64,000 bases of DNA from Treponema sp. (GTDB lineage Bacteria > Spirochaetota > Spirochaetia > Treponematales > Treponemataceae), in the NCBI GenBank assembly GCA_024402635.1, contig JAKSTJ010000004.1:17821-81820 (forward strand), in the 5' to 3' direction. Made by a program: the position numbers and the translations under genes. How positions within the stretch are numbered: position 1 is the stretch's first letter; the number at the start of each line of letters is the position of its first letter. Positions 1 to 64,000 of the stretch are shown here, one piece after another. The notes beneath the pieces were generated by a model that ran no database searches, was not told the origin of the DNA, and saw only the letters and a program-made list of their open reading frames with translations.

Positions 1-1
1 G

Positions 2-1690
2 ATGAATCAAATTCTTGATAATATGGATATTGAACGTGAAAGAGGAATTACAATCAAAAGTCAGGCTGTTACAATTCCATATCATGCAAAAGATGGTTGT
101 GATTATGAATTGAATTTCGTTGATACTCCAGGACATGTTGATTTTTCTTATGAAGTTTCAAGAGCAATTGCATCTTGTGAAGGAGCATTACTTTTAATTG
201 ATGCAACACAGGGTGTAGAAAGTCAGACAGTAAGTAATATGTATATGGCATTGGAACATGATTTAACAATGGTTCCTGTAATAAATAAAATTGATCTTGC
301 TTCTGCAGATGTTCCTTCCTGTAAATCTCAAATTGATAATGAATTAGGTTTAGATTCTAATGATGCAATGTGTGTTTCTGCAAAAACTGGTGAAGGAATT
401 GATGAATTACTTGAAGCTATTGTAACAAAATTTCCAGCTCCAAAAGGAAATCCAGATGGTAAACTTGCAGCATTAATTTTTGACTGTCATTATGATGTTT
501 ACCGTGGTGTTGTTGTACATGTTAGAGTAATGGAAGGTCGTCTCAAAACTGGTGATTTAATTAAAATGATGAGTACAAACTGTCAGTATAAAGTTGAACA
601 GTGTGGGATTTTTAAGATTAATTATGAAGAAACCGGGGTTTTAGAAGCAGGAGATGTAGGTTATATTATTTCTGGTCTTAAAACTGTAAGCGATGTAAAA
701 GTTGGTGATACAATTACTTCTGTTGCAGATGGTGTTGAAGAAGCCTTGCCTGGATTTAAAGAAGTAAAACCAGTTGTATATTCTTCAATTTATCCAATGG
801 ATTCTAATGATTATGAAGAATTAAAAGACAGCATGGAAAAACTTAAATTAAATGATGCAAGTTTGGTTTATGAAAAAGATAATTCTTTAGCATTAGGAAA
901 TGGTTTCCGTTGTGGTTTCTTAGGTTTACTGCATCTCGAAATTATTCAGGAAAGACTTGAAAGAGATTTTGACCAGGCTGTTATATTTACCGCTCCATCT
1001 GTTCGTTATTTACTTCATCTTTCAAATGGTGAAGATATGTATATTGATAATCCATCTGAATATCCACAAGGAAGAATAAAGGATGCTGATGAACCATATA
1101 TTAAAGCAACTGTAATGACTCCTGCCGAATATTTAGGGTCTATAATGGCTCTTTGTACAGAAAAACGTGGTATACAAGTAAATATGCAGTATCTTGATAC
1201 CAAACGTGTCGAATTAACTTATGAAATGCCATTATCAGAAGTTCTATTTGATTTCTATGACCGTTTAAAAAGTTACAGTCGTGGATATGCTTCTTTTGAT
1301 TATGAAGTTATCGGCTACCGTCCAACTGATCTTGTAAAAGTTGATATTCTTTTAAATGGAAAAATTGTTGATGCTTTGTCATTATTAACATACAAAGCAA
1401 ATGCTGTTGAAAGAGCAAGAAAAGTTTGTGAAAGATTAAAAGGGGAAATAAGCAGACAGCAGTTTAAGGTTGCTATTCAGGGTGCAATTGGTGGTCAGAT
1501 TATTGCCCGGGAAACTGTAAATCCTGTTAGAAAAGATGTTCTTGCTAAATGTTATGGTGGTGATATTACTCGTAAACGAAAACTTCTTGAAAAACAGAAA
1601 GAAGGTAAAAAACGAATGAAAATGATTGGTGATGTTGAACTTCCACAGAGTGCATTCCTTGCGGTTTTGAAAGAAAAGGAAGATAATTAA
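2..1690 (+). CDS. lepA: Elongation factor 4 (LepA), 5'-truncated by window edge
   Basis: Translational GTPase that back-translocates or remodels stalled ribosomes; cytoplasmic. About 562 residues are visible against roughly 600 in the family. The missing N-terminus would hold the P-loop, so the ATG at base 2 is internal and the gene begins outside the window. Seen in order: the switch I region (RERGITIKSQ), DTPGH near residues 41-45, NKID near 95, the EF-G-like domains, and the LepA-specific C-terminal tail containing AKCYGGDITRKRKLLEKQK, which distinguishes it from EF-G. Its TAA stop shares the palindrome TTAA (1687-1690) with the stop of the facing gene. A possible terminator lies just inside that facing gene (1764-1820). 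Confidence 0.96.
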   Translation: MNQILDNMDIERERGITIKSQAVTIPYHAKDGCDYELNFVDTPGHVDFSYEVSRAIASCEGALLLIDATQGVESQTVSNMYMALEHDLTMVPVINKIDLASADVPSCKSQIDNELGLDSNDAMCVSAKTGEGIDELLEAIVTKFPAPKGNPDGKLAALIFDCHYDVYRGVVVHVRVMEGRLKTGDLIKMMSTNCQYKVEQCGIFKINYEETGVLEAGDVGYIISGLKTVSDVKVGDTITSVADGVEEALPGFKEVKPVVYSSIYPMDSNDYEELKDSMEKLKLNDASLVYEKDNSLALGNGFRCGFLGLLHLEIIQERLERDFDQAVIFTAPSVRYLLHLSNGEDMYIDNPSEYPQGRIKDADEPYIKATVMTPAEYLGSIMALCTEKRGIQVNMQYLDTKRVELTYEMPLSEVLFDFYDRLKSYSRGYASFDYEVIGYRPTDLVKVDILLNGKIVDALSLLTYKANAVERARKVCERLKGEISRQQFKVAIQGAIGGQIIARETVNPVRKDVLAKCYGGDITRKRKLLEKQKEGKKRMKMIGDVELPQSAFLAVLKEKEDN

Positions 1691-3333
1691 TCATTTAGAA
1701 TTTTTAAGAAATAATCAATTTCAGTTCTGATTCTTTTTAAGAAAGATAAAGATTCTGAATAACAATAGCCGTCCGGGAAGTGTAAATATAAATACTCTCT
1801 TGGTTCGGCTATTTTTTTTATTTCTTCATTAATTTTATCTCCTGGAAGTATGATTGTTCCTGTTAAAATGTTTTTTAAGTAATTAAGTTGATTTCTTTCG
1901 TTTTCTAAATAATCATTTAATAATGAAATTGTTTTTTTAGAAAAATCTGATTTTATAATTTTGGAATTTTCATAATTTTTGTAAATAATTAACTCTTTTG
2001 ATAAATGTAAATCTATACCTGTTATTCCTAAATCAAATAAATTCTGTTCTCTTGAAAAAAAGGAAATAAAAAGGTTTGAATAATTTATCATGACTTTGTT
2101 TGAATAAAATATATTATTTTGTTTATCTTTGATTTTTATACTGTTAGAATTAAAGCTGGCAGAATAATTTTCAACAGGTCTGATTCTATTATTCTGAAGT
2201 AATCTTTCAGAATGAGCTAAAGTTCCTTTGGTATGAGTTATTCCTGCACTGTAAGAGAAATCCATTCCGCAAAAATAAACTGGAATATTTGTATCTTTAC
2301 GAAATTGTAATGCATAATAAACCGCTGTTAATCCTACTGAACCAAAAGGATTGTTTTTATGAGGAAGAAAAGATTCATTTTCTTTTTTATTTAAAAAATC
2401 ACTGTCTGTAAAAAGAGTTGTAAAATATGAAAGCCGAGATAAATCAATATTTTGATTTATTTCTGGTAAAGCTGATAATCCTGAAAATATCTGAAAATTG
2501 TATTTTAATGTGCCAATAAATGCTTTTGAAATAACAAATTGAGCTTCTTCAATAAAAACGCCGTCTGGAATTATATCGTGTTTCAATAAAGGTTGTAATG
2601 CTGTGTCTACACATAAAATATAATATTGATCTGGATATTTCTTTATAAAATTAATTCCATCTAAAAAACTTTCGCCAGCACCAAAAACAATAATTGGTTT
2701 ATTTATATTTGAAATAAAACTTGAAATAGGGCAGGTTTTTGAAAGAATTTTAAGATTAGTAAAATAATTTTTTGAAAAACGGCGGCCAAATTTTGTAAGT
2801 GTAATTCTGTTTGCCCAAAAACTCATTATAGAATTAGTACAAGCTTGTGAAAGTTGATTATAAATTCCTTTACAGAATTGAGTACCGGATGACATCTCCA
2901 ATGGAATTATTCTTCTGAAAGTTCCCGCCGATGGAAAAACTTTATTTTTATTTGTAATGTATTTTTTTTTGTGAAGAATTACAGGTAAATCAAATATTTC
3001 TTCTTCTGTAAGTTGAATAATTAAATCAGAGGAAATATTTAATTCAGGATGATTAATAATTGTTTCTTTAGAAAACTCTTTAAGATTTTTTTCTAATTCG
3101 ACTGTTATTATTAAGCAGTTTTCTTTAAGTTTTTCTAATAATTCTTTAATTCCGTAATTTAATACAGGACTGAAACATAAGAAAACTGTTCCTGGAAGAA
3201 TTTCTAAATTTTGAATGTAATTTTGAATTGCTTTTGCAGGATTATATTTTGAATAGAGAAACTTATTATTGTATGAAACAGAAAAGCCCTGTGACGTTTC
3301 AACGAGACAGGGCTTATTATTTGAAATATCCAA
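1687..3333 (-). CDS. MAF/DUF115 (MptE-like) family protein, probable flagellin-modifying glycosyltransferase
   Basis: A 548-residue protein with a central 6-hydroxymethylpterin pyrophosphokinase MptE-like (MAF_flag10, DUF115) domain. It shows the early motif IVFGAGESFLDG and, later, NPFGSVGLTAVYYAL followed by VYFCGMDFSYSAGITHTKG, the typical two halves of that fold. In other flagellate bacteria such proteins (motility accessory factors) transfer nonulosonic-acid-type sugars to flagellin. Applied here this is inference, since no sugar-synthesis genes are adjacent. The start is TTG, with AAGG nine bases upstream; no ATG lies near. It follows the chaperone gene by 13 nt and is last in the murE-ddl-ppiD-like operon. 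Its stop overlaps that of lepA. Confidence 0.75.
   Translation of the reverse strand: MDISNNKPCLVETSQGFSVSYNNKFLYSKYNPAKAIQNYIQNLEILPGTVFLCFSPVLNYGIKELLEKLKENCLIITVELEKNLKEFSKETIINHPELNISSDLIIQLTEEEIFDLPVILHKKKYITNKNKVFPSAGTFRRIIPLEMSSGTQFCKGIYNQLSQACTNSIMSFWANRITLTKFGRRFSKNYFTNLKILSKTCPISSFISNINKPIIVFGAGESFLDGINFIKKYPDQYYILCVDTALQPLLKHDIIPDGVFIEEAQFVISKAFIGTLKYNFQIFSGLSALPEINQNIDLSRLSYFTTLFTDSDFLNKKENESFLPHKNNPFGSVGLTAVYYALQFRKDTNIPVYFCGMDFSYSAGITHTKGTLAHSERLLQNNRIRPVENYSASFNSNSIKIKDKQNNIFYSNKVMINYSNLFISFFSREQNLFDLGITGIDLHLSKELIIYKNYENSKIIKSDFSKKTISLLNDYLENERNQLNYLKNILTGTIILPGDKINEEIKKIAEPREYLYLHFPDGYCYSESLSFLKRIRTEIDYFLKILND
1764..1820 (+). terminator. Possible lepA terminator embedded in the facing MAF-like gene
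   Basis: An 8-bp inverted repeat AATAGCCG (1764-1771) / CGGCTATT (1806-1813) is followed by a run of eight T on the plus strand. The loop is long (34 nt), so this is a weaker candidate than the others in the window. It lies within the antisense of the 3' part of the 1687-3333 gene. Confidence 0.35.
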
Positions 3334-3346
3334 AAGGTATAACCTT

Positions 3347-4822
3347 CTAGCGCATCATTTTATTAAAGTATGTATTAATAAAATCATTCTTGAGTTTTGA
3401 ATTCTTAAGAACTGTTGAATCAATTGAGTTTACATCAAGTGTTCCAACCTGAGATTTTACAATACCAATATCTTCTTCTTCGATTGTTACTTCTTCAGAA
3501 GTTGTATACTGAAGAACTACAACTGAATCTGTCATTACGATTGGATTTGAACATTCATTCATTTTCAAACTGAATGCATTTTTTAAGAATGATTCATTTG
3601 AAGAAGCTGATTTTAATACATCAGAAACAGAAGGATCTAATGAATCAGCAATTGCAACACTTCCGTAGTTTAATGGGAATGGAGCAATTGTTACTTTTGT
3701 AAGACCAAACTGTTCACATGCTGCATCAAAATCTGAATTTAATACAGCAGTTGTAAAATCTTTTGCTTTTGCAGAGAAGTAATCTTCAATAATAGTTGAT
3801 TCATAAGAATAAAGATAAGATGAAACTTTAGAAAGCATGTCAGCATCTGTAAAGTCTGGCTGAACGTTTTCGCTCTTTTTCTTGAAAATTGAATAACCAT
3901 TTGATGTTGGAATTACTTTTGTAATAGAACCAACTGAAAGATTTGTAATATCAGCAATATTTGCTTTATCTTCAAGAACAGCTTCTACCTGATACTGGAA
4001 ATCATTTGTAATATTTCCTTCTGTGTCAGAAAGTCTGTTATTAGAATATTCTGCAATTGCATCTTCAAAAGTTAATTCATTATTGTTGATTCTTGCAATA
4101 ACAGTATCTGCCTTTGCTGAATCGTCACAAGTAATTACGGATAAATTTAATTTTACAAATTTAGCAGCATTTTTTTCTGCATAGTTTAATTTTTCTTCTT
4201 CTGGATAAGATGATTTATCAAATGAAACCATATCAAATCCACGTTTTTCTTCATTGAAGTTAGCAAGGAATTTCTTTTCTGCTTCAGAAATCTTTAAGCC
4301 GTAAAGTGTTGTAACGCCAAATTTTTCTGATGATCCATAGAAATCTTCATCATAACTTGAAATCAAGAGATCCTGACGGATACTGTTTTTTAAATCCTGA
4401 ATAGATTTTGGATCTGCTTTATTATAAAGTTTAACTGAGAATTTTCCGTCTTCCTGGAACTGAGGAATTGTTTTTACAACTCTGTTTACGCTTGAATCTG
4501 AAACTACAAAACCTGCTGCATTTAATGCATCTTCTGCAATATACTGTTTTACAGTTTCTGTAAATGCTGAATTAAAAATCTGGTAATTATACTGATTTGG
4601 ATCCATTCCGTACATCTGATAATTTCTTGAAATTCTTTCGAGATTAGAGTTAAAAACTGAACCCTGTTCATAACTGATTTTTCTACCGTTGTATTCACCA
4701 AATGTTAAAATATCTCTTTCAGCCATTGAAGAACCTAAAGAAGATGGCAAAACAAATGCAATAAAACTGATTACAAGAACTACAAGTCCACCAAGTGAAG
4801 TGAAAAGTGTACCTTTTTTCAT
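3347..4822 (-). CDS. PpiD/SurA-like periplasmic folding factor with degenerate parvulin domain
   Basis: A 491-residue protein with one N-terminal membrane anchor (about residues 8-30) followed by a SurA_N/PpiD-type chaperone region. The central stretch (about 225-325) resembles a parvulin domain: INNNELTFEDAIAEYS, then SVGSITKVIPTSNGYSIFK. It lacks the glycine-rich GG.L core and the usual His residues, so prolyl isomerase activity is doubtful. It probably acts as a periplasmic chaperone for outer-membrane proteins or lipoproteins. RBS AAGGAAA lies just before the ATG. It sits 49 nt after ddl and 13 nt before the MAF-like gene, and is presumably cotranscribed with both. Confidence 0.8.
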   Translation of the reverse strand: MKKGTLFTSLGGLVVLVISFIAFVLPSSLGSSMAERDILTFGEYNGRKISYEQGSVFNSNLERISRNYQMYGMDPNQYNYQIFNSAFTETVKQYIAEDALNAAGFVVSDSSVNRVVKTIPQFQEDGKFSVKLYNKADPKSIQDLKNSIRQDLLISSYDEDFYGSSEKFGVTTLYGLKISEAEKKFLANFNEEKRGFDMVSFDKSSYPEEEKLNYAEKNAAKFVKLNLSVITCDDSAKADTVIARINNNELTFEDAIAEYSNNRLSDTEGNITNDFQYQVEAVLEDKANIADITNLSVGSITKVIPTSNGYSIFKKKSENVQPDFTDADMLSKVSSYLYSYESTIIEDYFSAKAKDFTTAVLNSDFDAACEQFGLTKVTIAPFPLNYGSVAIADSLDPSVSDVLKSASSNESFLKNAFSLKMNECSNPIVMTDSVVVLQYTTSEEVTIEEEDIGIVKSQVGTLDVNSIDSTVLKNSKLKNDFINTYFNKMMR

Positions 4823-4871
4823 ATTATTTTCCTTATTATATATATTTTAAATAGTAGAATATTTTACCATA

Positions 4872-6002
4872 TTATCTTGATGTCATCAAGTTATCTTTTG
4901 CCTTGAATCTAAGGACAGCTTCATCAATAAGAAGGTCTACAAGATCATTAAATCCAAGTCCAGCTGCTTCACACATTTTAGGAAACATGCTGATAGGTGT
5001 AAAACCTGGTAATGTGTTGATTTCATTTAAATATACGGCATTTGTATCTTTATCAATAAAGAAATCAACTCGTGAAAGACCTGTTGCATCAAGAGATTTA
5101 TATGCTGCACATGCAGTTTTTCTGATTTTTTCAATATCATTTTCAGAAAGATTTGCAGGAATTCTTAAAGTTGCACCATCTGGATCGTTATATTTAGCAT
5201 CAAAATCATAGAAAGTGTGAGTTGGAACAATTTCGCCAGGAAGATAGGCAACAACAGCTTCGTTATCTTTATCTGGAGCAAAAGTTACAGAATTTCCAGT
5301 TACAGAACATTCAACTTCTCTTGCATTAATAGATTTTTCAATCAAAACTTTATCATCCCACTGGAATGCTTCCATAAGGGCAAAACTTAATTCTTTTCTG
5401 TTTGTTGCTTTTGAGGCACCATTAGAAGAACCTGCACAACAAGGTTTTACAAACATTGGATATCCAAGTTCTTTTTCAGTGTCATCTAATACAGCATCAT
5501 AAATTGTTGAATCCAGCATTGTTGAACGTTTCATGCAAACATAAGGAACAACTGGAAGGCCAACACTTTGCCAGATCATCTTTGTTTTTTCTTTATCCAT
5601 TGTGATTGCAGAAGAAATATGAGTACATCCAACATAAGGAATATCAATCATTTCAAATAATCCCTGGATTGTACCATCTTCACCATAAGTTCCATGGAGG
5701 GCAGGGAAGATAACATCAATATCAATTGCTTTTCCGTCAGCTATTAATGCTTTATTTTTTGCACCAGGAATAACTGAAATAAGTTTTGAATCGTCTGTTA
5801 CAATCTGTAAAGGAGCTTTTGTATCTGCACAGATTCTATCATATTCAGATTTATCCTGAAGATACCATTTTCCGTCTTTTGTAATACCAATTAAAATAAT
5901 ATTGTATTTTTTAGTATCAATACCTCTAACAATTGATGCAGCTGAAATTAAACTGATTTCATGTTCTCCGGAACGACCACCATAAATAACTGCAATATTC
6001 AT
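4872..6002 (-). CDS. ddl: D-alanine--D-alanine ligase
   Basis: A 376-residue ATP-grasp enzyme joining two D-Ala for the peptidoglycan stem peptide; cytoplasmic. Seen: the N-terminal GGRSGEHEISLISA, then LHGTYGEDGTIQG, the ATP-grasp lysine region YPMFVKPCCAGSSNGASK, and C-terminal RVDFFID followed by LNEINTLPGFTPISMFPK, all diagnostic for Ddl. It lies 12 nt downstream of murE, so UDP-MurNAc-tripeptide synthesis and the dipeptide that completes the stem are made from one transcript. RBS GAGG lies 7 nt before the ATG. Confidence 0.97.
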   Translation of the reverse strand: MNIAVIYGGRSGEHEISLISAASIVRGIDTKKYNIILIGITKDGKWYLQDKSEYDRICADTKAPLQIVTDDSKLISVIPGAKNKALIADGKAIDIDVIFPALHGTYGEDGTIQGLFEMIDIPYVGCTHISSAITMDKEKTKMIWQSVGLPVVPYVCMKRSTMLDSTIYDAVLDDTEKELGYPMFVKPCCAGSSNGASKATNRKELSFALMEAFQWDDKVLIEKSINAREVECSVTGNSVTFAPDKDNEAVVAYLPGEIVPTHTFYDFDAKYNDPDGATLRIPANLSENDIEKIRKTACAAYKSLDATGLSRVDFFIDKDTNAVYLNEINTLPGFTPISMFPKMCEAAGLGFNDLVDLLIDEAVLRFKAKDNLMTSR

Positions 6003-6014
6003 TATATACCTCGA

Positions 6015-7769
6015 TTATTTAATTATTTCCTTTAATGCTTTTTTAGCCTCTGAAATTTCATCATAAGGCATTGTGTAATCTTTATAGATGATGCTGTTTT
6101 CATGTGATTTTCCCAAAAGTAAAACAATATCACCTTTTTTTGCCATTTTAAAAGTTTCTCTGATTGCCTGTGGACGATCATGGATAATAAAAAGATTTTC
6201 ATCCATAATTTTTCCTTCTTTTTCAGCACCAACTGCAATGTCTTTTAATAAAGTAACAGGATCTTCTCCTCGTGGATCTTCATCTGCAAGAATAACAACA
6301 TCACAGAATTTTGCAGCAATCTGTCCTTGTAAAGGTCTTTTTGTAAGATCTCTTTCGCCGCCACTTCCAAAAACAACAAACATTCGTCCAGAACAGCGTC
6401 TACGGATTGGTGGAAAGATTGTTTCAAAACTTGAAGGGGTATGAGCATAATCAATAATTAATTCAAAAGGCTGACCTTCATCAATTACTGTCATACGGCC
6501 CTTAATTGGAACCAATTCTGAAATTTTTGATGCAACTTCTTCAAAAGAAAGACCTGTTACACTGCTTACTGCAATAATTGATGCCATTAAATTGTAAGTA
6601 TTAAATGCTCCTGGTAAAGATGCTTTTACAGAGAAATGAGTTGTTTCTCGTGGTAATACAGGATCATAATTTTCAGAATAGATTGAATCTTTTCCATCTG
6701 CAGAAACATCAAAAGAAATTCCATATGTTGCAGATGCAATGTTTTTTCCTGTCATGTATCTTAAATTATCTGGAATTGGAGGAAGAGGAACTGCATTACT
6801 TCCATTTTCTGCTGCGGCTTTTCCTGCTTTTCCTTCTGTTGTAAATCCATAAACGTTATGTTTTGTAGAATTTATAAAATATTCAGCAGATGGATCTTCA
6901 AGATTAACAATACCAATAGAATTAATCTTTTTTTCTTTTCCATCAATTATTTTTATATGATTGTGTTTATCTAACGCTCTGAAAAGATTTGCTTTATCAT
7001 TTCTGTAGGTTTCAAAATTTTTGTGGAATTCCAGATGTTCCAGTGTAACGTTCATGAAAACACCACAATCGAAGAGAATATTTCCACATCTATTAAGTTT
7101 TTCTGATAAACCGTGAGAAGAAGATTCTACAACTGCATAAGTACAACCGTTTTCAAGCATTTCGTTTAAATGATGCTGGATAATTGGAGCTTCTGGGGTT
7201 GTCTGATGCTGAGGATTTGGAACAGCTTCTCCCCCAAAAGAATATTCAACGGTAGAAATAAAACCTGCTTTGTGTCCACAGGCTCTTAACAATTGCCAGA
7301 TAAAAGATACTGTAGAAGATTTTCCTTCCGTTCCTGTTACACCAATAACAATAAGTTTTTTTGAAGGTGAATCATAGAAAGTATCAGAAACTGGTGCCAT
7401 TGAAAAACGGGCATCTGGTACTTTAATTAAAACAGGTGCAAATTTTGGCTGTTCATCAGATACTGCATTATCCATTGTTCGTTTTACAATTTCTTTTGCA
7501 ATTTTTTCAGATAAATTCGAGTCTAAATTTCCTTGAAAAATAATAACGTTGGCACCTTTTGCAATAGCATCAGGAATAAAAACGTTTCCATCAATATGTG
7601 TTCCAGGAAGCGCAAAATAAAGAGAATCTTTGGTAACCTGGCGGGAATCAAAAACAAGATTTGACACAGGAATATTGTTTATTTCTGTTAAATCATTACG
7701 AATTGAACCATCAGCAGCAACTACAGTGTGTTCAAATGATGGTAAAAGATCAGAAAGTATTTTTGTCAT
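6015..7769 (-). CDS. murE: UDP-N-acetylmuramoyl-tripeptide synthetase (MurE)
   Basis: A Mur ligase adding the third (diamino) residue to UDP-MurNAc-L-Ala-D-Glu; cytoplasmic. It has 584 residues, longer than the usual ~490, with extra residues in the N-terminal and central regions. Seen: the ATP loop GVTGTEGKSSTVSF, substrate motif HQTTPEAP, YAHTPSSFE, and FGSGGERDLTKRP. The amino-acid-selecting motif is E-D-P-R (residues 497-500, bases 6270-6281) instead of the D-N-P-R typical of meso-DAP enzymes. This agrees with ornithine as the third residue in Treponema walls. No clear SD precedes the ATG; a TATAAT lies 7 nt upstream, suggesting a leaderless start. First gene of the envelope operon. Confidence 0.95.
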   Translation of the reverse strand: MTKILSDLLPSFEHTVVAADGSIRNDLTEINNIPVSNLVFDSRQVTKDSLYFALPGTHIDGNVFIPDAIAKGANVIIFQGNLDSNLSEKIAKEIVKRTMDNAVSDEQPKFAPVLIKVPDARFSMAPVSDTFYDSPSKKLIVIGVTGTEGKSSTVSFIWQLLRACGHKAGFISTVEYSFGGEAVPNPQHQTTPEAPIIQHHLNEMLENGCTYAVVESSSHGLSEKLNRCGNILFDCGVFMNVTLEHLEFHKNFETYRNDKANLFRALDKHNHIKIIDGKEKKINSIGIVNLEDPSAEYFINSTKHNVYGFTTEGKAGKAAAENGSNAVPLPPIPDNLRYMTGKNIASATYGISFDVSADGKDSIYSENYDPVLPRETTHFSVKASLPGAFNTYNLMASIIAVSSVTGLSFEEVASKISELVPIKGRMTVIDEGQPFELIIDYAHTPSSFETIFPPIRRRCSGRMFVVFGSGGERDLTKRPLQGQIAAKFCDVVILADEDPRGEDPVTLLKDIAVGAEKEGKIMDENLFIIHDRPQAIRETFKMAKKGDIVLLLGKSHENSIIYKDYTMPYDEISEAKKALKEIIK

Positions 7770-7776
7770 ACCTTAT

Positions 7777-7782
7777 ATTATA
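7777..7782 (-). promoter_or_regulatory. -10 hexamer of murE operon, leaderless arrangement
   Basis: TATAAT on the minus strand is separated by 7 nt from the murE ATG (7769). With normal -10 to +1 spacing transcription would begin at or next to the A of ATG. No convincing -35 was found; TTGATG lies too far upstream for normal spacing. Confidence 0.5.
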
Positions 7783-7865
7783 ATATTAATTCAATGTTTA
7801 GTCATCAAAATTATATTTATTATATATTGGTGAAGAATTTATATGTAATTTGGGAGCTTTGTAAT

Positions 7866-8795
7866 TTAATTTTCGTTTCTTAAAATCATTTCGTGATAAT
7901 TATCCCACCAGGCAAGTTCTTCTTCATTTGTTGCGGCTTCAGTTTCTTTAAATGTTTTGTCAATTTCATCAACTTTATCCTGAAGGGCAATTACTGCTTC
8001 TACAATGCAGGGTTCAAAGTGAGTATTTGATGATTGTCTGAAAGTTTCTAAAGCCTGAGAAATTGGCATTGGTGATTTATATAAACGCTGGCTTAATAAA
8101 GCATCAAGAACATCTGCGGCCGCCATAATTCTTGCAGAAAGAGGTATTTCGTTTCCTTTTAAGTGATAAGGATATCCTGTTCCATCCCATTTTTCATGAT
8201 GACATAAAGTCATTTCTTCGGCAATTTTGTTGAAATTTCCTTTATCTACCAAAGGTAAGAAATCTATAAGTTTGGCTCCTTCTTCTGGATGACAGCGCAT
8301 TAAATCGTATTCTTCTTCATTGAATCTTCCGTTTTTATTAAGAATTCCTTCTGGAATATGAATTTTTCCAATATCGTGAAGGAAAGCGGCAGCCTTCATA
8401 TTTTTTATTGTTTCATCAGTTAATTCGTCTGCGTAATATCCAAGTTCTCTAAGTTTTTTTGCAATTAATTCAACGTAGGTTTTTGTATGAATTACGTGGC
8501 GGCCTGTAAATAAATCATGACTTCCTAAAAGCTGGGCAACAAATTCCATAAGATAAAATTGATTTTCCTGTAATTCTTCAATTACTGTATCTCGTTCTGC
8601 AAGAGTTTTTTCTATGGATTTTTTATTTCTTGATTTTAATATTCTGTGAGCAATAAACTGGAGTGCTGTAATAAAATCCATGAATAAAGCTATATAGATT
8701 GAATAGCTTACTGGTAATGGCCAGATGTTATAAATTGAAAGAAAAATTAAAATGATTGATAGAATTAATACTGTTATTAAAATTGTTGTAAACAT
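7866..8795 (-). CDS. Membrane-anchored HD-GYP domain protein, probable cyclic-di-GMP phosphodiesterase
   Basis: A 309-residue protein. The first ~55 residues form two hydrophobic segments, and a coiled linker leads to an HD-GYP domain. The HD pair is at residues 140-141 within LHDIGKIHIPEGIL, followed by HPEEGAKL, HHEKWDGTGYP (GYP at 207-209), and AAADVLDALLSQRLYK. All metal-binding and GYP residues needed for hydrolysis of c-di-GMP are present. There is no periplasmic sensor or receiver domain, so its input signal is unclear. It is monocistronic, with murE downstream on the same strand after a 96-nt gap. The start lacks a strong SD. Confidence 0.9.
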   Translation of the reverse strand: MFTTILITVLILSIILIFLSIYNIWPLPVSYSIYIALFMDFITALQFIAHRILKSRNKKSIEKTLAERDTVIEELQENQFYLMEFVAQLLGSHDLFTGRHVIHTKTYVELIAKKLRELGYYADELTDETIKNMKAAAFLHDIGKIHIPEGILNKNGRFNEEEYDLMRCHPEEGAKLIDFLPLVDKGNFNKIAEEMTLCHHEKWDGTGYPYHLKGNEIPLSARIMAAADVLDALLSQRLYKSPMPISQALETFRQSSNTHFEPCIVEAVIALQDKVDEIDKTFKETEAATNEEELAWWDNYHEMILRNEN

Positions 8796-8905
8796 TGCGG
8801 AAAAAATAATATCACAACAAGGATTTTTTTTTCTATATTTAATTAAAAAAAATAAAAAATTTGTTATAATTATAAAAAATTTACAAAAACTTGCAGGAAA
8901 TTTAT

Positions 8906-9307
8906 ATGTTTGAAGTAAGAGTTGAAAGTGATTTTGCCGCTGCTCATTTTTTAAGAGATTATCATGGAAAGTGTGAAAATCTTCATGGACACAATTATAA
9001 AGTATATGCTCATGTTCGTGGTGAAGTTTTATCAGAAGGTGGAATGCTTCTTGATTTTACTCAGTTAAAAGCAGCTTTAAGAAAGGTTTGTAAAAAGTTA
9101 GATCATACCAACTTAAACGATCTGGAAGTTTTTGATCAGAATCCAAGTGCAGAACGAATTGCCATGTTTATTTATGATGGAATAATTGAAGAACTGAAGA
9201 TTGAAGGAATTGATATGACTTACAAGCCTGGAAGTTCGGATGCCTTTTTACTTGGCGTAGATGTTTTTGAAACCGATACTTCCAGAGCTCGTTATAGAAT
9301 CTGTTAA
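8906..9307 (+). CDS. queD: 6-carboxy-5,6,7,8-tetrahydropterin synthase (QueD)
   Basis: A 133-residue enzyme of the queuosine precursor pathway, converting 7,8-dihydroneopterin triphosphate to carboxytetrahydropterin; cytoplasmic, zinc dependent. Zinc and catalytic residues are visible: the His in AAAHF, Cys and two His in GKCENLHGHNY, then MLLDFTQLK, LDHTNLN and PSAERIA. The ATG at 8906 is chosen over an upstream in-frame TTG because AGGAAA (8895-8900) sits 5 nt before it. The 3' end faces the xylanase gene with a 10-nt gap. No other queuosine genes are nearby. Confidence 0.93.
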   Translation: MFEVRVESDFAAAHFLRDYHGKCENLHGHNYKVYAHVRGEVLSEGGMLLDFTQLKAALRKVCKKLDHTNLNDLEVFDQNPSAERIAMFIYDGIIEELKIEGIDMTYKPGSSDAFLLGVDVFETDTSRARYRIC

Positions 9308-9317
9308 TTTTTATAGT

Positions 9318-11045
9318 TTAATTGTTATGGACAGCAATAACAGCGTCAAAGGAATCTGTGGTTCTGTTATTACTAAAAAGTAATGGGAATTTTGATTTAT
9401 AAGAAATCCATGAATTTCCGTTATTGATTCCCCATACTGTTACACAGGTGATTTTATGTTTTCCTGTGTATTTATTTCCATATTTTTTAAGCATTTTGAA
9501 ATAATCTGAATAACCGTTTTTTGCTGTATTTTTTGAATTAGCTACAATATCAAGTTCTGTAACATGTACATCAAGTTTATCGAGAAATTTCTTTAATGCT
9601 GATTCATAATCCGAAACTCTTGGGAAAGGCTGTTCAACATCAACATGAGACTGCATTCCCATAGCATCAATTCTTGGTTTTATAGATTTACCGTTAATTG
9701 TTTTTGCTTCTGCAGCTTGGAGAAGATTAATCAGATGAAGGATAGCATCGGTTTTATAGCCACCGGTGTAGTTCATGTATTCATTGTAGTCGTTGTAACA
9801 TAATTTTACATCTTCTGGTGCATAGGCATTTGCAAAACGGAATGCGTTGATTATAAATTCTTCATTACCATAAATCTGATACCAGAAAGAACCTCCATCT
9901 GCTGGACCCTTATTTTTTGTATCCTTAGTAGAGCCTCTTAACCAGTTCTGATTTGAACCTGAATAAATATTTCCTGAATCATCTGCCATAGCTTCATTTA
10001 CTACATCCCATGCCCAGATTGCACGATAATCATTTTCGGCTTCCCATTCAGCAACATGATTCAATACTGTTTTGATATACCATTCGTGGCGGGCTGTCAT
10101 TGTTTCTTTATCTACAAGATTATTAATGCTGACTGTTGATTTACCACCATACTGATTGGTTTTAGTAGTTACATCTGCAATCCAGTTTTCTGCATAAAAA
10201 GCATCTGGTGTTTGTGAATGCCAGGTAAGAACATGTCCTCGCATTTTAATTCCCATTTCTTTGCAGGCAGAAAGACATGCATCTACGGTGGAATAATTTA
10301 ATGTTTCAGGAACTTTAATTGTTATTCCGTTAGAATCTGTAAAATCTACTAAAGTTGCTGTTGTTCCGCTAAAACCCCATCCAAAGAAACCGTCAGGCTT
10401 AAATTCATTTCCCATAGTGATGGAATTAGCATGTTTTGCAATTCCTTTTCGACTGTTTTCATTTGCAAGTTCTTTAGAGTTGTTTTCACAGGCAATACCA
10501 AAGTAATCAAAGGTATCAGAATAAGTCTCTTTTAATGAAGGAACAGATTCATCTATCCAGTCTTTTCCTCCCAAAACGGAAGAAGTAATTTTATATTCCA
10601 CATTACGGAGCTGGATTTCTAAATCGGCGGGATTTGTTCCGTAGGTAGATAAATAAAGAACTGTATCTGCTCCTGCAGTATAAACATTTTTTGCATTAGC
10701 AGAAGGAGTTGTTACTTTTATCCAGTCACTGGTTCCTGCAGGAAATGATTTACTTGTAATAATAGGGTAACCGGATGTAGTTAACTGCCACATAAGGTTT
10801 GCTGAAGATTCACCTTTATTGGTAACTTTCATTTCAACAGTTAAATCAACAGAAATAGATTTTTCTGCGTATTCAGAAAGACTGTATGCAATATAAGCAA
10901 AAGCTCCATCTTCTAAATCTGAACCATTAATGTTTTCATCTTCTTGTGTGTATAAATTTGTTTCAGATCCATAGTTGGCGGAAGTCTCACATGATGTAAA
11001 TAGCAATGTCAGGGCAGAGAGAGCGACGATGATTGTTTTTTTCAT
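9318..11045 (-). CDS. GH10 endo-1,4-beta-xylanase lipoprotein (copy 1)
   Basis: A 575-residue secreted xylan hydrolase. A lipoprotein signal (LLFTSC) is followed by an acidic linker, then a beta-rich region (about 45-155) resembling a carbohydrate-binding sandwich, then the GH10 barrel. Visible motifs: GNEFKPDGF, MRGHVLTWHSQTPDAF, WDVVNEAMAD with acid/base Glu351, AMGMQSHVD, and HVTELDI with nucleophile Glu497. Probably anchored on the cell surface or in the periplasmic face of the envelope. RBS AGGAG precedes the ATG well. It is a tandem paralogue of the next gene, separated by a terminator hairpin, so the two may be transcribed independently. Confidence 0.95.
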   Translation of the reverse strand: MKKTIIVALSALTLLFTSCETSANYGSETNLYTQEDENINGSDLEDGAFAYIAYSLSEYAEKSISVDLTVEMKVTNKGESSANLMWQLTTSGYPIITSKSFPAGTSDWIKVTTPSANAKNVYTAGADTVLYLSTYGTNPADLEIQLRNVEYKITSSVLGGKDWIDESVPSLKETYSDTFDYFGIACENNSKELANENSRKGIAKHANSITMGNEFKPDGFFGWGFSGTTATLVDFTDSNGITIKVPETLNYSTVDACLSACKEMGIKMRGHVLTWHSQTPDAFYAENWIADVTTKTNQYGGKSTVSINNLVDKETMTARHEWYIKTVLNHVAEWEAENDYRAIWAWDVVNEAMADDSGNIYSGSNQNWLRGSTKDTKNKGPADGGSFWYQIYGNEEFIINAFRFANAYAPEDVKLCYNDYNEYMNYTGGYKTDAILHLINLLQAAEAKTINGKSIKPRIDAMGMQSHVDVEQPFPRVSDYESALKKFLDKLDVHVTELDIVANSKNTAKNGYSDYFKMLKKYGNKYTGKHKITCVTVWGINNGNSWISYKSKFPLLFSNNRTTDSFDAVIAVHNN

Positions 11046-11076
11046 TGTTTTAGTTCTCCTATAATATAAGTTAAAT

Positions 11077-11113
11077 AATAAACGGATTTCCCTTTGAGAG
11101 AAATCCGTTTATT
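11077..11113 (-). terminator. Hairpin terminator between the two xylanase genes
   Basis: A perfect 14-bp stem (11077-11090 with 11100-11113) and 9-nt loop containing AAACGGATTTC and its complement. It follows the stop of the upstream xylanase by about 30 nt. The T tract after the stem on the minus strand is weak, so it may act as an attenuator or mRNA-stabilising stem. Confidence 0.7.
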
Positions 11114-11145
11114 TTCTTAAGAATTATTCCTTACATATATTGTAA

Positions 11146-13065
11146 TTATTTATGCGCATTAATTACTGCCCAGAATGCATCATTTGGTTCATAAGTATCC
11201 CCAATATCATACTGAGGAAGAACTGCAGCACCAGTATTATATGTTACATCCTTTTTGTTTACATCTACATTATTTACAAGATTAAACAATAAAGGATAAG
11301 TTTTCTTACCACCAGGTGCAGAAGGATTAATCCATGAACTTTCGTTGTTAATACCCCAGATTGTTACATTTGTAATTTTATGTGTTCCAGAAGATTTTTT
11401 GCCGTATTTCTGAAGCATTGTAAAATAATCTTTGTATGCCTCTGTTGCAGCAGCCTGAGTTTCTGCACTAAAGTCTAATTCTGAAACATGAATGTCTGCA
11501 ATTGCAAGGAAACGTTTAAGAGCAGATTCATATCCGTTTACTCCTGGCCAGCTTGTTCCAACATGTGACTGCATGGCAATTACATCAAGACGAGGTGCAA
11601 CAGATTTTCCATTTACAGTTTTAGCTTCGCCAGTTTTAACTAACTGTGCAATATGTTCAATAGCAGATGTTTTGTAATGGCCGTCAGCATCCCAGTATTC
11701 GTTATAGTCGTTGTAACAGAGTTTAACTTCTTCTGGTGCATAAGCATTGGCAAAACGGAAGGCATTTACAATAAATTCTTCGTTGCCATAAACCTGATAC
11801 CATCTTGAACCGCCACCATTGTCTGGTGATTTATTTTTTGTGCCTTCTGTAGAACCACGGAGCCAGTTCTGAGAAGTTCCTGTATAAGTTTTTCCTGCAT
11901 CATCTGCCATAGCTTCGTTTACAACGTCCCAGGCCCAGATTGCACGGTAACCATTTGCTTTTTCCCAATCATCAACGCATTTAAGTACAGTTTTAATGTA
12001 CCATTCGTGGCGGGCTGTCATTGTTTCTTTATCTACCATGTTGCTGATTAATTCGCCATTGTATGTAGGAGTGTAGTTTTCTGCAAAGAATCCGTCTGGT
12101 GTTTGGGAATGCCATGTGAGAACATGACCACGCATCTGAACATTCATTTTTTTACATACATTTAAAGTAGCGTAAATTAAATTTTCTCCGTTGAGCTTAG
12201 AAGGAACTTTGATTGTTTTACCATTGGAAGCTGTAAAGTCTACAAGAGTAGCAGAACCAATTGAACCATCCCACCATTGTAAAAGGAACTGTGGTTTTAA
12301 TTCATTTCCTAAAGTAATTGAGTTTGCGTGTTTTGCGATACCTTTCTGAATTTCTTCATAGTAAAGTTCGCCTGGAGTTCCCCAGTAACCATCTGCAGTA
12401 TAATCTCCGTATTTATTTGAAGTTACTGCTTTAATTCCAAAGTTTCCGTATTCTGCCGCAATACCAATTGAATCAAACTGATCTTTGTAAGTTTCATAAA
12501 GAGATGGTACTTTATCTGCCAGCCAGTCAGATGCACCAACTTTCTTTTTATCTACTTGAGATAAAACTCCGTTGTTTGCATTTAAGTCTGACGCTTTGTA
12601 AGTTTTAGTATTACCATCTGCTGCAGTAATTACCAGTGAAAAATTATCAAGATAAATTGTTAAATCTGTGTAATCAATACCACCAGCATTTAAATAAAAA
12701 TATGCATCTGCAGATTCAATTGTAACATCTTTCGTACCAGAAACTTTTTCCCAGTCAGAAGTGCCCTTTTCAAATTCTTTTGCAGCAATTACAGGATAGT
12801 CGCTTCCTGTTGAAACCTGCCACATTAAATTCTGTTTTGCTTCATTATTATTTTCAACCAGCATATCAGTTGAAAAATCAATGGCTATTGTCTGTTCATT
12901 GTATTCGCCAAGATTAATTGTTACGAAATTCCATTCGTTTGTTTTTGAACCGTCAATTTTTGTTACGGTTGCACTTGGTTTTACTGTAACGTTTGGTGTA
13001 CAGGCAGAAAAGATGATAGCGGCTGATAAAAGAATGCCACTAAATAGACGTGAAAGTTTGTTCAT
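11146..13065 (-). CDS. GH10 endo-1,4-beta-xylanase lipoprotein (copy 2)
   Basis: A 639-residue paralogue of the downstream xylanase. Lipoprotein signal (IIFSAC), a beta-sandwich-like module at about 45-155 sharing NLMWQ and GTSDW with the other copy, then the GH10 barrel: GNELKPQF, MRGHVLTWHSQTPDGF, WDVVNEAMADD (acid/base Glu384), IAMQSHVG, HVSELDF (nucleophile Glu529). It carries inserts not found in copy 1, one after the binding module and one near the C-terminus. RBS GAGGT lies 6 nt before the ATG. The 150-nt upstream region is AT-rich and holds the hisF terminator and probably the promoter. Confidence 0.95.
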   Translation of the reverse strand: MNKLSRLFSGILLSAAIIFSACTPNVTVKPSATVTKIDGSKTNEWNFVTINLGEYNEQTIAIDFSTDMLVENNNEAKQNLMWQVSTGSDYPVIAAKEFEKGTSDWEKVSGTKDVTIESADAYFYLNAGGIDYTDLTIYLDNFSLVITAADGNTKTYKASDLNANNGVLSQVDKKKVGASDWLADKVPSLYETYKDQFDSIGIAAEYGNFGIKAVTSNKYGDYTADGYWGTPGELYYEEIQKGIAKHANSITLGNELKPQFLLQWWDGSIGSATLVDFTASNGKTIKVPSKLNGENLIYATLNVCKKMNVQMRGHVLTWHSQTPDGFFAENYTPTYNGELISNMVDKETMTARHEWYIKTVLKCVDDWEKANGYRAIWAWDVVNEAMADDAGKTYTGTSQNWLRGSTEGTKNKSPDNGGGSRWYQVYGNEEFIVNAFRFANAYAPEEVKLCYNDYNEYWDADGHYKTSAIEHIAQLVKTGEAKTVNGKSVAPRLDVIAMQSHVGTSWPGVNGYESALKRFLAIADIHVSELDFSAETQAAATEAYKDYFTMLQKYGKKSSGTHKITNVTIWGINNESSWINPSAPGGKKTYPLLFNLVNNVDVNKKDVTYNTGAAVLPQYDIGDTYEPNDAFWAVINAHK

Positions 13066-13165
13066 TTTGTAACCTCGTAAAAAAAAATTTTGTTGACTAC
13101 TTTTTTAGATAAATTCGGGTTAACTTTTTTAATGAATTTTTAATTATTATATTATATCACAAAAA

Positions 13166-13214
13166 AAAGTTGGATAGGGAAATATAACTAAAAATTTATA
13201 TATTATCCAACTTT
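13166..13214 (-). terminator. hisF terminator
   Basis: An 11-bp stem AAAGTTGGATA (13166-13176) / TATCCAACTTT (13204-13214) with a 27-nt loop. On the minus strand it is followed by a T run. It lies 6 nt after the hisF stop. Confidence 0.8.
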
Positions 13215-13219
13215 ATTAT

Positions 13220-13984
13220 TTAAAATCTTACAGGAACTCCCATTTTATTTAAATCTTCCTTGATTCCGCCAACAGTGTATTTTCCTGAATGAACCATTGT
13301 TGCTATAAGAGCGGCATCAGCTTTTCCTTCCTTTAATACATCTGCCATATGCTGAGGAGTTCCGCCACCGCCAGAAGCAATTACAGGAACTGGAACATTT
13401 TCTGCAATCATGCGGGTTAGTTCAATATCATAACCGGCTTTTGTACCATCTGCATCCATTGAATTAAGTACAATTTCGCCTGCACCAAGGGATACACCTT
13501 TTTTAGCCCATTCAAGGGCATCAAGACCTGTATCAACTCGGCCACCATGAATTGTAGTTCCATATCCGCTTGGTTTTGTAGGATCTTTACGAACATCCAT
13601 TCCAAGAACAATACATTGATTACCAAAAATGCGTGCACCTTCTGTAATTAATCCTGGATTTTTTACAGCAGGACTGTTCAAAGAAACTTTTTCGGCACCT
13701 GCAAGAATAGTGTCACGAATATCTTCAATAGTGTTAATTCCTCCACCAACGCAGAAAGGAATAAAGACCTGGGAAGCAACTTTTGAAATTAAATCAAGGA
13801 TTGGTCCTCTGCCACGAGCTGATGCAATAATATCGTAAAATACCAGTTCATCAACACCCTGACGATAATATTCTGCAGCCATTTCTACAGGGTCCCCTAT
13901 ATCTATATTATTCTGAAATTTTACACCTTTTGTTGTACGTCCATCTTTTACATCAAGACAAACAATAATTCTTTTTTTTAGCAT
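13220..13984 (-). CDS. hisF: Imidazole glycerol phosphate synthase, cyclase subunit HisF
   Basis: A 254-residue (beta/alpha)8 barrel that uses ammonia from HisH to make IGP and AICAR. Catalytic Asp residues are seen in ACLDV-type [13 protein letters not shown] and in LGMDVRKD; phosphate-binding motifs CVGGGI, SLNSPAV and ASGGGGT are intact, with [11 protein letters not shown]. It lies 15 nt downstream of hisH. No other histidine genes occur in the window. A role in a related imidazole or amidine-forming pathway (as for HisF-like WbuZ/PseA partners) cannot be excluded, though the sequence is like true HisF. Confidence 0.93.
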
Positions 13985-13999
13985 TTTGGCTCCATTTTT

Positions 14000-14623
14000 T
14001 TAGTTTTCACAGAAATTCTTAAGAATCTTTAATCCAGCTTCACCTGATTTTTCCGGATGGAACTGGCAGGCAAAAACGCTTCCGCTTTGGATAACAGCAG
14101 GAACTTTTATTCCGTAATCAGCAGCTGCTTTAATTACAGAATTTTCTTCCGGACATATAACATAGGAATGAACAAAGTAGAAATCAGCTGTTACAGGAAC
14201 ATCTTTTAAAATTGGACAATTTCCATTCTCATAATTAAGATTATTCCATCCCATATGAGGAATCTTAAAGCCTTTTTCCTGTAATGATGAATCAATATTA
14301 GAGAAATGTCTGATTTTTCCTTTTATTAAACCTAAACAGTTAGTGTTGCCTTCTTCAGAAAAATCAAAAATAATCTGGGAACCAAGACAAATTCCTAAAA
14401 TTTCCTTACCAGAATTTGCCCAGTTTTTAAGAAAATTATCAAAACCTGTTATTTTGAGTTGCTCCATAGCATATGCTGCATCGCCAACTCCAGGGAAAAT
14501 CAACTTAGAACATTCTTTAAGATCTTCAGGATTTTTTGAGCGAATATATTTTATATTCAAACTTTGTAAGGCGCGTTCAACACTTGTAATGTTTCCAGCG
14601 TTATAATCAACTATTCCAATCAT
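14000..14623 (-). CDS. hisH: Imidazole glycerol phosphate synthase, glutaminase subunit HisH
   Basis: A 207-residue class I glutamine amidotransferase that feeds ammonia to HisF. Nucleophile Cys is in LGICLGSQI and the His/Glu pair in CQFHPEKSG. The N-terminal IVDYNAGNITSVERAL is typical of HisH. Followed closely by hisF, forming the minimal two-subunit enzyme. No obvious SD precedes the ATG; a weak TATTTT lies 6 nt upstream. Confidence 0.93.
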   Translation of the reverse strand: MIGIVDYNAGNITSVERALQSLNIKYIRSKNPEDLKECSKLIFPGVGDAAYAMEQLKITGFDNFLKNWANSGKEILGICLGSQIIFDFSEEGNTNCLGLIKGKIRHFSNIDSSLQEKGFKIPHMGWNNLNYENGNCPILKDVPVTADFYFVHSYVICPEENSVIKAAADYGIKVPAVIQSGSVFACQFHPEKSGEAGLKILKNFCEN

Positions 14624-14693
14624 AAGTTAAAAATAATGGAATAAATTGTCATTTGCAATATATATAATAAAATTTTGTATTCTATACAGAAAA

Positions 14694-14924
14694 TTACTCT
14701 TCAGCTTCGTCGGTTTCTTCTTCTTTTGGCGCTTCTTTTGCAGGTGCTGGAGCAGGAGTTTTATTGTTCTTTCCTTTTTTTGATTTAATTCGTTTTGGTC
14801 GTTTTTTATAATTTACAATTTTGTTTGTTAGAATAATGACAAGTACCATTGCCACAAAAGTAACAATTACTCTCCAGTCCTTTACTACTGAAAATGCTAT
14901 TGATAAAATGCTAGAAAAATCCAT
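14694..14924 (-). CDS. Small single-pass membrane protein, unknown function
   Basis: A 76-residue protein: one transmembrane segment (about 16-35), then a strongly basic stretch (NYKKRPKRIKSKKGK) and an Ala/Pro/Glu-rich acidic tail. The arrangement suggests an N-out, C-in anchor with a charged cytosolic tail. No family was recognised. It stands alone, 69 nt upstream of hisH on the same strand. The start lacks a strong SD. Confidence 0.6.
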   Translation of the reverse strand: MDFSSILSIAFSVVKDWRVIVTFVAMVLVIILTNKIVNYKKRPKRIKSKKGKNNKTPAPAPAKEAPKEEETDEAEE

Positions 14925-15036
14925 GCTTTATTTATCGGAATAATTTTTCTTTCCATAAAGAAATCTATGGTAACCTTAAATAAAAATCCATGTTTTATTG
15001 TATAAACAGCCGATAATAAAACAACAGGAGTTTTTT

Positions 15037-16245
15037 ATGAAACACAAATTGTTTTTAATTTCGTTGATTCTTGCAGGAACTTCATTATTTGCCGAGAATT
15101 CCGTAAAATTTGAATTTAAACATTCTAAAGGTGATTCAAACAGTTATCTTTCAACTGTAGATGAATATGTTTATGTAAATAATCAATTAAGTCATAAGGC
15201 TCAGATTATTAATCGAATTGCATCCAATGTTGCAGGTGCTACTCCAGAAGGTGATGGATTCATTTATGCAACATATTTAACTACAGAAAATTCTGTTGGA
15301 CAGAATTCAGGGCTTTTAAGATACAAAGAAGAAACAACTTCCAGTGTATTTATGCGTTCAAAAAAAGGTGAACTTACTATTTCTGATGATATTTATATGC
15401 CAACAGTTAGAAATGTTCCTGTATTTCCAGATAAAGCTGTAAAACCTGGAGATACATGGACTGCTGATGGAAAAGAAGTTCAGGATGTAAGAGATGTGTT
15501 TAATATGAAAACTGCATTAATATTTCCTTTTACAGCAACCTATAAATATACCGGTGATATTCAGGAAGAAGGAAAAACCTTAAACGTAATAGAAGTAAAT
15601 TATACTTCATCATATAAAGTTCCTGATTCTGTGATTCAAAATGGATGCGAATTAAAATCATCAAAAGTTTATTCTAAGCAGATTTTATATTGGGACAATC
15701 AAAAAGGTTTACTGGATCATTATAATGAAGAATTCAGTATTCTTTTAATAGATGTGCAGGGAAATCAGTTTTTATTCACAGGAACTGGAAATGCAAAAGT
15801 AACTGAATATAAATCTGTAAATAATGAATCTTCTTTGAGAAAAATTGAAGATACTATTAAGGGCTTAAAGTTAAAGAATATTTCTGTTAAAAAAGGCGAT
15901 AAAGGTTTGACAATTAGTCTTGAAAATATTCAGTTTGAACCAGATTCACCAATTTTACTGGATTCAGAGAAACAGAAACTTAATCTTCTTTCAGAAATTC
16001 TTAATGAATATTCTAATGATCTTTTGATTACGGGGCATTGTGCTGCACGAGGTACTGTAAAAGAACGTCAGGAACTTTCAGAAGAAAGAGCTGAAGCAGT
16101 TGCTGAATATTTGATAAATCTTGGTGTTCGAGACAGATATCATGTTTTTACACAGGGAAAAGGCTCTGAAGAACCAATTGCTACAAACGCTACCGAAGAG
16201 GGCAGAGCAAAAAATCGTCGTGTAGAAATTACAATTATGGATTAA
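15037..16245 (+). CDS. OmpA-family envelope protein with C-terminal peptidoglycan-binding domain
   Basis: A 402-residue exported protein. Signal peptide residues 1-20 (LILAGTSLFAEN), a beta-rich N-terminal domain of unknown type, and a C-terminal OmpA domain from about 300: ITGHCAARGT, LSEERAEAVAEYLINLG, GKGSEEPIATN, GRAKNRRVEI. The Asp usually found in the TDxxG peptidoglycan-binding position is replaced (GHCAARG), while the Arg of NRRVE is kept. The ATG at 15037 is preferred over an in-frame TTG at 14998 because CAGGAG precedes it and the signal peptide then begins properly. It ends 11 nt inside the facing recQ, and its terminator is inside recQ. Confidence 0.88.
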   Translation: MKHKLFLISLILAGTSLFAENSVKFEFKHSKGDSNSYLSTVDEYVYVNNQLSHKAQIINRIASNVAGATPEGDGFIYATYLTTENSVGQNSGLLRYKEETTSSVFMRSKKGELTISDDIYMPTVRNVPVFPDKAVKPGDTWTADGKEVQDVRDVFNMKTALIFPFTATYKYTGDIQEEGKTLNVIEVNYTSSYKVPDSVIQNGCELKSSKVYSKQILYWDNQKGLLDHYNEEFSILLIDVQGNQFLFTGTGNAKVTEYKSVNNESSLRKIEDTIKGLKLKNISVKKGDKGLTISLENIQFEPDSPILLDSEKQKLNLLSEILNEYSNDLLITGHCAARGTVKERQELSEERAEAVAEYLINLGVRDRYHVFTQGKGSEEPIATNATEEGRAKNRRVEITIMD

Positions 16246-17833
16246 TTTGTTTTTTCAAAGCAATTAGTTTTCCTTTCCAAAGCAGGCCTTGTTCTTTTAT
16301 AAAGCCTGCTTTTTTTAATTGTTCAAATACTGTCTGATTATCCATATGATTCCAGAATTTTATTCCAGTTTGTTTTAGAAAATAATCATTCATTTTTGAA
16401 TATAAAATTTCTCCTGCTTCATCTTTTGAATATAAATTCTTATTTCTTCTGATAATATTAAAAGCAACTTCATAATCAGTTTTAGTTTTATTTTCTTTTT
16501 GATGAAGTAATGCAATTTTTTTCTTAAAAAAGGGAAGATTATTTATTTGAGTCATTATTTCTTTTTTATTGCATAAATCACAACCTGAACAAACAGCTTT
16601 TTCCGCTCCAAGGGAATCCAGTAAAACCTGACGTCTGCAATCATTTGTTTCTGCAAATTGTTTCATTGCTGCCTGTCTTGAGTTTTCTGGAAAATCTGCA
16701 TATTTTAATGAATCTTCAATGCTCCAGATTAAAATGGCTTTTGCAATAGAACCGTCTCTTCCACCACGACCTGCTTCCTGAATGTAGGCTTCTGCAGTTT
16801 CAGAGGGTTCAATATGAATAACTGTTTTAATATCTTTTTTATCAACTCCCATTCCATAGGCACAGGTAGCACATAAAATCCCATCTTTACTGTTATAAAA
16901 CCATTTTTCTACCGATTCTTTTTCATCTCGTTCTAGTCCTGCGTGATAAAATTGTGAAATATTTTTTCCGTAAAAAAGATTTAATTCTCTGCACATGTCT
17001 TCTGCATTATTTCTGGTTCCGCAAAAAATGATCATTGGTTTTTTTTCAGTTTTGCTCAAAAATAATGCTTCCTTTTTTTTAACTGCAGCCCTTTTTACAA
17101 AGTAATGAATGTTCTGTCTGTCACTTTCACTTCTAACAACATGAGCTTCTCCATTAAAAAGTATTTCTGAAATTCTAGATAAAACTGAAGGGGAGGCAGT
17201 TGCTGTAAATGCCGAAATAACAGGTGGATTAAGTTCTTTAATTACATTGCTTAAAGTTAAATATGCAGGTCTAAATGAATCTCCCCATTCACTTACACAA
17301 TGGGCTTCGTCAATCGCAAGATGAACAATGTTAAATTCCTTTAATTTATTCAACAAACTTTTATTTTGAAGAATTTCGGGATTTGCAATTATGATTTTTG
17401 CACCATTTTTTAATTTTTCAAAATTTTCATTCCGGATTTCCTTCGTTTGTCCACCTCTGAATAAAACACATCCTAAACTACCTTCTTCCATTCTTCTTTG
17501 CTGATCGGTCATTAATGCAAGTAAAGGATAAATTACAAGTGTGGGCGAATTAAAAACCAATGCAGGAACCTGAAAACATAAGGATTTTCCAGCTCCAGTG
17601 GGTAAAAGAATAATTTGTCTGCCCTTACAAAAGGAATCTTTATTTTCTTTATCCAGTTCAATTTTTTCTTTTTCAGAAGACTGATCATATATCTTTTGAT
17701 AATTATAAGCTTCAAGAATATTTGAAATAACCATTCGCTGCCATGGGTAAAGATATTTTATTCCAAAATTTTCCTGTGTAAGTTTTAATACTTCATCATC
17801 TTCGGTTTGAATATTTTCATCTACATTTTCCAT
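16235..17833 (-). CDS. recQ: RecQ-family ATP-dependent DNA helicase, short form
   Basis: A 532-residue 3'-5' helicase for recombination and fork repair. Walker A TGAGKS at 79-84, a DEAH box within AIDEAHCVSEWGDSF, AFTATASP, FCGTRNNAEDMC, YHAGLERDEK, and motif VI QEAGRGGRDG. A Cys cluster (CRRQ, CSGCDLC) matches the RecQ zinc-binding site. The protein is shorter than the ~600-residue family standard, has only a short region after the zinc site and no visible HRDC domain. It converges on the OmpA-type gene with an 11-nt overlap. No SD is evident before the ATG. Confidence 0.9.
   Translation of the reverse strand: MENVDENIQTEDDEVLKLTQENFGIKYLYPWQRMVISNILEAYNYQKIYDQSSEKEKIELDKENKDSFCKGRQIILLPTGAGKSLCFQVPALVFNSPTLVIYPLLALMTDQQRRMEEGSLGCVLFRGGQTKEIRNENFEKLKNGAKIIIANPEILQNKSLLNKLKEFNIVHLAIDEAHCVSEWGDSFRPAYLTLSNVIKELNPPVISAFTATASPSVLSRISEILFNGEAHVVRSESDRQNIHYFVKRAAVKKKEALFLSKTEKKPMIIFCGTRNNAEDMCRELNLFYGKNISQFYHAGLERDEKESVEKWFYNSKDGILCATCAYGMGVDKKDIKTVIHIEPSETAEAYIQEAGRGGRDGSIAKAILIWSIEDSLKYADFPENSRQAAMKQFAETNDCRRQVLLDSLGAEKAVCSGCDLCNKKEIMTQINNLPFFKKKIALLHQKENKTKTDYEVAFNIIRRNKNLYSKDEAGEILYSKMNDYFLKQTGIKFWNHMDNQTVFEQLKKAGFIKEQGLLWKGKLIALKKQINP
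16279..16316 (+). terminator. ompA-type gene terminator located inside recQ coding sequence
   Basis: A 9-bp stem AAAGCAGGC (16279-16287) / GCCTGCTTT (16304-16312), 16-nt loop, then T's to 16316 on the plus strand. It lies 33 nt after the OmpA-type stop and entirely within the 3' coding region of recQ, where the same bases encode KKAGF and GLLW. Confidence 0.75.
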
Positions 17834-17898
17834 AAAAGAAATTTAGTTTTTAATTTAATAAAACCGGAAGTATTTTTAGCATAATTAAAAAAAATTAT

Positions 17899-17904
17899 TA
17901 TAAT
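17899..17904 (+). promoter_or_regulatory. -10 hexamer, leaderless arrangement (17911 gene)
   Basis: TATAAT followed by 6 nt and then the ATG of the nuclease-like gene. No SD is present. No good -35 was found. Confidence 0.45.
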
Positions 17905-17910
17905 ATTAAT

Positions 17911-18315
17911 ATGATTGATTCAATTATTTTATATTTACAGCAGAATATAGTTTTAATATTTGTTATTGTTTGTCTTATTTTGATTATTTTTATTCAATTT
18001 TTTCGTCATAGAAAAAGAATTTCTACAATCAGAAAAGATACATTAAAAAGATCAAAAGCTGTAAGAGAAGGGCAGTTAACAGAACAATTTGCACCATATT
18101 TGCCAGATTTTCCTGGGAATCCTGCTGATGCAAAATTTTTAGGTAAACCTGTAGATTTTATATGTTTTAACGGCCTGGATGAAAAAGATGAAGTTGAAGA
18201 AATTGTCTTTGTTGAAGTTAAAACTGGAGATTCAAAATTAAGTTCCAGAGAACGAAGTATAAAACGGGCGATAATAGAGGGACGGATAAAATATGTAGAA
18301 TTTAAGGTTAAATAA
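17911..18315 (+). CDS. Membrane-anchored Holliday-junction-resolvase-like endonuclease
   Basis: A 134-residue protein: an N-terminal transmembrane helix (about 13-30), a basic linker, then a small nuclease-fold domain of the archaeal-Holliday-junction-resolvase-related type (Endonuc_Holl). The likely catalytic core is GKPVDFICF followed by EEIVFVEVKTG, which supplies the D...ExK metal site of the restriction-endonuclease-like fold. Substrate and role are unknown; membrane tethering of such a nuclease is unusual but recurrent in this family. It is divergent from recQ by about 77 nt. Translation seems leaderless. Confidence 0.7.
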   Translation: MIDSIILYLQQNIVLIFVIVCLILIIFIQFFRHRKRISTIRKDTLKRSKAVREGQLTEQFAPYLPDFPGNPADAKFLGKPVDFICFNGLDEKDEVEEIVFVEVKTGDSKLSSRERSIKRAIIEGRIKYVEFKVK

Positions 18316-18319
18316 AAAA

Positions 18320-18342
18320 GACTGCCGTATTTTACAGCAGTC
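18320..18342. terminator. Bidirectional terminator between the nuclease gene and potD
   Basis: Stem GACTGC (18320-18325) / GCAGTC (18337-18342), with two further pairs across one mismatch. An A run precedes it and a T-rich tract follows, so it can serve both converging transcripts. Confidence 0.75.
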
Positions 18343-18354
18343 CTTTCTTATTTT

Positions 18355-19407
18355 CTAGTAAGAAATTCTTAATTTTTCCCACATGGAATAATACATTTCA
18401 AGATTTTCACCTAAATCGTATTTTAATTCACACTTATCAAGTAATTTTGCTTCATACATTGGAGTTGAAGTCATATATTGTTCTGCTTCCATATTTACAG
18501 TGCAAGGGAACATAAAGAAGTCAAGGAATTGAGCATAGTTTTCTGGTCTGTGAATAAAGTTTATAAATTCACTAGCAAGTTCAACATTCTGTGAATTTTT
18601 TAAGATACACATACTGTCAAGATATGCTGGGCCTCCATCTTCAGGAATAAAGAAATCTATAGTTTCATCCCATTCTTCTTCTGGAACTTCACCGTAAATA
18701 CATTCTGCATAACCCTGGCAAAGCCATAAATCGCCACGAGCAAAATCTTTTCCAAAGCCTTCTGCATCATATTTTACAATGTTTGGACTCCAGTCCTTTT
18801 TTATCATTGCAACTGTATTTTTAAGAATCTGTTTATCTGTTGTACAAACGCTATATCCCTGGGCTTTAAGAGCATCTCCTAATACTTCCCGATAATCATC
18901 CATCATTGATGCGTGATCTTTAAATAATGGATTTCCAAAAATATTCCAGTTTCTTTCATAAGAACCTTCAGGAACTTTCTTTTTGTTAACGCTGATTCCT
19001 GCTGCCCCGTAATAATATGGAACTGCATATGTCATATCAGGATCGAAAGTCATTTTCTTAATGATTTCCGGATTAATCTTTTCTCTGTTTGTAAATTTTG
19101 ACTGATCTATTGGCTGTAACATTCCTCTTTGAATCATAATTGTTACATAATCCTGAGATGGAACTACAATATCAAAACTTTTTGCACCACCATTAACCAG
19201 TTTATTATACATTGTTTCGTTTGAATCATATTCTGTAAGAATTATTTTACAATCAAATTCTTTTTCAAAAGCTTCTTTTACTTCTGTTGGTGTATAATAT
19301 GTCCAGCTGTAAAGTTTAAGCTGCTTTCCATTCTCAGCGCACGAAAAAAATGTAAAAGCAAAAGTAGAAAGAACTAATGCTGTAAGTATATTTATAATTT
19401 TTTTCAT
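18355..19407 (-). CDS. potD: Spermidine/putrescine ABC transporter, substrate-binding lipoprotein
   Basis: A 350-residue solute-binding protein that captures polyamines outside the inner membrane. Lipoprotein signal (FTFFSC), then the PotD/PotF-type start LKLYSWTYYTPTEVKEAFEKE, FDIVVPSQDYVT, AVPYYYGAAGI, and late LASEFINFIHRPEN. Last of the potABCD operon, 25 nt after potC. RBS GGAG lies 6 nt before the ATG. Confidence 0.94.
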   Translation of the reverse strand: MKKIINILTALVLSTFAFTFFSCAENGKQLKLYSWTYYTPTEVKEAFEKEFDCKIILTEYDSNETMYNKLVNGGAKSFDIVVPSQDYVTIMIQRGMLQPIDQSKFTNREKINPEIIKKMTFDPDMTYAVPYYYGAAGISVNKKKVPEGSYERNWNIFGNPLFKDHASMMDDYREVLGDALKAQGYSVCTTDKQILKNTVAMIKKDWSPNIVKYDAEGFGKDFARGDLWLCQGYAECIYGEVPEEEWDETIDFFIPEDGGPAYLDSMCILKNSQNVELASEFINFIHRPENYAQFLDFFMFPCTVNMEAEQYMTSTPMYEAKLLDKCELKYDLGENLEMYYSMWEKLRISY

Positions 19408-19432
19408 TTATTTCTCCAAAGTATCTGAAATA

Positions 19433-20305
19433 CTAGTGAGCTGCTGCAAAACTCTTTAATCCTTTTCTGAAGATAACCGCAATAAGACCGATTACAATGA
19501 TTAAAACAAAGGATAAAGCATTAATTACAGGACTAACTCCATGTCGGATCATGTTGTATACAAAAATTGGTAATGTTTCAATGTTTCCGTTTACCAAAGA
19601 TGTAATTACAAAATCTTCAATTGAGAGAGTTACGCTCATCATAAAACCGCTCATAATTCCAGGCATAATTGCAGGAATAATAACTTTAAATAAAGTCTGT
19701 TTTTCTGTGGCTCCTAAGTCATGACTTGCTTCAATAATTGAATAATCAAATTCATCAACTCGGGAACTTACCATAAGATATGCAAATGGAAGACAGAAAG
19801 TTGTATGAGCAATAATAATTGTTCCAAGCCCTAAGTCCATTTCAATTCCACTTAAGAAAATCAAAAGTGAAACACCCATTATTACTTCTGGAAGAACCAT
19901 TGGAAGGAAACTTATAGACTGAATGTAATTTCGTCCAATAAATTTATACCAGCTTATTCCAATAGCAGCCATTGTTCCAAGAATTGTAGATAAAAGTGCT
20001 GAAACTAAAGCTACAATTGAACTGTAAAGCAATGAAAGCCATAATTCATCTGAACGCAAGAATAAATCTTCATACCATCTGAACGAAAGTCCTGTAAAAG
20101 AAGAACCTTCTGATTTATTAAAAGAATAAAGAATAATTACAAACAATGGTATATAGAGGAACAAAATAGATAATCCCAAAATTGTTCTTGAAAAAGATAA
20201 CTTTGGTGCATGTTTTTTCCAATATCTTCTTGCATGCTTGTTATTTTCTGTTCTAGGCTGCTTTTTACCAAGCTTTGAAACAATAAGTGTTGTTAAAAAA
20301 TCCAT
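19433..20305 (-). CDS. potC: Spermidine/putrescine ABC transporter permease PotC
   Basis: A 290-residue inner-membrane permease with six predicted helices and the EAA loop EASHDLGATEKQTLFKVIIP that docks on the ATPase. Compared with the usual ~260 residues it has about 35 extra N-terminal residues, rich in Lys and Arg. It follows potB by 15 nt; RBS GAGG lies 7 nt before the ATG. Confidence 0.94.
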   Translation of the reverse strand: MDFLTTLIVSKLGKKQPRTENNKHARRYWKKHAPKLSFSRTILGLSILFLYIPLFVIILYSFNKSEGSSFTGLSFRWYEDLFLRSDELWLSLLYSSIVALVSALLSTILGTMAAIGISWYKFIGRNYIQSISFLPMVLPEVIMGVSLLIFLSGIEMDLGLGTIIIAHTTFCLPFAYLMVSSRVDEFDYSIIEASHDLGATEKQTLFKVIIPAIMPGIMSGFMMSVTLSIEDFVITSLVNGNIETLPIFVYNMIRHGVSPVINALSFVLIIVIGLIAVIFRKGLKSFAAAH

Positions 20306-20320
20306 CTTAGCGCCTCTTAA

Positions 20321-21349
20321 TTAGTTTGTACTTGCTGCAACAGTTGCTGTTTTCTTTTCTGTTACACCTGAATCTTCTTTACCTGAAGATTTTTTTAATT
20401 TCTGATCCCGTCTGTTAGAAGAAATCATAAATAAAATAGCGGCCATACTTACAACTGTTAATAATACAGAGAAAGCAGAAGCTAATGGTAAGTTTCTTGC
20501 CTTATTGATCTGGTCCATAATGATATTTCCCAGCATGTAACTCTTTGTACTACCAACTAACTGAGGAACTGTATAGTTACCGAAAATTGGAATGAAAGTA
20601 AAAATCAATGAGCTGATAATTCCACTTTTTATTCCTGGTATAAGAATTTTAAACATTGATTGTGCTTTTGTAGCTCCCAAATCTCTTGCAGCTTCAAGTA
20701 ATGAAAAATCAAAACGATCTACTGCTGTAAAGATTGGAAGAATTGCATATGGTAAATACATGTAAATACTTACAATTACAACCGCAGTTTTTGTGTACAT
20801 TAATTTATGAGGTGTAAATACCCAATCTTTATTTCCAATAATCCAGTTAAAGGCGGTCTCTATTCCTTTGCAGAGCTGATTGATTAATCCTTCATCTCCA
20901 AGGATTGATTGCCAGGCAAAAATACGGATTAATGAGTTTGTCATAAAAGGAATAATTACCAGAATTAACAACAAAGTCTGTCTTTTACTTCTTGCAATAG
21001 CATAACCACAAGGTATGGCAATTAATAATGAGACAATTGTTGAAATTAATGTCATCCAGAGAGTTCTAAAGATTATTGGCAAATAGATAAATTTTCCTGT
21101 ATCTTCATCAATAGCAAAAATTGCTTTATATGAATTAAAAGAAAAACTTTTCTGGATACCACCATAAAGATCTCTCTTCATGAATGAGTAGCATACAATA
21201 ATAATAATTGGTACTACAAAGAAAATTGTAAACCATAAACCCATTGGCCATGCATAAGCTGGACCTGGATTTGCTTTTCTATATTTTGAAGCATGTGCTT
21301 TTGAAGCAATTTTCAAAAGAAAAGGCTTTTTCTGTTCGTTCTTTTTCAT
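20321..21349 (-). CDS. potB: Spermidine/putrescine ABC transporter permease PotB
   Basis: A 342-residue inner-membrane permease partnered with PotC. EAA loop EAARDLGATKAQSMFKILIP and about six membrane helices; basic N-terminal tail and a polar C-terminal tail (SSGKEDSGVTEKK) extend beyond the family core. It begins 3 nt after the potA stop with a weak SD, implying translational coupling. Confidence 0.94.
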   Translation of the reverse strand: MKKNEQKKPFLLKIASKAHASKYRKANPGPAYAWPMGLWFTIFFVVPIIIIVCYSFMKRDLYGGIQKSFSFNSYKAIFAIDEDTGKFIYLPIIFRTLWMTLISTIVSLLIAIPCGYAIARSKRQTLLLILVIIPFMTNSLIRIFAWQSILGDEGLINQLCKGIETAFNWIIGNKDWVFTPHKLMYTKTAVVIVSIYMYLPYAILPIFTAVDRFDFSLLEAARDLGATKAQSMFKILIPGIKSGIISSLIFTFIPIFGNYTVPQLVGSTKSYMLGNIIMDQINKARNLPLASAFSVLLTVVSMAAILFMISSNRRDQKLKKSSGKEDSGVTEKKTATVAASTN

Positions 21350-21352
21350 AGG

Positions 21353-22552
21353 CTATTTATTGATGTCTTCAACAATATATGCGTCTTCTGCTGACCAGGA
21401 AACGTAAACCTTGTCTTTCCACTGAATTACAGGACCGTCATCCATGTAGTCTGTGTGCTGCTTGTATACTTTAATAATTTTACCAGTATCAAGTTTTACA
21501 TAGAATTTAGACTGGAATCCAGAATAAATAGGTTCTTCAACAACGCCACTGAATACATTAATATCTGTTCTTCCACCTGTTGAAGGAGGTTCAAGAGTAA
21601 TGCGGATTTTTTCAGGACGAATTGTAAATGCAACTTTCTGACCTTTTTTAGTAAAATCATAATCAGTAACCTGCATGTAACGGTCAAGTGCGGCTTCAGC
21701 AGCTGTATCTGTTGCTAAAGGAGCCTGTTTTCCTAATTCAGGAACTGAAAGGGTTGCCATATAATCGTCGTTTCCATTTATATCTTTGTGAGGAACACAA
21801 TCAACAACTTCTGCATCAAAAAGATTTGTTTCACCAATGAACTGTGCTACAAACTGAGTTGCAGGACTTTCGTAAATTTCATATGGTGTACCAATCTGAA
21901 GTACATGACCATGATTCATAACAGCAATTCTATCTGAAACAGAAAGAGCTTCTGACTGATCGTGAGTTACATAAATGAAGGTAATTCCAATCTGATCGTG
22001 AAGTCTGTCTAAATCAATGAGAAGATTTGCTCTAAGTTTTGCATCAAGAGCAGAGAGAGGTTCATCGAGAAGAAGAACTTTTGGTTCATTAATAAGCGCT
22101 CTTGCAATAGCTACACGCTGTTTCTGTCCACCAGAAAGTTGATTTGGTTTTTTGTTGATATGTTCATCAAGCTGAACCAGATGTACATATTCTCTAACTT
22201 TCTTGTCTATTTCTTCTTTAGAAAGTTTATTTTCTTTGTTAATTTTCAGAGGAAATGCAACATTTTCATAAATTGTCATATGAGGGAAAAGTGCATAGGT
22301 CTGAAATACAGTGTTGGATGGTCTTTTGTTTGGCTGAAGAGGAACAACGTTCTGGTCATCAAAAAGAACTACGCCGTCATCAGGAAATTCGAAACCAGCA
22401 ATAATGCGAAGCAAAGTTGTTTTGCCACATCCAGAAGGGCCCAGCAGAGAGAAGAATTCGCCCTTATTAATAGTGAAGTTGATGTCATCAAGAGCTACGA
22501 AATCTCCGAAGCGTTTTGATACATGATCAATGGTAACCTGACTTGCTTTCAT
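21353..22552 (-). CDS. potA: Spermidine/putrescine ABC transporter ATPase PotA
   Basis: A 399-residue cytoplasmic ATPase energising PotBC. Walker A GPSGCGKTT near residue 40, signature LSGGQKQRVA, Walker B VLLLDEPLSALD, and switch His in YVTHDQSEAL. A C-terminal TOBE region (IRPEKIRI, VEEPIYSGFQSKFYV) is present, with a roughly 30-residue insertion before it. First gene of potABCD. RBS GAGGT lies 7 nt before the ATG. A strong terminator for azlCD lies upstream, so the operon must have its own promoter in 22554-22627. Confidence 0.96.
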   Translation of the reverse strand: MKASQVTIDHVSKRFGDFVALDDINFTINKGEFFSLLGPSGCGKTTLLRIIAGFEFPDDGVVLFDDQNVVPLQPNKRPSNTVFQTYALFPHMTIYENVAFPLKINKENKLSKEEIDKKVREYVHLVQLDEHINKKPNQLSGGQKQRVAIARALINEPKVLLLDEPLSALDAKLRANLLIDLDRLHDQIGITFIYVTHDQSEALSVSDRIAVMNHGHVLQIGTPYEIYESPATQFVAQFIGETNLFDAEVVDCVPHKDINGNDDYMATLSVPELGKQAPLATDTAAEAALDRYMQVTDYDFTKKGQKVAFTIRPEKIRITLEPPSTGGRTDINVFSGVVEEPIYSGFQSKFYVKLDTGKIIKVYKQHTDYMDDGPVIQWKDKVYVSWSAEDAYIVEDINK

Positions 22553-22627
22553 TCAAGTAACCTCTTGTAAAAAAAATTATCAAACAATCAGATGTTCGAT
22601 GAATTAAAAAGTCACGCATAAATAAAA

Positions 22628-22653
22628 AAGAACCTTACTCTAGTAAAGTTCTT
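22628..22653 (-). terminator. azlCD terminator
   Basis: An 11-bp stem (22628-22638 with 22643-22653, one G-U pair in the minus-strand RNA), tetraloop TCTA in DNA, followed on the minus strand by a six-T run. It is about 90 nt after the azlD stop and upstream of potA. Confidence 0.85.
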
Positions 22654-22743
22654 TTATCTACCATGTTTTTTTTATCTAAGACATAAAATGCAATATATAT
22701 GACTTTATGTCAATTAAAAAATCAATTTTATTTTAATTTTTTT

Positions 22744-23088
22744 TTATAAAATTCTAATTAAAATCATGTATAAGATTGTACCGCCAGAAATGCTTAATAA
22801 TGGATTTTTTTTCCATAAATGAAGTACTGTTGTAACTAAGGAAGCTGCAATATATGGGACAAATCCTGCTGGTGTAAGACCTGTTTCCGATGAATAAAAA
22901 GTCATATCTTTAAGACAATAAACAACAAGAACAGACATTACTAATGGTGGAATAAATCTTTCAATAAAGCGGATAAACTTTGGAGGTTCTTTCTTTGAAA
23001 ACAGTAAAAATGGAAAGGCTCTTTCTAAAAATATGAGAGCACCTATTGCAAGAGAAATTATAAGAATCTGAATAAGAGTATATTTCAT
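22744..23088 (-). CDS. azlD: AzlD-family branched-chain amino acid export subunit
   Basis: A 114-residue, four-helix inner-membrane protein. ALIFLERAFPFLLF and SVLVVYCLKDM match the AzlD family. It overlaps the end of azlC by 4 nt (ATGA), so the two are translationally coupled. Exports branched-chain amino acids or analogues with AzlC (family knowledge). Confidence 0.88.
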   Translation of the reverse strand: MKYTLIQILIISLAIGALIFLERAFPFLLFSKKEPPKFIRFIERFIPPLVMSVLVVYCLKDMTFYSSETGLTPAGFVPYIAASLVTTVLHLWKKNPLLSISGGTILYMILIRIL

Positions 23089-23786
23089 ATTTTTTTAAGC
23101 TCCGAAAATTTTACAAAGAATAAAGCCAGAATTCCGGCACAGATTGAAATAATCAGAATATTACTGCTTTCTATAAGATTAAATTTCCACATCAAAATCG
23201 AAATAAAAGTGAAAATGGCACCTGTAAGTGGTGGAATAAAATCCTTTGTTTTCTTTATCTGTTCGATTGTAAGTACTATAAATAATGCAGTAAGTGCAAA
23301 ATCTACTCCGGACAAATCAAATGGAAGTAAAGTTCCCATTATGGCTCCAATTGTACTTCCTGCTATCCAGTAACATTGATCTAATAGAGAAAGAATTCCG
23401 TAAAAGGAATATTTATTCTCGCCTTCTGGAGGATTAATGGTTGTAAGAATTGAATAGGTTTCGTCTGTTAATGCAAAAATTAAATATGGCTTCCACTTTC
23501 CGGAACCTTTGAACTTTGTAATTAATGAAAGACCGTAAACAATATGACGAATGTTTAGTAAAACTTCTGAAATTAAAATTGTTATAACTGGAGTTCCTGC
23601 TGCAAAAAGTCCTACTGCAAGAATCTGTCCTGAACCTGCAAAAATAAAAACTGCAGAGAATGTTGCAAGCCACCATGGAAAACCGCTTCCAGAAGATAAA
23701 ATTCCGTATGCGATTCCTAATGTCAGGTATCCAAACAGTACTGGAATGGAAGCTTTGAATGCTGCCGAAATACATTTTTTTGTCAT
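23085..23786 (-). CDS. azlC: AzlC-family branched-chain amino acid exporter
   Basis: A 233-residue inner-membrane protein with FKASIPVLFGYLTLGIAYGI at the N-terminus, LLNIRHIVYGLSL, and LTDETYSIL, all typical of AzlC. It forms an export system with AzlD. The start lacks a good SD, and a TATAAT lies 9 nt upstream of the ATG, so the 5' UTR may be very short. Confidence 0.9.
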   Translation of the reverse strand: MTKKCISAAFKASIPVLFGYLTLGIAYGILSSGSGFPWWLATFSAVFIFAGSGQILAVGLFAAGTPVITILISEVLLNIRHIVYGLSLITKFKGSGKWKPYLIFALTDETYSILTTINPPEGENKYSFYGILSLLDQCYWIAGSTIGAIMGTLLPFDLSGVDFALTALFIVLTIEQIKKTKDFIPPLTGAIFTFISILMWKFNLIESSNILIISICAGILALFFVKFSELKKI

Positions 23787-23888
23787 AGTTTCAGAATTAT
23801 ATTTTATTTTATGTTTTATGAATACTACCTATTTATTATAGAAAAAAAATACTCAATCTAATTGTAGAAATATGATTTGTGTACTAAA

Positions 23889-26705
23889 ATGTTACTTGTG
23901 AAAGAATCAGTTTTATCCTACGGAACTTTTGTTTCCGGTTCTACAAAGTCAAAGAAAAATATTAAAAACTCTGAAAAAATACACAGTAATCCTGCTGAAA
24001 AATTAGGAATTTTCGAAGAATTACCTGAAGTTTTATCTGAAAAAGCCAGCGTAAATTTGCTTGATAATATTCTAGATGAAATTTCCAGTGAGTATTCAAA
24101 AAAGAATGATGAAAAAATTTCAGAAGAAACTGTGAAGTCTTCTGAAGATAACGTTGAAGTAATTGAAGAAGAGGAAGCTGAAGAAGAAGATCCTTTCCCC
24201 AGAAGCGAAATTCCTTCAATCACAGACATAATGAATGCCGGTGAAGAAAAATCTGCTGAAGAAAATCTGGCACCGGTAGAAAATAATTTTACAGAAGAAA
24301 AACCTTTGTCTGATTCAAAAACTGAAACAACTCCAAAAGAAATTATTGATTTTTCAGAAGAAAATAATTTAACTGAAGAATCTGTTCTGGATTGGGAAGT
24401 TCCATATTATGATGATACGGAAAATCGTGGAAAAAACAAAATTTCTGAAAAAAAATTCATTCCTGCTGAAAAGAAATTAAAAACAGAAGAAATTTCGGTA
24501 AAGCCTGAAAAAATCAAAGAAAAAAAGGAAAAAATAAAAAAAGAAAAATCTGTAAGGGTTAATAAAACTGTTAAAGAAAGTACTGATTCTAAAAAATCCG
24601 AAATTGAAAAAGACAGTAAGAAAATTCAAAAGGTAAAAAGACCAATAGGTTTTGTTTTAATAGCCATTATTTCCATCATTGTTATTGTTTCTCTTGCAAT
24701 GGTTACTGTGATTGTTTCAAAAACTACAACTGACGATACAATCGTAACTGCTGAAACTAACAATCGTACTCAAAATGACCGGGCCGCCAGCGACTGTGAA
24801 TCCCGGCTTTCCAATGTCATTTCTTCTGTTGAAATGTTTTATTATCTTGTTGAATCTTCTGTTAATCAGGAAATTGAAGTTGATTCTACAGCTAAAAGAT
24901 TTTTTGAAGGTAATAAAGATGTTGGCGGAGTTTATTTTATTAATTCCAACAAAAAATTTATTAATTATCAATTTTTTTCAGAAAGAGAAATAAATACCGC
25001 TTTATTTGACAGTTATATTTCACAGGAAGAAGAAATTATTGATTCTTTGGTTCCTGGTGTTTCTCAAATAAATAATACATCTCCATTTTTTGGAACTTCT
25101 TCTCTGATGATTTTCTGTACATTTCAGTCTGGTTCTGTTTCTGAAAAGGCTATTGTGTTTATTTCTTCCGAGAAACTTCAGGAAAATCTTTCAAATAATA
25201 CAATTAATCTTTCCTTCATTGTAAATAATAAAGGTGAAGTTCTTGTTCATCCGGATATTTCGATTATGAAAAATGGTTTAAATTTTTCAAATCATCAGGT
25301 TGTTTCAAGAATGATGGAAAGCGGTTCCTTAAATGAACAGTTTACCTATGTAAATAATGATGAGGAACAGATAATAGGTGCTTATAAAAAAATCTCTGTT
25401 GCAGGTTGTTCTGTAATTACTGAAGTTCATACAGAAATAATTCTTGAAGGTGTAAAAAGTACAATCAGAGGAAATATTTATCTTACAATTGCCATTCTTG
25501 CAATTTCGATTATGGTAATCTGGTTTTTCTCTTCAAGTTTGAGTACCCCTTTAAAAACTTTAACAGCTGTTACTAATGAAATTAATCAGGGAAACTTTAA
25601 TACTGATTTATTTAATGAATTAAGTGACAACAGAAAAGATGAAATCGGCGTTTTAATAAAAAGTACAAAAGCTGAACGAAAAATGCTTAATGCTGTAACT
25701 CGACTTACAAATCCTGCTGTTACAAGAGCAATTGTTCGTGATGAAATTGATATGCTGCCTCATTTTAAGGATATTACTATTTTCTTTAGTGATATTCGTG
25801 GTTTTACAGCAATTTCAGATCAGTTTAATAAACAGTATGGAAAAGATTCTGCAGGTGAAATCATCAGTTTTTTAAATGATTATATGGCAAGAATGGTAAC
25901 CTGTATAACAATAACTGGTGGAACTGTTGATAAATTTGAAGGAGACGCTATTATGGCTGCCTGGGGAGTTCTTCGAAATGATAAACTTGATTTTGAAAAT
26001 CTCCCTGATTCTGATGAAGAAAAATTAAAATTAAAAGCAGAACATGAAGCCCACGTTGTTGAAGATGCATTGAATTCAATAAGAGCAGGAATTGCAATGC
26101 GTTATTCATTGGCAAAATATAATAAAGATGCAGCAGAATATACAAAAAATAATCCTGGAAAATACAAACCGGTAATCAGAATTGGAGCTGGAATAAATAC
26201 TGGCCGTGCAACTGTTGGATTTATGGGTTCCGAAGTTTATAAACTTGAACATTCATCAATTGGTGATGATGTAAATCTTGCTTCAAGAACCGAAAGTTCT
26301 AATAAACTTTGTGGAACTGATATGCTGATTACTCAGAATACTTATGATATTTTGAAATATAAATATATTCGTTGTGAAGAAAATAATTTTACAATTGCAG
26401 AAGAAAATCTTAAAAATGAAATTGTTGTAGAAATGATTCCTGTTGCTTTTGATGTAAAAGGAAAGGGACAGCAGCATTTCTATGGAATTGTAAATATGCC
26501 TGCATTTGATGTTCTGGAATTCTTTAAAGCAGAAAATACAGAATATGCAAATCCTGATTTTAAGGTAGATGAAGATTGTCTTAAAACCGTTGGTCCTGAA
26601 GGTCCAAAAACTCTGAATGAAGTAAGAGATCTTTTAGGAATTCCTGTACCAGATTTTTCTAAGGTAAACCTTAATGAAGAAGAAAACAAAGTCAAGATTA
26701 GCTAG
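23889..26705 (+). CDS. Transmembrane class III adenylate/guanylate cyclase with periplasmic sensor and acidic cytosolic N-terminus
   Basis: About 938 residues. Residues 1-250 are an unusual acidic, Glu/Lys-rich, low-complexity cytosolic region; TM1 about 253-278; a Cache-like periplasmic sensor region about 285-525; TM2 about 530-550; HAMP; then a class III cyclase domain about 610-860. Metal ligands Asp635 (FFSDIRGF) and Asp686 (KFEGDAIMAAWG), the purine-binding Lys682, and VNLASR are present. The position that is Asp in many adenylate cyclases is Ser (HSSIGDD), recalling class IIIb enzymes. The start is uncertain: the ATG is taken, but a TTG lies 12 nt upstream. It overlaps the FecR gene by 32 nt and heads a six-gene surface operon. 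Confidence 0.88.
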   Translation: MLLVKESVLSYGTFVSGSTKSKKNIKNSEKIHSNPAEKLGIFEELPEVLSEKASVNLLDNILDEISSEYSKKNDEKISEETVKSSEDNVEVIEEEEAEEEDPFPRSEIPSITDIMNAGEEKSAEENLAPVENNFTEEKPLSDSKTETTPKEIIDFSEENNLTEESVLDWEVPYYDDTENRGKNKISEKKFIPAEKKLKTEEISVKPEKIKEKKEKIKKEKSVRVNKTVKESTDSKKSEIEKDSKKIQKVKRPIGFVLIAIISIIVIVSLAMVTVIVSKTTTDDTIVTAETNNRTQNDRAASDCESRLSNVISSVEMFYYLVESSVNQEIEVDSTAKRFFEGNKDVGGVYFINSNKKFINYQFFSEREINTALFDSYISQEEEIIDSLVPGVSQINNTSPFFGTSSLMIFCTFQSGSVSEKAIVFISSEKLQENLSNNTINLSFIVNNKGEVLVHPDISIMKNGLNFSNHQVVSRMMESGSLNEQFTYVNNDEEQIIGAYKKISVAGCSVITEVHTEIILEGVKSTIRGNIYLTIAILAISIMVIWFFSSSLSTPLKTLTAVTNEINQGNFNTDLFNELSDNRKDEIGVLIKSTKAERKMLNAVTRLTNPAVTRAIVRDEIDMLPHFKDITIFFSDIRGFTAISDQFNKQYGKDSAGEIISFLNDYMARMVTCITITGGTVDKFEGDAIMAAWGVLRNDKLDFENLPDSDEEKLKLKAEHEAHVVEDALNSIRAGIAMRYSLAKYNKDAAEYTKNNPGKYKPVIRIGAGINTGRATVGFMGSEVYKLEHSSIGDDVNLASRTESSNKLCGTDMLITQNTYDILKYKYIRCEENNFTIAEENLKNEIVVEMIPVAFDVKGKGQQHFYGIVNMPAFDVLEFFKAENTEYANPDFKVDEDCLKTVGPEGPKTLNEVRDLLGIPVPDFSKVNLNEEENKVKIS

Positions 26706-29466
26706 TTTTTTTGTTGTCTCATTATGTCTTTTAGTTTTTGTTTTAAGTATTTTTTTCTTCTGGAAAAACTTAAACAGGGTTACTGTACGCTCTGATATTC
26801 AGGAAATTGGAACAATTCAGTTTAAATATAAAATTGCTCAAAGAAAATTTGTTGATCGTGTAGCCTGGGAACGTTTACAGCAGAATTCTGTTTTATATAA
26901 CGGAGATACAATTCGTACTGCTGATGGGGCCATGGCAAAGCTTTTTATAGACAAAACCACAATTGAAGTTTATGAATCAACAATGATTCAGATTTTCTAC
27001 AACAGCGATACAGGTGTTAATCTTTCTGTTAATTCTGGTGACATTTCCATTGATACAACCTCTGCTGATCGAAGTATAAATGTTAATTTTTCAAATGGTC
27101 AGGCCTTTGTTCTTGAAGCAGGTTCCAAAGTTTCAGTACAGTCTGGAGAGTTAAATAATCTTTCTGTTTTATCCGGAATTGCTTTATTCACTGATGACAA
27201 AGGACTTGTATCAGAAATTTCGGAAGGACAAACTGTAAGAGTAAATGAAGAAGGAAATATTCGGAAAGTTCCTCTTTCAATTACCTCTGTTACTGATAAT
27301 GTAAGACTTTTAACTTTAGATAATTCTCCAAAGAAAGTTCTTTTACAGTGGAGATTAAATGATTCTTCATATTCTCCAGTTGTAGTTGAAACTTATGCAG
27401 ATAAAGATTTTGAAATTCTTGAGAATGTATTTGTTGTAGAAGACAGTAATTCCATAAATATTGATGCTCCTGTAGGTAGATTGTATTGGAAAGCTTATCT
27501 TGAAAATAATAAAAATGATTTTGTGTCTGGAAAAATCTCTGTTGAAAACGCAGATGCGGTTGAACTTGTTTCACCGGCGCCAGAACAGATTTTTACAACA
27601 TCAGCATTAGAATCTTCCGTATATTTTTCATGGAAAGGAAATAATTTTGCTGATTATTATCTTTTTGAATTATCAGAAACTCCAGATTATAGTAATCCAA
27701 TTGTTTCCCAGAAAGTTTATTCAGATTCATACAATTGTTCCAAAATTCAAAAAGGAAACTATTACTGGCGTGTTACACCATTTTATTCAACAAATGACAT
27801 TGGATTGGGAAAATCAACAGACAGTAATTCTTTCAAAATAAATCTGATGGAATATCCTAAAGCTCCGGTTCTTGTTGTTCCTGCAGAAAATTCAACTGTT
27901 ACTCTTTCTGATGATAAATCAAATTTATCTTTTATGTGGAAGAGTTTTGGTGAAAGTTCTGATTACAAGTTAATTGTTGCTTCTGACAGAAGTTTTTCAA
28001 GAATAATACTTGAGGAAGAATCAAATTCCAATAGATTTGAAAAACCATTTAATATTTCCGCTTTATCAGAAGGGGATTACTATTGGAAAGTTGTTTCTAC
28101 AAATGAAAAAGGTGAAGATGGTAAAAATCTTGAATCTGGTATAAGAAAGTTTTCTGTAGTTAAGTTTATTCCGGGAGAAAACAAACTGATTTATCCTCAG
28201 GATAATTTTGCAGTAGAAGGTAAAAACTTACGCAATATTGATTTTAACTGGAAAATTGCAGAAGAAAACAAATTGAATCTTGATTATCTTTATTTACAGA
28301 TTTCAGATAATTCTGGTTTTAGAAATCCTGTAATAAATCAAAAAACAAATGAAAATCATCTTACAAATTTAAAACTTAACAGTGGAAAATACTGGTGGCG
28401 TATTGCTGTTAAAAATTCTGATTCAGATGAGCTGGTTTATTCAAAAGCCAATGTTATTCATATTCTGGAAGATTTGGTTTCTCCTGTAATTACTGCCCCT
28501 GAAGATTCCTTTGTAATAAATAAGGAAAATACGATTCAGATTAAATGGAATAAAGTTTCCGGGGCTGATTATTATAAAATAAAAGTTTTTGATGATACTA
28601 AAGTATATTATGATCAAAAACTAACTGATTTACAGACATCTGTTTCTTTACCATCATCAATTTTTACTGTTGAAAATTCGGTTAATTTAAAATGTTCAGT
28701 GCAAGCCTTTGCTTCCGAAACAGAATTTTCTCAATTACGGTTTACAGATGAATCGGTTAAAAGTTTTACTGTAAATCTTCCATCAAAAATTATTTTAAAA
28801 ACACCTGTAAATGGTTCTACAGTTTCAGGTTTAACTGCTTTGCGAAACTCTGTGAAATTTGAATGGTCTGGCAGTGAAAATGCAAAAGAAATTCAGTTTA
28901 TCTTAAAAAGAATGCAGCCTTCTGGAACAATGCAAACTGTAAAGACTGTAGATAATCCAGGTAATTCAGTTTCAATTTCAGAGCTTAGAGCAGGAAATTA
29001 TGAATGGACTGTAAAAGGTCTATCGAATGGAAATATTAATATTGATTCAGATCAAACTTTTGCATTTACAATAACTCCTGTACCAGAACTGGCAGGGGCA
29101 AGACTTGTTTCTCCAGCTCCAGAGCAAATTATTGATGGAAATTATTTAATTGAAAATCAATCAGTAAGTTTCAAATGGAAAACTGTTGCAAATGCTACAG
29201 ATTATACTTTTGTTTTATATCAGAAAAATGAAGACGGCAGATTAAGAAAAATTGTTTCTACGAATACAAGAAAAACGGAATATAAAATTACAGATTTAAC
29301 TGTTCTTGATGTAGGTGATTTTGAATGGCACGTTACGGCTTATGTTCATAATTCTTCTGGAGAACAGCAGCAAAAAAGTAGAGATGCAATCGGCAGATTT
29401 AAAATTCAATTTGATATGCCGGATTCAGTAAATACAAAAGATCCTGGTGCTTTATACGGAGAATAG
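26674..29466 (+). CDS. FecR-domain protein with repeated fibronectin-III-like modules
   Basis: A 930-residue membrane-anchored protein. TM at about 10-30, a FecR domain about 55-190 (NGDTIRTADGAMAKLFIDKTTIEVYESTMI, split here as NGDTIRTADGAMAKL and IEVYESTMI), then about six beta-sandwich repeats of ~100 residues. Each repeat ends with a Y.W.V-type strand: YYWRVTPF, YYWKVVST, YWWRIAVK, YEWTVKGL, FEWHVTAY. The long repeat rod probably spans the periplasm. The start ATG overlaps the cyclase end by 32 nt, with AAGG 9 nt upstream. FecR proteins usually sense or relay envelope signals; no ECF sigma factor is nearby, so a link to the cyclase is inferred. Confidence 0.85.
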   Translation: MKKKTKSRLASFFVVSLCLLVFVLSIFFFWKNLNRVTVRSDIQEIGTIQFKYKIAQRKFVDRVAWERLQQNSVLYNGDTIRTADGAMAKLFIDKTTIEVYESTMIQIFYNSDTGVNLSVNSGDISIDTTSADRSINVNFSNGQAFVLEAGSKVSVQSGELNNLSVLSGIALFTDDKGLVSEISEGQTVRVNEEGNIRKVPLSITSVTDNVRLLTLDNSPKKVLLQWRLNDSSYSPVVVETYADKDFEILENVFVVEDSNSINIDAPVGRLYWKAYLENNKNDFVSGKISVENADAVELVSPAPEQIFTTSALESSVYFSWKGNNFADYYLFELSETPDYSNPIVSQKVYSDSYNCSKIQKGNYYWRVTPFYSTNDIGLGKSTDSNSFKINLMEYPKAPVLVVPAENSTVTLSDDKSNLSFMWKSFGESSDYKLIVASDRSFSRIILEEESNSNRFEKPFNISALSEGDYYWKVVSTNEKGEDGKNLESGIRKFSVVKFIPGENKLIYPQDNFAVEGKNLRNIDFNWKIAEENKLNLDYLYLQISDNSGFRNPVINQKTNENHLTNLKLNSGKYWWRIAVKNSDSDELVYSKANVIHILEDLVSPVITAPEDSFVINKENTIQIKWNKVSGADYYKIKVFDDTKVYYDQKLTDLQTSVSLPSSIFTVENSVNLKCSVQAFASETEFSQLRFTDESVKSFTVNLPSKIILKTPVNGSTVSGLTALRNSVKFEWSGSENAKEIQFILKRMQPSGTMQTVKTVDNPGNSVSISELRAGNYEWTVKGLSNGNINIDSDQTFAFTITPVPELAGARLVSPAPEQIIDGNYLIENQSVSFKWKTVANATDYTFVLYQKNEDGRLRKIVSTNTRKTEYKITDLTVLDVGDFEWHVTAYVHNSSGEQQQKSRDAIGRFKIQFDMPDSVNTKDPGALYGE

Positions 29467-29472
29467 GGCTGA

Positions 29473-31080
29473 TTGAAAAATTTTAATACAAAAACAGTCA
29501 TTTTAATTTTTCTCATTTTCTTATGCAATTTATCGCTTTTTGCAGAAAGTCCTAAATTTGTTCAAAGGCTTGAATGGAGTGAATCAAAGAATTCTGTAAA
29601 TTATAAAGTTGAAATTCAATCTGTTGAAAATACTATTGAACCTGTTTTCTTTGTTACAAAAAATACTTACATTGAATTCTCTTTACCATCTGGTTTTTAT
29701 AAATACAGAGTTTATGTATATGATTTTCTTGGAAGAGAAAGAAATGTTTCATCATGGCATGAATTTGAAATTAAAAAAGCTGTAATGCCGGAAGTTGTAT
29801 CAGTTCAGGAAAAGGTTGAAGTTTCTGATGATGATAATCAGATTTCCATTCCAGTAAATGTTAAGGAAGTAAATTCTGAGTCAAAAGTTGTTCTTGTTAA
29901 TACAAATACAGGAGAAGAAATAGAAGGTCAGCTTAATATTGCAGATGAAGATTCAAAAAAATATTCAGAAGCATTTATAGCTCATTTTCCTAAGGTTGAA
30001 ACTGGAAACTGGAAATTAAAAATTACAAATCCTGGTGGACTTACTACAGAATCTATTCAACTGGAAATTGCAAATAAAATTGAAAAAGAATCTGAAGAAC
30101 CTGAAAAAATCGCAGAAGTAACAGAACCTGAAGAAGAAAAATCTGACGATTCTGAAAAGATTGCAGAAGTTACAGAACCTGAAGAAAATAAAACTGAAGA
30201 ACCAGAAAAAATCGCAGACGTAGCAGAACCTGAAGAAGAAAAATCTGACGATTCTGAAAAGATTGCAGAAGTAACAGAACCTGAAGAAGATAAAACTGAA
30301 GAACCAGAAAAGATTGTAGAAATAACAGAACCAGAAGAAGAAAAATCTGACGATTCTGAAAAGATTGCAGAAGTAACAGAATCTGTCGAAGATAAAACTG
30401 AAGAACCAGAAAAGATTGCAGACGTAGCAGAACCTGAAGAAGATAAAACTGAAGAACCAGAAAAGATTGTAGAAGTTACAGAACCTGAAGAAGAAAAATC
30501 TGACGATTCTGAAAAAATCGCAGAAGTAACAGAACCTGAAGAGAAGAAACCTTATGATCCTCTCGGATTTAGTTTTAATTTTGGTGGAGCTTATTCTTTC
30601 CTTCTGCCATTACAGGAAATAAGTCTGGCAGATTATGCAGATGAACCAACTTATAGTTTAGGATTTTCATTTGCCTATGTTCCTGCCAGAAATAAAAAAC
30701 TTGATTTTGGTTTTGAGCTAAGTGCTTATGTAACAAATATTACAACAAGTACAAGTTCTGTTTTTGTTTTTATGCCTTTAAGTACAATTGATTTAAGTTT
30801 AATTACAAAATTACAGCTTGTTGATGATAAATTAGCATTAAACTTGAAAACAGGTGGTGGTGTAACTTTACTCTTTACTTCTTATAAAAATAATTTATCA
30901 ACAGATCCATCTGTAGATAAAATGTACGGTTACTTAAACGGAATGGCAGGTTTATCTTTAAGCTGGACACCATCTAAATTTGTTCAACTTGAAACTGGAG
31001 CAAATGCATATTTTGATTTTATTACTAATAAATTTACTATTGCAATAAATCCTTACATGGCAATTGGAGTGAGGTTTTAG
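29473..31080 (+). CDS. Outer-membrane beta-barrel protein with a 17-residue acidic repeat stalk
   Basis: A 535-residue exported protein. Signal peptide 1-25 (IFLCNLSLFAES), two beta-sandwich-like segments to about 200, then nine tandem 17-residue repeats (about 211-363) of type EKIAEVTEPEEEKSDDS, then a C-terminal beta-barrel of about 170 residues ending in Phe (IGVRF), the usual barrel-assembly signal. The acidic repeats likely form an extended periplasmic linker. The start is TTG (29473); AGGG sits 4 nt before it and no ATG is available. It lies 6 nt after the FecR gene and directly abuts the next gene. Confidence 0.8.
   Translation: MKNFNTKTVILIFLIFLCNLSLFAESPKFVQRLEWSESKNSVNYKVEIQSVENTIEPVFFVTKNTYIEFSLPSGFYKYRVYVYDFLGRERNVSSWHEFEIKKAVMPEVVSVQEKVEVSDDDNQISIPVNVKEVNSESKVVLVNTNTGEEIEGQLNIADEDSKKYSEAFIAHFPKVETGNWKLKITNPGGLTTESIQLEIANKIEKESEEPEKIAEVTEPEEEKSDDSEKIAEVTEPEENKTEEPEKIADVAEPEEEKSDDSEKIAEVTEPEEDKTEEPEKIVEITEPEEEKSDDSEKIAEVTESVEDKTEEPEKIADVAEPEEDKTEEPEKIVEVTEPEEEKSDDSEKIAEVTEPEEKKPYDPLGFSFNFGGAYSFLLPLQEISLADYADEPTYSLGFSFAYVPARNKKLDFGFELSAYVTNITTSTSSVFVFMPLSTIDLSLITKLQLVDDKLALNLKTGGGVTLLFTSYKNNLSTDPSVDKMYGYLNGMAGLSLSWTPSKFVQLETGANAYFDFITNKFTIAINPYMAIGVRF
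30103..30561 (+). repeat. Nine tandem 51-bp in-frame repeats (17 residues each)
   Basis: Units alternate between endings SDDS and TEEP, so a 102-bp higher-order unit is visible, broken once where two TEEP units adjoin (units 6-7). Each unit begins with EKI. High nucleotide identity between units suggests recent slippage or unequal exchange and possible length variation between strains. Confidence 0.92.
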
Positions 31081-32655
31081 ATGAAAAGAAGCAAATATTC
31101 TATTTTTTCTATTTTATTACTTTCTCTAACGTTTATAATGGCCTCTTGTGATTTCAACTGGTTTGGAGATTTTAGTTCTGATTTAGATGATAAAGTTTTT
31201 TCAACAATATTATTTAAATCTTCAAATTCTGTAGATGATTACAGATCCTTTGAAAAAAAATATAAAAACGGAATTACAATTTATTCAAATGATTTACCAG
31301 ATGAAAATTATCAGGGAGTAATAAATCTAAAACCGGGTTATACCTTTGTAAAATGGAATTCAACAGATTCAAGTCACGTATTTTTTGATGAATTTAATAA
31401 TATTTCAACTATTGTTACTGGACCTGAAAGTTCTATTATTGAACTTTATGCAGAATGGGAAGTTTCAGCAAATACTCCTTATAGTGTTCATTATCATTTT
31501 CAGGATTTAACAGAAGATAGAACAGGTGTTGAATCAACCTATACCTATGATTCCTCTTTTGACCTGATTTTACATGGACAAACAGAAGATTATACAAATG
31601 TTACCCAAACTATTGATGTTCCTGGATTTGAATGTAAAACAATAGAACAGAAAATAATTAAAGGGGATGGTTCTACCGTTGTTGATGTTTATCTTGATAG
31701 AAAACAAATAGAAATTTTCTTTGATATTAATGGAACTATTAATTCTACTTTGAATTATTTTGGAACAGAAATTACAGTACCAACCTATAATCTTGAAACT
31801 GGTTATGAAATTGGAGGATGGATAGATTCTTCTGGAAATGAACTTTTCTATTTACCATACACACCATCATCTTCAGAAACATTTACAGCAAAAATTATTG
31901 AATTAAGAATTGGATATAAAGTTCGTCATTATATTCAGAGTTTACAAGATGAAAATGATTATACTTTATTAAAAGAAGAAGAAAAAACTGGTTTACTTGG
32001 TACTCAAACTTCTGCTGAATTTGATAGTCCAGAAGGATTTGAACCAAAAGATTCTACTATTACTCAAATTACAATCTCTGTTGATGAAGACCAGAATATT
32101 GTAGAAATTTATTACAACCGTAAATCTTATACAGTTATTATTGATATGCAACCGGGTGTTACAGGAGATCTTTCTGACAGTCAGCCTTCTTGGACAGTTA
32201 AATATGGTACAAAAATAAATGAAATTGATATGCCTTCTATGGCTCCTGAAGGTTTTGCTCTTAAAGGTTATAGCACTTCTAAATCAGCTGATGACCTTAT
32301 CAGTTATCCTTTTGAAGTTAAAGATAATATTACTTTATATGCAATCTGGACAAAAATGAATGCTTTATCAGTTTCTATTACAAATCCGGTTTATGAAAGT
32401 GATATTGCTGCTAATCTGATTAATCTTTCTGCTTCAAAAACAGGAAATACAATTAAATTTACAGCAAATGAAAATCCTTCAATAACAAAATATATTTGGT
32501 ACATTAATGGTTCGCCTGTAGCAGGCAATTCAAGTTCTTCTGAATATATTATTGGAAATGAAATTGGAACCTTTGAAATAGTACTTATTGTTATTTATAA
32601 TGGCGAATCTTATGCTGCAACCATAAATGTTACAATTGAAAAGGGAGATTTATAA
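31081..32655 (+). CDS. Lipoprotein with InlB/MucBP-like beta repeats
   Basis: A 524-residue lipoprotein; lipobox-like TFIMASC. It has repeated segments typical of bacterial surface adhesins: KPGYTFVKWNSTDSS and GFALKGYSTSKSAD..PF..KDNITLYAIW are Listeria-Bacteroides (InlB B-type) repeats, and two segments beginning YSVHYHFQDL and YKVRHYIQSL resemble MucBP modules. The C-terminal ~90 residues look like an Ig-type or PKD-type domain. The ATG directly follows the stop of the barrel gene. Probably surface exposed and adhesive; ligand unknown. Confidence 0.8.
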   Translation: MKRSKYSIFSILLLSLTFIMASCDFNWFGDFSSDLDDKVFSTILFKSSNSVDDYRSFEKKYKNGITIYSNDLPDENYQGVINLKPGYTFVKWNSTDSSHVFFDEFNNISTIVTGPESSIIELYAEWEVSANTPYSVHYHFQDLTEDRTGVESTYTYDSSFDLILHGQTEDYTNVTQTIDVPGFECKTIEQKIIKGDGSTVVDVYLDRKQIEIFFDINGTINSTLNYFGTEITVPTYNLETGYEIGGWIDSSGNELFYLPYTPSSSETFTAKIIELRIGYKVRHYIQSLQDENDYTLLKEEEKTGLLGTQTSAEFDSPEGFEPKDSTITQITISVDEDQNIVEIYYNRKSYTVIIDMQPGVTGDLSDSQPSWTVKYGTKINEIDMPSMAPEGFALKGYSTSKSADDLISYPFEVKDNITLYAIWTKMNALSVSITNPVYESDIAANLINLSASKTGNTIKFTANENPSITKYIWYINGSPVAGNSSSSEYIIGNEIGTFEIVLIVIYNGESYAATINVTIEKGDL

Positions 32656-35372
32656 TGAATAAAAAAATATTTTTCTTTGTTTTATCTATAATCTCATGTT
32701 TATTTTTTGTAAATTGTAAAAATATAGAAGCAGGAATTTATTCTGATAAAGCAATTGTTCGTTTTTCAGTTGAATCTTCTTCTGCACGTGCAGTCATTGG
32801 AGATTCATCCATTACAACTTCAAGGCCAGATGAATATGCTAAAACAGATTTTAAATACATACTGACTTACTGTAAAAACCAGGACTGGACAAATGCAGAA
32901 GTAATTAATTGTGAAAATTATACAGCTCTTTCCAATCAGGCTATTGAACTTCAACAGGGAACCTGGTCGTTTAAGATTTCAGCTCTGGTAAATTGGGAAA
33001 ATGAGTCTGGGGAAGTTACTGATGAAATAATTGCAGAAGCACAGGTTTTAGACAAAGAAATTACTGGAAATGAAAATATCAGTTTTAATTTAGAATTAAA
33101 GTCTGATTCTGAAAAAAATGGTTTTCTCAGACTAAGTATTTATTATAGTGATGAATACTGTAATGACTGTACTTTAAATTTCTATGATATTTCTGGAATG
33201 GAATTGACTGAATTAAGACAGACAACTAGTCCTAATCCAATTTCTTCTCCAGTAACATTAGAAAAATATTTAAAACCTGGTACATATATTATAAAAATAT
33301 CTTTTTCATATAACAATAAAATTATCTCAAAAATAGTTTTTGCTAAAATTTTAGCTAATCATAAAACTCAAATTACAAAAAATTATGGAACAGTTTTCTC
33401 AAATCACAATGTTTATAAAATAAACTATCTGGATTTAAATAGTGATTCTTATTCTGGTTCACAAATTGCTGATTCCGAAAAATATATTGCCGAAAATGAA
33501 AAGCTAACTTTACCTTCTCCAACAAAAACTTCTATTGGAACAAATACTTTTGTTTTTGATGGATGGTATGTTTTTGATTCACAAATCATGGAATATAAAA
33601 ATCTTACTAATACATTTTTAGACGGAGCATCAGTTTCCGAAGATTTGACTTTATATGCAAAATGGAATTCAAAATTTGTATATCTTGATTGTGACGAAGG
33701 AGATGATGCAAATGATGGATTTTCTCCGGTTACAGCAGTAAAAACTGTAAGTGCTGCAAAGAAAAGGTTGAATAACAGCAGGTCGGAAGCAATTTATGTT
33801 ATGAGTAGTATTTCTTCAACTGAGGATATCAATGAATTAAGTAATATTACTTCATTGGAATACAATAATACATGTATAAAACGTTACGAGAATTATACCA
33901 CTGGCTCCCTTATTTATGTAGACAGTGATTGTTCTATAGAAAATCTTGTAATTGACGGAAATAGTGTAGCTTCTACATCATGCGCAATTTATCATAATTC
34001 TGGTTCCTTAAACTTAAATTCTGTAGAGATTCAAAATAACAGCGCTCTTTCATGTGGCGGTATTATTACTCGTTCAAACCTTTCTTTAAATGATGTTGTA
34101 TTTACTTCAAATGAGAATTATGACATACAGCTTTATCCAAATAATAATCCTATAAGTTTTGAAACTAACGATTATTCAAAGAAAATTAAACTGGATATTG
34201 CTACATATCCAGATGATGTTTCTGATGTTGCAGTTTTGAATTTCCGTTCAACTGATAATAATGATTATCGAAAAAATGTTATTTCTGTATTTGAATTGAA
34301 TCCAGCTCCAGATTCAACAGTTTATGAAATCGGATTAGATGGTCATCTCATAAATCCAAATATTTCAGGTGGTGGTTCAATAATTCTTCCAGAAAATAAA
34401 AACATTATATTTAAAGCTTCCGAATCAGAATTTACAGTTCCTGAAGAATCTAAACTTGTTACAATTACTGCCTATGAAGATTCTCTGTCAAATAATATTA
34501 CAGATGATATTTCCAGCTGGAGTATTAAAGTTTATTCTGGTGGAAAAGATATATCATCAGAATTTACGATTACAGATAATAAAGTTACATTCCCGGCACA
34601 TATTGCTCCTGGTACTTATCAGCTGGTTATTAATGTGGAATATGACGTTTTAAATTATGTTTCTTCTATATATGTATTTGTAGATTTAGATTCTTCTAGT
34701 GGAAATGAGACATCTGAAGAAAATGAATTTAATTTTTCAGAACTGAATTATTTAAGCAGTGATGAATCTGAATTTATTGCACTTTTAACAGATATTAAGA
34801 ATAAAGGATACGATAGTATTACATTAAAAATTACTGGTGAAGAAAGTTTTTATGATGATAATCAAACTTTAGCAGGTATGATGCGTTGTATTGGTAGTCA
34901 AGGAATAAAAACAACCAGACTTAATTTAGCATTTGCAGATTCTTCAAAATGTACAGTTTTAATGAACTCCTTAGCTGGTTCAGATGGTTCTTCTTCTAAA
35001 TTGATTCTTGATTTTAAAAACTCAAATATTACAGACTTCGGTGAAACCATTAATTTTAAGTATAGAAATAATATTTCTGACGTAATTCTTCCTGATAATC
35101 TGGAAAAAATACCTCAGCAATTTCTGGCAGGAGCAAGAGGAATGGATTCTATTACAATTCCTGCTTCTGTAAAAGAAATTGGAATTATGGCTTTCCAGAA
35201 TTCGGAATTCAAGGAAATTATTTTTGAGGATTCTCTTTCTGTCTGGTCAGTTTATTTTGATATGCTAGATTTACCAAGTAATGATAATGTCACTGTTAGT
35301 GATAAAGAATTGAATGTGGAAAACTTTTCAATTACATATGCTAATTGTAAATGGGTAAAAAATAATGACTAA
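32655..35372 (+). CDS. Large lipoprotein with InlB-type repeat, parallel beta-helix and leucine-rich-repeat regions
   Basis: A 905-residue protein with a lipoprotein-like signal (FFVNC). In order: a beta-rich N-terminal region; one InlB B-type repeat ending SEDLTLYAKWNS (about 320-338); a DUF1565/pectate-lyase-like helix start (DCDEGDDANDGFSPVTAVKT, about 343-362); Ig-like region about 600-690; C-terminal BspA-type leucine-rich repeats (NISDVILPDNLEKIP, MDSITIPASVKEIG, FKEIIFEDS). Overlaps the preceding stop by 1 nt and the next start by 8 nt. A surface adhesin or glycan-binding role is inferred. Confidence 0.78.
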   Translation: MNKKIFFFVLSIISCLFFVNCKNIEAGIYSDKAIVRFSVESSSARAVIGDSSITTSRPDEYAKTDFKYILTYCKNQDWTNAEVINCENYTALSNQAIELQQGTWSFKISALVNWENESGEVTDEIIAEAQVLDKEITGNENISFNLELKSDSEKNGFLRLSIYYSDEYCNDCTLNFYDISGMELTELRQTTSPNPISSPVTLEKYLKPGTYIIKISFSYNNKIISKIVFAKILANHKTQITKNYGTVFSNHNVYKINYLDLNSDSYSGSQIADSEKYIAENEKLTLPSPTKTSIGTNTFVFDGWYVFDSQIMEYKNLTNTFLDGASVSEDLTLYAKWNSKFVYLDCDEGDDANDGFSPVTAVKTVSAAKKRLNNSRSEAIYVMSSISSTEDINELSNITSLEYNNTCIKRYENYTTGSLIYVDSDCSIENLVIDGNSVASTSCAIYHNSGSLNLNSVEIQNNSALSCGGIITRSNLSLNDVVFTSNENYDIQLYPNNNPISFETNDYSKKIKLDIATYPDDVSDVAVLNFRSTDNNDYRKNVISVFELNPAPDSTVYEIGLDGHLINPNISGGGSIILPENKNIIFKASESEFTVPEESKLVTITAYEDSLSNNITDDISSWSIKVYSGGKDISSEFTITDNKVTFPAHIAPGTYQLVINVEYDVLNYVSSIYVFVDLDSSSGNETSEENEFNFSELNYLSSDESEFIALLTDIKNKGYDSITLKITGEESFYDDNQTLAGMMRCIGSQGIKTTRLNLAFADSSKCTVLMNSLAGSDGSSSKLILDFKNSNITDFGETINFKYRNNISDVILPDNLEKIPQQFLAGARGMDSITIPASVKEIGIMAFQNSEFKEIIFEDSLSVWSVYFDMLDLPSNDNVTVSDKELNVENFSITYANCKWVKNND

Positions 35373-38300
35373 AAAGACTGTTTTTTTAATTTTATTAATA
35401 TCTTCCTTATTTATTTCCTGTTCCAGCATTTTTTCACCAAAGAAAAAAATATCTTTAGCAGATGAAATTGTAATAAGCGGAAAACTATCTTCTATTTATA
35501 CTGATTCTTCTCAAAAACAAAACAACCGTTCTGCCTATCCTGAGACAACAGGAATAGATCTTTTCTATAAATTACAGGCTGTAGATTCAGATAATGAAGA
35601 GGATGTTGTTAATGCTGTAATTTCTGATAACAATTTCACAATTGCCCTTAAGAATGGAAAGATCTGGAATTTAACTGCAATCTGTTATTATCACGATGAT
35701 GTTTATGATACAGATGTTGAAGTTCTTAAAACTACAAAAGAACTGGATTTAACAGAGTCTCCTGCTTCAATTAATAATTTAGAATTGCCTTTAGATGAAA
35801 TCGTTTCTGGGCCTTCTTGCATTGGACAGATAAAGCTTCCTGTTTCAGTTGAGTCAAATCTTATAAAAAAATGTGTTATTAAATATAAAGAAAGTAATGT
35901 TTCTGATTATGATCCTTACGATGTTACAACACTGGATTTTAGTGCTGATAAAAATCAAAGTTTTATAATGCAGAATACTTGTGGTCTTCATGATTTAGAG
36001 CTTCGTTTTTATATGAACGATTCGGCAGGAAATGAAGTTCTTTGTTTTTCTATTAATGAATCAGTTTGTGTTTTAAATGGACTTGTAACTGAAAAATGGA
36101 ATTCTTCTCAAAGTGAATACATCAAAAATAATGCAATTTATATTACTGATTTATTAGTCCAGCAATTTAAATCAAAATATTTTTATGTTTCTGATACTGG
36201 TGATGATACAAATGGTGGAACTTTTCAAACTCCTTTTAAAACCTTACAAAAAGCCGCAAATGTAATTGAAGCAGTTAATGATGGGACTTCAGTTTACAAT
36301 ATTTTTATTATATCAGATATATCAGCTTCAAATTTAGATTTTGAATTTGCCGCAAATAATCAAAGCTTAGCTGATTTTAATCCAGTTGATAAGGATTTGA
36401 AAATAAATATAAGTTCATATCCTGCTTCTGCAACTTATAATATTGAATTAAATGGTAGAGGCCGTGCTTTTAGTTTTAACAATCGTGTTTTTTCAACTAT
36501 AAGCAGATTAAATTTTAATAATGGTGACAGTGATGCCGGTGTTATATATTCAAAAGCAAAATCACTTTCAATAAAAAATTGTATATTCTCTGATAGTTAT
36601 TCAATTAATTGTGGCGGGGCTATTGATGCTTCGGAAGATTGTAAAGTTGTTTGTGAATCTGTAACATTTTCGAAAAATGACTCTGCAAATTATGGAGCTG
36701 ATATATCCTTAAGAGATAAAGCTTCTCTTGAATTAAAAAAATGTATTTTTATTCCTTCAGATAGAGTTAATTATGGTCAGATAATTAGTGGAATTCCTAG
36801 AGGAAATATAAATCAGCAGGGAACTGACGGTCAAATTATTTTTGATTCAGAAAATACATTTAAAGGTTCAATATATACTGAAAATCCTATTATTTTAAAA
36901 AATAATTTAGGAACAGATTTTCTTTCTGTGGTTTATTTGCCCTCTACTTCAGATAAGAGTGTTTATTTTGGAAATAATGTTCAGTTATTAAAGAATTCAG
37001 GTGCAACAGATTATGTAAGTACAGAGTTTTCAAAGTTTTTATTTAATCAAACAGGCTATGTAATAGATTCAACAGGTCTTATTAAACAGAAAGGTTATAT
37101 TTTTACATCTTCCTTAGCAGATTTAAGTGGAGCACCTGCAGAAAATGCTGTATATTCAATTTCTACTCCAGAAGAAATGAAAAAACTTTCTGAAATTACT
37201 AACTCATATTCCTGTGAGAATTCTACATTTGTTCTTACTGAAAATATTGATTTATTTGATATTTCTCCATTTTCTCCAATTGGTAAAGTTAAACAATTCA
37301 AAGGAATATTTGATGGTAATAATAAATTAATTACAAATCTAAATGTTGTTGAAACAACTGAATATGCAGGTCTTTTTGCAAGAACTTCCGATGCAATTAT
37401 TAAAAATGTAAAATTAAACGGTTCTGTTACCGGTACAGCATCAACAGGTGGTCTGGTAGGAAACTTAAATTATTATAAAAATGATGATGTATATTGTATT
37501 GAAAATTGTATAGTAAATGTAACTGTAACCTCTACATCTGGAACATCTGTAGGTGGAATAATTGGAAAATGTTCAAATAATAAATATGTAAAAATTATAA
37601 ATTGTATAAATCTTGGTTCTGTTTCTTGTACTTCCGGCAATGTTGGAGGTATAGAAGGAACTGGCAATGGTAAGATTATAAATAGTGCAAATCTTGGAGA
37701 TGTTTTATCCGGAACCTCTGCAATAGGAGGAATTTTTGGAGGTGGAGCAATAGAATCAGATAACTGCTATTCTTCAGCTCATTTCAATACAGGAGTTACT
37801 ATAACAGGTGGCTTTGGAGGAACAACTGGTAGTGAAAGTATTTTTAGTAATGATTATTTCTTTGAACAAGAAATAGCTTATCCTTTATGTAATTCACAGA
37901 ATAGTTCTGCAATAAATAAATTGCAGACTGCAGAGTCTTCTTCTCTTGGTAGTAAATTAAATTCCAGTCTGCAGCAAGGTTATAAGGAATGGTTATATTC
38001 ATATTCTAAAGAAGGTGTTGATTATCCTGTCTGTTTAGAAATTCCACCAGAATTGCTGATTATTAAACCAGTAGTATCAGCCCCTGAAGATTCGGTTTTA
38101 TATCTTATTCAAAAAGGACTGTCTCCAGAAGTTGGTACAACTTATTCAATAAGTTCAAAAGAAGAATTAATCCAGATTGCATCCTGGGTAAATGATGGAA
38201 ATGATTTGGCAAATGTTACATTCAGCCAGACTGAGACAATTACTCTTGTAGATGAATTTATCCCAATTGGAAATTCTGCAACAAGATCTTTTAAAGGTTC

Positions 38301-40158
38301 TTATCATGGAAATAATAAATCTATTACTGGATTAAATGTAAATTTGGGAAGCAATACCAATGGAGGTTTATTCGGCTATACAGACGGAGCCTATATTGAA
38401 AATCTTTATGTAGAAGGTTCTGTAGAAGCAGGTGGGTGGACTGGTGGAATTGTTGGTTATGCTGATGGTTATACCTTAATTACAGAATGTGTTTCAAATG
38501 TTAATATTACAGGAAACGGTACTGGTATTGGTGGAATTGTTGGTTATTCAAATGATAGTTATGTTCAAAAATCTGTAAATATTGGTTCTGTAAATTGCAA
38601 TAACACTACTTCATCTCAAATAGGAGGAATTATTGGTGCAGGAAATGATTCAACTATAGTTGAATATTGCGTTAATTTTGGAAACATTCATGGAAATGCT
38701 AATATAGGTGGTATTATTGGTTTTGCAACTGATGCAAATTTTACAATTAGTGATTCCTACAATGCTGGTAAAATTACGGCTAATAATTCTCAAAAATGTG
38801 GCTCAATTTATGGAAAAAAAGATTTTGATAATAATGCCATTCAAAATTGCTATAGTATAAAACAAAGCTGCAGTCAGGAAATATCAGAAAATACATCAGG
38901 TTCCTTTGCTGATGAAATTGTAAAAGTCGTAACATTAAATGAACTGCAAACTGAATTAACAGATTCTAACTGGCTGGATAATTTTCATTCTTATCCAGTA
39001 CCTGTAAGTTTTATTCCTTTATCAATTGATTTACCATTTACTCCATCTGTTCAGAATGGAAATCATATGGTTCTTGATGAAAGTTATAAATCTGTAAGTT
39101 CATTTAATTCTTCTATTCCTGTTAGTGGTGATAAAGTAAAAATATCTTCTGATGCAGATTTTTCAACATTATTAAAATGGTCCTATGATTCAAATACAAA
39201 ACAAACTAATAGTCTTGAAGGTGTGAAAATCGTTCTGAATGGATCTATAGATATGAAGAATGTTACTTATTATGTAGGTCCTGGTGTTAATAACAATGCC
39301 ACAACTTATGATTCTTCTGCATTTAAAGGGGAATTTGATGGGAATGGATATATTATCGAGAATGTTGTTTTAGGTACTGCTGGTAGTGGCTGGCATGGTT
39401 GTGGCATTATTGGTGTAGCAGGAGAAGGTGCAGTTATAAAAAACATACATTTAAAAAATGTTAAATTATATGAACCTATTACAAAATGTGGTGGAATTGT
39501 CGGTTATGTTAAAGGACAAAATGTTCTTATAGAAAATTGTATCGTAGAAGATATTGATTTTGATTTAAATGCAAAAGCCAGAGGTGGTGGAATTGTAGGC
39601 TTTGTTGAACAAGGAGCTTCTGTTACTGTAAGAAACTGTATTACAACAGGCTCTATAAAAGGTCAAAGTGGCCTTGGAGGAATTGTTGGTGGAGATCAAA
39701 ATACCAGTGGAACAATTGTTATAGAAAATTCTGCCAGTTATTGTTCAATAGAAAATACAAACGGTATTACTGGTGGAATTGTTGCAAAAACATCTGACAG
39801 TTCTTCAAAAATTTATAATTGTTTCTTTGGAGGTAAAATTACAAGAACTTCAGGCAGTGGTCAGCTTGGACCAATTGCAAATGTTTTATATGGAAGTTCT
39901 TCTGAGGTTAATAATTATAAAAATTTATTTTATGAAGAAAATTGGATGGATGCTCAAAACGCTAATACAACTTTCACGCAGACAGTTCCTACAGGAGTTT
40001 CAATTCTTCCTTATAAAATAACAGAAGGAAAGTATATAATTAATTCAATAGGTAATGATGTTATGGAAGTTTTAAATTCCTGGGTAGATGAAAAAAATCT
40101 TACTGGCGGAAACTATAAATCATGGATCTATAAGGAAGGTAAACTTCTTTTTGAATAA
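35365..40158 (+). CDS. Giant lipoprotein with beta-helix and many GLUG motifs
   Basis: A 1597-residue protein, the largest in the window. Lipoprotein-like signal SLFISC; N-terminal domain to about 270; helix-type start YVSDTGDDTNGGTFQTPFK with SIKNCIFSDS rungs; from about 690 to 1480 at least a dozen GLUG-type motifs (GGLVGN, GGIIGK, GGLFGY, GGIVGY several times, GGIIGF, GGIVGF), often alternating with IENC or VEYC strands. The GLUG region recurs in three blocks, each introduced by a GNNK- or GNGY-containing segment, suggesting internal duplication. GLUG motifs are known in bacterial surface adhesins; function is otherwise unknown. Last gene of the 16-kb operon; no terminator was seen after it. 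Confidence 0.8.
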   Translation: MTKKTVFLILLISSLFISCSSIFSPKKKISLADEIVISGKLSSIYTDSSQKQNNRSAYPETTGIDLFYKLQAVDSDNEEDVVNAVISDNNFTIALKNGKIWNLTAICYYHDDVYDTDVEVLKTTKELDLTESPASINNLELPLDEIVSGPSCIGQIKLPVSVESNLIKKCVIKYKESNVSDYDPYDVTTLDFSADKNQSFIMQNTCGLHDLELRFYMNDSAGNEVLCFSINESVCVLNGLVTEKWNSSQSEYIKNNAIYITDLLVQQFKSKYFYVSDTGDDTNGGTFQTPFKTLQKAANVIEAVNDGTSVYNIFIISDISASNLDFEFAANNQSLADFNPVDKDLKINISSYPASATYNIELNGRGRAFSFNNRVFSTISRLNFNNGDSDAGVIYSKAKSLSIKNCIFSDSYSINCGGAIDASEDCKVVCESVTFSKNDSANYGADISLRDKASLELKKCIFIPSDRVNYGQIISGIPRGNINQQGTDGQIIFDSENTFKGSIYTENPIILKNNLGTDFLSVVYLPSTSDKSVYFGNNVQLLKNSGATDYVSTEFSKFLFNQTGYVIDSTGLIKQKGYIFTSSLADLSGAPAENAVYSISTPEEMKKLSEITNSYSCENSTFVLTENIDLFDISPFSPIGKVKQFKGIFDGNNKLITNLNVVETTEYAGLFARTSDAIIKNVKLNGSVTGTASTGGLVGNLNYYKNDDVYCIENCIVNVTVTSTSGTSVGGIIGKCSNNKYVKIINCINLGSVSCTSGNVGGIEGTGNGKIINSANLGDVLSGTSAIGGIFGGGAIESDNCYSSAHFNTGVTITGGFGGTTGSESIFSNDYFFEQEIAYPLCNSQNSSAINKLQTAESSSLGSKLNSSLQQGYKEWLYSYSKEGVDYPVCLEIPPELLIIKPVVSAPEDSVLYLIQKGLSPEVGTTYSISSKEELIQIASWVNDGNDLANVTFSQTETITLVDEFIPIGNSATRSFKGSYHGNNKSITGLNVNLGSNTNGGLFGYTDGAYIENLYVEGSVEAGGWTGGIVGYADGYTLITECVSNVNITGNGTGIGGIVGYSNDSYVQKSVNIGSVNCNNTTSSQIGGIIGAGNDSTIVEYCVNFGNIHGNANIGGIIGFATDANFTISDSYNAGKITANNSQKCGSIYGKKDFDNNAIQNCYSIKQSCSQEISENTSGSFADEIVKVVTLNELQTELTDSNWLDNFHSYPVPVSFIPLSIDLPFTPSVQNGNHMVLDESYKSVSSFNSSIPVSGDKVKISSDADFSTLLKWSYDSNTKQTNSLEGVKIVLNGSIDMKNVTYYVGPGVNNNATTYDSSAFKGEFDGNGYIIENVVLGTAGSGWHGCGIIGVAGEGAVIKNIHLKNVKLYEPITKCGGIVGYVKGQNVLIENCIVEDIDFDLNAKARGGGIVGFVEQGASVTVRNCITTGSIKGQSGLGGIVGGDQNTSGTIVIENSASYCSIENTNGITGGIVAKTSDSSSKIYNCFFGGKITRTSGSGQLGPIANVLYGSSSEVNNYKNLFYEENWMDAQNANTTFTQTVPTGVSILPYKITEGKYIINSIGNDVMEVLNSWVDEKNLTGGNYKSWIYKEGKLLFE

Positions 40159-40233
40159 AGATACCTTGCTTTTGAAATAGTTTTATATTATTCTGATATA
40201 TAGAATAATTTATATTTAAATTTGGAGAAAATT

Positions 40234-40458
40234 ATGATTTCTATTATTCTTGGATTAGTGTTTATCGCATTTACAGTTGTTGCTTGTCTTCCAATGTGTC
40301 TTGGCTGGGGCTGGGATGTTGTACAGTTCTTAAAAGGATCGTTGCCTGTTTTAGCTGCTTTTATTGGTTTAATTTGTATTTTTATTGGAATTGCAGATTT
40401 GAAAGATAAAAAGGAAGCTAAAAAAGAAGAAGCTTCAAGTGCTGCAGAAAACAAATAA
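40234..40458 (+). CDS. Small two-helix membrane protein, unknown function
   Basis: A 74-residue protein with two hydrophobic segments (about 1-20 and 28-52) around a GWGWDVV turn, then a Lys/Glu-rich tail ending in SSAAENK. The ATG at 40234 is selected over an in-frame TTG at 40222 because GGAG (40224-40227) lies 6 nt upstream of it. It stands alone between the giant lipoprotein gene and the rplM promoter. No family was recognised. Confidence 0.65.
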   Translation: MISIILGLVFIAFTVVACLPMCLGWGWDVVQFLKGSLPVLAAFIGLICIFIGIADLKDKKEAKKEEASSAAENK

Positions 40459-40494
40459 TATAGAAGAAATTCCTTTTCAGGGGTAGGTAAGTAA

Positions 40495-40524
40495 TTGACA
40501 CAACTTGCTAAAAAAGTGTATTAT
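40495..40524 (+). promoter_or_regulatory. rplM-rpsI promoter
   Basis: Perfect -35 TTGACA (40495-40500), 18-bp spacer, -10 TATTAT (40519-40524). It gives a leader of roughly 110 nt before rplM. Confidence 0.8.
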
Positions 40525-40530
40525 TTATTA

Positions 40531-40643
40531 CCCCGTATGAGAATTTTGACGACTGCTCATCTGAAAAATTCTTTAGCGACTTTTGAATCAGATGCAAAGG
40601 TTCAACAGACGCAGATAAACTTTTTAATTTTTAAGGTATTATC
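40531..40643 (+). promoter_or_regulatory. Structured rplM 5' leader, candidate ribosomal-protein autoregulatory site
   Basis: AGAATTTT (40540-40547) pairs with AAAATTCT (40565-40572), and CATCTGA (40558-40564), inside that loop, pairs with TCAGATG (40588-40594). Together these form a potential H-type pseudoknot. L13-type leaders are known in other bacteria; whether this is equivalent is not known. Confidence 0.4.
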
Positions 40644-41072
40644 ATGGATACAATTTTCGTAAAAGAATACGAACAGACACGTAAATGGTACGTAATCGAT
40701 GCAGAAGGCAAAGCACTTGGTCGTGTTGCTGCTAAAGCTGCTGCTGTTGTTCGTGGAAAAAACAAAGCTACATTTACAAAAAACCAGAACATGGGTGACT
40801 ATGTTGTAATTATCAATGCTGATAAAGTTGCACTTACTGGTGGTAAAGAAACAAAGAAAATTTATTATCATCACACAGGATATGTTGGTGGTTTAGTTGC
40901 TCAGACATATGAAAAATTGGCTGAAAAACATCCAACAGCTCCTCTTCAGAAGGCTGTAGCTGGAATGCTTCCACACGGTCGTTTAGGACGTGCTTTACTT
41001 GATAATGTAAAGATTTATGCTGGTGCTGAACATCCACATGCTGCTCAGAACCCACAGCCACTTGAAGTATAA
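40644..41072 (+). CDS. rplM: 50S ribosomal protein L13
   Basis: 142 residues, normal length for L13. WYVIDAEGKALGRVAAKAA, NMGDYVVIINADKV, YYHHTGYVGG and the C-terminal YAGAEHPHAAQNPQPLEV are standard for L13. Binds 23S rRNA early in 50S assembly. First in the rplM-rpsI operon, with a strong promoter and structured leader. It starts with ATG after a weak SD (AAGG). Confidence 0.98.
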   Translation: MDTIFVKEYEQTRKWYVIDAEGKALGRVAAKAAAVVRGKNKATFTKNQNMGDYVVIINADKVALTGGKETKKIYYHHTGYVGGLVAQTYEKLAEKHPTAPLQKAVAGMLPHGRLGRALLDNVKIYAGAEHPHAAQNPQPLEV

Positions 41073-41087
41073 GTTAGGAGTTAAGTG

Positions 41088-41480
41088 ATGGTTAAAAATA
41101 TTGCTATTGGAACAGGTAGAAGAAAGACTGCTGTTGCTCGCGTATTCGTACGTGATGGTTCAGGAAAAATCGTTGTAAACGGTAAAGATGTAAAAGATTA
41201 CTTCAATTCTGAAGAACAGGTAAAAGTTGTAAACCAGCCTTTACTCGTAACTTCAATGGGAAGTAAATATGATATTCTTATCAACGTTGTAGGCGGTGGT
41301 ATGAATGGACAGGCTGCAGCTTGTTTACATGGTATTTCTCGTGCATTAGTTCAGATTGATCCAGATGCTCGTACAGCTCTTAAAGCTAACGGATACCTTA
41401 CACGTGATTCACGTATGGTTGAACGTAAGAAGTACGGACAGAAAGGTGCTCGTAGAAGATTCCAGTTCTCTAAACGTTAG
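41088..41480 (+). CDS. rpsI: 30S ribosomal protein S9
   Basis: 130 residues. [14 protein letters not shown] at the start, [10 protein letters not shown], and the C-terminal tail [18 protein letters not shown] that reaches the P-site tRNA. The ATG at 41088 is chosen: AGGAG (41076-41080) lies 7 nt upstream, while an in-frame GTG at 41085 is only 4 nt away. Follows rplM by 15 nt. Confidence 0.98.
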
Positions 41481-41502
41481 TCTTCAGAATATCTTTTATT
41501 AC

Positions 41503-41536
41503 AAACGCGGTTGTTTTCAATCGCGTTTTTTTTTAT
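41503..41536 (+). terminator. rplM-rpsI terminator
   Basis: 11-bp stem (41503-41513 with 41518-41528, one G-T pair), TTTT loop, then eight more T. It lies 22 nt after the rpsI stop. Confidence 0.92.
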
Positions 41537-41554
41537 GCCTTTTGAAATATTTCT

Positions 41555-41583
41555 TTGCTATTTTGTAAAATGTTTAATATATT
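41555..41583 (+). promoter_or_regulatory. recX promoter, leaderless arrangement
   Basis: TTGCTA (41555-41560), 17-bp spacer, TATATT (41578-41583), then 6 nt to the recX ATG (41590). No SD is present. Confidence 0.55.
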
Positions 41584-41589
41584 AAAAAT

Positions 41590-42186
41590 ATGATTGTTAA
41601 ATCTATATATGAAACATCTTATCCTGGTATGTATAAAGTTGCAGGTGATAGTGGTGCAGCTTTTTTTATTAGACCAGAATATTTACCCTTTATTCCCTTT
41701 GATACCATAGAAACAAATGTTGAATTTGATGATGAAAAAACTGATATGCTTTTAGATGCAGGACTTGCTTGTGTGGTAGAATTAAAGGCTGTTGAATATC
41801 TTGCAAGAAGTGAGCAGAGTAGATTTGGATTATCAAGAAAATTAATTGAAAAGAAATATGAAAAAAAATATATAAATATGGCTCTGGATTTTCTGGAAAG
41901 TAAAAAATATTTATCTGATTCACGATTTTCCAGAGCCTGGTTAAATTCAAGAAAAATCAATCATTTTGAAGGAAGAAAAAAATTACTTATGGAATTGCAA
42001 TCCAGAGGAATTTCAAAAGAAATAGCAGTTATTGCTGTAGATGAATTTTTTCAGGAAAATGATGAATTGGAAATTTGTAAAAAAGCTTTAGAAAGGTTTA
42101 TTAAAAAAGGAAAAACTGATGAAAAACTTTACGAAGCAATGATAAATGCAGGTTTTTCCTGGAAAATGGTAAAAGAAATAAAATAA
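41590..42186 (+). CDS. recX: RecX-family regulatory protein
   Basis: A 198-residue protein. The C-terminal two thirds match RecX three-helix repeats: YLARSEQSRFGLSRKLIEKK, FLESKKYLSDSRFSRAWLNS (a RecX hallmark), GRKKLLMELQSRGIS, ICKKALERFIKK. Its N-terminal ~65 residues are a small separate beta-rich segment. RecX modulates RecA filaments. No recA is nearby. No SD; a promoter-like -10 lies 6 nt before the ATG. Confidence 0.85.
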   Translation: MIVKSIYETSYPGMYKVAGDSGAAFFIRPEYLPFIPFDTIETNVEFDDEKTDMLLDAGLACVVELKAVEYLARSEQSRFGLSRKLIEKKYEKKYINMALDFLESKKYLSDSRFSRAWLNSRKINHFEGRKKLLMELQSRGISKEIAVIAVDEFFQENDELEICKKALERFIKKGKTDEKLYEAMINAGFSWKMVKEIK

Positions 42187-42253
42187 ATAGCTGAAATATC
42201 CTCGGAAGTTGAGTCTTCCTGGGGAATTTATTTTATAGTAATAATATACAAGT

Positions 42254-43648
42254 TTATTTTCCAGATACAGCTTTTATTTTTTTAATCCATTTGCCACTTT
42301 TTAGTCTTAAAATGCACCAGACAGCTTTTGCAATCTGATCAAATTTGAGGCAGATATAAATAGCAAATGGTGTCCAGTTAAAAACAAATCCTGCAAGAAT
42401 TCCAAGAGGAATTGATAGAATCCATAAGAATATATTGTCTGTAAGCATAAGCATTTTTGTGTCACCGCCACCTCGTAAAACACCTTTTGTCATTATGCTG
42501 TTTGTTGCCTGAAAAAGAAGAATTAAACTAATGGCATTCATTAATTGTCTGGCAGTTGCGCTGGTTTCTGTACTTACATTATATGATTTTATTATAAATG
42601 GCCTTATTACAAGTACGCATAAACAGGAAGCTAAACCAAGTAAGAATCCTAAACCTAAAAATCCATATCCTTGAGACATTGTTTTTTCTTTATTTCCTTC
42701 TCCAAGAGTTTGTCCTGTAATAATGGCTCCTGACTGACACACTCCCTGAATAACTACTGTACTCATTTGTTGTGTAACACTTGTAATTGCATTTGCTGCA
42801 ACAAAAACTTGTCCCAGTCTTCCGATTACCATTGCAACTGCATTGTTTCCAAAAGCGAGAATTCCATCACTTATTAAAACTGGTATACTGATTCTTATAT
42901 ATTCTCTCAGCATATCTTTTGTTTTAATGAATAAATGTTTAGGTCTGAATCCGATTTTTTTATCTTTAAAAAATAAATATCCAAGAATGACTGATGCTTC
43001 AAAAATTCTTGCGATTAAAGTTGCAATTGCTGCTCCTGTTATTCCAAGTGCTGGCATTCCTAATTTTCCGAAGATTAATGTATAATTTGCCAGCAAATTT
43101 ATAAAGAACGCACCAATTGAAACATAAAGAGGAAGTTTTACTTGTCCCACACTTCTTAATGCAATTGTACAGGTAAGAGATAATCCGAGAAAAAAATATG
43201 TAAAAATTGAGTAATTTAAATATTTTTTACCAGCCTGTATGATGTTTTCTTCGGTGCTGTACATAGTCATTATTTTTTGAGGAAAGAATAATGTAATTAT
43301 GGCAAAAATTAATGCCAGGCTAAAGGTTATTTTTATCATTATGCAGATTGTTTTTTTTAGAGAATAATCTGCATTTTCAGGTTCAAGTTCTTTCATGCCC
43401 CAAAATCTGGAAATTAATACCGAAGCACCCATTCCAATTCCCATACAGAAAATGTGATAAATACTGATAAATGAATTTGCAAGTGATGTTGCAGAAAGTT
43501 CTGTTTCGCCTAATGTTCCAAGCATAATTGTATCCAGCATGTTTACTCCAATAGTAATAAAACTTTGAAGTGCAATTGGAGCTGCGAGTTTTACAACTTT
43601 TTTATAAAAACTGGAATCATGAATAATTAATTTTGAAAAGAAACTCAT
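42254..43648 (-). CDS. MATE-family multidrug/cation efflux transporter
   Basis: A 464-residue inner-membrane protein with about 12 helices. MLDTIMLGTLGETELSATSLA near the start and GVCQSGAIITGQTLGEG in the second half are typical MATE motifs. Substrate unknown. It converges on recX with a 67-nt gap holding only a weak imperfect hairpin (about 42200-42223). Upstream lies the GC-rich repeat element at 43741-43812. Confidence 0.9.
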   Translation of the reverse strand: MSFFSKLIIHDSSFYKKVVKLAAPIALQSFITIGVNMLDTIMLGTLGETELSATSLANSFISIYHIFCMGIGMGASVLISRFWGMKELEPENADYSLKKTICIMIKITFSLALIFAIITLFFPQKIMTMYSTEENIIQAGKKYLNYSIFTYFFLGLSLTCTIALRSVGQVKLPLYVSIGAFFINLLANYTLIFGKLGMPALGITGAAIATLIARIFEASVILGYLFFKDKKIGFRPKHLFIKTKDMLREYIRISIPVLISDGILAFGNNAVAMVIGRLGQVFVAANAITSVTQQMSTVVIQGVCQSGAIITGQTLGEGNKEKTMSQGYGFLGLGFLLGLASCLCVLVIRPFIIKSYNVSTETSATARQLMNAISLILLFQATNSIMTKGVLRGGGDTKMLMLTDNIFLWILSIPLGILAGFVFNWTPFAIYICLKFDQIAKAVWCILRLKSGKWIKKIKAVSGK

Positions 43649-43740
43649 ATAATTTACCTGAAAAATGGAGATATCATTTTAATGAAAAATTATATTATTT
43701 TTTTATTGATTGATGAATAAAGGGTTTTTCTTAGGGGTTT

Positions 43741-43812
43741 TAGGGGGATTGTTCCCCCTAGGCGAGAGGATAGCCGCCAACGAAGTGGAGGCGAAAGGGG
43801 AGACTTCCCCTT
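43741..43812. repeat. GC-rich intergenic palindrome cluster
   Basis: Three consecutive hairpins in a G/C-rich island: TAGGGGG/CCCCCTA (43741-43747, 43754-43760), CGCC/GGCG (43775-43778, 43790-43793), AAGGGGA/TCCCCTT (43795-43801, 43806-43812). Base composition contrasts sharply with the surrounding AT-rich DNA. A dispersed repeat is likely but no second copy occurs in this window. Confidence 0.6.
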
Positions 43813-43820
43813 CCTTATTA

Positions 43821-46031
43821 TTAGAATTTTTCTATATAAATAAGTTTTCCCTGGAAATCACCCCAATCTCTTTTTACTGGAATTCCTGCATTTTTAAGAG
43901 TAAGACCAGTCATTTTAATTTCTGGATTTTGTTCCTGATTTTCATCTGGGAAAGTAATTTTATAAAGAGTATTATCATCCAGACCATTAATTTTTATAAA
44001 ACGAGTTTTGTAATTTGGATGATTCATTACCTGTATAAATGTAACAATTGCTTTAGATTTATCTTTAGCGGCAGACATCCAGCAATCATATTCATTATTC
44101 TGGCTGTAACTTGCAATTCTATAATAATCGCCGGTTCTTATAAGATCTCCATAGCGTTTATAAAGTTCAATCTGATGAGGAATTTGATTTCTTTCTTCAT
44201 CGGACAATTTTGTAATATCAAGTTCGTAACCAAAAGTTCCGCTTAATGCAACATAACCTCTTGTTTTAAATGGAGTAACTCGTCCACAGGCATGATTTGG
44301 ACAAACTGAAACGTGAGCTCCCATTGTACTTAAAGGATAAACAATTGAAGTTCCTTCCTGAATGCTTAATCTTTCAATTGCATCTGTATCATCTGAACAC
44401 CAGATTTGTGGGCTGTAAAAGAACATTCCAGGATCAAATCGTGCACCACCACCGCTGCAGTTTTCCAATAAGAGATTTGGGAATTCTGTAATTAATTTTT
44501 CCTGCATTCTGTATAAAGCAAGAACATATCTGTGATAGAATTCTCCCATTTGGTCAGATGGAAGATTAATACTTCCAATGTCTGCCAGCTGTCGGTTCAT
44601 GTCCCATTTTACATATTCAATATTTGCTGAACGTAGAATTTTGGCCACAGCTTCATAGGCATATTCTTCGACTTCTTTTCTTGTAATGTCCAGTACAAGT
44701 TGCTGACGGCTCATTCCAGGTTCTCTTTCTGGAATTTGAATTGCCCAGTCTGGATGAGTTCTGTATAAATCTGAATCTGGTGAAATCATTTCTGGTTCAA
44801 ACCAGATTCCAAATTTAAGTCCCAGTTTATTTACTTCAGAAACAAGATATTTTAATCCGCCTTTAAGCTTGTTTTCGTTTACAATCCAGTCTCCAAGTGA
44901 TGAATCATCTGAACTTCTATGGCCAAACCAACCGTCATCCATAACCAGCATTTCTATTTTATTTTTACTTGCTTCTTTTGCAATGGATAAAAGTTTTTCT
45001 GTGTCAAAATTAAAATATGTTGCTTCCCAGTTATTTATTAAGACCGGTCTTTCTTTAAGTCGATATTCTGATCTGATTAGGTGATTTCTATATAAATCGT
45101 GGAAAGTTTGACTCATTTTGTTAATTCCCTGATTTGAATAAACCAGAACAGCCTGTGGTGTGTAAAAAGTTTCGCCAGGATTTAATTTCCAGCTGAAATT
45201 TTCCGGATTAATACCCATTACTATTCGTAAGGAATTAAATTGACTTTTTTGAACGTCTGCAACAAAGTTTCCTGAATAGATAAAGTTTAAGCCATAAACG
45301 GAACCTGTGTTTTCATCTGCTTTATTTTCAAGAATTGCAATAAATGGATGTTCCTGATGACTGGTTTCTCCTCTCATAGAAACAACTCCCTGTTTTCCCA
45401 TATGAATTGGATGACGGTCAATGTGACGTTCTCTAGCCCAGCTTCCGTGAAGGGTAATCATATCGTAATTATTATCATCCATATCAAAACTTGCGGATAA
45501 AGCTTTTTTTATGTATACAGGATTCTTTCCTTTTGTATTTTTAATTTTTGTATAGCGAATTACAGCATCCAGTTCTTCGAAAACTGTATACATTAAACTA
45601 ACTTCGATTCCTAAAACTTCATCTGTTGTTATGATTTCAAGAACCTGAGATTTTGAATTTCTGTCAAATACAGCTGGAAGTCCGGGTATTGTTTGTGTTC
45701 CCTCTGAAATTTTATAATCTTTGTATTTTAATTCTACACCATTGTTTCCGTTGTTATTGTAAATGGAAAGAGCGGATTCTCTGAAATCTCCCACACCGTC
45801 TGTTGGTAATTCCTGTGGAAGGAAATCTAAAAGAGAATGTTTTTCTCTAAAAACTTCACCAGAACTGAATCCATATTCCATTTGTCTTGTTAAATAGCTT
45901 ATGTCATCATTTCCAATTTTACTTCCATAATAAGAATGTGCTAAATATCCTTTTTCTGAAATTGTAATACAATAGGTGGAATTTGGAGTATCAATTCTAA
46001 AAGTTTTGAATTCTTTGTTGAATGTTATCAT
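43821..46031 (-). CDS. Alpha-galactosidase, glycoside hydrolase family 36
   Basis: A 736-residue enzyme releasing terminal alpha-galactose from raffinose-type oligosaccharides or galactomannan. N-terminal beta-supersandwich, central barrel, C-terminal beta domain. Motifs: VMDDGWFGHRSSD, FGIWFEPEMIS, EYVKWDMNRQ with nucleophile Asp477, LLLENCSGGGARFDPGM, and CSDDTDAIERL with the acid/base Asp near 547-548. No signal peptide, so it is cytoplasmic and needs imported sugar. RBS AGGA lies 7 nt before the ATG. Confidence 0.95.
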   Translation of the reverse strand: MITFNKEFKTFRIDTPNSTYCITISEKGYLAHSYYGSKIGNDDISYLTRQMEYGFSSGEVFREKHSLLDFLPQELPTDGVGDFRESALSIYNNNGNNGVELKYKDYKISEGTQTIPGLPAVFDRNSKSQVLEIITTDEVLGIEVSLMYTVFEELDAVIRYTKIKNTKGKNPVYIKKALSASFDMDDNNYDMITLHGSWARERHIDRHPIHMGKQGVVSMRGETSHQEHPFIAILENKADENTGSVYGLNFIYSGNFVADVQKSQFNSLRIVMGINPENFSWKLNPGETFYTPQAVLVYSNQGINKMSQTFHDLYRNHLIRSEYRLKERPVLINNWEATYFNFDTEKLLSIAKEASKNKIEMLVMDDGWFGHRSSDDSSLGDWIVNENKLKGGLKYLVSEVNKLGLKFGIWFEPEMISPDSDLYRTHPDWAIQIPEREPGMSRQQLVLDITRKEVEEYAYEAVAKILRSANIEYVKWDMNRQLADIGSINLPSDQMGEFYHRYVLALYRMQEKLITEFPNLLLENCSGGGARFDPGMFFYSPQIWCSDDTDAIERLSIQEGTSIVYPLSTMGAHVSVCPNHACGRVTPFKTRGYVALSGTFGYELDITKLSDEERNQIPHQIELYKRYGDLIRTGDYYRIASYSQNNEYDCWMSAAKDKSKAIVTFIQVMNHPNYKTRFIKINGLDDNTLYKITFPDENQEQNPEIKMTGLTLKNAGIPVKRDWGDFQGKLIYIEKF

Positions 46032-46111
46032 GTTAAAATCCTGCTTTATTTTTATTTAAAATTAAGTAAATTTAGTTTTATATTTAGTTTAACAATAATA
46101 AAAATAAAATC

Positions 46112-46274
46112 AAGGTTTAAAATAAACGGCTAAGATAGCGCTGTTTATTTTAACTCGAGTTTTTTCAAAACTCTGTTTATTGAACATGTTCGCTCCCGCG
46201 AACGAATTGTAAATCCTCTGTTGTTGAAACAACTTGCGGTTTACAATTTTAAGGAAGGTTTAAAATAAACAGCT
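46112..46274. repeat. 163-bp intergenic element: near-identical 20-bp direct repeats flanking a hairpin array
   Basis: The gap 46032-46343 is the only gene-free stretch over 300 bp. Direct repeats at 46112-46131 and 46255-46274 differ at one base. An inverted partial copy (GCTGTTTATTTTAA) lies near 46140. Between them: GAGTTTT/AAAACTC (46157-46173), palindrome GAACATGTTC (46182-46191), GTTCGC/GCGAAC (46188-46203), AATTGTAAA/TTTACAATT (46205-46248) enclosing GTTGTT/AACAAC. The right repeat ends about 70 nt before the dapL start. This resembles a small non-coding repeat or MITE-like element; copies elsewhere were not testable. Confidence 0.6.
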
Positions 46275-46343
46275 ATGTTTTATAAACAATTGAATTTTAT
46301 AGTTTTTTACTATAATGTTATGTCATATAAGCGAGGTATTATT

Positions 46344-47567
46344 ATGATTAAAAGAAATGAAGGTTTTGCAAATCTTACAGCTGGTTATCTTTTTCCTGAA
46401 GTTGCCAGACGTAGAAAACAGTATGCTGCAGATCATCCTGAAGCAAAGATAATTAGTCTTGGAATTGGAAATACAACTGAACCTCTTCCACAGTATATTG
46501 CTAAAGCACTTTCTGATTACGCTTTAGGCCTTGCTACAAAAGAAGGTTATTCAGGCTATGGTGATGAACAGGGAATGACTTCATTACGCGCAAAAATTGC
46601 TGAAGTTTTTTATCCAGGTCTTGTTAGTGCTGATGAAGTATTTATTTCTGATGGTGCAAAATGTGATATTGCCCGTATTCAGACTTTGTTTGGATCTGGA
46701 GTTAAAATTGCTGTACAGGATCCAGCTTATCCTGTTTATGTTGATGGTTCTGTTATTGTAGGAGCTGCAGGAAAAAATAATGGTTCTGGATATGAAGGTG
46801 TTACTTATATGCCATGTACTCCTGAAAATAACTTTTTCCCAGATTTATCTGTTGTTGAAAAAGATTCTTTGATTTATTTCTGTTCACCAAATAATCCAAC
46901 TGGAGCTGTTTCTTCTAAAGCTGAATTACAGAAACTTGTTGATTTTGCTAATGCAAATGGTTGTATCATTATTTTTGATGCTGCATATAGAGAATTTATT
47001 CGTGATCCAGAACTTCCAAAATCTATTTTTGAAATTCCTGGAGCTAAAACTTGTGCAATTGAAATTAACTCTTATTCAAAACCTGCTGGATTTACTGGCG
47101 TTCGTCTTGGATGGTCAATTGTTCCAAAAGAATTAAAATTTGCTGATGGTTCTTCAATTCATGCTGACTGGAACCGTGTTATGACTACTTTATTTAATGG
47201 TGCTTCAAATGTTGTTCAGGCTGGTGGTCTTGCTTGTCTTGATGAAGAAGGCTTAAAAGCAATGAAATCAGTTATTGATTATTATTTGAAGAATGCAGCA
47301 TTAATTAAAGAAACTTTTGAAGGTGAAAACTTTAAGAAAGAAGGTGCTGAAGTATTCTTTACTGGAAACAGTCCTTATATCTGGGTTAAGTTTGCAGGTA
47401 AAAAGAGTTGGGATGTGTTTGATGCACTTTTAGATAAATGTCATATTGTTACAACTCCAGGTAGTGGCTTTGGTCCAGCAGGAGAATCTTTTGTAAGAAT
47501 TAGTGCATTTGGTCATTATGAAGATGTAGTTGAAGCTTGTGATAGATTAAAGAAGTTTTCTTTTTAA
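46344..47567 (+). CDS. dapL: LL-diaminopimelate aminotransferase
   Basis: A 407-residue PLP enzyme converting tetrahydrodipicolinate directly to LL-DAP for lysine synthesis. NEGFANLTAGYLFPEVARR and SLGIGNTTEPLP are characteristic of DapL; the PLP lysine is in SYSKPAGFTGVRLGW. The ATG at 46344 is selected: GAGG lies 7 nt upstream and the N-terminus then matches the family, while an upstream in-frame ATG (46275) would add 23 unrelated residues and overlaps the repeat element. With ornithine in the wall, its product would serve lysine supply and not the wall; that is inference. Confidence 0.95.
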   Translation: MIKRNEGFANLTAGYLFPEVARRRKQYAADHPEAKIISLGIGNTTEPLPQYIAKALSDYALGLATKEGYSGYGDEQGMTSLRAKIAEVFYPGLVSADEVFISDGAKCDIARIQTLFGSGVKIAVQDPAYPVYVDGSVIVGAAGKNNGSGYEGVTYMPCTPENNFFPDLSVVEKDSLIYFCSPNNPTGAVSSKAELQKLVDFANANGCIIIFDAAYREFIRDPELPKSIFEIPGAKTCAIEINSYSKPAGFTGVRLGWSIVPKELKFADGSSIHADWNRVMTTLFNGASNVVQAGGLACLDEEGLKAMKSVIDYYLKNAALIKETFEGENFKKEGAEVFFTGNSPYIWVKFAGKKSWDVFDALLDKCHIVTTPGSGFGPAGESFVRISAFGHYEDVVEACDRLKKFSF

Positions 47568-47582
47568 TAAGAAGTAAGTTGT

Positions 47583-47625
47583 AAAAAAAACGCTGTTTGA
47601 TTTTTTTTCAAACAGCGTTTTTTTT
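47583..47625. terminator. Bidirectional terminator between dapL and porin-like gene
   Basis: A 17-bp stem: eight A then CGCTGTTTG, mirrored by CAAACAGCG then eight T, loop of about nine nt. A and T runs on both sides allow function on either strand. Confidence 0.92.
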
Positions 47626-48864
47626 TTAGAATTGAATTGTATAACCTGCTTTAAAACCTATGTGTTCATACCATTCTGTTGATGGTCTGAAGAATCCCAT
47701 TAAATTTACATCTAACTGAGTAGAAAATGTTCCGCTTAAGAATGTTGTTGAAAAATATGGTGTAAGATAAAGGTCTACATCATCAGTTGATTGTATAAAT
47801 GTTGTAAAGCTTGTGAATAAATCATCAATTTTTTTACCAGGGAAAGCAATTGAAGTTAAGAATCCGATTGTACAGTTTTTATCACCAATAGCAAGGGAAT
47901 CTGTGTATATATCAATATTTGCTCCTAAATTCTGATAAACAAAATCCATTGCATCTTTTGTATTATCATCAGGCATATAATAGAAACAGGTATTTAAATT
48001 TAAATAATTAAATACAAATCGAGGTTCTACAAAGAAATAGAAATCATCTGAAGTAAATGTTATAGGTGAACCTGTTTCTGCAATTAAATTATATATTCCT
48101 GTATGTAAGAATAAACTTTGTGTATATTTATTTCCAATAAGAATTGTTGCTCCACCGTGTAATGTAACTTTATCTATAGAAAGAATTGATGTTCCTGATC
48201 CAGATTTTAAGAATCCTACACCAAATGAAGTATCAAATGTACAGTAACGGTATAAACCTGCAATTCTTAAGTCTGCATTTAAGAAATAAGAATATGTTGG
48301 TTCTCTGTCATTGAAATAAAAATATGTACCAATTGCAATTGGAGCTGCATTCAATTTAGCAACATCTGAAATACCAATACCATATTGTGGATATGGAGTA
48401 GCATCTCTTCCCAACCATGAAGTTGATATTTTAGACGAAATTGCTGTTGAACCTAAATATCTCTGAAGGAAAATATCAGAACCAAAAGGGTCAAAATAAC
48501 CTAAAAAGGCTCCAAAATAATTTGAAAAATTCTGATAAGTTGAACGGTAAACTAAAGAAAGTTCATCAATTTCAAAAAAGGAAGGAATTTCCTGAAAAAG
48601 ACCAGATGCTACAAAATTATCTGTGGAAATTGACATTCCCAAATGGCCCCAGAAATTTTCAGAAAAATTAAACTGGCCTTCAAAATAAGCATTTAAATTT
48701 ACATTAGGATCATATTCGTTAGACAGGTTTTTCTCTGCTGTATAATCAAGGCATGCACCAACATTTCCTGTTAAAAATGATTCTGCAGTTATATTGGAAA
48801 TGCTGAAAATTGTAGTAAAAGCAAAAATTGCTATAACGTGTTTTCGTAAAGAAAATTTAATCAT
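47626..48864 (-). CDS. Outer-membrane beta-barrel (porin-like) protein
   Basis: A 412-residue exported protein: signal peptide 1-28 (FTTIFSISNITAES), then alternating amphipathic strands throughout with aromatic girdles, ending in GYTIQF with terminal Phe as expected for barrel insertion. No specific family was recognised; related predicted barrels are common in Treponema. The start at 48864 is preferred over an in-frame ATG 18 nt upstream because GGAGG lies 9 nt before it. Divergent from the chemotaxis operon. Confidence 0.75.
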   Translation of the reverse strand: MIKFSLRKHVIAIFAFTTIFSISNITAESFLTGNVGACLDYTAEKNLSNEYDPNVNLNAYFEGQFNFSENFWGHLGMSISTDNFVASGLFQEIPSFFEIDELSLVYRSTYQNFSNYFGAFLGYFDPFGSDIFLQRYLGSTAISSKISTSWLGRDATPYPQYGIGISDVAKLNAAPIAIGTYFYFNDREPTYSYFLNADLRIAGLYRYCTFDTSFGVGFLKSGSGTSILSIDKVTLHGGATILIGNKYTQSLFLHTGIYNLIAETGSPITFTSDDFYFFVEPRFVFNYLNLNTCFYYMPDDNTKDAMDFVYQNLGANIDIYTDSLAIGDKNCTIGFLTSIAFPGKKIDDLFTSFTTFIQSTDDVDLYLTPYFSTTFLSGTFSTQLDVNLMGFFRPSTEWYEHIGFKAGYTIQF

Positions 48865-48991
48865 GGATATAAACCTCCACATCCTTTTGTATCTTTCATT
48901 TTATCAATATAATAGAAAAAAAACTACTCAATTTATGTTTATATTATAAGCCATAATTATGATTTTTGATAAAAAAATAATTGCTTTTCTC

Positions 48992-49019
48992 TTGAAAACT
49001 ATAATTTTCGGTATATAAT
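48992..49019 (+). promoter_or_regulatory. cheA operon promoter, leaderless arrangement
   Basis: TTGAAA (48992-48997), 16-bp spacer, TATAAT (49014-49019), then 7 nt to the cheA ATG (49027). No SD precedes the ATG. Confidence 0.65.
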
Positions 49020-49026
49020 AATTTGT

Positions 49027-51465
49027 ATGAGTGATTATCTTGACCCTAACAATGAAGAACTTCTCAAAGACTTTTTTGCTGAAGCAGAACAGCAGGTTGA
49101 GCAGTTGGAAAGTAATGTTCTTGTAATTGAGAACGATCCAACTAACCATGAAGCTATTGATGAAATATTCCGTGCTGCCCATACTCTTAAAGGTGGTTCA
49201 GCAACTGTAGAAATGACAGAGCTTTCGCATTTTACTCATTCTGTTGAGGATGTTCTTGATGAAATCAGATCGGACAGATTAAAGATTGATGAAGATGTTG
49301 TTGATCTTCTCTTGACTTCTATTGATGTTATAAAAGCTATGCTTGAATCAAGACAGAATGGTTCAGCCTATGGTGAAAATATAGACAGCATTCTGGATAA
49401 ACTTCATTCTTATATTCCTGAAAAAGGTGGAAAGGCACCTGCTCCTAAGGTGACAGTAAAACAGCCTGAACCAGTTAAACCTGTACAGCAGGCTCCTGTT
49501 GCAAAAACTCCAGCAAGTGGATTAAAGTTCCCAAAAATTCAGGAAGAAGAATATCATGAATTGAAATCTGCATGTGAAGGTAACCAGAAGTTATGGTGCA
49601 TTGGTGTAAAATTTGATGAAAATAATCCAATGAATACTGTAGGTGGAATTCAGGTTTTTGCAGCATTAAAATCTTCTGGAAATGTTTTGAAAACTGTTCC
49701 TGATTTTGATGCTCTTTATGAAGATCAATTTTATGAGAATGTATTCTATTATGTTGCAACAGAAGTAGACGGAGCTGCATTGGAAGATGTTTCTTTCTTA
49801 AGCGATGTAACTCTTATTACTGATGCTCATTGTTTAACAGACGATAACTATAATATTTCTTCTGGAGATGAAGATGTTGTTCAGCAGCCAAAAGTTGAAG
49901 AACCTGTAAAATCTCAGGAAGATTTAATTAATGATATACTTAAAGATAATATTTCCCAGTCTATTCCTGTTTCGCCAGCTGCTCCTGTTGAATCAGAAGC
50001 TTCAAAACAGACAGAAAAAGTTGATGTAAAGAAAACTGAACAGAAAAAAGATAGTCAGCATGCTCAGCAGGGATCAATTCTTCGTGTTGATTCAAGACGT
50101 ATTGATAATCTTTTGAATCTTGTTTCTGAAGCTGTAATTGTAAAAGCTTCGTTTAATCAGCTTGCTACTCAGACTGCAAATGAATTGACTAATTTCCAGT
50201 CACTTGAGAATTCATTAAAAGATAATTTAAGAACACTTTTTGATTTAGTTCCAGATTATGCTCAGAAAATTTCACAGGGTGCAAATCCTGCAGATGTTAA
50301 AAAAGATTTACTTGAACAGTTTGGTTCAATGACAAACCTTTTTGATGATTATGAAGCAGAACTTAAGGGAATTTCTGGTCGTTTCCGTTCTTATACTCAG
50401 CAATTTGGTACAATTTCTGGTGAACTTCAGGAAGGTGTAATGAAAATCCGAATGGTTCCTATTAATCAGATTTTCAGCCGTTTCCCAAGAGTTGTTCGCG
50501 ATTTACAAAGAGATTTAAATAAAAAGATTAATCTCGAAATTGAAGGTGAAGATACAGAACTTGATAAATCAGTAGTAGAAGATTTATTAGATCCAATTAT
50601 GCATTGTGTACGTAATTCTGTGGATCACGGTATTGAAACTCCTGATGTTCGTGTTAAAGCTGGAAAACCAGAAACTGGAACTGTATTGCTTCGTGCTGCA
50701 AATGAAGGTAACCAGATTGTAATAGAAATTAAAGATGATGGTGCCGGAATTGATGTTGAAAGAGTAAAAGCAAAGGCTATCGAAAAAGGATTGATTCATC
50801 CAGATAAGAATATTAATGATCAGGATGCATATAATCTTATTATGATGCCTGGTTTCTCAACAGCAGAAAAAATTTCAAATATTTCTGGACGGGGTGTAGG
50901 TCTTGATGTTGTAAAAACTATGATTACAAACCTTAAAGGTTCAATTTCAGTTTCATCAGTTCCTGGAAAAGGTACAACATTTACAATTAAACTGCCATTA
51001 ACTCTTGCTATTATTCAAGGTCTTCTTGTTAGAGTTGGTTCAGAAATATATTCTATTCCTATTGCAAATGTTATTGAAAGTCAGTGTATTCGTATGGATG
51101 AAATAAGTAAGATTGATAACTATGAAATTATGAATGTTCGTAATGAAGTTATTAGTGTTCTTAGACTTTCCAGATTATTTGATATTCCTGAAACTGTTGC
51201 TAGTGATGAATGTTATATTGTTATTGTTGGTACTCAGGAAAAGAAAATTGGTGTTATGGTAGATGCATTAATCGGTGAAGAAGATGTAGTTATTAAACCA
51301 TTGCGTGATAACTTTACAAATTCTCCTGGAATTGCCGGTGCTTCTATTTTAGGTGATGGTTCTGTTTCTTTAATTATTGATGTAAGTCAGCTTCTTGACC
51401 TTGGTGTTAAGCAGGAAATACTTGCTCAGGCAAATGAAGAAATGAATGTTAACGTTGGTAATTAA
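49027..51465 (+). CDS. cheA: Chemotaxis histidine kinase CheA
   Basis: An 812-residue cytoplasmic kinase. P1 Hpt domain with His52 in AAHTLKGGSA; a P2-like region about 165-270; a Pro/Lys-rich linker; dimerisation region from about 355 (VDSRRIDNLLNLVSEAVIVK) with an insertion (about 395-445) longer than in enteric CheA; ATPase with HCVRNSVDHGIETP, DDGAGID and GRGVGLDVVK; a C-terminal CheW-like P5 from about 655. The extended dimerisation region agrees with spirochaete arrays of unusual geometry. First gene of cheA-cheW/R-cheX-cheY. No SD; starts 7 nt after a -10. Confidence 0.97.
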   Translation: MSDYLDPNNEELLKDFFAEAEQQVEQLESNVLVIENDPTNHEAIDEIFRAAHTLKGGSATVEMTELSHFTHSVEDVLDEIRSDRLKIDEDVVDLLLTSIDVIKAMLESRQNGSAYGENIDSILDKLHSYIPEKGGKAPAPKVTVKQPEPVKPVQQAPVAKTPASGLKFPKIQEEEYHELKSACEGNQKLWCIGVKFDENNPMNTVGGIQVFAALKSSGNVLKTVPDFDALYEDQFYENVFYYVATEVDGAALEDVSFLSDVTLITDAHCLTDDNYNISSGDEDVVQQPKVEEPVKSQEDLINDILKDNISQSIPVSPAAPVESEASKQTEKVDVKKTEQKKDSQHAQQGSILRVDSRRIDNLLNLVSEAVIVKASFNQLATQTANELTNFQSLENSLKDNLRTLFDLVPDYAQKISQGANPADVKKDLLEQFGSMTNLFDDYEAELKGISGRFRSYTQQFGTISGELQEGVMKIRMVPINQIFSRFPRVVRDLQRDLNKKINLEIEGEDTELDKSVVEDLLDPIMHCVRNSVDHGIETPDVRVKAGKPETGTVLLRAANEGNQIVIEIKDDGAGIDVERVKAKAIEKGLIHPDKNINDQDAYNLIMMPGFSTAEKISNISGRGVGLDVVKTMITNLKGSISVSSVPGKGTTFTIKLPLTLAIIQGLLVRVGSEIYSIPIANVIESQCIRMDEISKIDNYEIMNVRNEVISVLRLSRLFDIPETVASDECYIVIVGTQEKKIGVMVDALIGEEDVVIKPLRDNFTNSPGIAGASILGDGSVSLIIDVSQLLDLGVKQEILAQANEEMNVNVGN

Positions 51466-51479
51466 TAAGGAAGTCGGTT

Positions 51480-52880
51480 ATGGATGCTATAAATGAATCA
51501 AATAAAATAGTTCAGACTGCTGAAAAAATCCTTGAACAGACTCAAGAAAAGAAGGAAGCTGCATCTTTTATAGATTTTAAGATGGTTACATTTTCTTTAG
51601 CAGGTAAAGATTATGCTATTGATATTATGCATGTTAAAGAAATTGCAAAAGCTGGAAGATTTACTTATGTTCCAAATACACAACCATTTGTATTAGGTGT
51701 ATATAATCTTCGTGGTGAAATTATTCCTATTCTTGATTTAAGAATTTTCTTTAATATTGAAGTTGAAGAAATTGCAAATAATAAAAAACTTCAGAATTTA
51801 TTAATTCTTACTGTTGAAGATCAGACTTTTGGTCTTGTTGTAGATAAGATTGATAAAGTTGTTGGAGTTCAGAGAAGTTCAATACAGCCTCCTCATCCTT
51901 TATTTGGAGACATTAACATTAAGTTTATTAAAGGTATTGTTGAATGCAATGAAAGACTTTATGTTTTACTTGATGTATTAAGAATTTTTGCTGATAAAGA
52001 AGAAAAGAAAGAAGAAAAAAAGCCTGTTGAAGTTGCAGGTCCTGTAGTTCCTTCTGTAAATAATATTCCATCAGCTCCAAAGCCTGTTGCTGCTGAAAAG
52101 ACTGTTCCTGTTCAGAAAGTTGAAAAAGATGATGTTTCTGAATTGGATATTAAATTTATTTCAGAATCACTGGTTCAGTTTAAGAAATTTACAGTTTCTG
52201 AAATGAATAAAAAATGGATTCAGCATCGTTATATTGAATGGAAAAAGGAAAGAGGTGACAGTAATGTTCAGTTACAGACTGAAGCAGATGCAACTGAATT
52301 CTTAAAACCATTCTGGTCTCAGTTAACAGGAAAATTCTGGACAGAAGAATATAAAAATGAAATTGTAAAATTATTACCAGAAAATTCTGCAAAACAGATT
52401 GTTGTATGGAATCCAGGTTGTGGGGCAGGATATGAAACATATAGTTTTGCGTGTGCTCTTAAAGAAAAATATCCAAATGCATCAATTAAAATTTATGCTC
52501 AGGATGTTGATTTATTAAGTGTTTCAAATGCAAGTTTAATGTCTGTTCCTGCAGATCTTTCAAGTCAGTGGTTTAATCCTTATTTATCAAAGAAAGCAAA
52601 TGGAGAATATACATTTAGTCCAGATATCAAAAATAGTATAATGTTTGAATATCACGACTGTAAAAATACAAATGTTCTTCCTATGATTGATATTGTATTA
52701 GCACGAGATGTATTATCATTATGTGATGAAAGTACACAAAACAATATAATTTCTGATATTCAGGAAAAATTAAAAGGAAATGGTGTTGCTTTTGTTGGTG
52801 AAAACGAAGAAATGCCATCATCTTTTGGATTTGGTGAAAAAAGTATAGGTGGTGCCATTGTGGCATATACAAAAGATTAA
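51480..52880 (+). CDS. CheW domain fused to a CheR-like methyltransferase-fold domain
   Basis: A 466-residue chemotaxis coupling protein. Residues about 17-170 are CheW (VTFSLAGKDYAIDIMHVKEI, VLGVYNLRGEIIPILDLR); then a Pro/Lys/Ala-rich linker; residues about 215-466 have a CheR/SAM fold with WNPGCGAGYETYSF (310-323) and LARDVLSLCDE in place of the CheR motifs W.AGCS.GEE.YS and .CRNVLIYF. The N-terminal CheR helical domain is absent and the key catalytic and SAM-contact residues are altered, so a structural role in the array is likelier than methylation. Such CheW-CheR-like fusions are known in spirochaete F2-type systems. RBS AAGGAAG; 14 nt after cheA. Confidence 0.88.
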   Translation: MDAINESNKIVQTAEKILEQTQEKKEAASFIDFKMVTFSLAGKDYAIDIMHVKEIAKAGRFTYVPNTQPFVLGVYNLRGEIIPILDLRIFFNIEVEEIANNKKLQNLLILTVEDQTFGLVVDKIDKVVGVQRSSIQPPHPLFGDINIKFIKGIVECNERLYVLLDVLRIFADKEEKKEEKKPVEVAGPVVPSVNNIPSAPKPVAAEKTVPVQKVEKDDVSELDIKFISESLVQFKKFTVSEMNKKWIQHRYIEWKKERGDSNVQLQTEADATEFLKPFWSQLTGKFWTEEYKNEIVKLLPENSAKQIVVWNPGCGAGYETYSFACALKEKYPNASIKIYAQDVDLLSVSNASLMSVPADLSSQWFNPYLSKKANGEYTFSPDIKNSIMFEYHDCKNTNVLPMIDIVLARDVLSLCDESTQNNIISDIQEKLKGNGVAFVGENEEMPSSFGFGEKSIGGAIVAYTKD

Positions 52881-52891
52881 GGGGGATTGAA

Positions 52892-53374
52892 ATGAGAGTA
52901 GAATATATTAATCCTTTTGTTGAAACTTCATTCCGCGTTTTACAGGAAGTACTTGGTGGAGCTGAGGTAAAAAGAGGTGATTTATATCTTAAATCAACTG
53001 CAATGCCTGTAATGGGAGTTGCAGCTTTAGTTGGTCTTGCGGGTGATGTTGAAGGTCGTGTACTTTTCGATATGGGAAGTGAAACAGCTCTTAATATTGC
53101 TTCTGCAATGAATGGTGAAAAACTTACATCTTTTGATGATTTGGCAAAAGCTACAATCAGTGAATTAGCTAACTTGATTACAGCACAGGCTGTAACAAAA
53201 TTACATGAATTGGGATTTAAGTTTGACCTTACACCTCCAACATTATTTATTGGTCAGAAAATGGAAATTGCAGCATTAAGCGGTTCTACACAGAGTGTTG
53301 AAGCACTTATTGTTCCTTTACACACAGATTGTGGTAATATAGAAATTAACGTCGCTATTCGAGAGCGTACATAA
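52892..53374 (+). CDS. cheX: CheY-P phosphatase CheX
   Basis: A 160-residue phosphatase that dephosphorylates CheY-P. The catalytic E..N pair is Glu91/Asn94 in TISELANLI; GLAGDVEGRVLFDM precedes it. A strong SD (AGGGGG) lies upstream. Part of the four-gene chemotaxis operon, where CheX replaces CheZ, as in other spirochaetes. Confidence 0.95.
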   Translation: MRVEYINPFVETSFRVLQEVLGGAEVKRGDLYLKSTAMPVMGVAALVGLAGDVEGRVLFDMGSETALNIASAMNGEKLTSFDDLAKATISELANLITAQAVTKLHELGFKFDLTPPTLFIGQKMEIAALSGSTQSVEALIVPLHTDCGNIEINVAIRERT

Positions 53375-53393
53375 TAATAGGAGTTATTAGACT

Positions 53394-53828
53394 ATGAAAA
53401 CAATTCAGGATTATCCAACAATAAATGAAAGACCTCCTGAGGGACTTAAAGGTGATGGTACTGCTTTTAAGGTATTGGTTGTAGATGATTCCATGTTCGT
53501 TGCAAAACAGCTTGGCCAGATTCTTGCTAGTGAAGGTTACGATGTTGTTGCTACTGCTGTAGATGGAGCAGAAGGTGTTGCTAAATATAAGGAACTTTGT
53601 CCTCATGTAGACTTAGTAACTATGGATATTACAATGCCAAAACTTGATGGTATTTCTGCTTTGGAACAGATTATGGCTTTTGATAAAAATGCGAAAGTTG
53701 TAATGGTTAGTGCTCTTGGTAAAGAAGAATTAGTAAAAAAATCTTTGATGCTTGGTGCAAAAAGTTACATTGTAAAACCTTTGGATCGTAAAAAGGTTCT
53801 TGAAAGAATTTCAAAAGTATTATCGTAG
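53394..53828 (+). CDS. cheY: Chemotaxis response regulator CheY
   Basis: A 144-residue single receiver domain with an extra ~25-residue N-terminal extension. Acidic pair Asp31-Asp32 (VVDDSMF), phosphoacceptor Asp78 (TMDITMPKLDG), VMVSALG and the Lys of YIVKPLDRK are intact. Acts on the periplasmic flagellar motors. Last in the operon, 19 nt after cheX, with SD AGGAG and a terminator 16 nt downstream. Confidence 0.96.
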   Translation: MKTIQDYPTINERPPEGLKGDGTAFKVLVVDDSMFVAKQLGQILASEGYDVVATAVDGAEGVAKYKELCPHVDLVTMDITMPKLDGISALEQIMAFDKNAKVVMVSALGKEELVKKSLMLGAKSYIVKPLDRKKVLERISKVLS

Positions 53829-53844
53829 TACTTAAAATAAAAAG

Positions 53845-53876
53845 GCTGTTCTATGAAAAAAAAGAACAGCTTTTTT
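53845..53876 (+). terminator. Chemotaxis operon terminator
   Basis: GCTGTTCT (53845-53852) / AGAACAGC (53863-53870), 10-nt A-rich loop, six T. Confidence 0.88.
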
Positions 53877-53936
53877 ATTTATGTTTACAACAAGTACTAA
53901 AAGTTCAAAATAAATGTTATAGTTATTTTGTAAATT

Positions 53937-54671
53937 CTAATAATCAATTAATTCATAGCCATTTTGTCTTTTGATTATATCAATTCTGCTGTCATTTGAT
54001 TTTTTTAATACAGTTCTTAATCTTGAAAGTTCAACTTTTAATGATGGAATCTTAATTTCTTTCCCATTTTTTAAGTATTCATCTTGTAGTTGTTCCAGAG
54101 ATAAAACAAATCCTATATTTTGATAAAACATTTGGAGAAGAAAAAATAATCCATCTGTCATACCGGGAATTCTTCTGTATTTATATAATTTGTCTCCTAA
54201 TGAAGATAAAGTATAATCTCTATATAAATAATTAATTAATTTTGCTTTAGGTAAAGGTTTAGGATCCTGAAGTAATTTTATGTATGGTTTTAAATCAGGA
54301 GATTCAACAAGTTCCATAATTGTTGTAAATACATCATGAAATTTTTCTACATCTAATTCTGTATTGTATGGATCATTTACTTCAAGAATATATTTCCAGA
54401 ACATTACTCTGTCGGGAAATGAAATAACAGGGTCATTATAATAAATAAATGGAATATGAAGTTTTCTTTCATTCATAAATTCATATACATTAAAAATTGA
54501 ATGATTATTCATAATATAATCTGCAATAATCAAATCTGGAATTGCATTTTTATTTTTAATAAGATCATAAATAGGTTCCAGTGTTGTATATATAAAACAA
54601 TGATGTTTAGGCAAGTTTTTCTGAAAAATTTGACATATATCCGGTTGGGACGTAATAAAGTAAATAAGCAT
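53937..54671 (-). CDS. Atypical receiver plus winged-helix protein (orphan response-regulator-like)
   Basis: A 244-residue protein. Residues 1-115 look like a degenerate receiver: the likely phosphoacceptor Asp51 is kept (PDLIIADYIMN), but the N-terminal acidic pair is replaced (FITSQPDI). The C-terminal ~70 residues (about 175-244) resemble an OmpR/PhoB winged helix (SLKVELSRLRTVLKKS, IDIIKRQNGYELI). No kinase is adjacent; it faces cheY. A GTG 15 nt upstream is a possible alternative start, but that GTG directly abuts the TATAAT, so the ATG 6 nt after the hexamer is preferred. DNA targets unknown. Confidence 0.6.
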   Translation of the reverse strand: MLIYFITSQPDICQIFQKNLPKHHCFIYTTLEPIYDLIKNKNAIPDLIIADYIMNNHSIFNVYEFMNERKLHIPFIYYNDPVISFPDRVMFWKYILEVNDPYNTELDVEKFHDVFTTIMELVESPDLKPYIKLLQDPKPLPKAKLINYLYRDYTLSSLGDKLYKYRRIPGMTDGLFFLLQMFYQNIGFVLSLEQLQDEYLKNGKEIKIPSLKVELSRLRTVLKKSNDSRIDIIKRQNGYELIDY

Positions 54672-54677
54672 AATTTT

Positions 54678-54683
54678 ATTATA
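54678..54683 (-). promoter_or_regulatory. -10 hexamer, leaderless arrangement (54671 gene)
   Basis: TATAAT on the minus strand, 6 nt before the ATG at 54671, no SD. A weak TTAATC lies at 17-bp spacing. Confidence 0.5.
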
Positions 54684-54781
54684 CACTAAAAATTAATTAT
54701 GATTAAAAAACTTATTTTGTATAAAAGAAAATTTGTGATATGATTTTATATAAATAATTTAAAATTATCAGGAATATAAAT

Positions 54782-56374
54782 ATGAAATTTGAACGAAAAA
54801 GTGGAGTTTTACTTCATCCTACATCATTACCAGGATCTTATGGTATTGGAACAATTGGAAAAGCTGCATATGAATTTGTTGATTGGCTGGAAACTGCCGG
54901 TCAGAATTTATGGCAAATTTTACCATTAGGACCAACTGGTTATGGAGATTCTCCATATGCATCATTTTCTACTTTTGCAGGAAATCCTCTTTTAATTGAT
55001 TTAGATATGCTTGTAGAAAATGGATGGGCAGATAAAAAAGAATGCAAACCTGCTGATTATATAAAAAAAGATGGCAATGTTGATTTTGGTGCTGTTGTCT
55101 GGTGGAAGATGCCGGTATTAAAAAAAGCTGCTGATTATTTTTCAAAAAATGCAAATACCGAAGATGTAAACTTGTATAAAGATTTTTGTAAAAGCAAGAA
55201 AGCCTGGTTGGATAAATTTGCAGTATTTATGAGTATTAAATCATATTATGATGAAAAAGCTGCTGTTGAAAAACCTGAAAATTCTATGTGGAATTATTAC
55301 TGGCCAAAAGAATTAGCTTCATGTCAGGAAGAAGCTGTTAAGGAATGGAACAAAACTCATAAAAATGATATTGAGCAATACAAAATTATTCAGTTCTTTT
55401 TTGATTATCAGTGGAATAAATTAAAAATTTACGCCAATTCAAAAAATATTAAATTAATAGGTGACATTCCAATTTTTGTTGCAGGTGATAGTGCTGATGT
55501 ATGGGGAAATCAGAAGTATTTTCAATTGGATAAAGATGGACGTCCAAATTGTGTTGCTGGAGTTCCTCCTGATTATTTTAGTGCTACAGGGCAATTATGG
55601 GGAAATCCTTTATATGATTGGGATGAAGTAAAAAAATCGGGTTATGAATGGTGGATTGCTCGTGTAAAAAGAATTTTTGAATTAACAGATGTATTACGTA
55701 TTGATCATTTTAGAGGCTTTGAAGCTTACTGGTCTGTTCCTGCAGGTGAATCAACTGCTATAAATGGAAAATGGGTAAAAGGTCCTGGATTAGATTTATT
55801 TAAAGCTATTAGAAAAAAACTTGGTGATATTCCTGTTATTGCAGAAGATCTTGGTGTTATTACAGATGAAGTTCGTGAATTACGGGATAATGCTGGATTC
55901 CCAGGTATGAAAGTTCTTCAATTTGCATTCAGTGCAGATGAAGCAAAACAAAACGGAATGATAAATGCTTTTTTGCCTCATATGTATAATACTTCAGATT
56001 GTATTGTTTATACAGGAACACATGATAATGATACATTACAAGGCTGGCTTGAAAATTGTAACGGTGAAACTCTTTGTCTTGTTTCAGAATATATTCTGGG
56101 TAAAAAAATTGATGAAGAAAAGGCTCGTTCCTTAGTAAAAAATGGGTCATTAAGAAAGGAAATGATTAAAACTGCGATTGCATCAAATGCAGTTTATGCA
56201 GTAATTCCTGCTCAGGATATTATCGGAATTGATAATAAAGGTAGAATGAACATGCCTTCTACAACAGGCGCAAACTGGACCTGGAGATTATCAAAAGGTC
56301 AGTTAAAAGCTTCTGCTGCAGAAGAATTGAAGTTTCTCTCAAAAACCTATGGAAGAAATATAAATCAAAACTAA
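54782..56374 (+). CDS. malQ: 4-alpha-glucanotransferase (amylomaltase), GH77
   Basis: A 530-residue cytoplasmic enzyme that disproportionates malto-oligosaccharides. RKSGVLLHPTSLPGSYGIG at the start, WQILPLGPTGYGDSPY, VAGVPPDYFSATGQLWGNP, catalytic Asp in LRIDHFRGFEAYW, Glu in VIAEDLG, Asp in YTGTHDNDT. SD AGGA precedes the ATG. Its stop overlaps the stop of the facing regulator by 3 nt with no terminator seen between them. Confidence 0.97.
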   Translation: MKFERKSGVLLHPTSLPGSYGIGTIGKAAYEFVDWLETAGQNLWQILPLGPTGYGDSPYASFSTFAGNPLLIDLDMLVENGWADKKECKPADYIKKDGNVDFGAVVWWKMPVLKKAADYFSKNANTEDVNLYKDFCKSKKAWLDKFAVFMSIKSYYDEKAAVEKPENSMWNYYWPKELASCQEEAVKEWNKTHKNDIEQYKIIQFFFDYQWNKLKIYANSKNIKLIGDIPIFVAGDSADVWGNQKYFQLDKDGRPNCVAGVPPDYFSATGQLWGNPLYDWDEVKKSGYEWWIARVKRIFELTDVLRIDHFRGFEAYWSVPAGESTAINGKWVKGPGLDLFKAIRKKLGDIPVIAEDLGVITDEVRELRDNAGFPGMKVLQFAFSADEAKQNGMINAFLPHMYNTSDCIVYTGTHDNDTLQGWLENCNGETLCLVSEYILGKKIDEEKARSLVKNGSLRKEMIKTAIASNAVYAVIPAQDIIGIDNKGRMNMPSTTGANWTWRLSKGQLKASAAEELKFLSKTYGRNINQN

Positions 56375-57021
56375 ACGGCTCTGTTAGTCCATTCAATTGC
56401 CATCTGACGTAATTCTTCTGAAGATGAGCAATGAAGTTTTGCTTTTATATTTTCTTTATGAGTATCAATTGTTTTAATGCTCAGATTAAGTTTTGATGCA
56501 ATTGCTGCTGTTCCCAGACCTTTTCCTATTAACGTAAAAATTTGTAATTGTCTGTCGGAAAGTGAAGAGATTGTATCAAACTTATCAGCTTTAGAGTTTT
56601 CGTCCTTGGAAATTTCTGCAATTCTTTTCTTTTCATTTTCACTTAAGTAAATATCACCGGATGTAACTGTTTTGATTGCATTAATAACCTGTGTTTCAGC
56701 CTCTTCCTTCATGATATAGCCTTTTGCACCAGCTTTTAATGCTCTTTCAGCATAGAAACGTTCGTCGTGCATTGAAAGAACGAGAATTTTTGTTTCTGGC
56801 TTTAAGGCTAAAATATCTTTAATTAATTCAAGACCGTCTTCTTGTCCCAGGTTTAAGTCAACAATTGCTAAATCTGGTTTAATATTATCAAGTAAAGATA
56901 ATGCTTCCATTCTGTCTTTAGCCATTCCAATGACTTTATATTCTTTCTGGGTTTCGATAAGTTGTGATAATCCTCTGCTGAATAAAGGATGATCATCAAT
57001 GATAATTACTTTGTATTCCAT
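56371..57021 (-). CDS. NarL/FixJ-type response regulator
   Basis: A 216-residue transcription factor: receiver with IIIDDHPLFSRGL, phosphoacceptor Asp55 (IVDLNLGQEDG), LSMHDERFYAERALKAGAKGYIMK; LuxR-type helix-turn-helix about 150-212 (LSDRQLQIFTLIGKGLGTAA, LNLSIKTIDTHKENIKAKL). Divergent, 45 nt apart, from a DesK/NarX-type kinase (57067), almost certainly its partner. No SD; a TATTAT lies 6 nt before the ATG. Confidence 0.93.
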   Translation of the reverse strand: MEYKVIIIDDHPLFSRGLSQLIETQKEYKVIGMAKDRMEALSLLDNIKPDLAIVDLNLGQEDGLELIKDILALKPETKILVLSMHDERFYAERALKAGAKGYIMKEEAETQVINAIKTVTSGDIYLSENEKKRIAEISKDENSKADKFDTISSLSDRQLQIFTLIGKGLGTAAIASKLNLSIKTIDTHKENIKAKLHCSSSEELRQMAIEWTNRAV

Positions 57022-57027
57022 GATTAT

Positions 57028-57033
57028 ATAATA
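57028..57033 (-). promoter_or_regulatory. -10 hexamer, leaderless arrangement (NarL-type regulator)
   Basis: TATTAT on the minus strand followed by 6 nt and the ATG (57021). The 45-bp divergent gap must hold both promoters. Confidence 0.45.
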
Positions 57034-57054
57034 TCATAAATTGAATAATAATTG

Positions 57055-57060
57055 TATAAT
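57055..57060 (+). promoter_or_regulatory. -10 hexamer, leaderless arrangement (LacI-like sensor kinase)
   Basis: TATAAT followed by 6 nt and the ATG (57067). No SD and no clear -35. Confidence 0.5.
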
Positions 57061-57066
57061 TAAATT

Positions 57067-59142
57067 ATGCGTATAGGGTTTGTTTTAAATATTCTTGATG
57101 AAGAATATCAGATTTCGATTTACGAAGGTATAAAAGCTAAAGCAATCGAATATGGAATTGAAGTAATCTGTTTTCAGCAGGAATATCACGATTTTATTAG
57201 TGAAATAGATTTTAAATATTTATATAGTCCTGAATATTTCAATCTGGATGGAATTATAATGTTATCCTCTGTAATTTTAGATAAAACGGAAGTTACAGAT
57301 AGAAAAGAATTGGAATTTTATTGGGGAAAAATTCCTGTTGTATCTCTTGGTCAAATTATTAAAGATGTTCCATCTGTTATGGTTCAGACAGATTCTTCAA
57401 TGAAGAATTTATTGGATCATCTTATTATTGATCATAAATATAGAAATTTTTTATTCATAAGCGGTTCAATAAGACATCAGGATGCTAAAAGGCGCGAGGA
57501 ATTTTTTAAAAAAACCTTTGAAGAATATGCAGAAGAAATACCTCATCTTCAGTACAGGCTAAGACATGGACTTTTTACAGAAAGAGCAGCAATGGAAGTA
57601 ATGGAAACATTTGTTCATGAAAATCCAGACTTTAAACCTGATGCAATTGTATGTGCCAACGATAATATGGCCATTGGAGTCTACAAATATTTAAAGATTC
57701 ATACTGAAAATACAAATCTTAAAAATTGTGCAGTAACTGGTATTGATGATATTCCACAAAGTCAATTTGAAATTCCTGCATTAACAACAATTCGCCAGCC
57801 ACTTAAACAGATGGCATATGAAGCTATGGAAACTATGACGGCTGTATTAAGAAATCAGGAAGTTTTGAATGAAAAATATGTTGAGTCAAAAATGATTAAA
57901 CGAAAATCCTGTGGTTGTCATGAAACTTTTGATGAATCTTATCAGAAAAAATTTCTGGAACAGGTACAATCTAATTACATCCGTTCAGAAAACCTTTTAC
58001 GAATGGTAAGTCATATTGGACAGGAATTAAATTCTGTCAGCACAAAAGAAGGTTTACGTCATATTATTAATGGTGATATGGATTTGCTGGAAATAAAAAA
58101 CTTTTGTGTTTTGTGGTTTCCTGAAAAATTTGAAAATTTCAATTCTCAATTAAAAAAAGGTTTAATGGTAGAGCCAGTTTATGTACGTCGTAATGGAAAG
58201 GCTTTCTATGAATTTGCCGGAAACAGAATTATGACTTTAGGTGAGTTTTATAATAAATTTATTTACTATGATGAAAATCAACCTAAATCTACTACATTCA
58301 GATTTCTTTCTCACGGTAAAGAAATTAAGGGCTGTGTTTTATATGATGCAGAGGCAACTTTACTTCCATATTTGAGTTCAATAGGAATTGACATTTCTCA
58401 AACATTAAATCGTGTTTATGATATGGAAGAAAAGAAAAAAAGATCTGAATATCTTGAAAGTGAAGTAACAAAACGAACTCAGGAATTAATTGCAGAAAAT
58501 AAAAAAAGAATGGAAGTTGAAGCTGAAGTTCTTAAAATAAGTGAGATAGAACGTCAAAGATTCAGTACAGATTTGCATGATGATATTTGTCAGCGACTTG
58601 CTGGAATATCTATGTTATGCAGAAGTTATTCTAATCAAGATGAACTGGTTTCTAAAAATCAAATGATTGAACTGGCGGAATTAATAAGTGATACTCTTAC
58701 AGCTACAAGACAATATGCTCATAATTCTTATCCTGTTGAATTGGAAACATTGGGTATTAATGCAAGTTTAAGCAATTTGTGTAACAGTATTGAAAAAAAT
58801 GCCGGTATAAAATGTGAATATTTATGGAATGTAGATGAAAGAATTAATTTTTCAAAATTACAGAAAGTAAATATTTTTAGAATTATTCAGGAAGCTTTAC
58901 ATAATGCTATGAAACATTCTAAAGCAAGTTTGATAAAAGTCTCAGTTAATTCAAAAAATAAAAAAGTTATCATTAATGTTAGTGATAATGGATGTGGTAT
59001 TTCGGAAGAAAAACAAACTGCATCTGGAATAGGGTTAAATTCTATGCAGTATCGGGCAAATCAGATTGATGCAATTTTTAATATAAAACAAAATAAACCA
59101 AAAGGAACCTGCGTTGAGGTTATTATTGAGGAAATAAAATGA
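57067..59142 (+). CDS. Soluble histidine kinase with LacI/PurR-type ligand-binding domain
   Basis: A 691-residue protein without membrane helix or signal peptide. Residues 1-285 form a periplasmic-binding-protein-like (LacI/PurR effector) domain: GFVLNILDEEYQISIYEGIKA-type start, DGIIMLSSVI, DAIVCANDNMAIGVYKYL, VTGIDDIPQSQF, LTTIRQPLKQMAYEAM, then a KRKSCGCHE motif. A GAF-like middle region follows, a coiled coil at about 460-500, then a HisKA_3/HATPase kinase (DLHDDICQRLAGIS with His504; IFRIIQEALHNAMKHSKAS; VSDNGCGISE). Probably senses a cytoplasmic sugar or metabolite and phosphorylates the divergent NarL-type regulator. It overlaps chrA by 4 nt. Confidence 0.9.
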   Translation: MRIGFVLNILDEEYQISIYEGIKAKAIEYGIEVICFQQEYHDFISEIDFKYLYSPEYFNLDGIIMLSSVILDKTEVTDRKELEFYWGKIPVVSLGQIIKDVPSVMVQTDSSMKNLLDHLIIDHKYRNFLFISGSIRHQDAKRREEFFKKTFEEYAEEIPHLQYRLRHGLFTERAAMEVMETFVHENPDFKPDAIVCANDNMAIGVYKYLKIHTENTNLKNCAVTGIDDIPQSQFEIPALTTIRQPLKQMAYEAMETMTAVLRNQEVLNEKYVESKMIKRKSCGCHETFDESYQKKFLEQVQSNYIRSENLLRMVSHIGQELNSVSTKEGLRHIINGDMDLLEIKNFCVLWFPEKFENFNSQLKKGLMVEPVYVRRNGKAFYEFAGNRIMTLGEFYNKFIYYDENQPKSTTFRFLSHGKEIKGCVLYDAEATLLPYLSSIGIDISQTLNRVYDMEEKKKRSEYLESEVTKRTQELIAENKKRMEVEAEVLKISEIERQRFSTDLHDDICQRLAGISMLCRSYSNQDELVSKNQMIELAELISDTLTATRQYAHNSYPVELETLGINASLSNLCNSIEKNAGIKCEYLWNVDERINFSKLQKVNIFRIIQEALHNAMKHSKASLIKVSVNSKNKKVIINVSDNGCGISEEKQTASGIGLNSMQYRANQIDAIFNIKQNKPKGTCVEVIIEEIK

Positions 59143-59777
59143 AAGAAAAAAAGAAATTTTCAGAAATCTTAAAAAATCTTCTTGTTCTCTATTATGAATT
59201 TGTAAAAATTGGTGCATTTACAATTGGTGGCGGTTTAGCCATGATGCCAATGATGCAAAAAGAATTAATTGACAAAAAGAAATGGCTCACCGAAGAAGAA
59301 CTTATTGATTACTATGCAGTTGGACAAAGTACACCTGGTATTATTGCTGTAAATGTTTCAACTTTTGTAGGTTATAAACAGTTTGGCGTTATTGGTGGAA
59401 TAGTTGGAACTTTAGGAATTGTTACTCCTTCATTAGTAATTATTATGATTTTGGCGGGGGCTATTAATTCAATCTCTGATTATCCAATTGTTCAGCATGC
59501 TTTAAATGGAATAAATGTTGCAGTTGCAGCCCTTTTGACTTCGGTTGTTTTTAAATTTGCAAAAAAAACTATAAAAAATATATGGAATGCAATGTTTATG
59601 CTGTTGGCTTTTCTTCTTGTTTTTGCACTAAAATTGCCATCTTATGCAGTTATTCTTTTTGCATTAGTAACAGGTGTAATCATTACTTTCTTTCAGCAGA
59701 GAAAAATTAAAAAACAGACTTTAAATAATGTTGAAGTTAATAAAGAAGCTGATCAGAATGATAAGGAGGTAAAGTAA
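59139..59777 (+). CDS. chrA: Chromate-transporter family (CHR) half-size protein, first of pair
   Basis: A 212-residue inner-membrane protein with one CHR domain: GAFTIGGGLAMMPMMQKELI, WLTEEELIDYYAVGQSTPGI, VSTFVGYKQFGVIGGIVGTLG. Short CHR proteins act in pairs, so it should combine with the next gene product. Family members export chromate or related oxyanions; the natural substrate here is unknown. Overlaps the kinase stop by 4 nt; charged C-terminal tail. Confidence 0.9.
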   Translation: MKEKKKFSEILKNLLVLYYEFVKIGAFTIGGGLAMMPMMQKELIDKKKWLTEEELIDYYAVGQSTPGIIAVNVSTFVGYKQFGVIGGIVGTLGIVTPSLVIIMILAGAINSISDYPIVQHALNGINVAVAALLTSVVFKFAKKTIKNIWNAMFMLLAFLLVFALKLPSYAVILFALVTGVIITFFQQRKIKKQTLNNVEVNKEADQNDKEVK

Positions 59778-60361
59778 TGAGTTTATTGTACTTAGCATTT
59801 ACTTTCTTTTACATTGGTTTATTTACAATTGGTGGTGGAATGGTTGCAATTACTCTAATGCAACAGACAATTGTAGATACTGGAATTATAAGTCAGGATT
59901 TATTTTTTAATATGGTGGCAATATCTGAAAGTACACCTGGACCATTAGGAATAAATATGGCTACTTATATTGGTTATAATCAATATGGAGTTATTGGTGG
60001 AATGGTTTGTACTTTTGCAGAAGCTCTTCCATCTGTAATCATAATTATGATTATTGCTAAAATGCTTAAAAAGTTTAACAAAAGTCCATATGTAAAAGGT
60101 TCTCTGGCTTTCTTAAGACCAATAACAACTGGTCTTGTGCTGGTTCCTCTTGTACAGATTATTTGTATGACATTAATTAAATTACCAGATTCAATTGCTG
60201 TGTTAACAACTTTTGCTGGATGGAAGGATTTGTTTGAATGGATAAATATTGCTGCTTATGCTGTATTCACATTTATATTATTCAAATTCAAATTACATCC
60301 GATTGTGGTAATATTAATTGGGGCAGTTTTTGGAATTGTAACGGGTTATTATTTAGGATAA
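59777..60361 (+). CDS. chrA: Chromate-transporter family (CHR) half-size protein, second of pair
   Basis: A 194-residue inner-membrane protein: GLFTIGGGMVAITLMQQ, NMVAISESTPGPLGINMATYIGY (in two parts, AISESTPGPLG and NMATYIGYNQYG), AEALPSVIIIMI. Overlaps the first subunit by 1 nt with a perfect AAGGAGG SD, ensuring balanced synthesis. Same family caveat as its partner. Confidence 0.9.
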   Translation: MSLLYLAFTFFYIGLFTIGGGMVAITLMQQTIVDTGIISQDLFFNMVAISESTPGPLGINMATYIGYNQYGVIGGMVCTFAEALPSVIIIMIIAKMLKKFNKSPYVKGSLAFLRPITTGLVLVPLVQIICMTLIKLPDSIAVLTTFAGWKDLFEWINIAAYAVFTFILFKFKLHPIVVILIGAVFGIVTGYYLG

Positions 60362-60395
60362 AAACTAAAATCTTTTCATATTGATATTTTCATTT

Positions 60396-60401
60396 TATAA
60401 T
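60396..60401 (+). promoter_or_regulatory. -10 hexamer, leaderless arrangement (deoD)
   Basis: TATAAT, 6 nt, then the deoD ATG at 60408. A weak TTTTCA (60373-60378) lies at 17-bp spacing. No SD. Confidence 0.5.
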
Positions 60402-60407
60402 AAAATT

Positions 60408-61112
60408 ATGAGTACACATATTAATGCGCCAGAAGGTGCAATTGCAGATACAGTTCTTCTTCCAGGAGATCCATTAAGGGCAAAATTTATTGCTGAAAAT
60501 TTTCTTGAAGATGCAAAGTGTTATAATGAAGTAAGAGGAATGCTTGGTTACACTGGAACTTATAAAGGAAAGAGAATTTCTGTCCAGGGAACAGGAATGG
60601 GACAGCCATCTTTGTCTATCTATGTACAGGAATTATTCCAATTTTATAATGTGCAGAAAGCGGTTCGAATCGGTACTGCTGGTGGTGTAAGTGAAAAGGT
60701 TCCATGTAGAAGTGTAATACTGGCAAATGGAGCTTGTACTGATTCAAATTTACAGACTCAAAGATTTGGTTTTTCTCACTATGCCCCAGTTCCAGATTTT
60801 GAGCTTTTAGATACTGCCTATCATAAAGCCAGAGAGTTAGGAATTAAAACATTCGTAGGCCCTTGTTTTTCAGGAGACAGATTTTACGATGAAAATGAAA
60901 CCTGGAAATTCTGGAAAAGATACGGAATTGTTGGTATTGAAATGGAAGCGGCTGAATTATATACTTTAGCAGCAGAGTTTCAGAGAAAAGCTCTTGCAAT
61001 TCTTACAGTTAGTAACAATTTTGTAACTGGAGAAGAAACAACTTCAGAAGAAAGGCAAAAAACATTTAAAGATATGATGTTGCTTGCTTTGGAAACTGTT
61101 ATAAATATTTAA
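60408..61112 (+). CDS. deoD: Purine-nucleoside phosphorylase, DeoD type, with Asp-to-Asn change in active site
   Basis: 234 residues, normal for hexameric DeoD. STHINAPEGAIADTVLLPGDP at the start, VRGMLGYTGTYKG, GTGMGQPSLSIY, GIEMEAAELYTLA. In the family the motif TVSDH carries the Asp (204 in E. coli) that protonates the purine N7; here it reads TVSNN, with Asn at residue 203. The supporting Arg of EERQKTF is kept. Activity may be reduced or substrate preference altered. The start at 60408 fits the family; an in-frame upstream start (60381) would add nine residues over the promoter. Confidence 0.93.
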   Translation: MSTHINAPEGAIADTVLLPGDPLRAKFIAENFLEDAKCYNEVRGMLGYTGTYKGKRISVQGTGMGQPSLSIYVQELFQFYNVQKAVRIGTAGGVSEKVPCRSVILANGACTDSNLQTQRFGFSHYAPVPDFELLDTAYHKARELGIKTFVGPCFSGDRFYDENETWKFWKRYGIVGIEMEAAELYTLAAEFQRKALAILTVSNNFVTGEETTSEERQKTFKDMMLLALETVINI

Positions 61113-61133
61113 AATTATATGGAGATTAAAATT

Positions 61134-62048
61134 ATGAAACCTACTTTACTTGTTTTAGCGGCCGGAATGGGAAGTCGATACGGTGGTGTTAAACAGATTG
61201 ATGGTGTTGGATTACACGATGAATGTTTATTAGACTTTGCAACATATGATGCAATGAAAAGTGGTTTTGGCAAAGTTGTATTTATTATTCGTAAAGATAT
61301 TGAACAGGCTTTTAGAGAAAGACTTTTTGATAGAATTGCAAGAAATTTTGATGCAGAATATGTTTTTCAGCAGCATGAATCTTTATTAACTCCTCAGCAG
61401 CTTAAAGATTCTGAAGGACGCGAAAAACCTTGGGGAACAACACATGCAGTTTTATGTGCAGAAAATGCAATTAAAACTCCTTTTGCAGTTATTAACTCAG
61501 ACGATTATTATGGAAGACAGGCTTTTGAAGTATTAGGAAAGTATCTTTCTTCTATCGAAAATAACAGCACAGAACATGCAATGGTTGGTTATGTATTGGG
61601 AAATACAATGAGCCGTTCAGGTTCTGTAAGTCGTGGTGTTTGTACTGTAAAAGATAATCAGCTTGAATCAATCGTTGAAAATCTTAAAATTTATTATGAT
61701 GAAAAAGATCAGATTATCAGTGAAATGCCAGATGGTGAAAAGAAATTATTAACAGGAAAAGAATGGGTTAGCATGAATCTTTTTGGATTCTCGCCAAAAG
61801 CTTTTGAAGAATTCCATATTTATTGGGATAACTTCATGAAAGAAAATTCTAAGGCTCCAAAAGCAGAAGCTCTTTTACCTGTTTCTGCCAGTGATATTAT
61901 TAAACATAATGCAGGTGTTATTAAGTTCTTTAATTCTCAGGAAACATGGTTTGGAATGACTTATCCAGAAGATCGTCAGCTTGTAAAAGATGAAATTGCA
62001 AAGAAGATTAAAGATAATTATTATCCTGAATTACTTTGGAATAAATAA
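61134..62048 (+). CDS. Sugar-nucleotidyltransferase-like protein
   Basis: A 304-residue protein with the NTP-transferase signature LVLAAGMGSRYGGVKQIDG at the N-terminus and NSDDYYG as the likely metal-binding DD site, plus KPWGTTHAVLCA. It resembles uncharacterised nucleotidyltransferases often found in Bacteroidetes and spirochaetes. The sugar substrate is unknown; the following manA hints at mannose or a related hexose. The ATG at 61134 is chosen with GGAG 9 nt upstream over an in-frame ATG at 61119. Confidence 0.8.
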   Translation: MKPTLLVLAAGMGSRYGGVKQIDGVGLHDECLLDFATYDAMKSGFGKVVFIIRKDIEQAFRERLFDRIARNFDAEYVFQQHESLLTPQQLKDSEGREKPWGTTHAVLCAENAIKTPFAVINSDDYYGRQAFEVLGKYLSSIENNSTEHAMVGYVLGNTMSRSGSVSRGVCTVKDNQLESIVENLKIYYDEKDQIISEMPDGEKKLLTGKEWVSMNLFGFSPKAFEEFHIYWDNFMKENSKAPKAEALLPVSASDIIKHNAGVIKFFNSQETWFGMTYPEDRQLVKDEIAKKIKDNYYPELLWNK

Positions 62049-62051
62049 AAA

Positions 62052-62861
62052 ATGAAAAAATTAGATTCAATTAAGTCTGATAAGATTTGGGGTTATGAAC
62101 TCTGGATAGCTTCTACTCATCCAAATGGTTGTCAGGGAGATTTTAAAAAATCGGTTGGCGGTGAATATCCGTTACTTGTAAAAATAATTCAGGCAAATGA
62201 TACTTTATCAATTCAAGTTCATCCTGATGATGATTTTGCTGTAAAATTGGAAGGCGAAGGAAATCGTGGAAAAACTGAATGCTGGTATGTATTGGATGCA
62301 GAACCTGATGCTAAACTGGTTTATGGAATAAAAGAAGGTTATTCAAATGAAGTATTGGCAAAAGCTATTACTGAAAATAATCTTGAAAGTTATCTTGAAT
62401 TTGTAGAAGTAAAAAAAGGTGATTTTATTTTTATTCCAGCTGGAACTGTTCATGCAATAGGTGCGGGGCTTAGATTACTTGAAGTTCAACAGTCATGTGA
62501 TTTAACTTATCGACTTTATGATTGGGGTAGAGGACGAGAAGTTCATATTGAAAAAGGCTTAGCTGTTATTAAACGGGAAGAAATGATTCCGGTTAAACCT
62601 TTTTCAGATGAATTTGAATGTCAGTACTTTAAATTACAGCAGGTTAAAGTAAAAGGCGGATGGAGCATGCTTTGTTCAAAAGGAAATGGTCCTGAAGCTG
62701 TTCAACTTATTTATATTATTTCTGCAGATAAGGCTGTAATCAGAACTTCGGAGCAAAAAGCTGGTGTTCCTGTAAAAGCTGAAGAAATATATGCTGTAAT
62801 GCCTGGAGAAAAAATAACAGTTGAAGGATCTGCAGAAATAATGAGGATTATTGCAAAATAA
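62052..62861 (+). CDS. manA: Mannose-6-phosphate isomerase, class I
   Basis: A 269-residue zinc isomerase linking mannose-6-P and fructose-6-P; shorter than the ~390-residue enteric enzyme, like the Bacillus-type short form. Metal ligands visible in LSIQVHPDDDFA, GKTECWYVL and IPAGTVHAIGAG; the Arg of LTYRLYDWGRG is kept. It begins 3 nt after the nucleotidyltransferase stop, with weak SD, so coupled. Confidence 0.93.
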   Translation: MKKLDSIKSDKIWGYELWIASTHPNGCQGDFKKSVGGEYPLLVKIIQANDTLSIQVHPDDDFAVKLEGEGNRGKTECWYVLDAEPDAKLVYGIKEGYSNEVLAKAITENNLESYLEFVEVKKGDFIFIPAGTVHAIGAGLRLLEVQQSCDLTYRLYDWGRGREVHIEKGLAVIKREEMIPVKPFSDEFECQYFKLQQVKVKGGWSMLCSKGNGPEAVQLIYIISADKAVIRTSEQKAGVPVKAEEIYAVMPGEKITVEGSAEIMRIIAK

Positions 62862-62909
62862 TTTTCACTAATACTTGTTAATTATTATTCTAAAGTGTAA
62901 GGTTGTAAT

Positions 62910-63551
62910 ATGCTTTTATTTTTATTATGTTTTATGCCTTGTTTGTTGATATTTTATTGTTGTGCAGTTAAAAATAGAAAAGTTTATCCTGTAATGTTTA
63001 TAGGAATAATGACTGCAGTAATTTATTGTTTAGTAAGAGTAATGGGATTTTATTCTCATCGTTTAATACCAGATTCTTTATCATCAAATTATATATATTA
63101 TCTAATTAGATATACTTTAATTCCTGTTATATCTATTTATGTTTTGTATATTTTATTGACAAGAGATTCTTGGGAATTTAAATTAAATATGTTCTTCCCA
63201 TTATTAGGAACATTTTACGCAATTTTTATTCCATACAAAGTAATTGCTTTTACACAGTCAATATATTCGGGATATGATATTTTCCTTCGACCTGTTTTGT
63301 ATACTGCAATGATTGGTCAATGTGCAATTTGTTTAAGTAATTTATATAAGTCAATTACAAATAAAAAAATTATAAATATTATTCTTAATATTTTAGTAAT
63401 GATTGTATACCTTTTAATTCCTGCTATGATGGATGCTATGTTTGATTTAAATATGGAATTATGGATCATTGTTACAGTTACAGTTTTATACGGTTTAATA
63501 ACATTAACATGGGCTGTTTTGAAATTAGTTCTTGCTAAAATAAAGAAATAG
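62910..63551 (+). CDS. Polytopic membrane protein, unknown
   Basis: A 213-residue protein with about six or seven hydrophobic helices and few charged residues apart from RDSWEFK and a C-terminal KIKK. No family was recognised; the layout recalls small intramembrane-protease or sensor-input modules but no catalytic motif is evident. AAGG lies 7 nt before the ATG. Last gene before a strong terminator. Confidence 0.6.
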   Translation: MLLFLLCFMPCLLIFYCCAVKNRKVYPVMFIGIMTAVIYCLVRVMGFYSHRLIPDSLSSNYIYYLIRYTLIPVISIYVLYILLTRDSWEFKLNMFFPLLGTFYAIFIPYKVIAFTQSIYSGYDIFLRPVLYTAMIGQCAICLSNLYKSITNKKIINIILNILVMIVYLLIPAMMDAMFDLNMELWIIVTVTVLYGLITLTWAVLKLVLAKIKK

Positions 63552-63580
63552 GTAATTTATAAGATAATCAGGTTAAATAA

Positions 63581-63613
63581 AAAAAACTTTTCGATTATAT
63601 CGAAAAGTTTTTT
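63581..63613 (+). terminator. Terminator of the 62910 gene
   Basis: A 15-bp perfect stem (63581-63595 with 63599-63613), three-nt loop, ending in a T run. Also potentially functional on the minus strand for fba. Confidence 0.92.
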
Positions 63614-63648
63614 TTATTTAACTCAGTAATCAAACTGATAAATAATTT

Positions 63649-63795
63649 AAAGCAGGCATACGCCTGCTTTATCTAGTGCAAAACTAGCGAATTAGTCGTC
63701 CAAATGTCCAGCAGATCGTCGCAGGCTTGCGCCTGCTTACCTAGTTTTGCTTCGCAAAACTAGCGACTTAGTCGTCTAAATGACCAGCAGATCCG
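63649..63795 (-). repeat. Tandem duplication of the fba 3' end and its hairpins
   Basis: Two diverged units in tandem. Each holds, on the minus strand, an fba tail with stop, a CTAG...CTAG hairpin and a GCAGGC/GCCTGC hairpin (63652-63667 and 63721-63736). The gene-proximal CTAG hairpin is a perfect 10-bp stem (63741-63763); the distal copy has lost about 7 bp. The outer GCAGGC hairpin extends to 9 bp (63649-63670) and could terminate fba. Confidence 0.75.
63692..63718 (-). pseudogene. Remnant copy of the last codons of fba
   Basis: On the minus strand these bases read SAGHLDD and stop, the same peptide as the true fba end (63768-63794). They match it at 24 of 27 bases; two of the three differences are synonymous and the third changes Gly to Arg. 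It has no start or upstream coding region. Confidence 0.7.
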
Positions 63796-64000
63796 AGAAC
63801 TTCGATGTTCTTGCGTGAGTACATTTTGATGAGTTCATCACGAGCTGGTTTAAGGTACTGACGTGGGTCGAAATCACCTGGATTTTCTGATAAGTGTTTG
63901 CGAACTGCAGCAGTCATTGCAAGACGTCCATCAGAGTCGATGTTAATCTTACATACAGCAAGTTTAGCTGCCTTGCGGAGCTGTTCTTCTGGAATACCAA
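63768..64000 (-). CDS. fba: Fructose-bisphosphate aldolase class II, C-terminal part
   Basis: The last 76 residues of the glycolytic zinc aldolase; the start lies beyond the window. Readable motifs: IPEEQLRKAAKLAVCKINID, SDGRLAMTAAVRKHL, FDPRQYLKPARDELIKMYS, and the end EVLGSAGHLDD. The KINIDSD segment belongs to the phosphate-binding region of class II aldolases. The codons here use more G and C than nearby genes, as expected for a highly expressed gene. Its terminal codons and downstream hairpins are duplicated next to it. Confidence 0.93.
   Translation of the reverse strand, partial: GIPEEQLRKAAKLAVCKINIDSDGRLAMTAAVRKHLSENPGDFDPRQYLKPARDELIKMYSRKNIEVLGSAGHLDD

What the first reader, a model, noticed from the sequence alone, without database searches (positions are those of the whole stretch)
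23889..40158. Six-gene surface operon linking a nucleotide cyclase, a FecR rod, a stalked barrel and three giant lipoproteins
All six genes run in one direction with overlaps of 1-32 nt or gaps of at most 6 nt and no terminator. They join a periplasm-sensing cyclase, a membrane-anchored FecR/Fn3 rod, an outer-membrane barrel with an acidic stalk, and InlB/LRR/GLUG lipoproteins. This suggests a trans-envelope adhesion or glycan-sensing apparatus that signals by cAMP or cGMP. I know of no described system with this composition; the functional link is inferred from gene order only.
Basis: partly seen in the sequence, partly recalled or inferred. Interest (0 to 1): 0.8.

Follow-up and report, generated by a model that had tools for sequence, protein, structure and literature searches.

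The report
Spirochaete surface-to-cyclase sensor module
Many spirochaetes, including a genome that matches the syphilis bacterium, keep the same three genes side by side, for a predicted outer-membrane barrel, a FecR rod protein and a cyclase likely to make cyclic AMP, and the three likely form one sensor that would carry surface signals into the cell.

Summary
In 79 of 79 named loci with a FecR ORF the cyclase (whole or part) is directly upstream; in 77 the barrel follows (one fused). In 20 whole genomes that I chose, 25 of 25 strong FecR ORFs sit beside a cyclase. The order reaches the most distant spirochaete families sampled, though the module is patchy. The rod has 7 homologous repeats and the barrel protein begins with one more of that family, which fits end-to-end docking. 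Conserved catalytic residues predict cAMP. In a T. pallidum-like genome the triad cyclase is the only class III cyclase found, and the barrel is almost surely Tp0483, a published fibronectin binder. LP1-LP3 are a variable lipoprotein add-on. Nearest published kinds: Sinorhizobium NsrA-CyaK and a Campylobacterota CHASE2-cyclase/FecR cluster. Verdict: new variant of a known kind. Contact, ligand and signal direction are inferred, not shown.

The parts
23889..26705 (+). Cyclase gene (938 aa): long N-terminal cytoplasmic extension, TM, periplasmic region (dCache-like in some relatives), TM, HAMP, class III cyclase domain
25524..25664 (+). HAMP domain (residues 546-592)
   Evidence: 23.9 bits, curated cut-off 25; 36 of 37 aligned relatives match
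25761..26384 (+). Class III cyclase catalytic domain (residues 625-832)
   Evidence: catalytic residues
26674..26705 (+). 32-nt overlap of cyclase and FecR genes; SD-like AAGGTAA just before the FecR ATG; frame relation of the overlap kept in 73 of 75 named loci
26674..29466 (+). FecR gene (930 aa): N-terminal TM anchor, FecR domain, seven Ig/Fn3-like rod repeats
26905..27177 (+). FecR domain PF04773 (residues 78-168)
27286..29424 (+). Seven homologous rod repeats (residues 205-917)
29473..31080 (+). Barrel gene (535 aa), N-terminal part related to the LIC11435 family
29554..30078 (+). Periplasmic adapter: two Ig-like domains (residues 28-202); the first is homologous to the FecR rod repeats
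30082..30542 (+). Acidic linker made of a 51-bp tandem repeat, about 9 copies
30556..31077 (+). Predicted 8-stranded outer-membrane barrel, OmpA/NspA/OmpW fold (residues 362-535)
31081..32655 (+). LP1: predicted lipoprotein with InlB/List-Bact repeats (variable add-on)
32655..35372 (+). LP2: predicted lipoprotein with BspA-type LRR_5 (variable add-on)
35365..40158 (+). LP3: predicted lipoprotein of 1597 aa, no Pfam family (variable add-on)

Best explanation
The cyclase, FecR and barrel genes are a three-gene module that recurs in the same order from Treponema to distant spirochaete families, and their products likely work as one envelope-spanning sensor that would turn an event at the outer membrane into cyclic AMP. 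Shown here: the gene order and its conservation; the overlapping reading frames; seven homologous rod repeats in FecR and one more at the start of the barrel protein; conserved cyclase catalytic residues; a single class III cyclase match in the T. pallidum-like genome. Predicted: an OmpA-like barrel in the outer membrane; an inner-membrane FecR whose domain lies next to the membrane and whose rod points outward; cAMP as product. Inferred: the barrel's adapter docks onto the tip of the FecR rod; binding or strain at the barrel moves the rod, which acts on the periplasmic and HAMP parts of the cyclase; cAMP then acts through Crp-like and other cNMP-binding proteins. In Treponema, operons often add large lineage-specific lipoproteins (here LP1-LP3), possibly the part that meets the outside.
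Against: No contact between the proteins was shown; the FecR model could not be computed and no complex was folded. The apparent gene fusions (L062, L118, P0036) look like single indels and carry no weight. The module is patchy: 8 of 49 same-family genomes lack a FecR-profile match and 2 more match weakly; 120 of 296 genomes of the phylum sample have none; the Treponema barrel profile matches 14 of 60 in a class sample. Exceptions: FecR and barrel without cyclase (L214), FecR alone (L197), no barrel (L150), barrel-first order in two copies of the own genome. One named cyclase (L143) and one distant one (L208) have changed catalytic residues. dCache_1 matches are below Pfam's cut-off where I saw the scores and absent in the window. 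Tree agreement may only reflect shared descent. The barrel's surface loops are short. No excess of CRP-type sites.
Confidence: 0.6

Rival explanations
1. The three proteins share an operon but act separately: the cyclase senses a small periplasmic ligand with its own periplasmic domain, while FecR and the barrel form a passive inner-to-outer membrane tether or envelope spacer.
For: A Cache-like plus HAMP layout is enough for a small-molecule sensor; rods and an OmpA-fold barrel are good tether parts; rod length varies by lineage, from mostly 5 repeats to 16.
Against: A tether alone does not explain why the strong FecR ORFs examined nearly always have the cyclase directly upstream, nor the 35/38-nt overlap in 57 of 75 loci.
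Confidence: 0.22
2. The module senses the envelope from inside: rod and barrel gauge membrane spacing or strain (for example from periplasmic flagella or outer-membrane defects) and no outside ligand is involved.
For: Short surface loops in the barrel model; rod length differs by lineage; in 24 of 35 complete triads from outside the family no same-strand gene follows the barrel.
Against: Treponema operons often add large predicted lipoproteins and one own copy carries an LRR domain on the barrel-type protein; Tp0483 binds fibronectin and laminin in published work.
Confidence: 0.2
3. FecR and the barrel serve export or surface anchoring of the downstream lipoproteins, and the cyclase only reports their state.
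For: In named loci the first tightly linked downstream gene is a predicted lipoprotein in 28 of 45 cases against 31 of 403 other ORFs; the own C48 copy joins the adapter to an LRR_5 domain.
Against: 24 of 69 named loci have no tightly linked gene after the barrel, and 24 of 35 complete triads from outside the family have the next gene on the other strand; an 8-stranded barrel has no wide pore (general knowledge).
Confidence: 0.1
4. A FecA-FecR-FecI type system: FecR is an anti-sigma factor and the barrel its transducer; the cyclase is a bystander.
For: The FecR domain itself.
Against: FecR has only about 10 residues before its TM, too few for an anti-sigma domain; no sigma factor among the ten window neighbours scanned; the barrel is 8-stranded, not a TonB-dependent receptor.
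Confidence: 0.02

Closest known systems
Sinorhizobium meliloti NsrA-CyaK-Clr pathway
   Same: An outer-membrane beta-barrel and an inner-membrane class III cyclase; the barrel is needed for the cAMP response (PMC7529298 and PMC13001267, passages seen).
   Different: CHASE2 instead of Cache-like/HAMP; one NsrA protein with its barrel part at residues 600-1200; no separate FecR rod in the passages seen. That nsrA adjoins cyaK is recalled; the original NsrA paper is not held.
Campylobacterota CHASE2-cyclase cluster
   Same: Adenylate cyclase gene clustered with a FecR-domain outer-membrane protein; the authors propose one pathway (PMC9239204, passages seen).
   Different: Adds a phosphodiesterase and a TPR protein, has CHASE2, and FecR is on the outer-membrane protein rather than on an inner-membrane rod.
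FecA-FecR-FecI cell-surface signalling
   Same: FecR domain between an outer-membrane barrel and an inner-membrane output (general knowledge).
   Different: Output here is a cyclase, not a sigma factor; the barrel is 8-stranded; no cytoplasmic anti-sigma part.
BiofilmReg operon of Burkholderia
   Same: FecR-domain periplasmic protein in an operon with a membrane sensor (PMC5192318, passages seen).
   Different: LysM-FecR, CHASE2 histidine kinase and response regulator; no barrel in the passages seen.
T. pallidum Tp0483 / Tp0484
   Same: Almost surely the barrel and FecR proteins of this module: 374 aa, FecR next door, P83/100 gene upstream.
   Different: In the passages seen, Tp0483 is a fibronectin/laminin-binding antigen of disputed location and Tp0484 an annotated FecR protein; no link to a cyclase.

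Membership tests
Class III adenylyl cyclase (PF00211) | Catalytic domain over curated cut-off | tested here: met
   52 bits against 21.9; 37 of 37 aligned relatives match
Class III adenylyl cyclase (PF00211) | Two metal Asp, transition-state Asn and Arg (roles recalled) | tested here: met
   37 of 37; 35 of 36 from outside the family
Class III adenylyl cyclase (PF00211) | Adenine-type Lys plus Thr/Asp pair (assignment recalled) | tested here: met
   K in 37 of 37; T in 36 of 37, S in the window
Class III adenylyl cyclase (PF00211) | Makes cAMP | not testable with these tools
   needs an enzyme assay
FecR domain (PF04773) | Score over curated cut-off | tested here: met
   26.2/24 in the window; 48.7/24 in the T. 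pallidum-like protein
FecA-FecR-FecI signalling | ECF sigma factor in the locus | tested here: not met
   none among ten window neighbours; other loci not scanned
FecA-FecR-FecI signalling | TonB-dependent receptor as outer-membrane part | tested here: not met
   8-stranded barrel with Ig-like adapter in the model
NsrA-CyaK type | Outer-membrane barrel gene beside or near a class III cyclase gene | tested here: met
NsrA-CyaK type | CHASE2 sensor on the cyclase | tested here: not met
   no CHASE2 match at E 0.01 in 37 aligned or 10 distant cyclases; HAMP in 36 of 37 and 10 of 10
NsrA-CyaK type | Barrel required for the cAMP response | not testable with these tools
   needs gene removal and a cAMP assay
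LIC11435 family (NF047756) | Score over curated cut-off 380 | tested here: not met
   47.9 bits, E 8.4e-13, residues 33-216 only; related, not a member by cut-off
OmpA | 8-stranded barrel fold | tested here: met
OmpA | C-terminal peptidoglycan-binding domain (recalled) | tested here: not met
   the protein ends with the last strand

The most novel reading that the evidence does not exclude
A spirochaete cAMP receptor whose rigid rod is split between two proteins bridges the whole cell envelope: a barrel in the outer membrane is plugged through like-with-like Ig domains into a FecR rod that presses on a cyclase. In the syphilis spirochaete the fibronectin-binding protein Tp0483 would be the outer end of the organism's only class III cyclase, so that touching host matrix sets the cell's cAMP.
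Probability: 0.3. Interest if true: 0.9.

Novelty: new variant of a known kind. Interest (0 to 1): 0.72.

Why it matters
How spirochaetes feel a host or their own envelope is largely open (general knowledge). A three-gene module found from rumen Treponema to a T. pallidum-like genome gives a concrete candidate. It offers a signalling role for a long-known fibronectin-binding antigen (Tp0483), places the only class III cyclase match of that small genome in the same gene run, and yields simple tests: does the adapter bind the rod tip, and does cAMP depend on barrel and rod?

Tried and rejected
Gene fusions as proof of contact: L062 (cyclase-FecR), L118/L059 (FecR-barrel, same species) and P0036 looked attractive, but each can be explained by one indel in or near the overlap. 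The L118 cyclase is itself broken in two, a FecR relative of L062 at 95% identity is unfused (P0001), and P0036 seems to read out of frame at the junction (by eye). Given no weight.

FecR as anti-sigma factor: rejected for lack of a cytoplasmic part and of a sigma gene. CRP-type sites: 19 two-mismatch matches in the window against 39 expected by chance. Promoter scan: at chance, 89 against 87. Barrel homologues by protein search: 4 hits, one of them the window's own, so loci were used instead. PDB sequence search with the FecR profile: no match at E 0.01; with the barrel profile: weak titin and GhpA matches only. A trade-off of rod against linker length was thought of and not tested. The neighbourhood of Leptospira LIC11435 itself was not seen: no genome of the 296 sampled passed that family's cut-off.

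Bias of the counts. loci were picked by a FecR motif (best 80 of 156). L090, one of the 80, has cyclase pieces and a barrel ORF, but its FecR ORF was hidden by a longer opposite-strand ORF in my ORF caller; it is left out of the 79. In 5 of the 79 the cyclase ORF is partial (L077, L099, L118, L133, L142). Of the 40 stretches behind, 39 were picked for a LIC11435 hit and in most cases a FecR hit close by, L197 for FecR alone; L205 lost its FecR ORF as L090 did. The 20 genomes were picked by me, mostly for few contigs, and many had already been seen, so they are no independent sample; only FecR rows with E up to 1e-49 were counted (25 ORFs; a second piece of the G307 ORF and 19 weaker rows of 45 dropped, among them three rows that match the FecR-domain part alone and are probably other FecR proteins); adjacency was read from coordinates by eye.
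Full report
What is there. The six genes stand as described, with junctions of -32, +6, 0, -1 and -8 nt and no terminator-like site at a junction. The window lies in a genome, G000, whose nearest named relatives are Treponema. Upstream and divergent are azlCD and an ABC transporter; downstream are rplM and rpsI. One or other of these flanks recurs in relatives (L036, L038-L041), so this is an orthologous locus.

The conserved unit is three genes. FecR relatives were found in 90 of 118 same-family genomes with one sequence. In the 80 best of 156 named loci, 79 gave a FecR ORF: all 79 have a cyclase ORF (5 of them partial) as the upstream neighbour, and 76 have a separate barrel ORF downstream; L118 has it fused, L109 ends at the contig edge and L150 has none. 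In 20 whole genomes chosen by me, many already seen in other calls, there are 208 PF00211 matches and 25 FecR ORFs with E up to 1e-49 in 19 genomes. All 25 have a PF00211 match within about 330 bases upstream on the same strand (coordinates read by eye). In the phylum sample, 176 of 296 genomes have a FecR-profile match and 125 of 296 a LIC11435-family match. Of 40 stretches from outside the family, 39 gave a FecR ORF: 36 with cyclase upstream, 37 with barrel downstream, 35 complete triads. In these 35 the gene after the barrel is on the other strand in 24, on the same in 10, with 1 contig edge; the gene before the cyclase is on the other strand in 20, on the same in 14, with 1 edge. So the order is old in the phylum and is often a stand-alone triad.

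Overlaps. In 75 named loci the cyclase-FecR overlap is 35 nt (33 loci) or 38 nt (24), and 73 of 75 share one frame relation; the FecR-barrel overlap is exactly 11 nt in 42 of 74. Printed junctions from seven loci show why: in most, an AGGTA-type stretch inside the cyclase's Lys-Val-Asn precedes the FecR start, and FecR's terminal Tyr-Gly codons (TATGG) hold the ATG of the barrel. The window has TAC there and uses a TTG at 29473. This looks like translational coupling (inference).

Cyclase. All 37 aligned cyclases match PF00211, 36 HAMP and 15 dCache_1 (the window has no dCache_1 match). Ten from outside the family all have PF00211 and HAMP; eight also match dCache_1, below Pfam's cut-off. D635, K682, D686, N796 and R800 are invariant in 37 of 37; position 789 is Thr in 36 and Ser in the window. 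Of 36 cyclases from outside the family, 35 keep the set and L208 does not; of 79 named ones, 75 keep D/K/D, three are gapped there and L143 is changed. The best solved matches are CyaB (3r5g), a phytochrome-cyclase chain (6fht) and adenylate cyclase 1wc1. A Lys/Thr pair marks adenylyl cyclases of class IIIb (recalled), so cAMP is the likely product.

Rod and adapter. FecR has a TM at its start, the FecR domain at 78-168 and seven repeats that find each other in profile comparison with probability 79-99%. The first domain of the barrel protein finds repeats R2, R3, R5, R6 and R7 with 94-96% in the same test (R1 57-87%, R4 67-77%), but not the FecR domain or the barrel (whole profiles). With hits under 35 residues left out, the repeat count is 5 in 32 of 39 FecR proteins from outside the family, 7 in the window, 4 in the T. 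pallidum-like one and 16 in a 1914-aa protein (L063); the barrel protein has one in 35 of 38. A rod that continues, domain by domain, into the barrel protein is the simplest reading (inference). The FecR structure itself could not be predicted.

Lipoproteins. Of 69 named loci with a gene beyond the barrel, 45 have a tightly linked one (gap under 60 nt), and in 28 of these the first is a predicted lipoprotein, against 31 of 403 other ORFs (my own lipobox pattern). Domains in 16 downstream proteins scanned vary: InlB-type repeats, LRR_5, beta-helix, FGE-sulfatase, or none. LP1 has 4 relatives and LP3 1 in the named loci by phmmer at E 1e-5, all the first gene after the barrel; LP2 none, although blastp gave partial LP2 matches in other loci. 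In the own genome's C48 copy, the gene upstream of the cyclase codes for a 1027-aa protein with the adapter, a barrel-like stretch seen by eye only (the barrel profile did not match) and an LRR_5 domain, which links LRR proteins to the module. Whether LP1-LP3 reach the surface is unknown.

Copies and effectors. The own genome (78% complete) has six PF00211 matches; four lie beside FecR matches. It has seven cNMP-binding matches in five ORFs, among them one with a weak Crp-type HTH (below cut-off), one joined to a BrkB-like membrane part and one joined to an HATPase. In trees of 72 module sets, path-length correlations are 0.72 (cyclase-FecR), 0.85 (FecR-barrel) and 0.73 (cyclase-barrel); for 19 modules from genomes with two copies, the nearest set is the same in all three trees in 11. 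Shared descent alone can give this.

Syphilis link. G020 (1,139,633 bases, one contig) has the triad, with a Borrelia_P83 gene upstream. Its FecR-domain protein fits TP0484, annotated FecR (PMC4403809, passages). From its MSII start the barrel protein is 374 aa, the length implied for Tp0483 (PMC10118025, passages). I conclude, with near certainty but without a named record, that these are Tp0483-Tp0486. G020 has a single PF00211 match in the whole genome, the triad cyclase, and five cNMP-binding matches in four ORFs, one with a Crp-type HTH over cut-off. Tp0483 is reported to bind fibronectin and laminin, with a fibronectin-blocking peptide at 316-333 and a disputed outer-membrane location. 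By a low-identity alignment this peptide maps to window residues 477-498, which would be surface loop 3 and strand 6 if both ends of the barrel are periplasmic. TP0483 is also listed among recombining genes and named with outer-membrane proteins (PMC6685089, passages).

Known systems. NsrA, an outer-membrane barrel of Sinorhizobium, is needed for a cAMP response through the cyclase CyaK (PMC7529298, PMC13001267; passages). [quoted passage not shown] So the kind is known: outer-membrane protein, FecR domain, class III cyclase. The spirochaete form differs by its sensory part (HAMP with a Cache-like domain, no CHASE2), by a separate inner-membrane FecR rod, by the repeat-type adapter on an 8-stranded barrel, and by its lipoprotein add-ons. 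I found no paper that describes it: searches (none; 21 papers; no use of Tp0485 in the 20 listed; 90; one listed; Tp0484: 2; 22; one listed; FecR and Treponema: 7; 282; 10 listed), judged from listings and a few passages in an open-access library only.

Limits. No expression data, no contact, no ligand and no enzyme assay. FecR-profile matches are missing from 8 of 49 same-family genomes and weak in 2 more, and the Treponema barrel profile misses 46 of 60 genomes in a class sample, so the module is common but dispensable. The trans-envelope bridge is my inference at about 0.6; the three genes being one functional unit I hold at about 0.9.

Noticed in passing
30082-30542: 51-bp tandem repeat (about 9 copies) in the barrel linker; a 97%-identical homologue (P0122) is two 17-aa units shorter, so stalk length probably varies between strains.
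   Followed up: partly
L063:7543-13287, L135:8480-14224, L138:10001-15745: FecR proteins of 1914 aa (L138 is probably the same locus as L063); L063 has 16 rod repeats instead of 5-7, with cyclase and barrel genes still on either side.
   Followed up: partly
L075:12206-15286 (minus strand): In the own genome's C48 copy, a 1027-aa protein upstream of the cyclase holds the barrel-type adapter and an LRR_5 domain; the order is barrel-type gene first, as in a C115 copy (L074:3-1022).
   Followed up: partly
L078:15579-19904, L100:14219-18304, L149:13350-16925: Large predicted lipoproteins downstream of triads end in an FGE-sulfatase (formylglycine-generating enzyme-like) domain.
   Followed up: no
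L219:508-1845, L218:1378-2694, L226:550-1887: cNMP-binding domains joined to a BrkB-like membrane protein or to an HATPase_c_2 domain, possible unusual cAMP effectors; the HATPase form is in both the own and the T. pallidum-like genome.
   Followed up: no
23889-24650: The window's cyclase has a long cytoplasmic N-terminal extension before its first TM, as do 25 of 76 named cyclases (more than 60 residues); role unknown.
   Followed up: no
40233-40459: Small unlisted ORF with a hydrophobic start between LP3 and rplM (seen by eye).
   Followed up: no
L060:10970-12565: In the T. pallidum-like genome a P83/100 gene (PF05262) overlaps the cyclase gene by 4 nt, so that antigen may belong to the same operon.
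   Followed up: no
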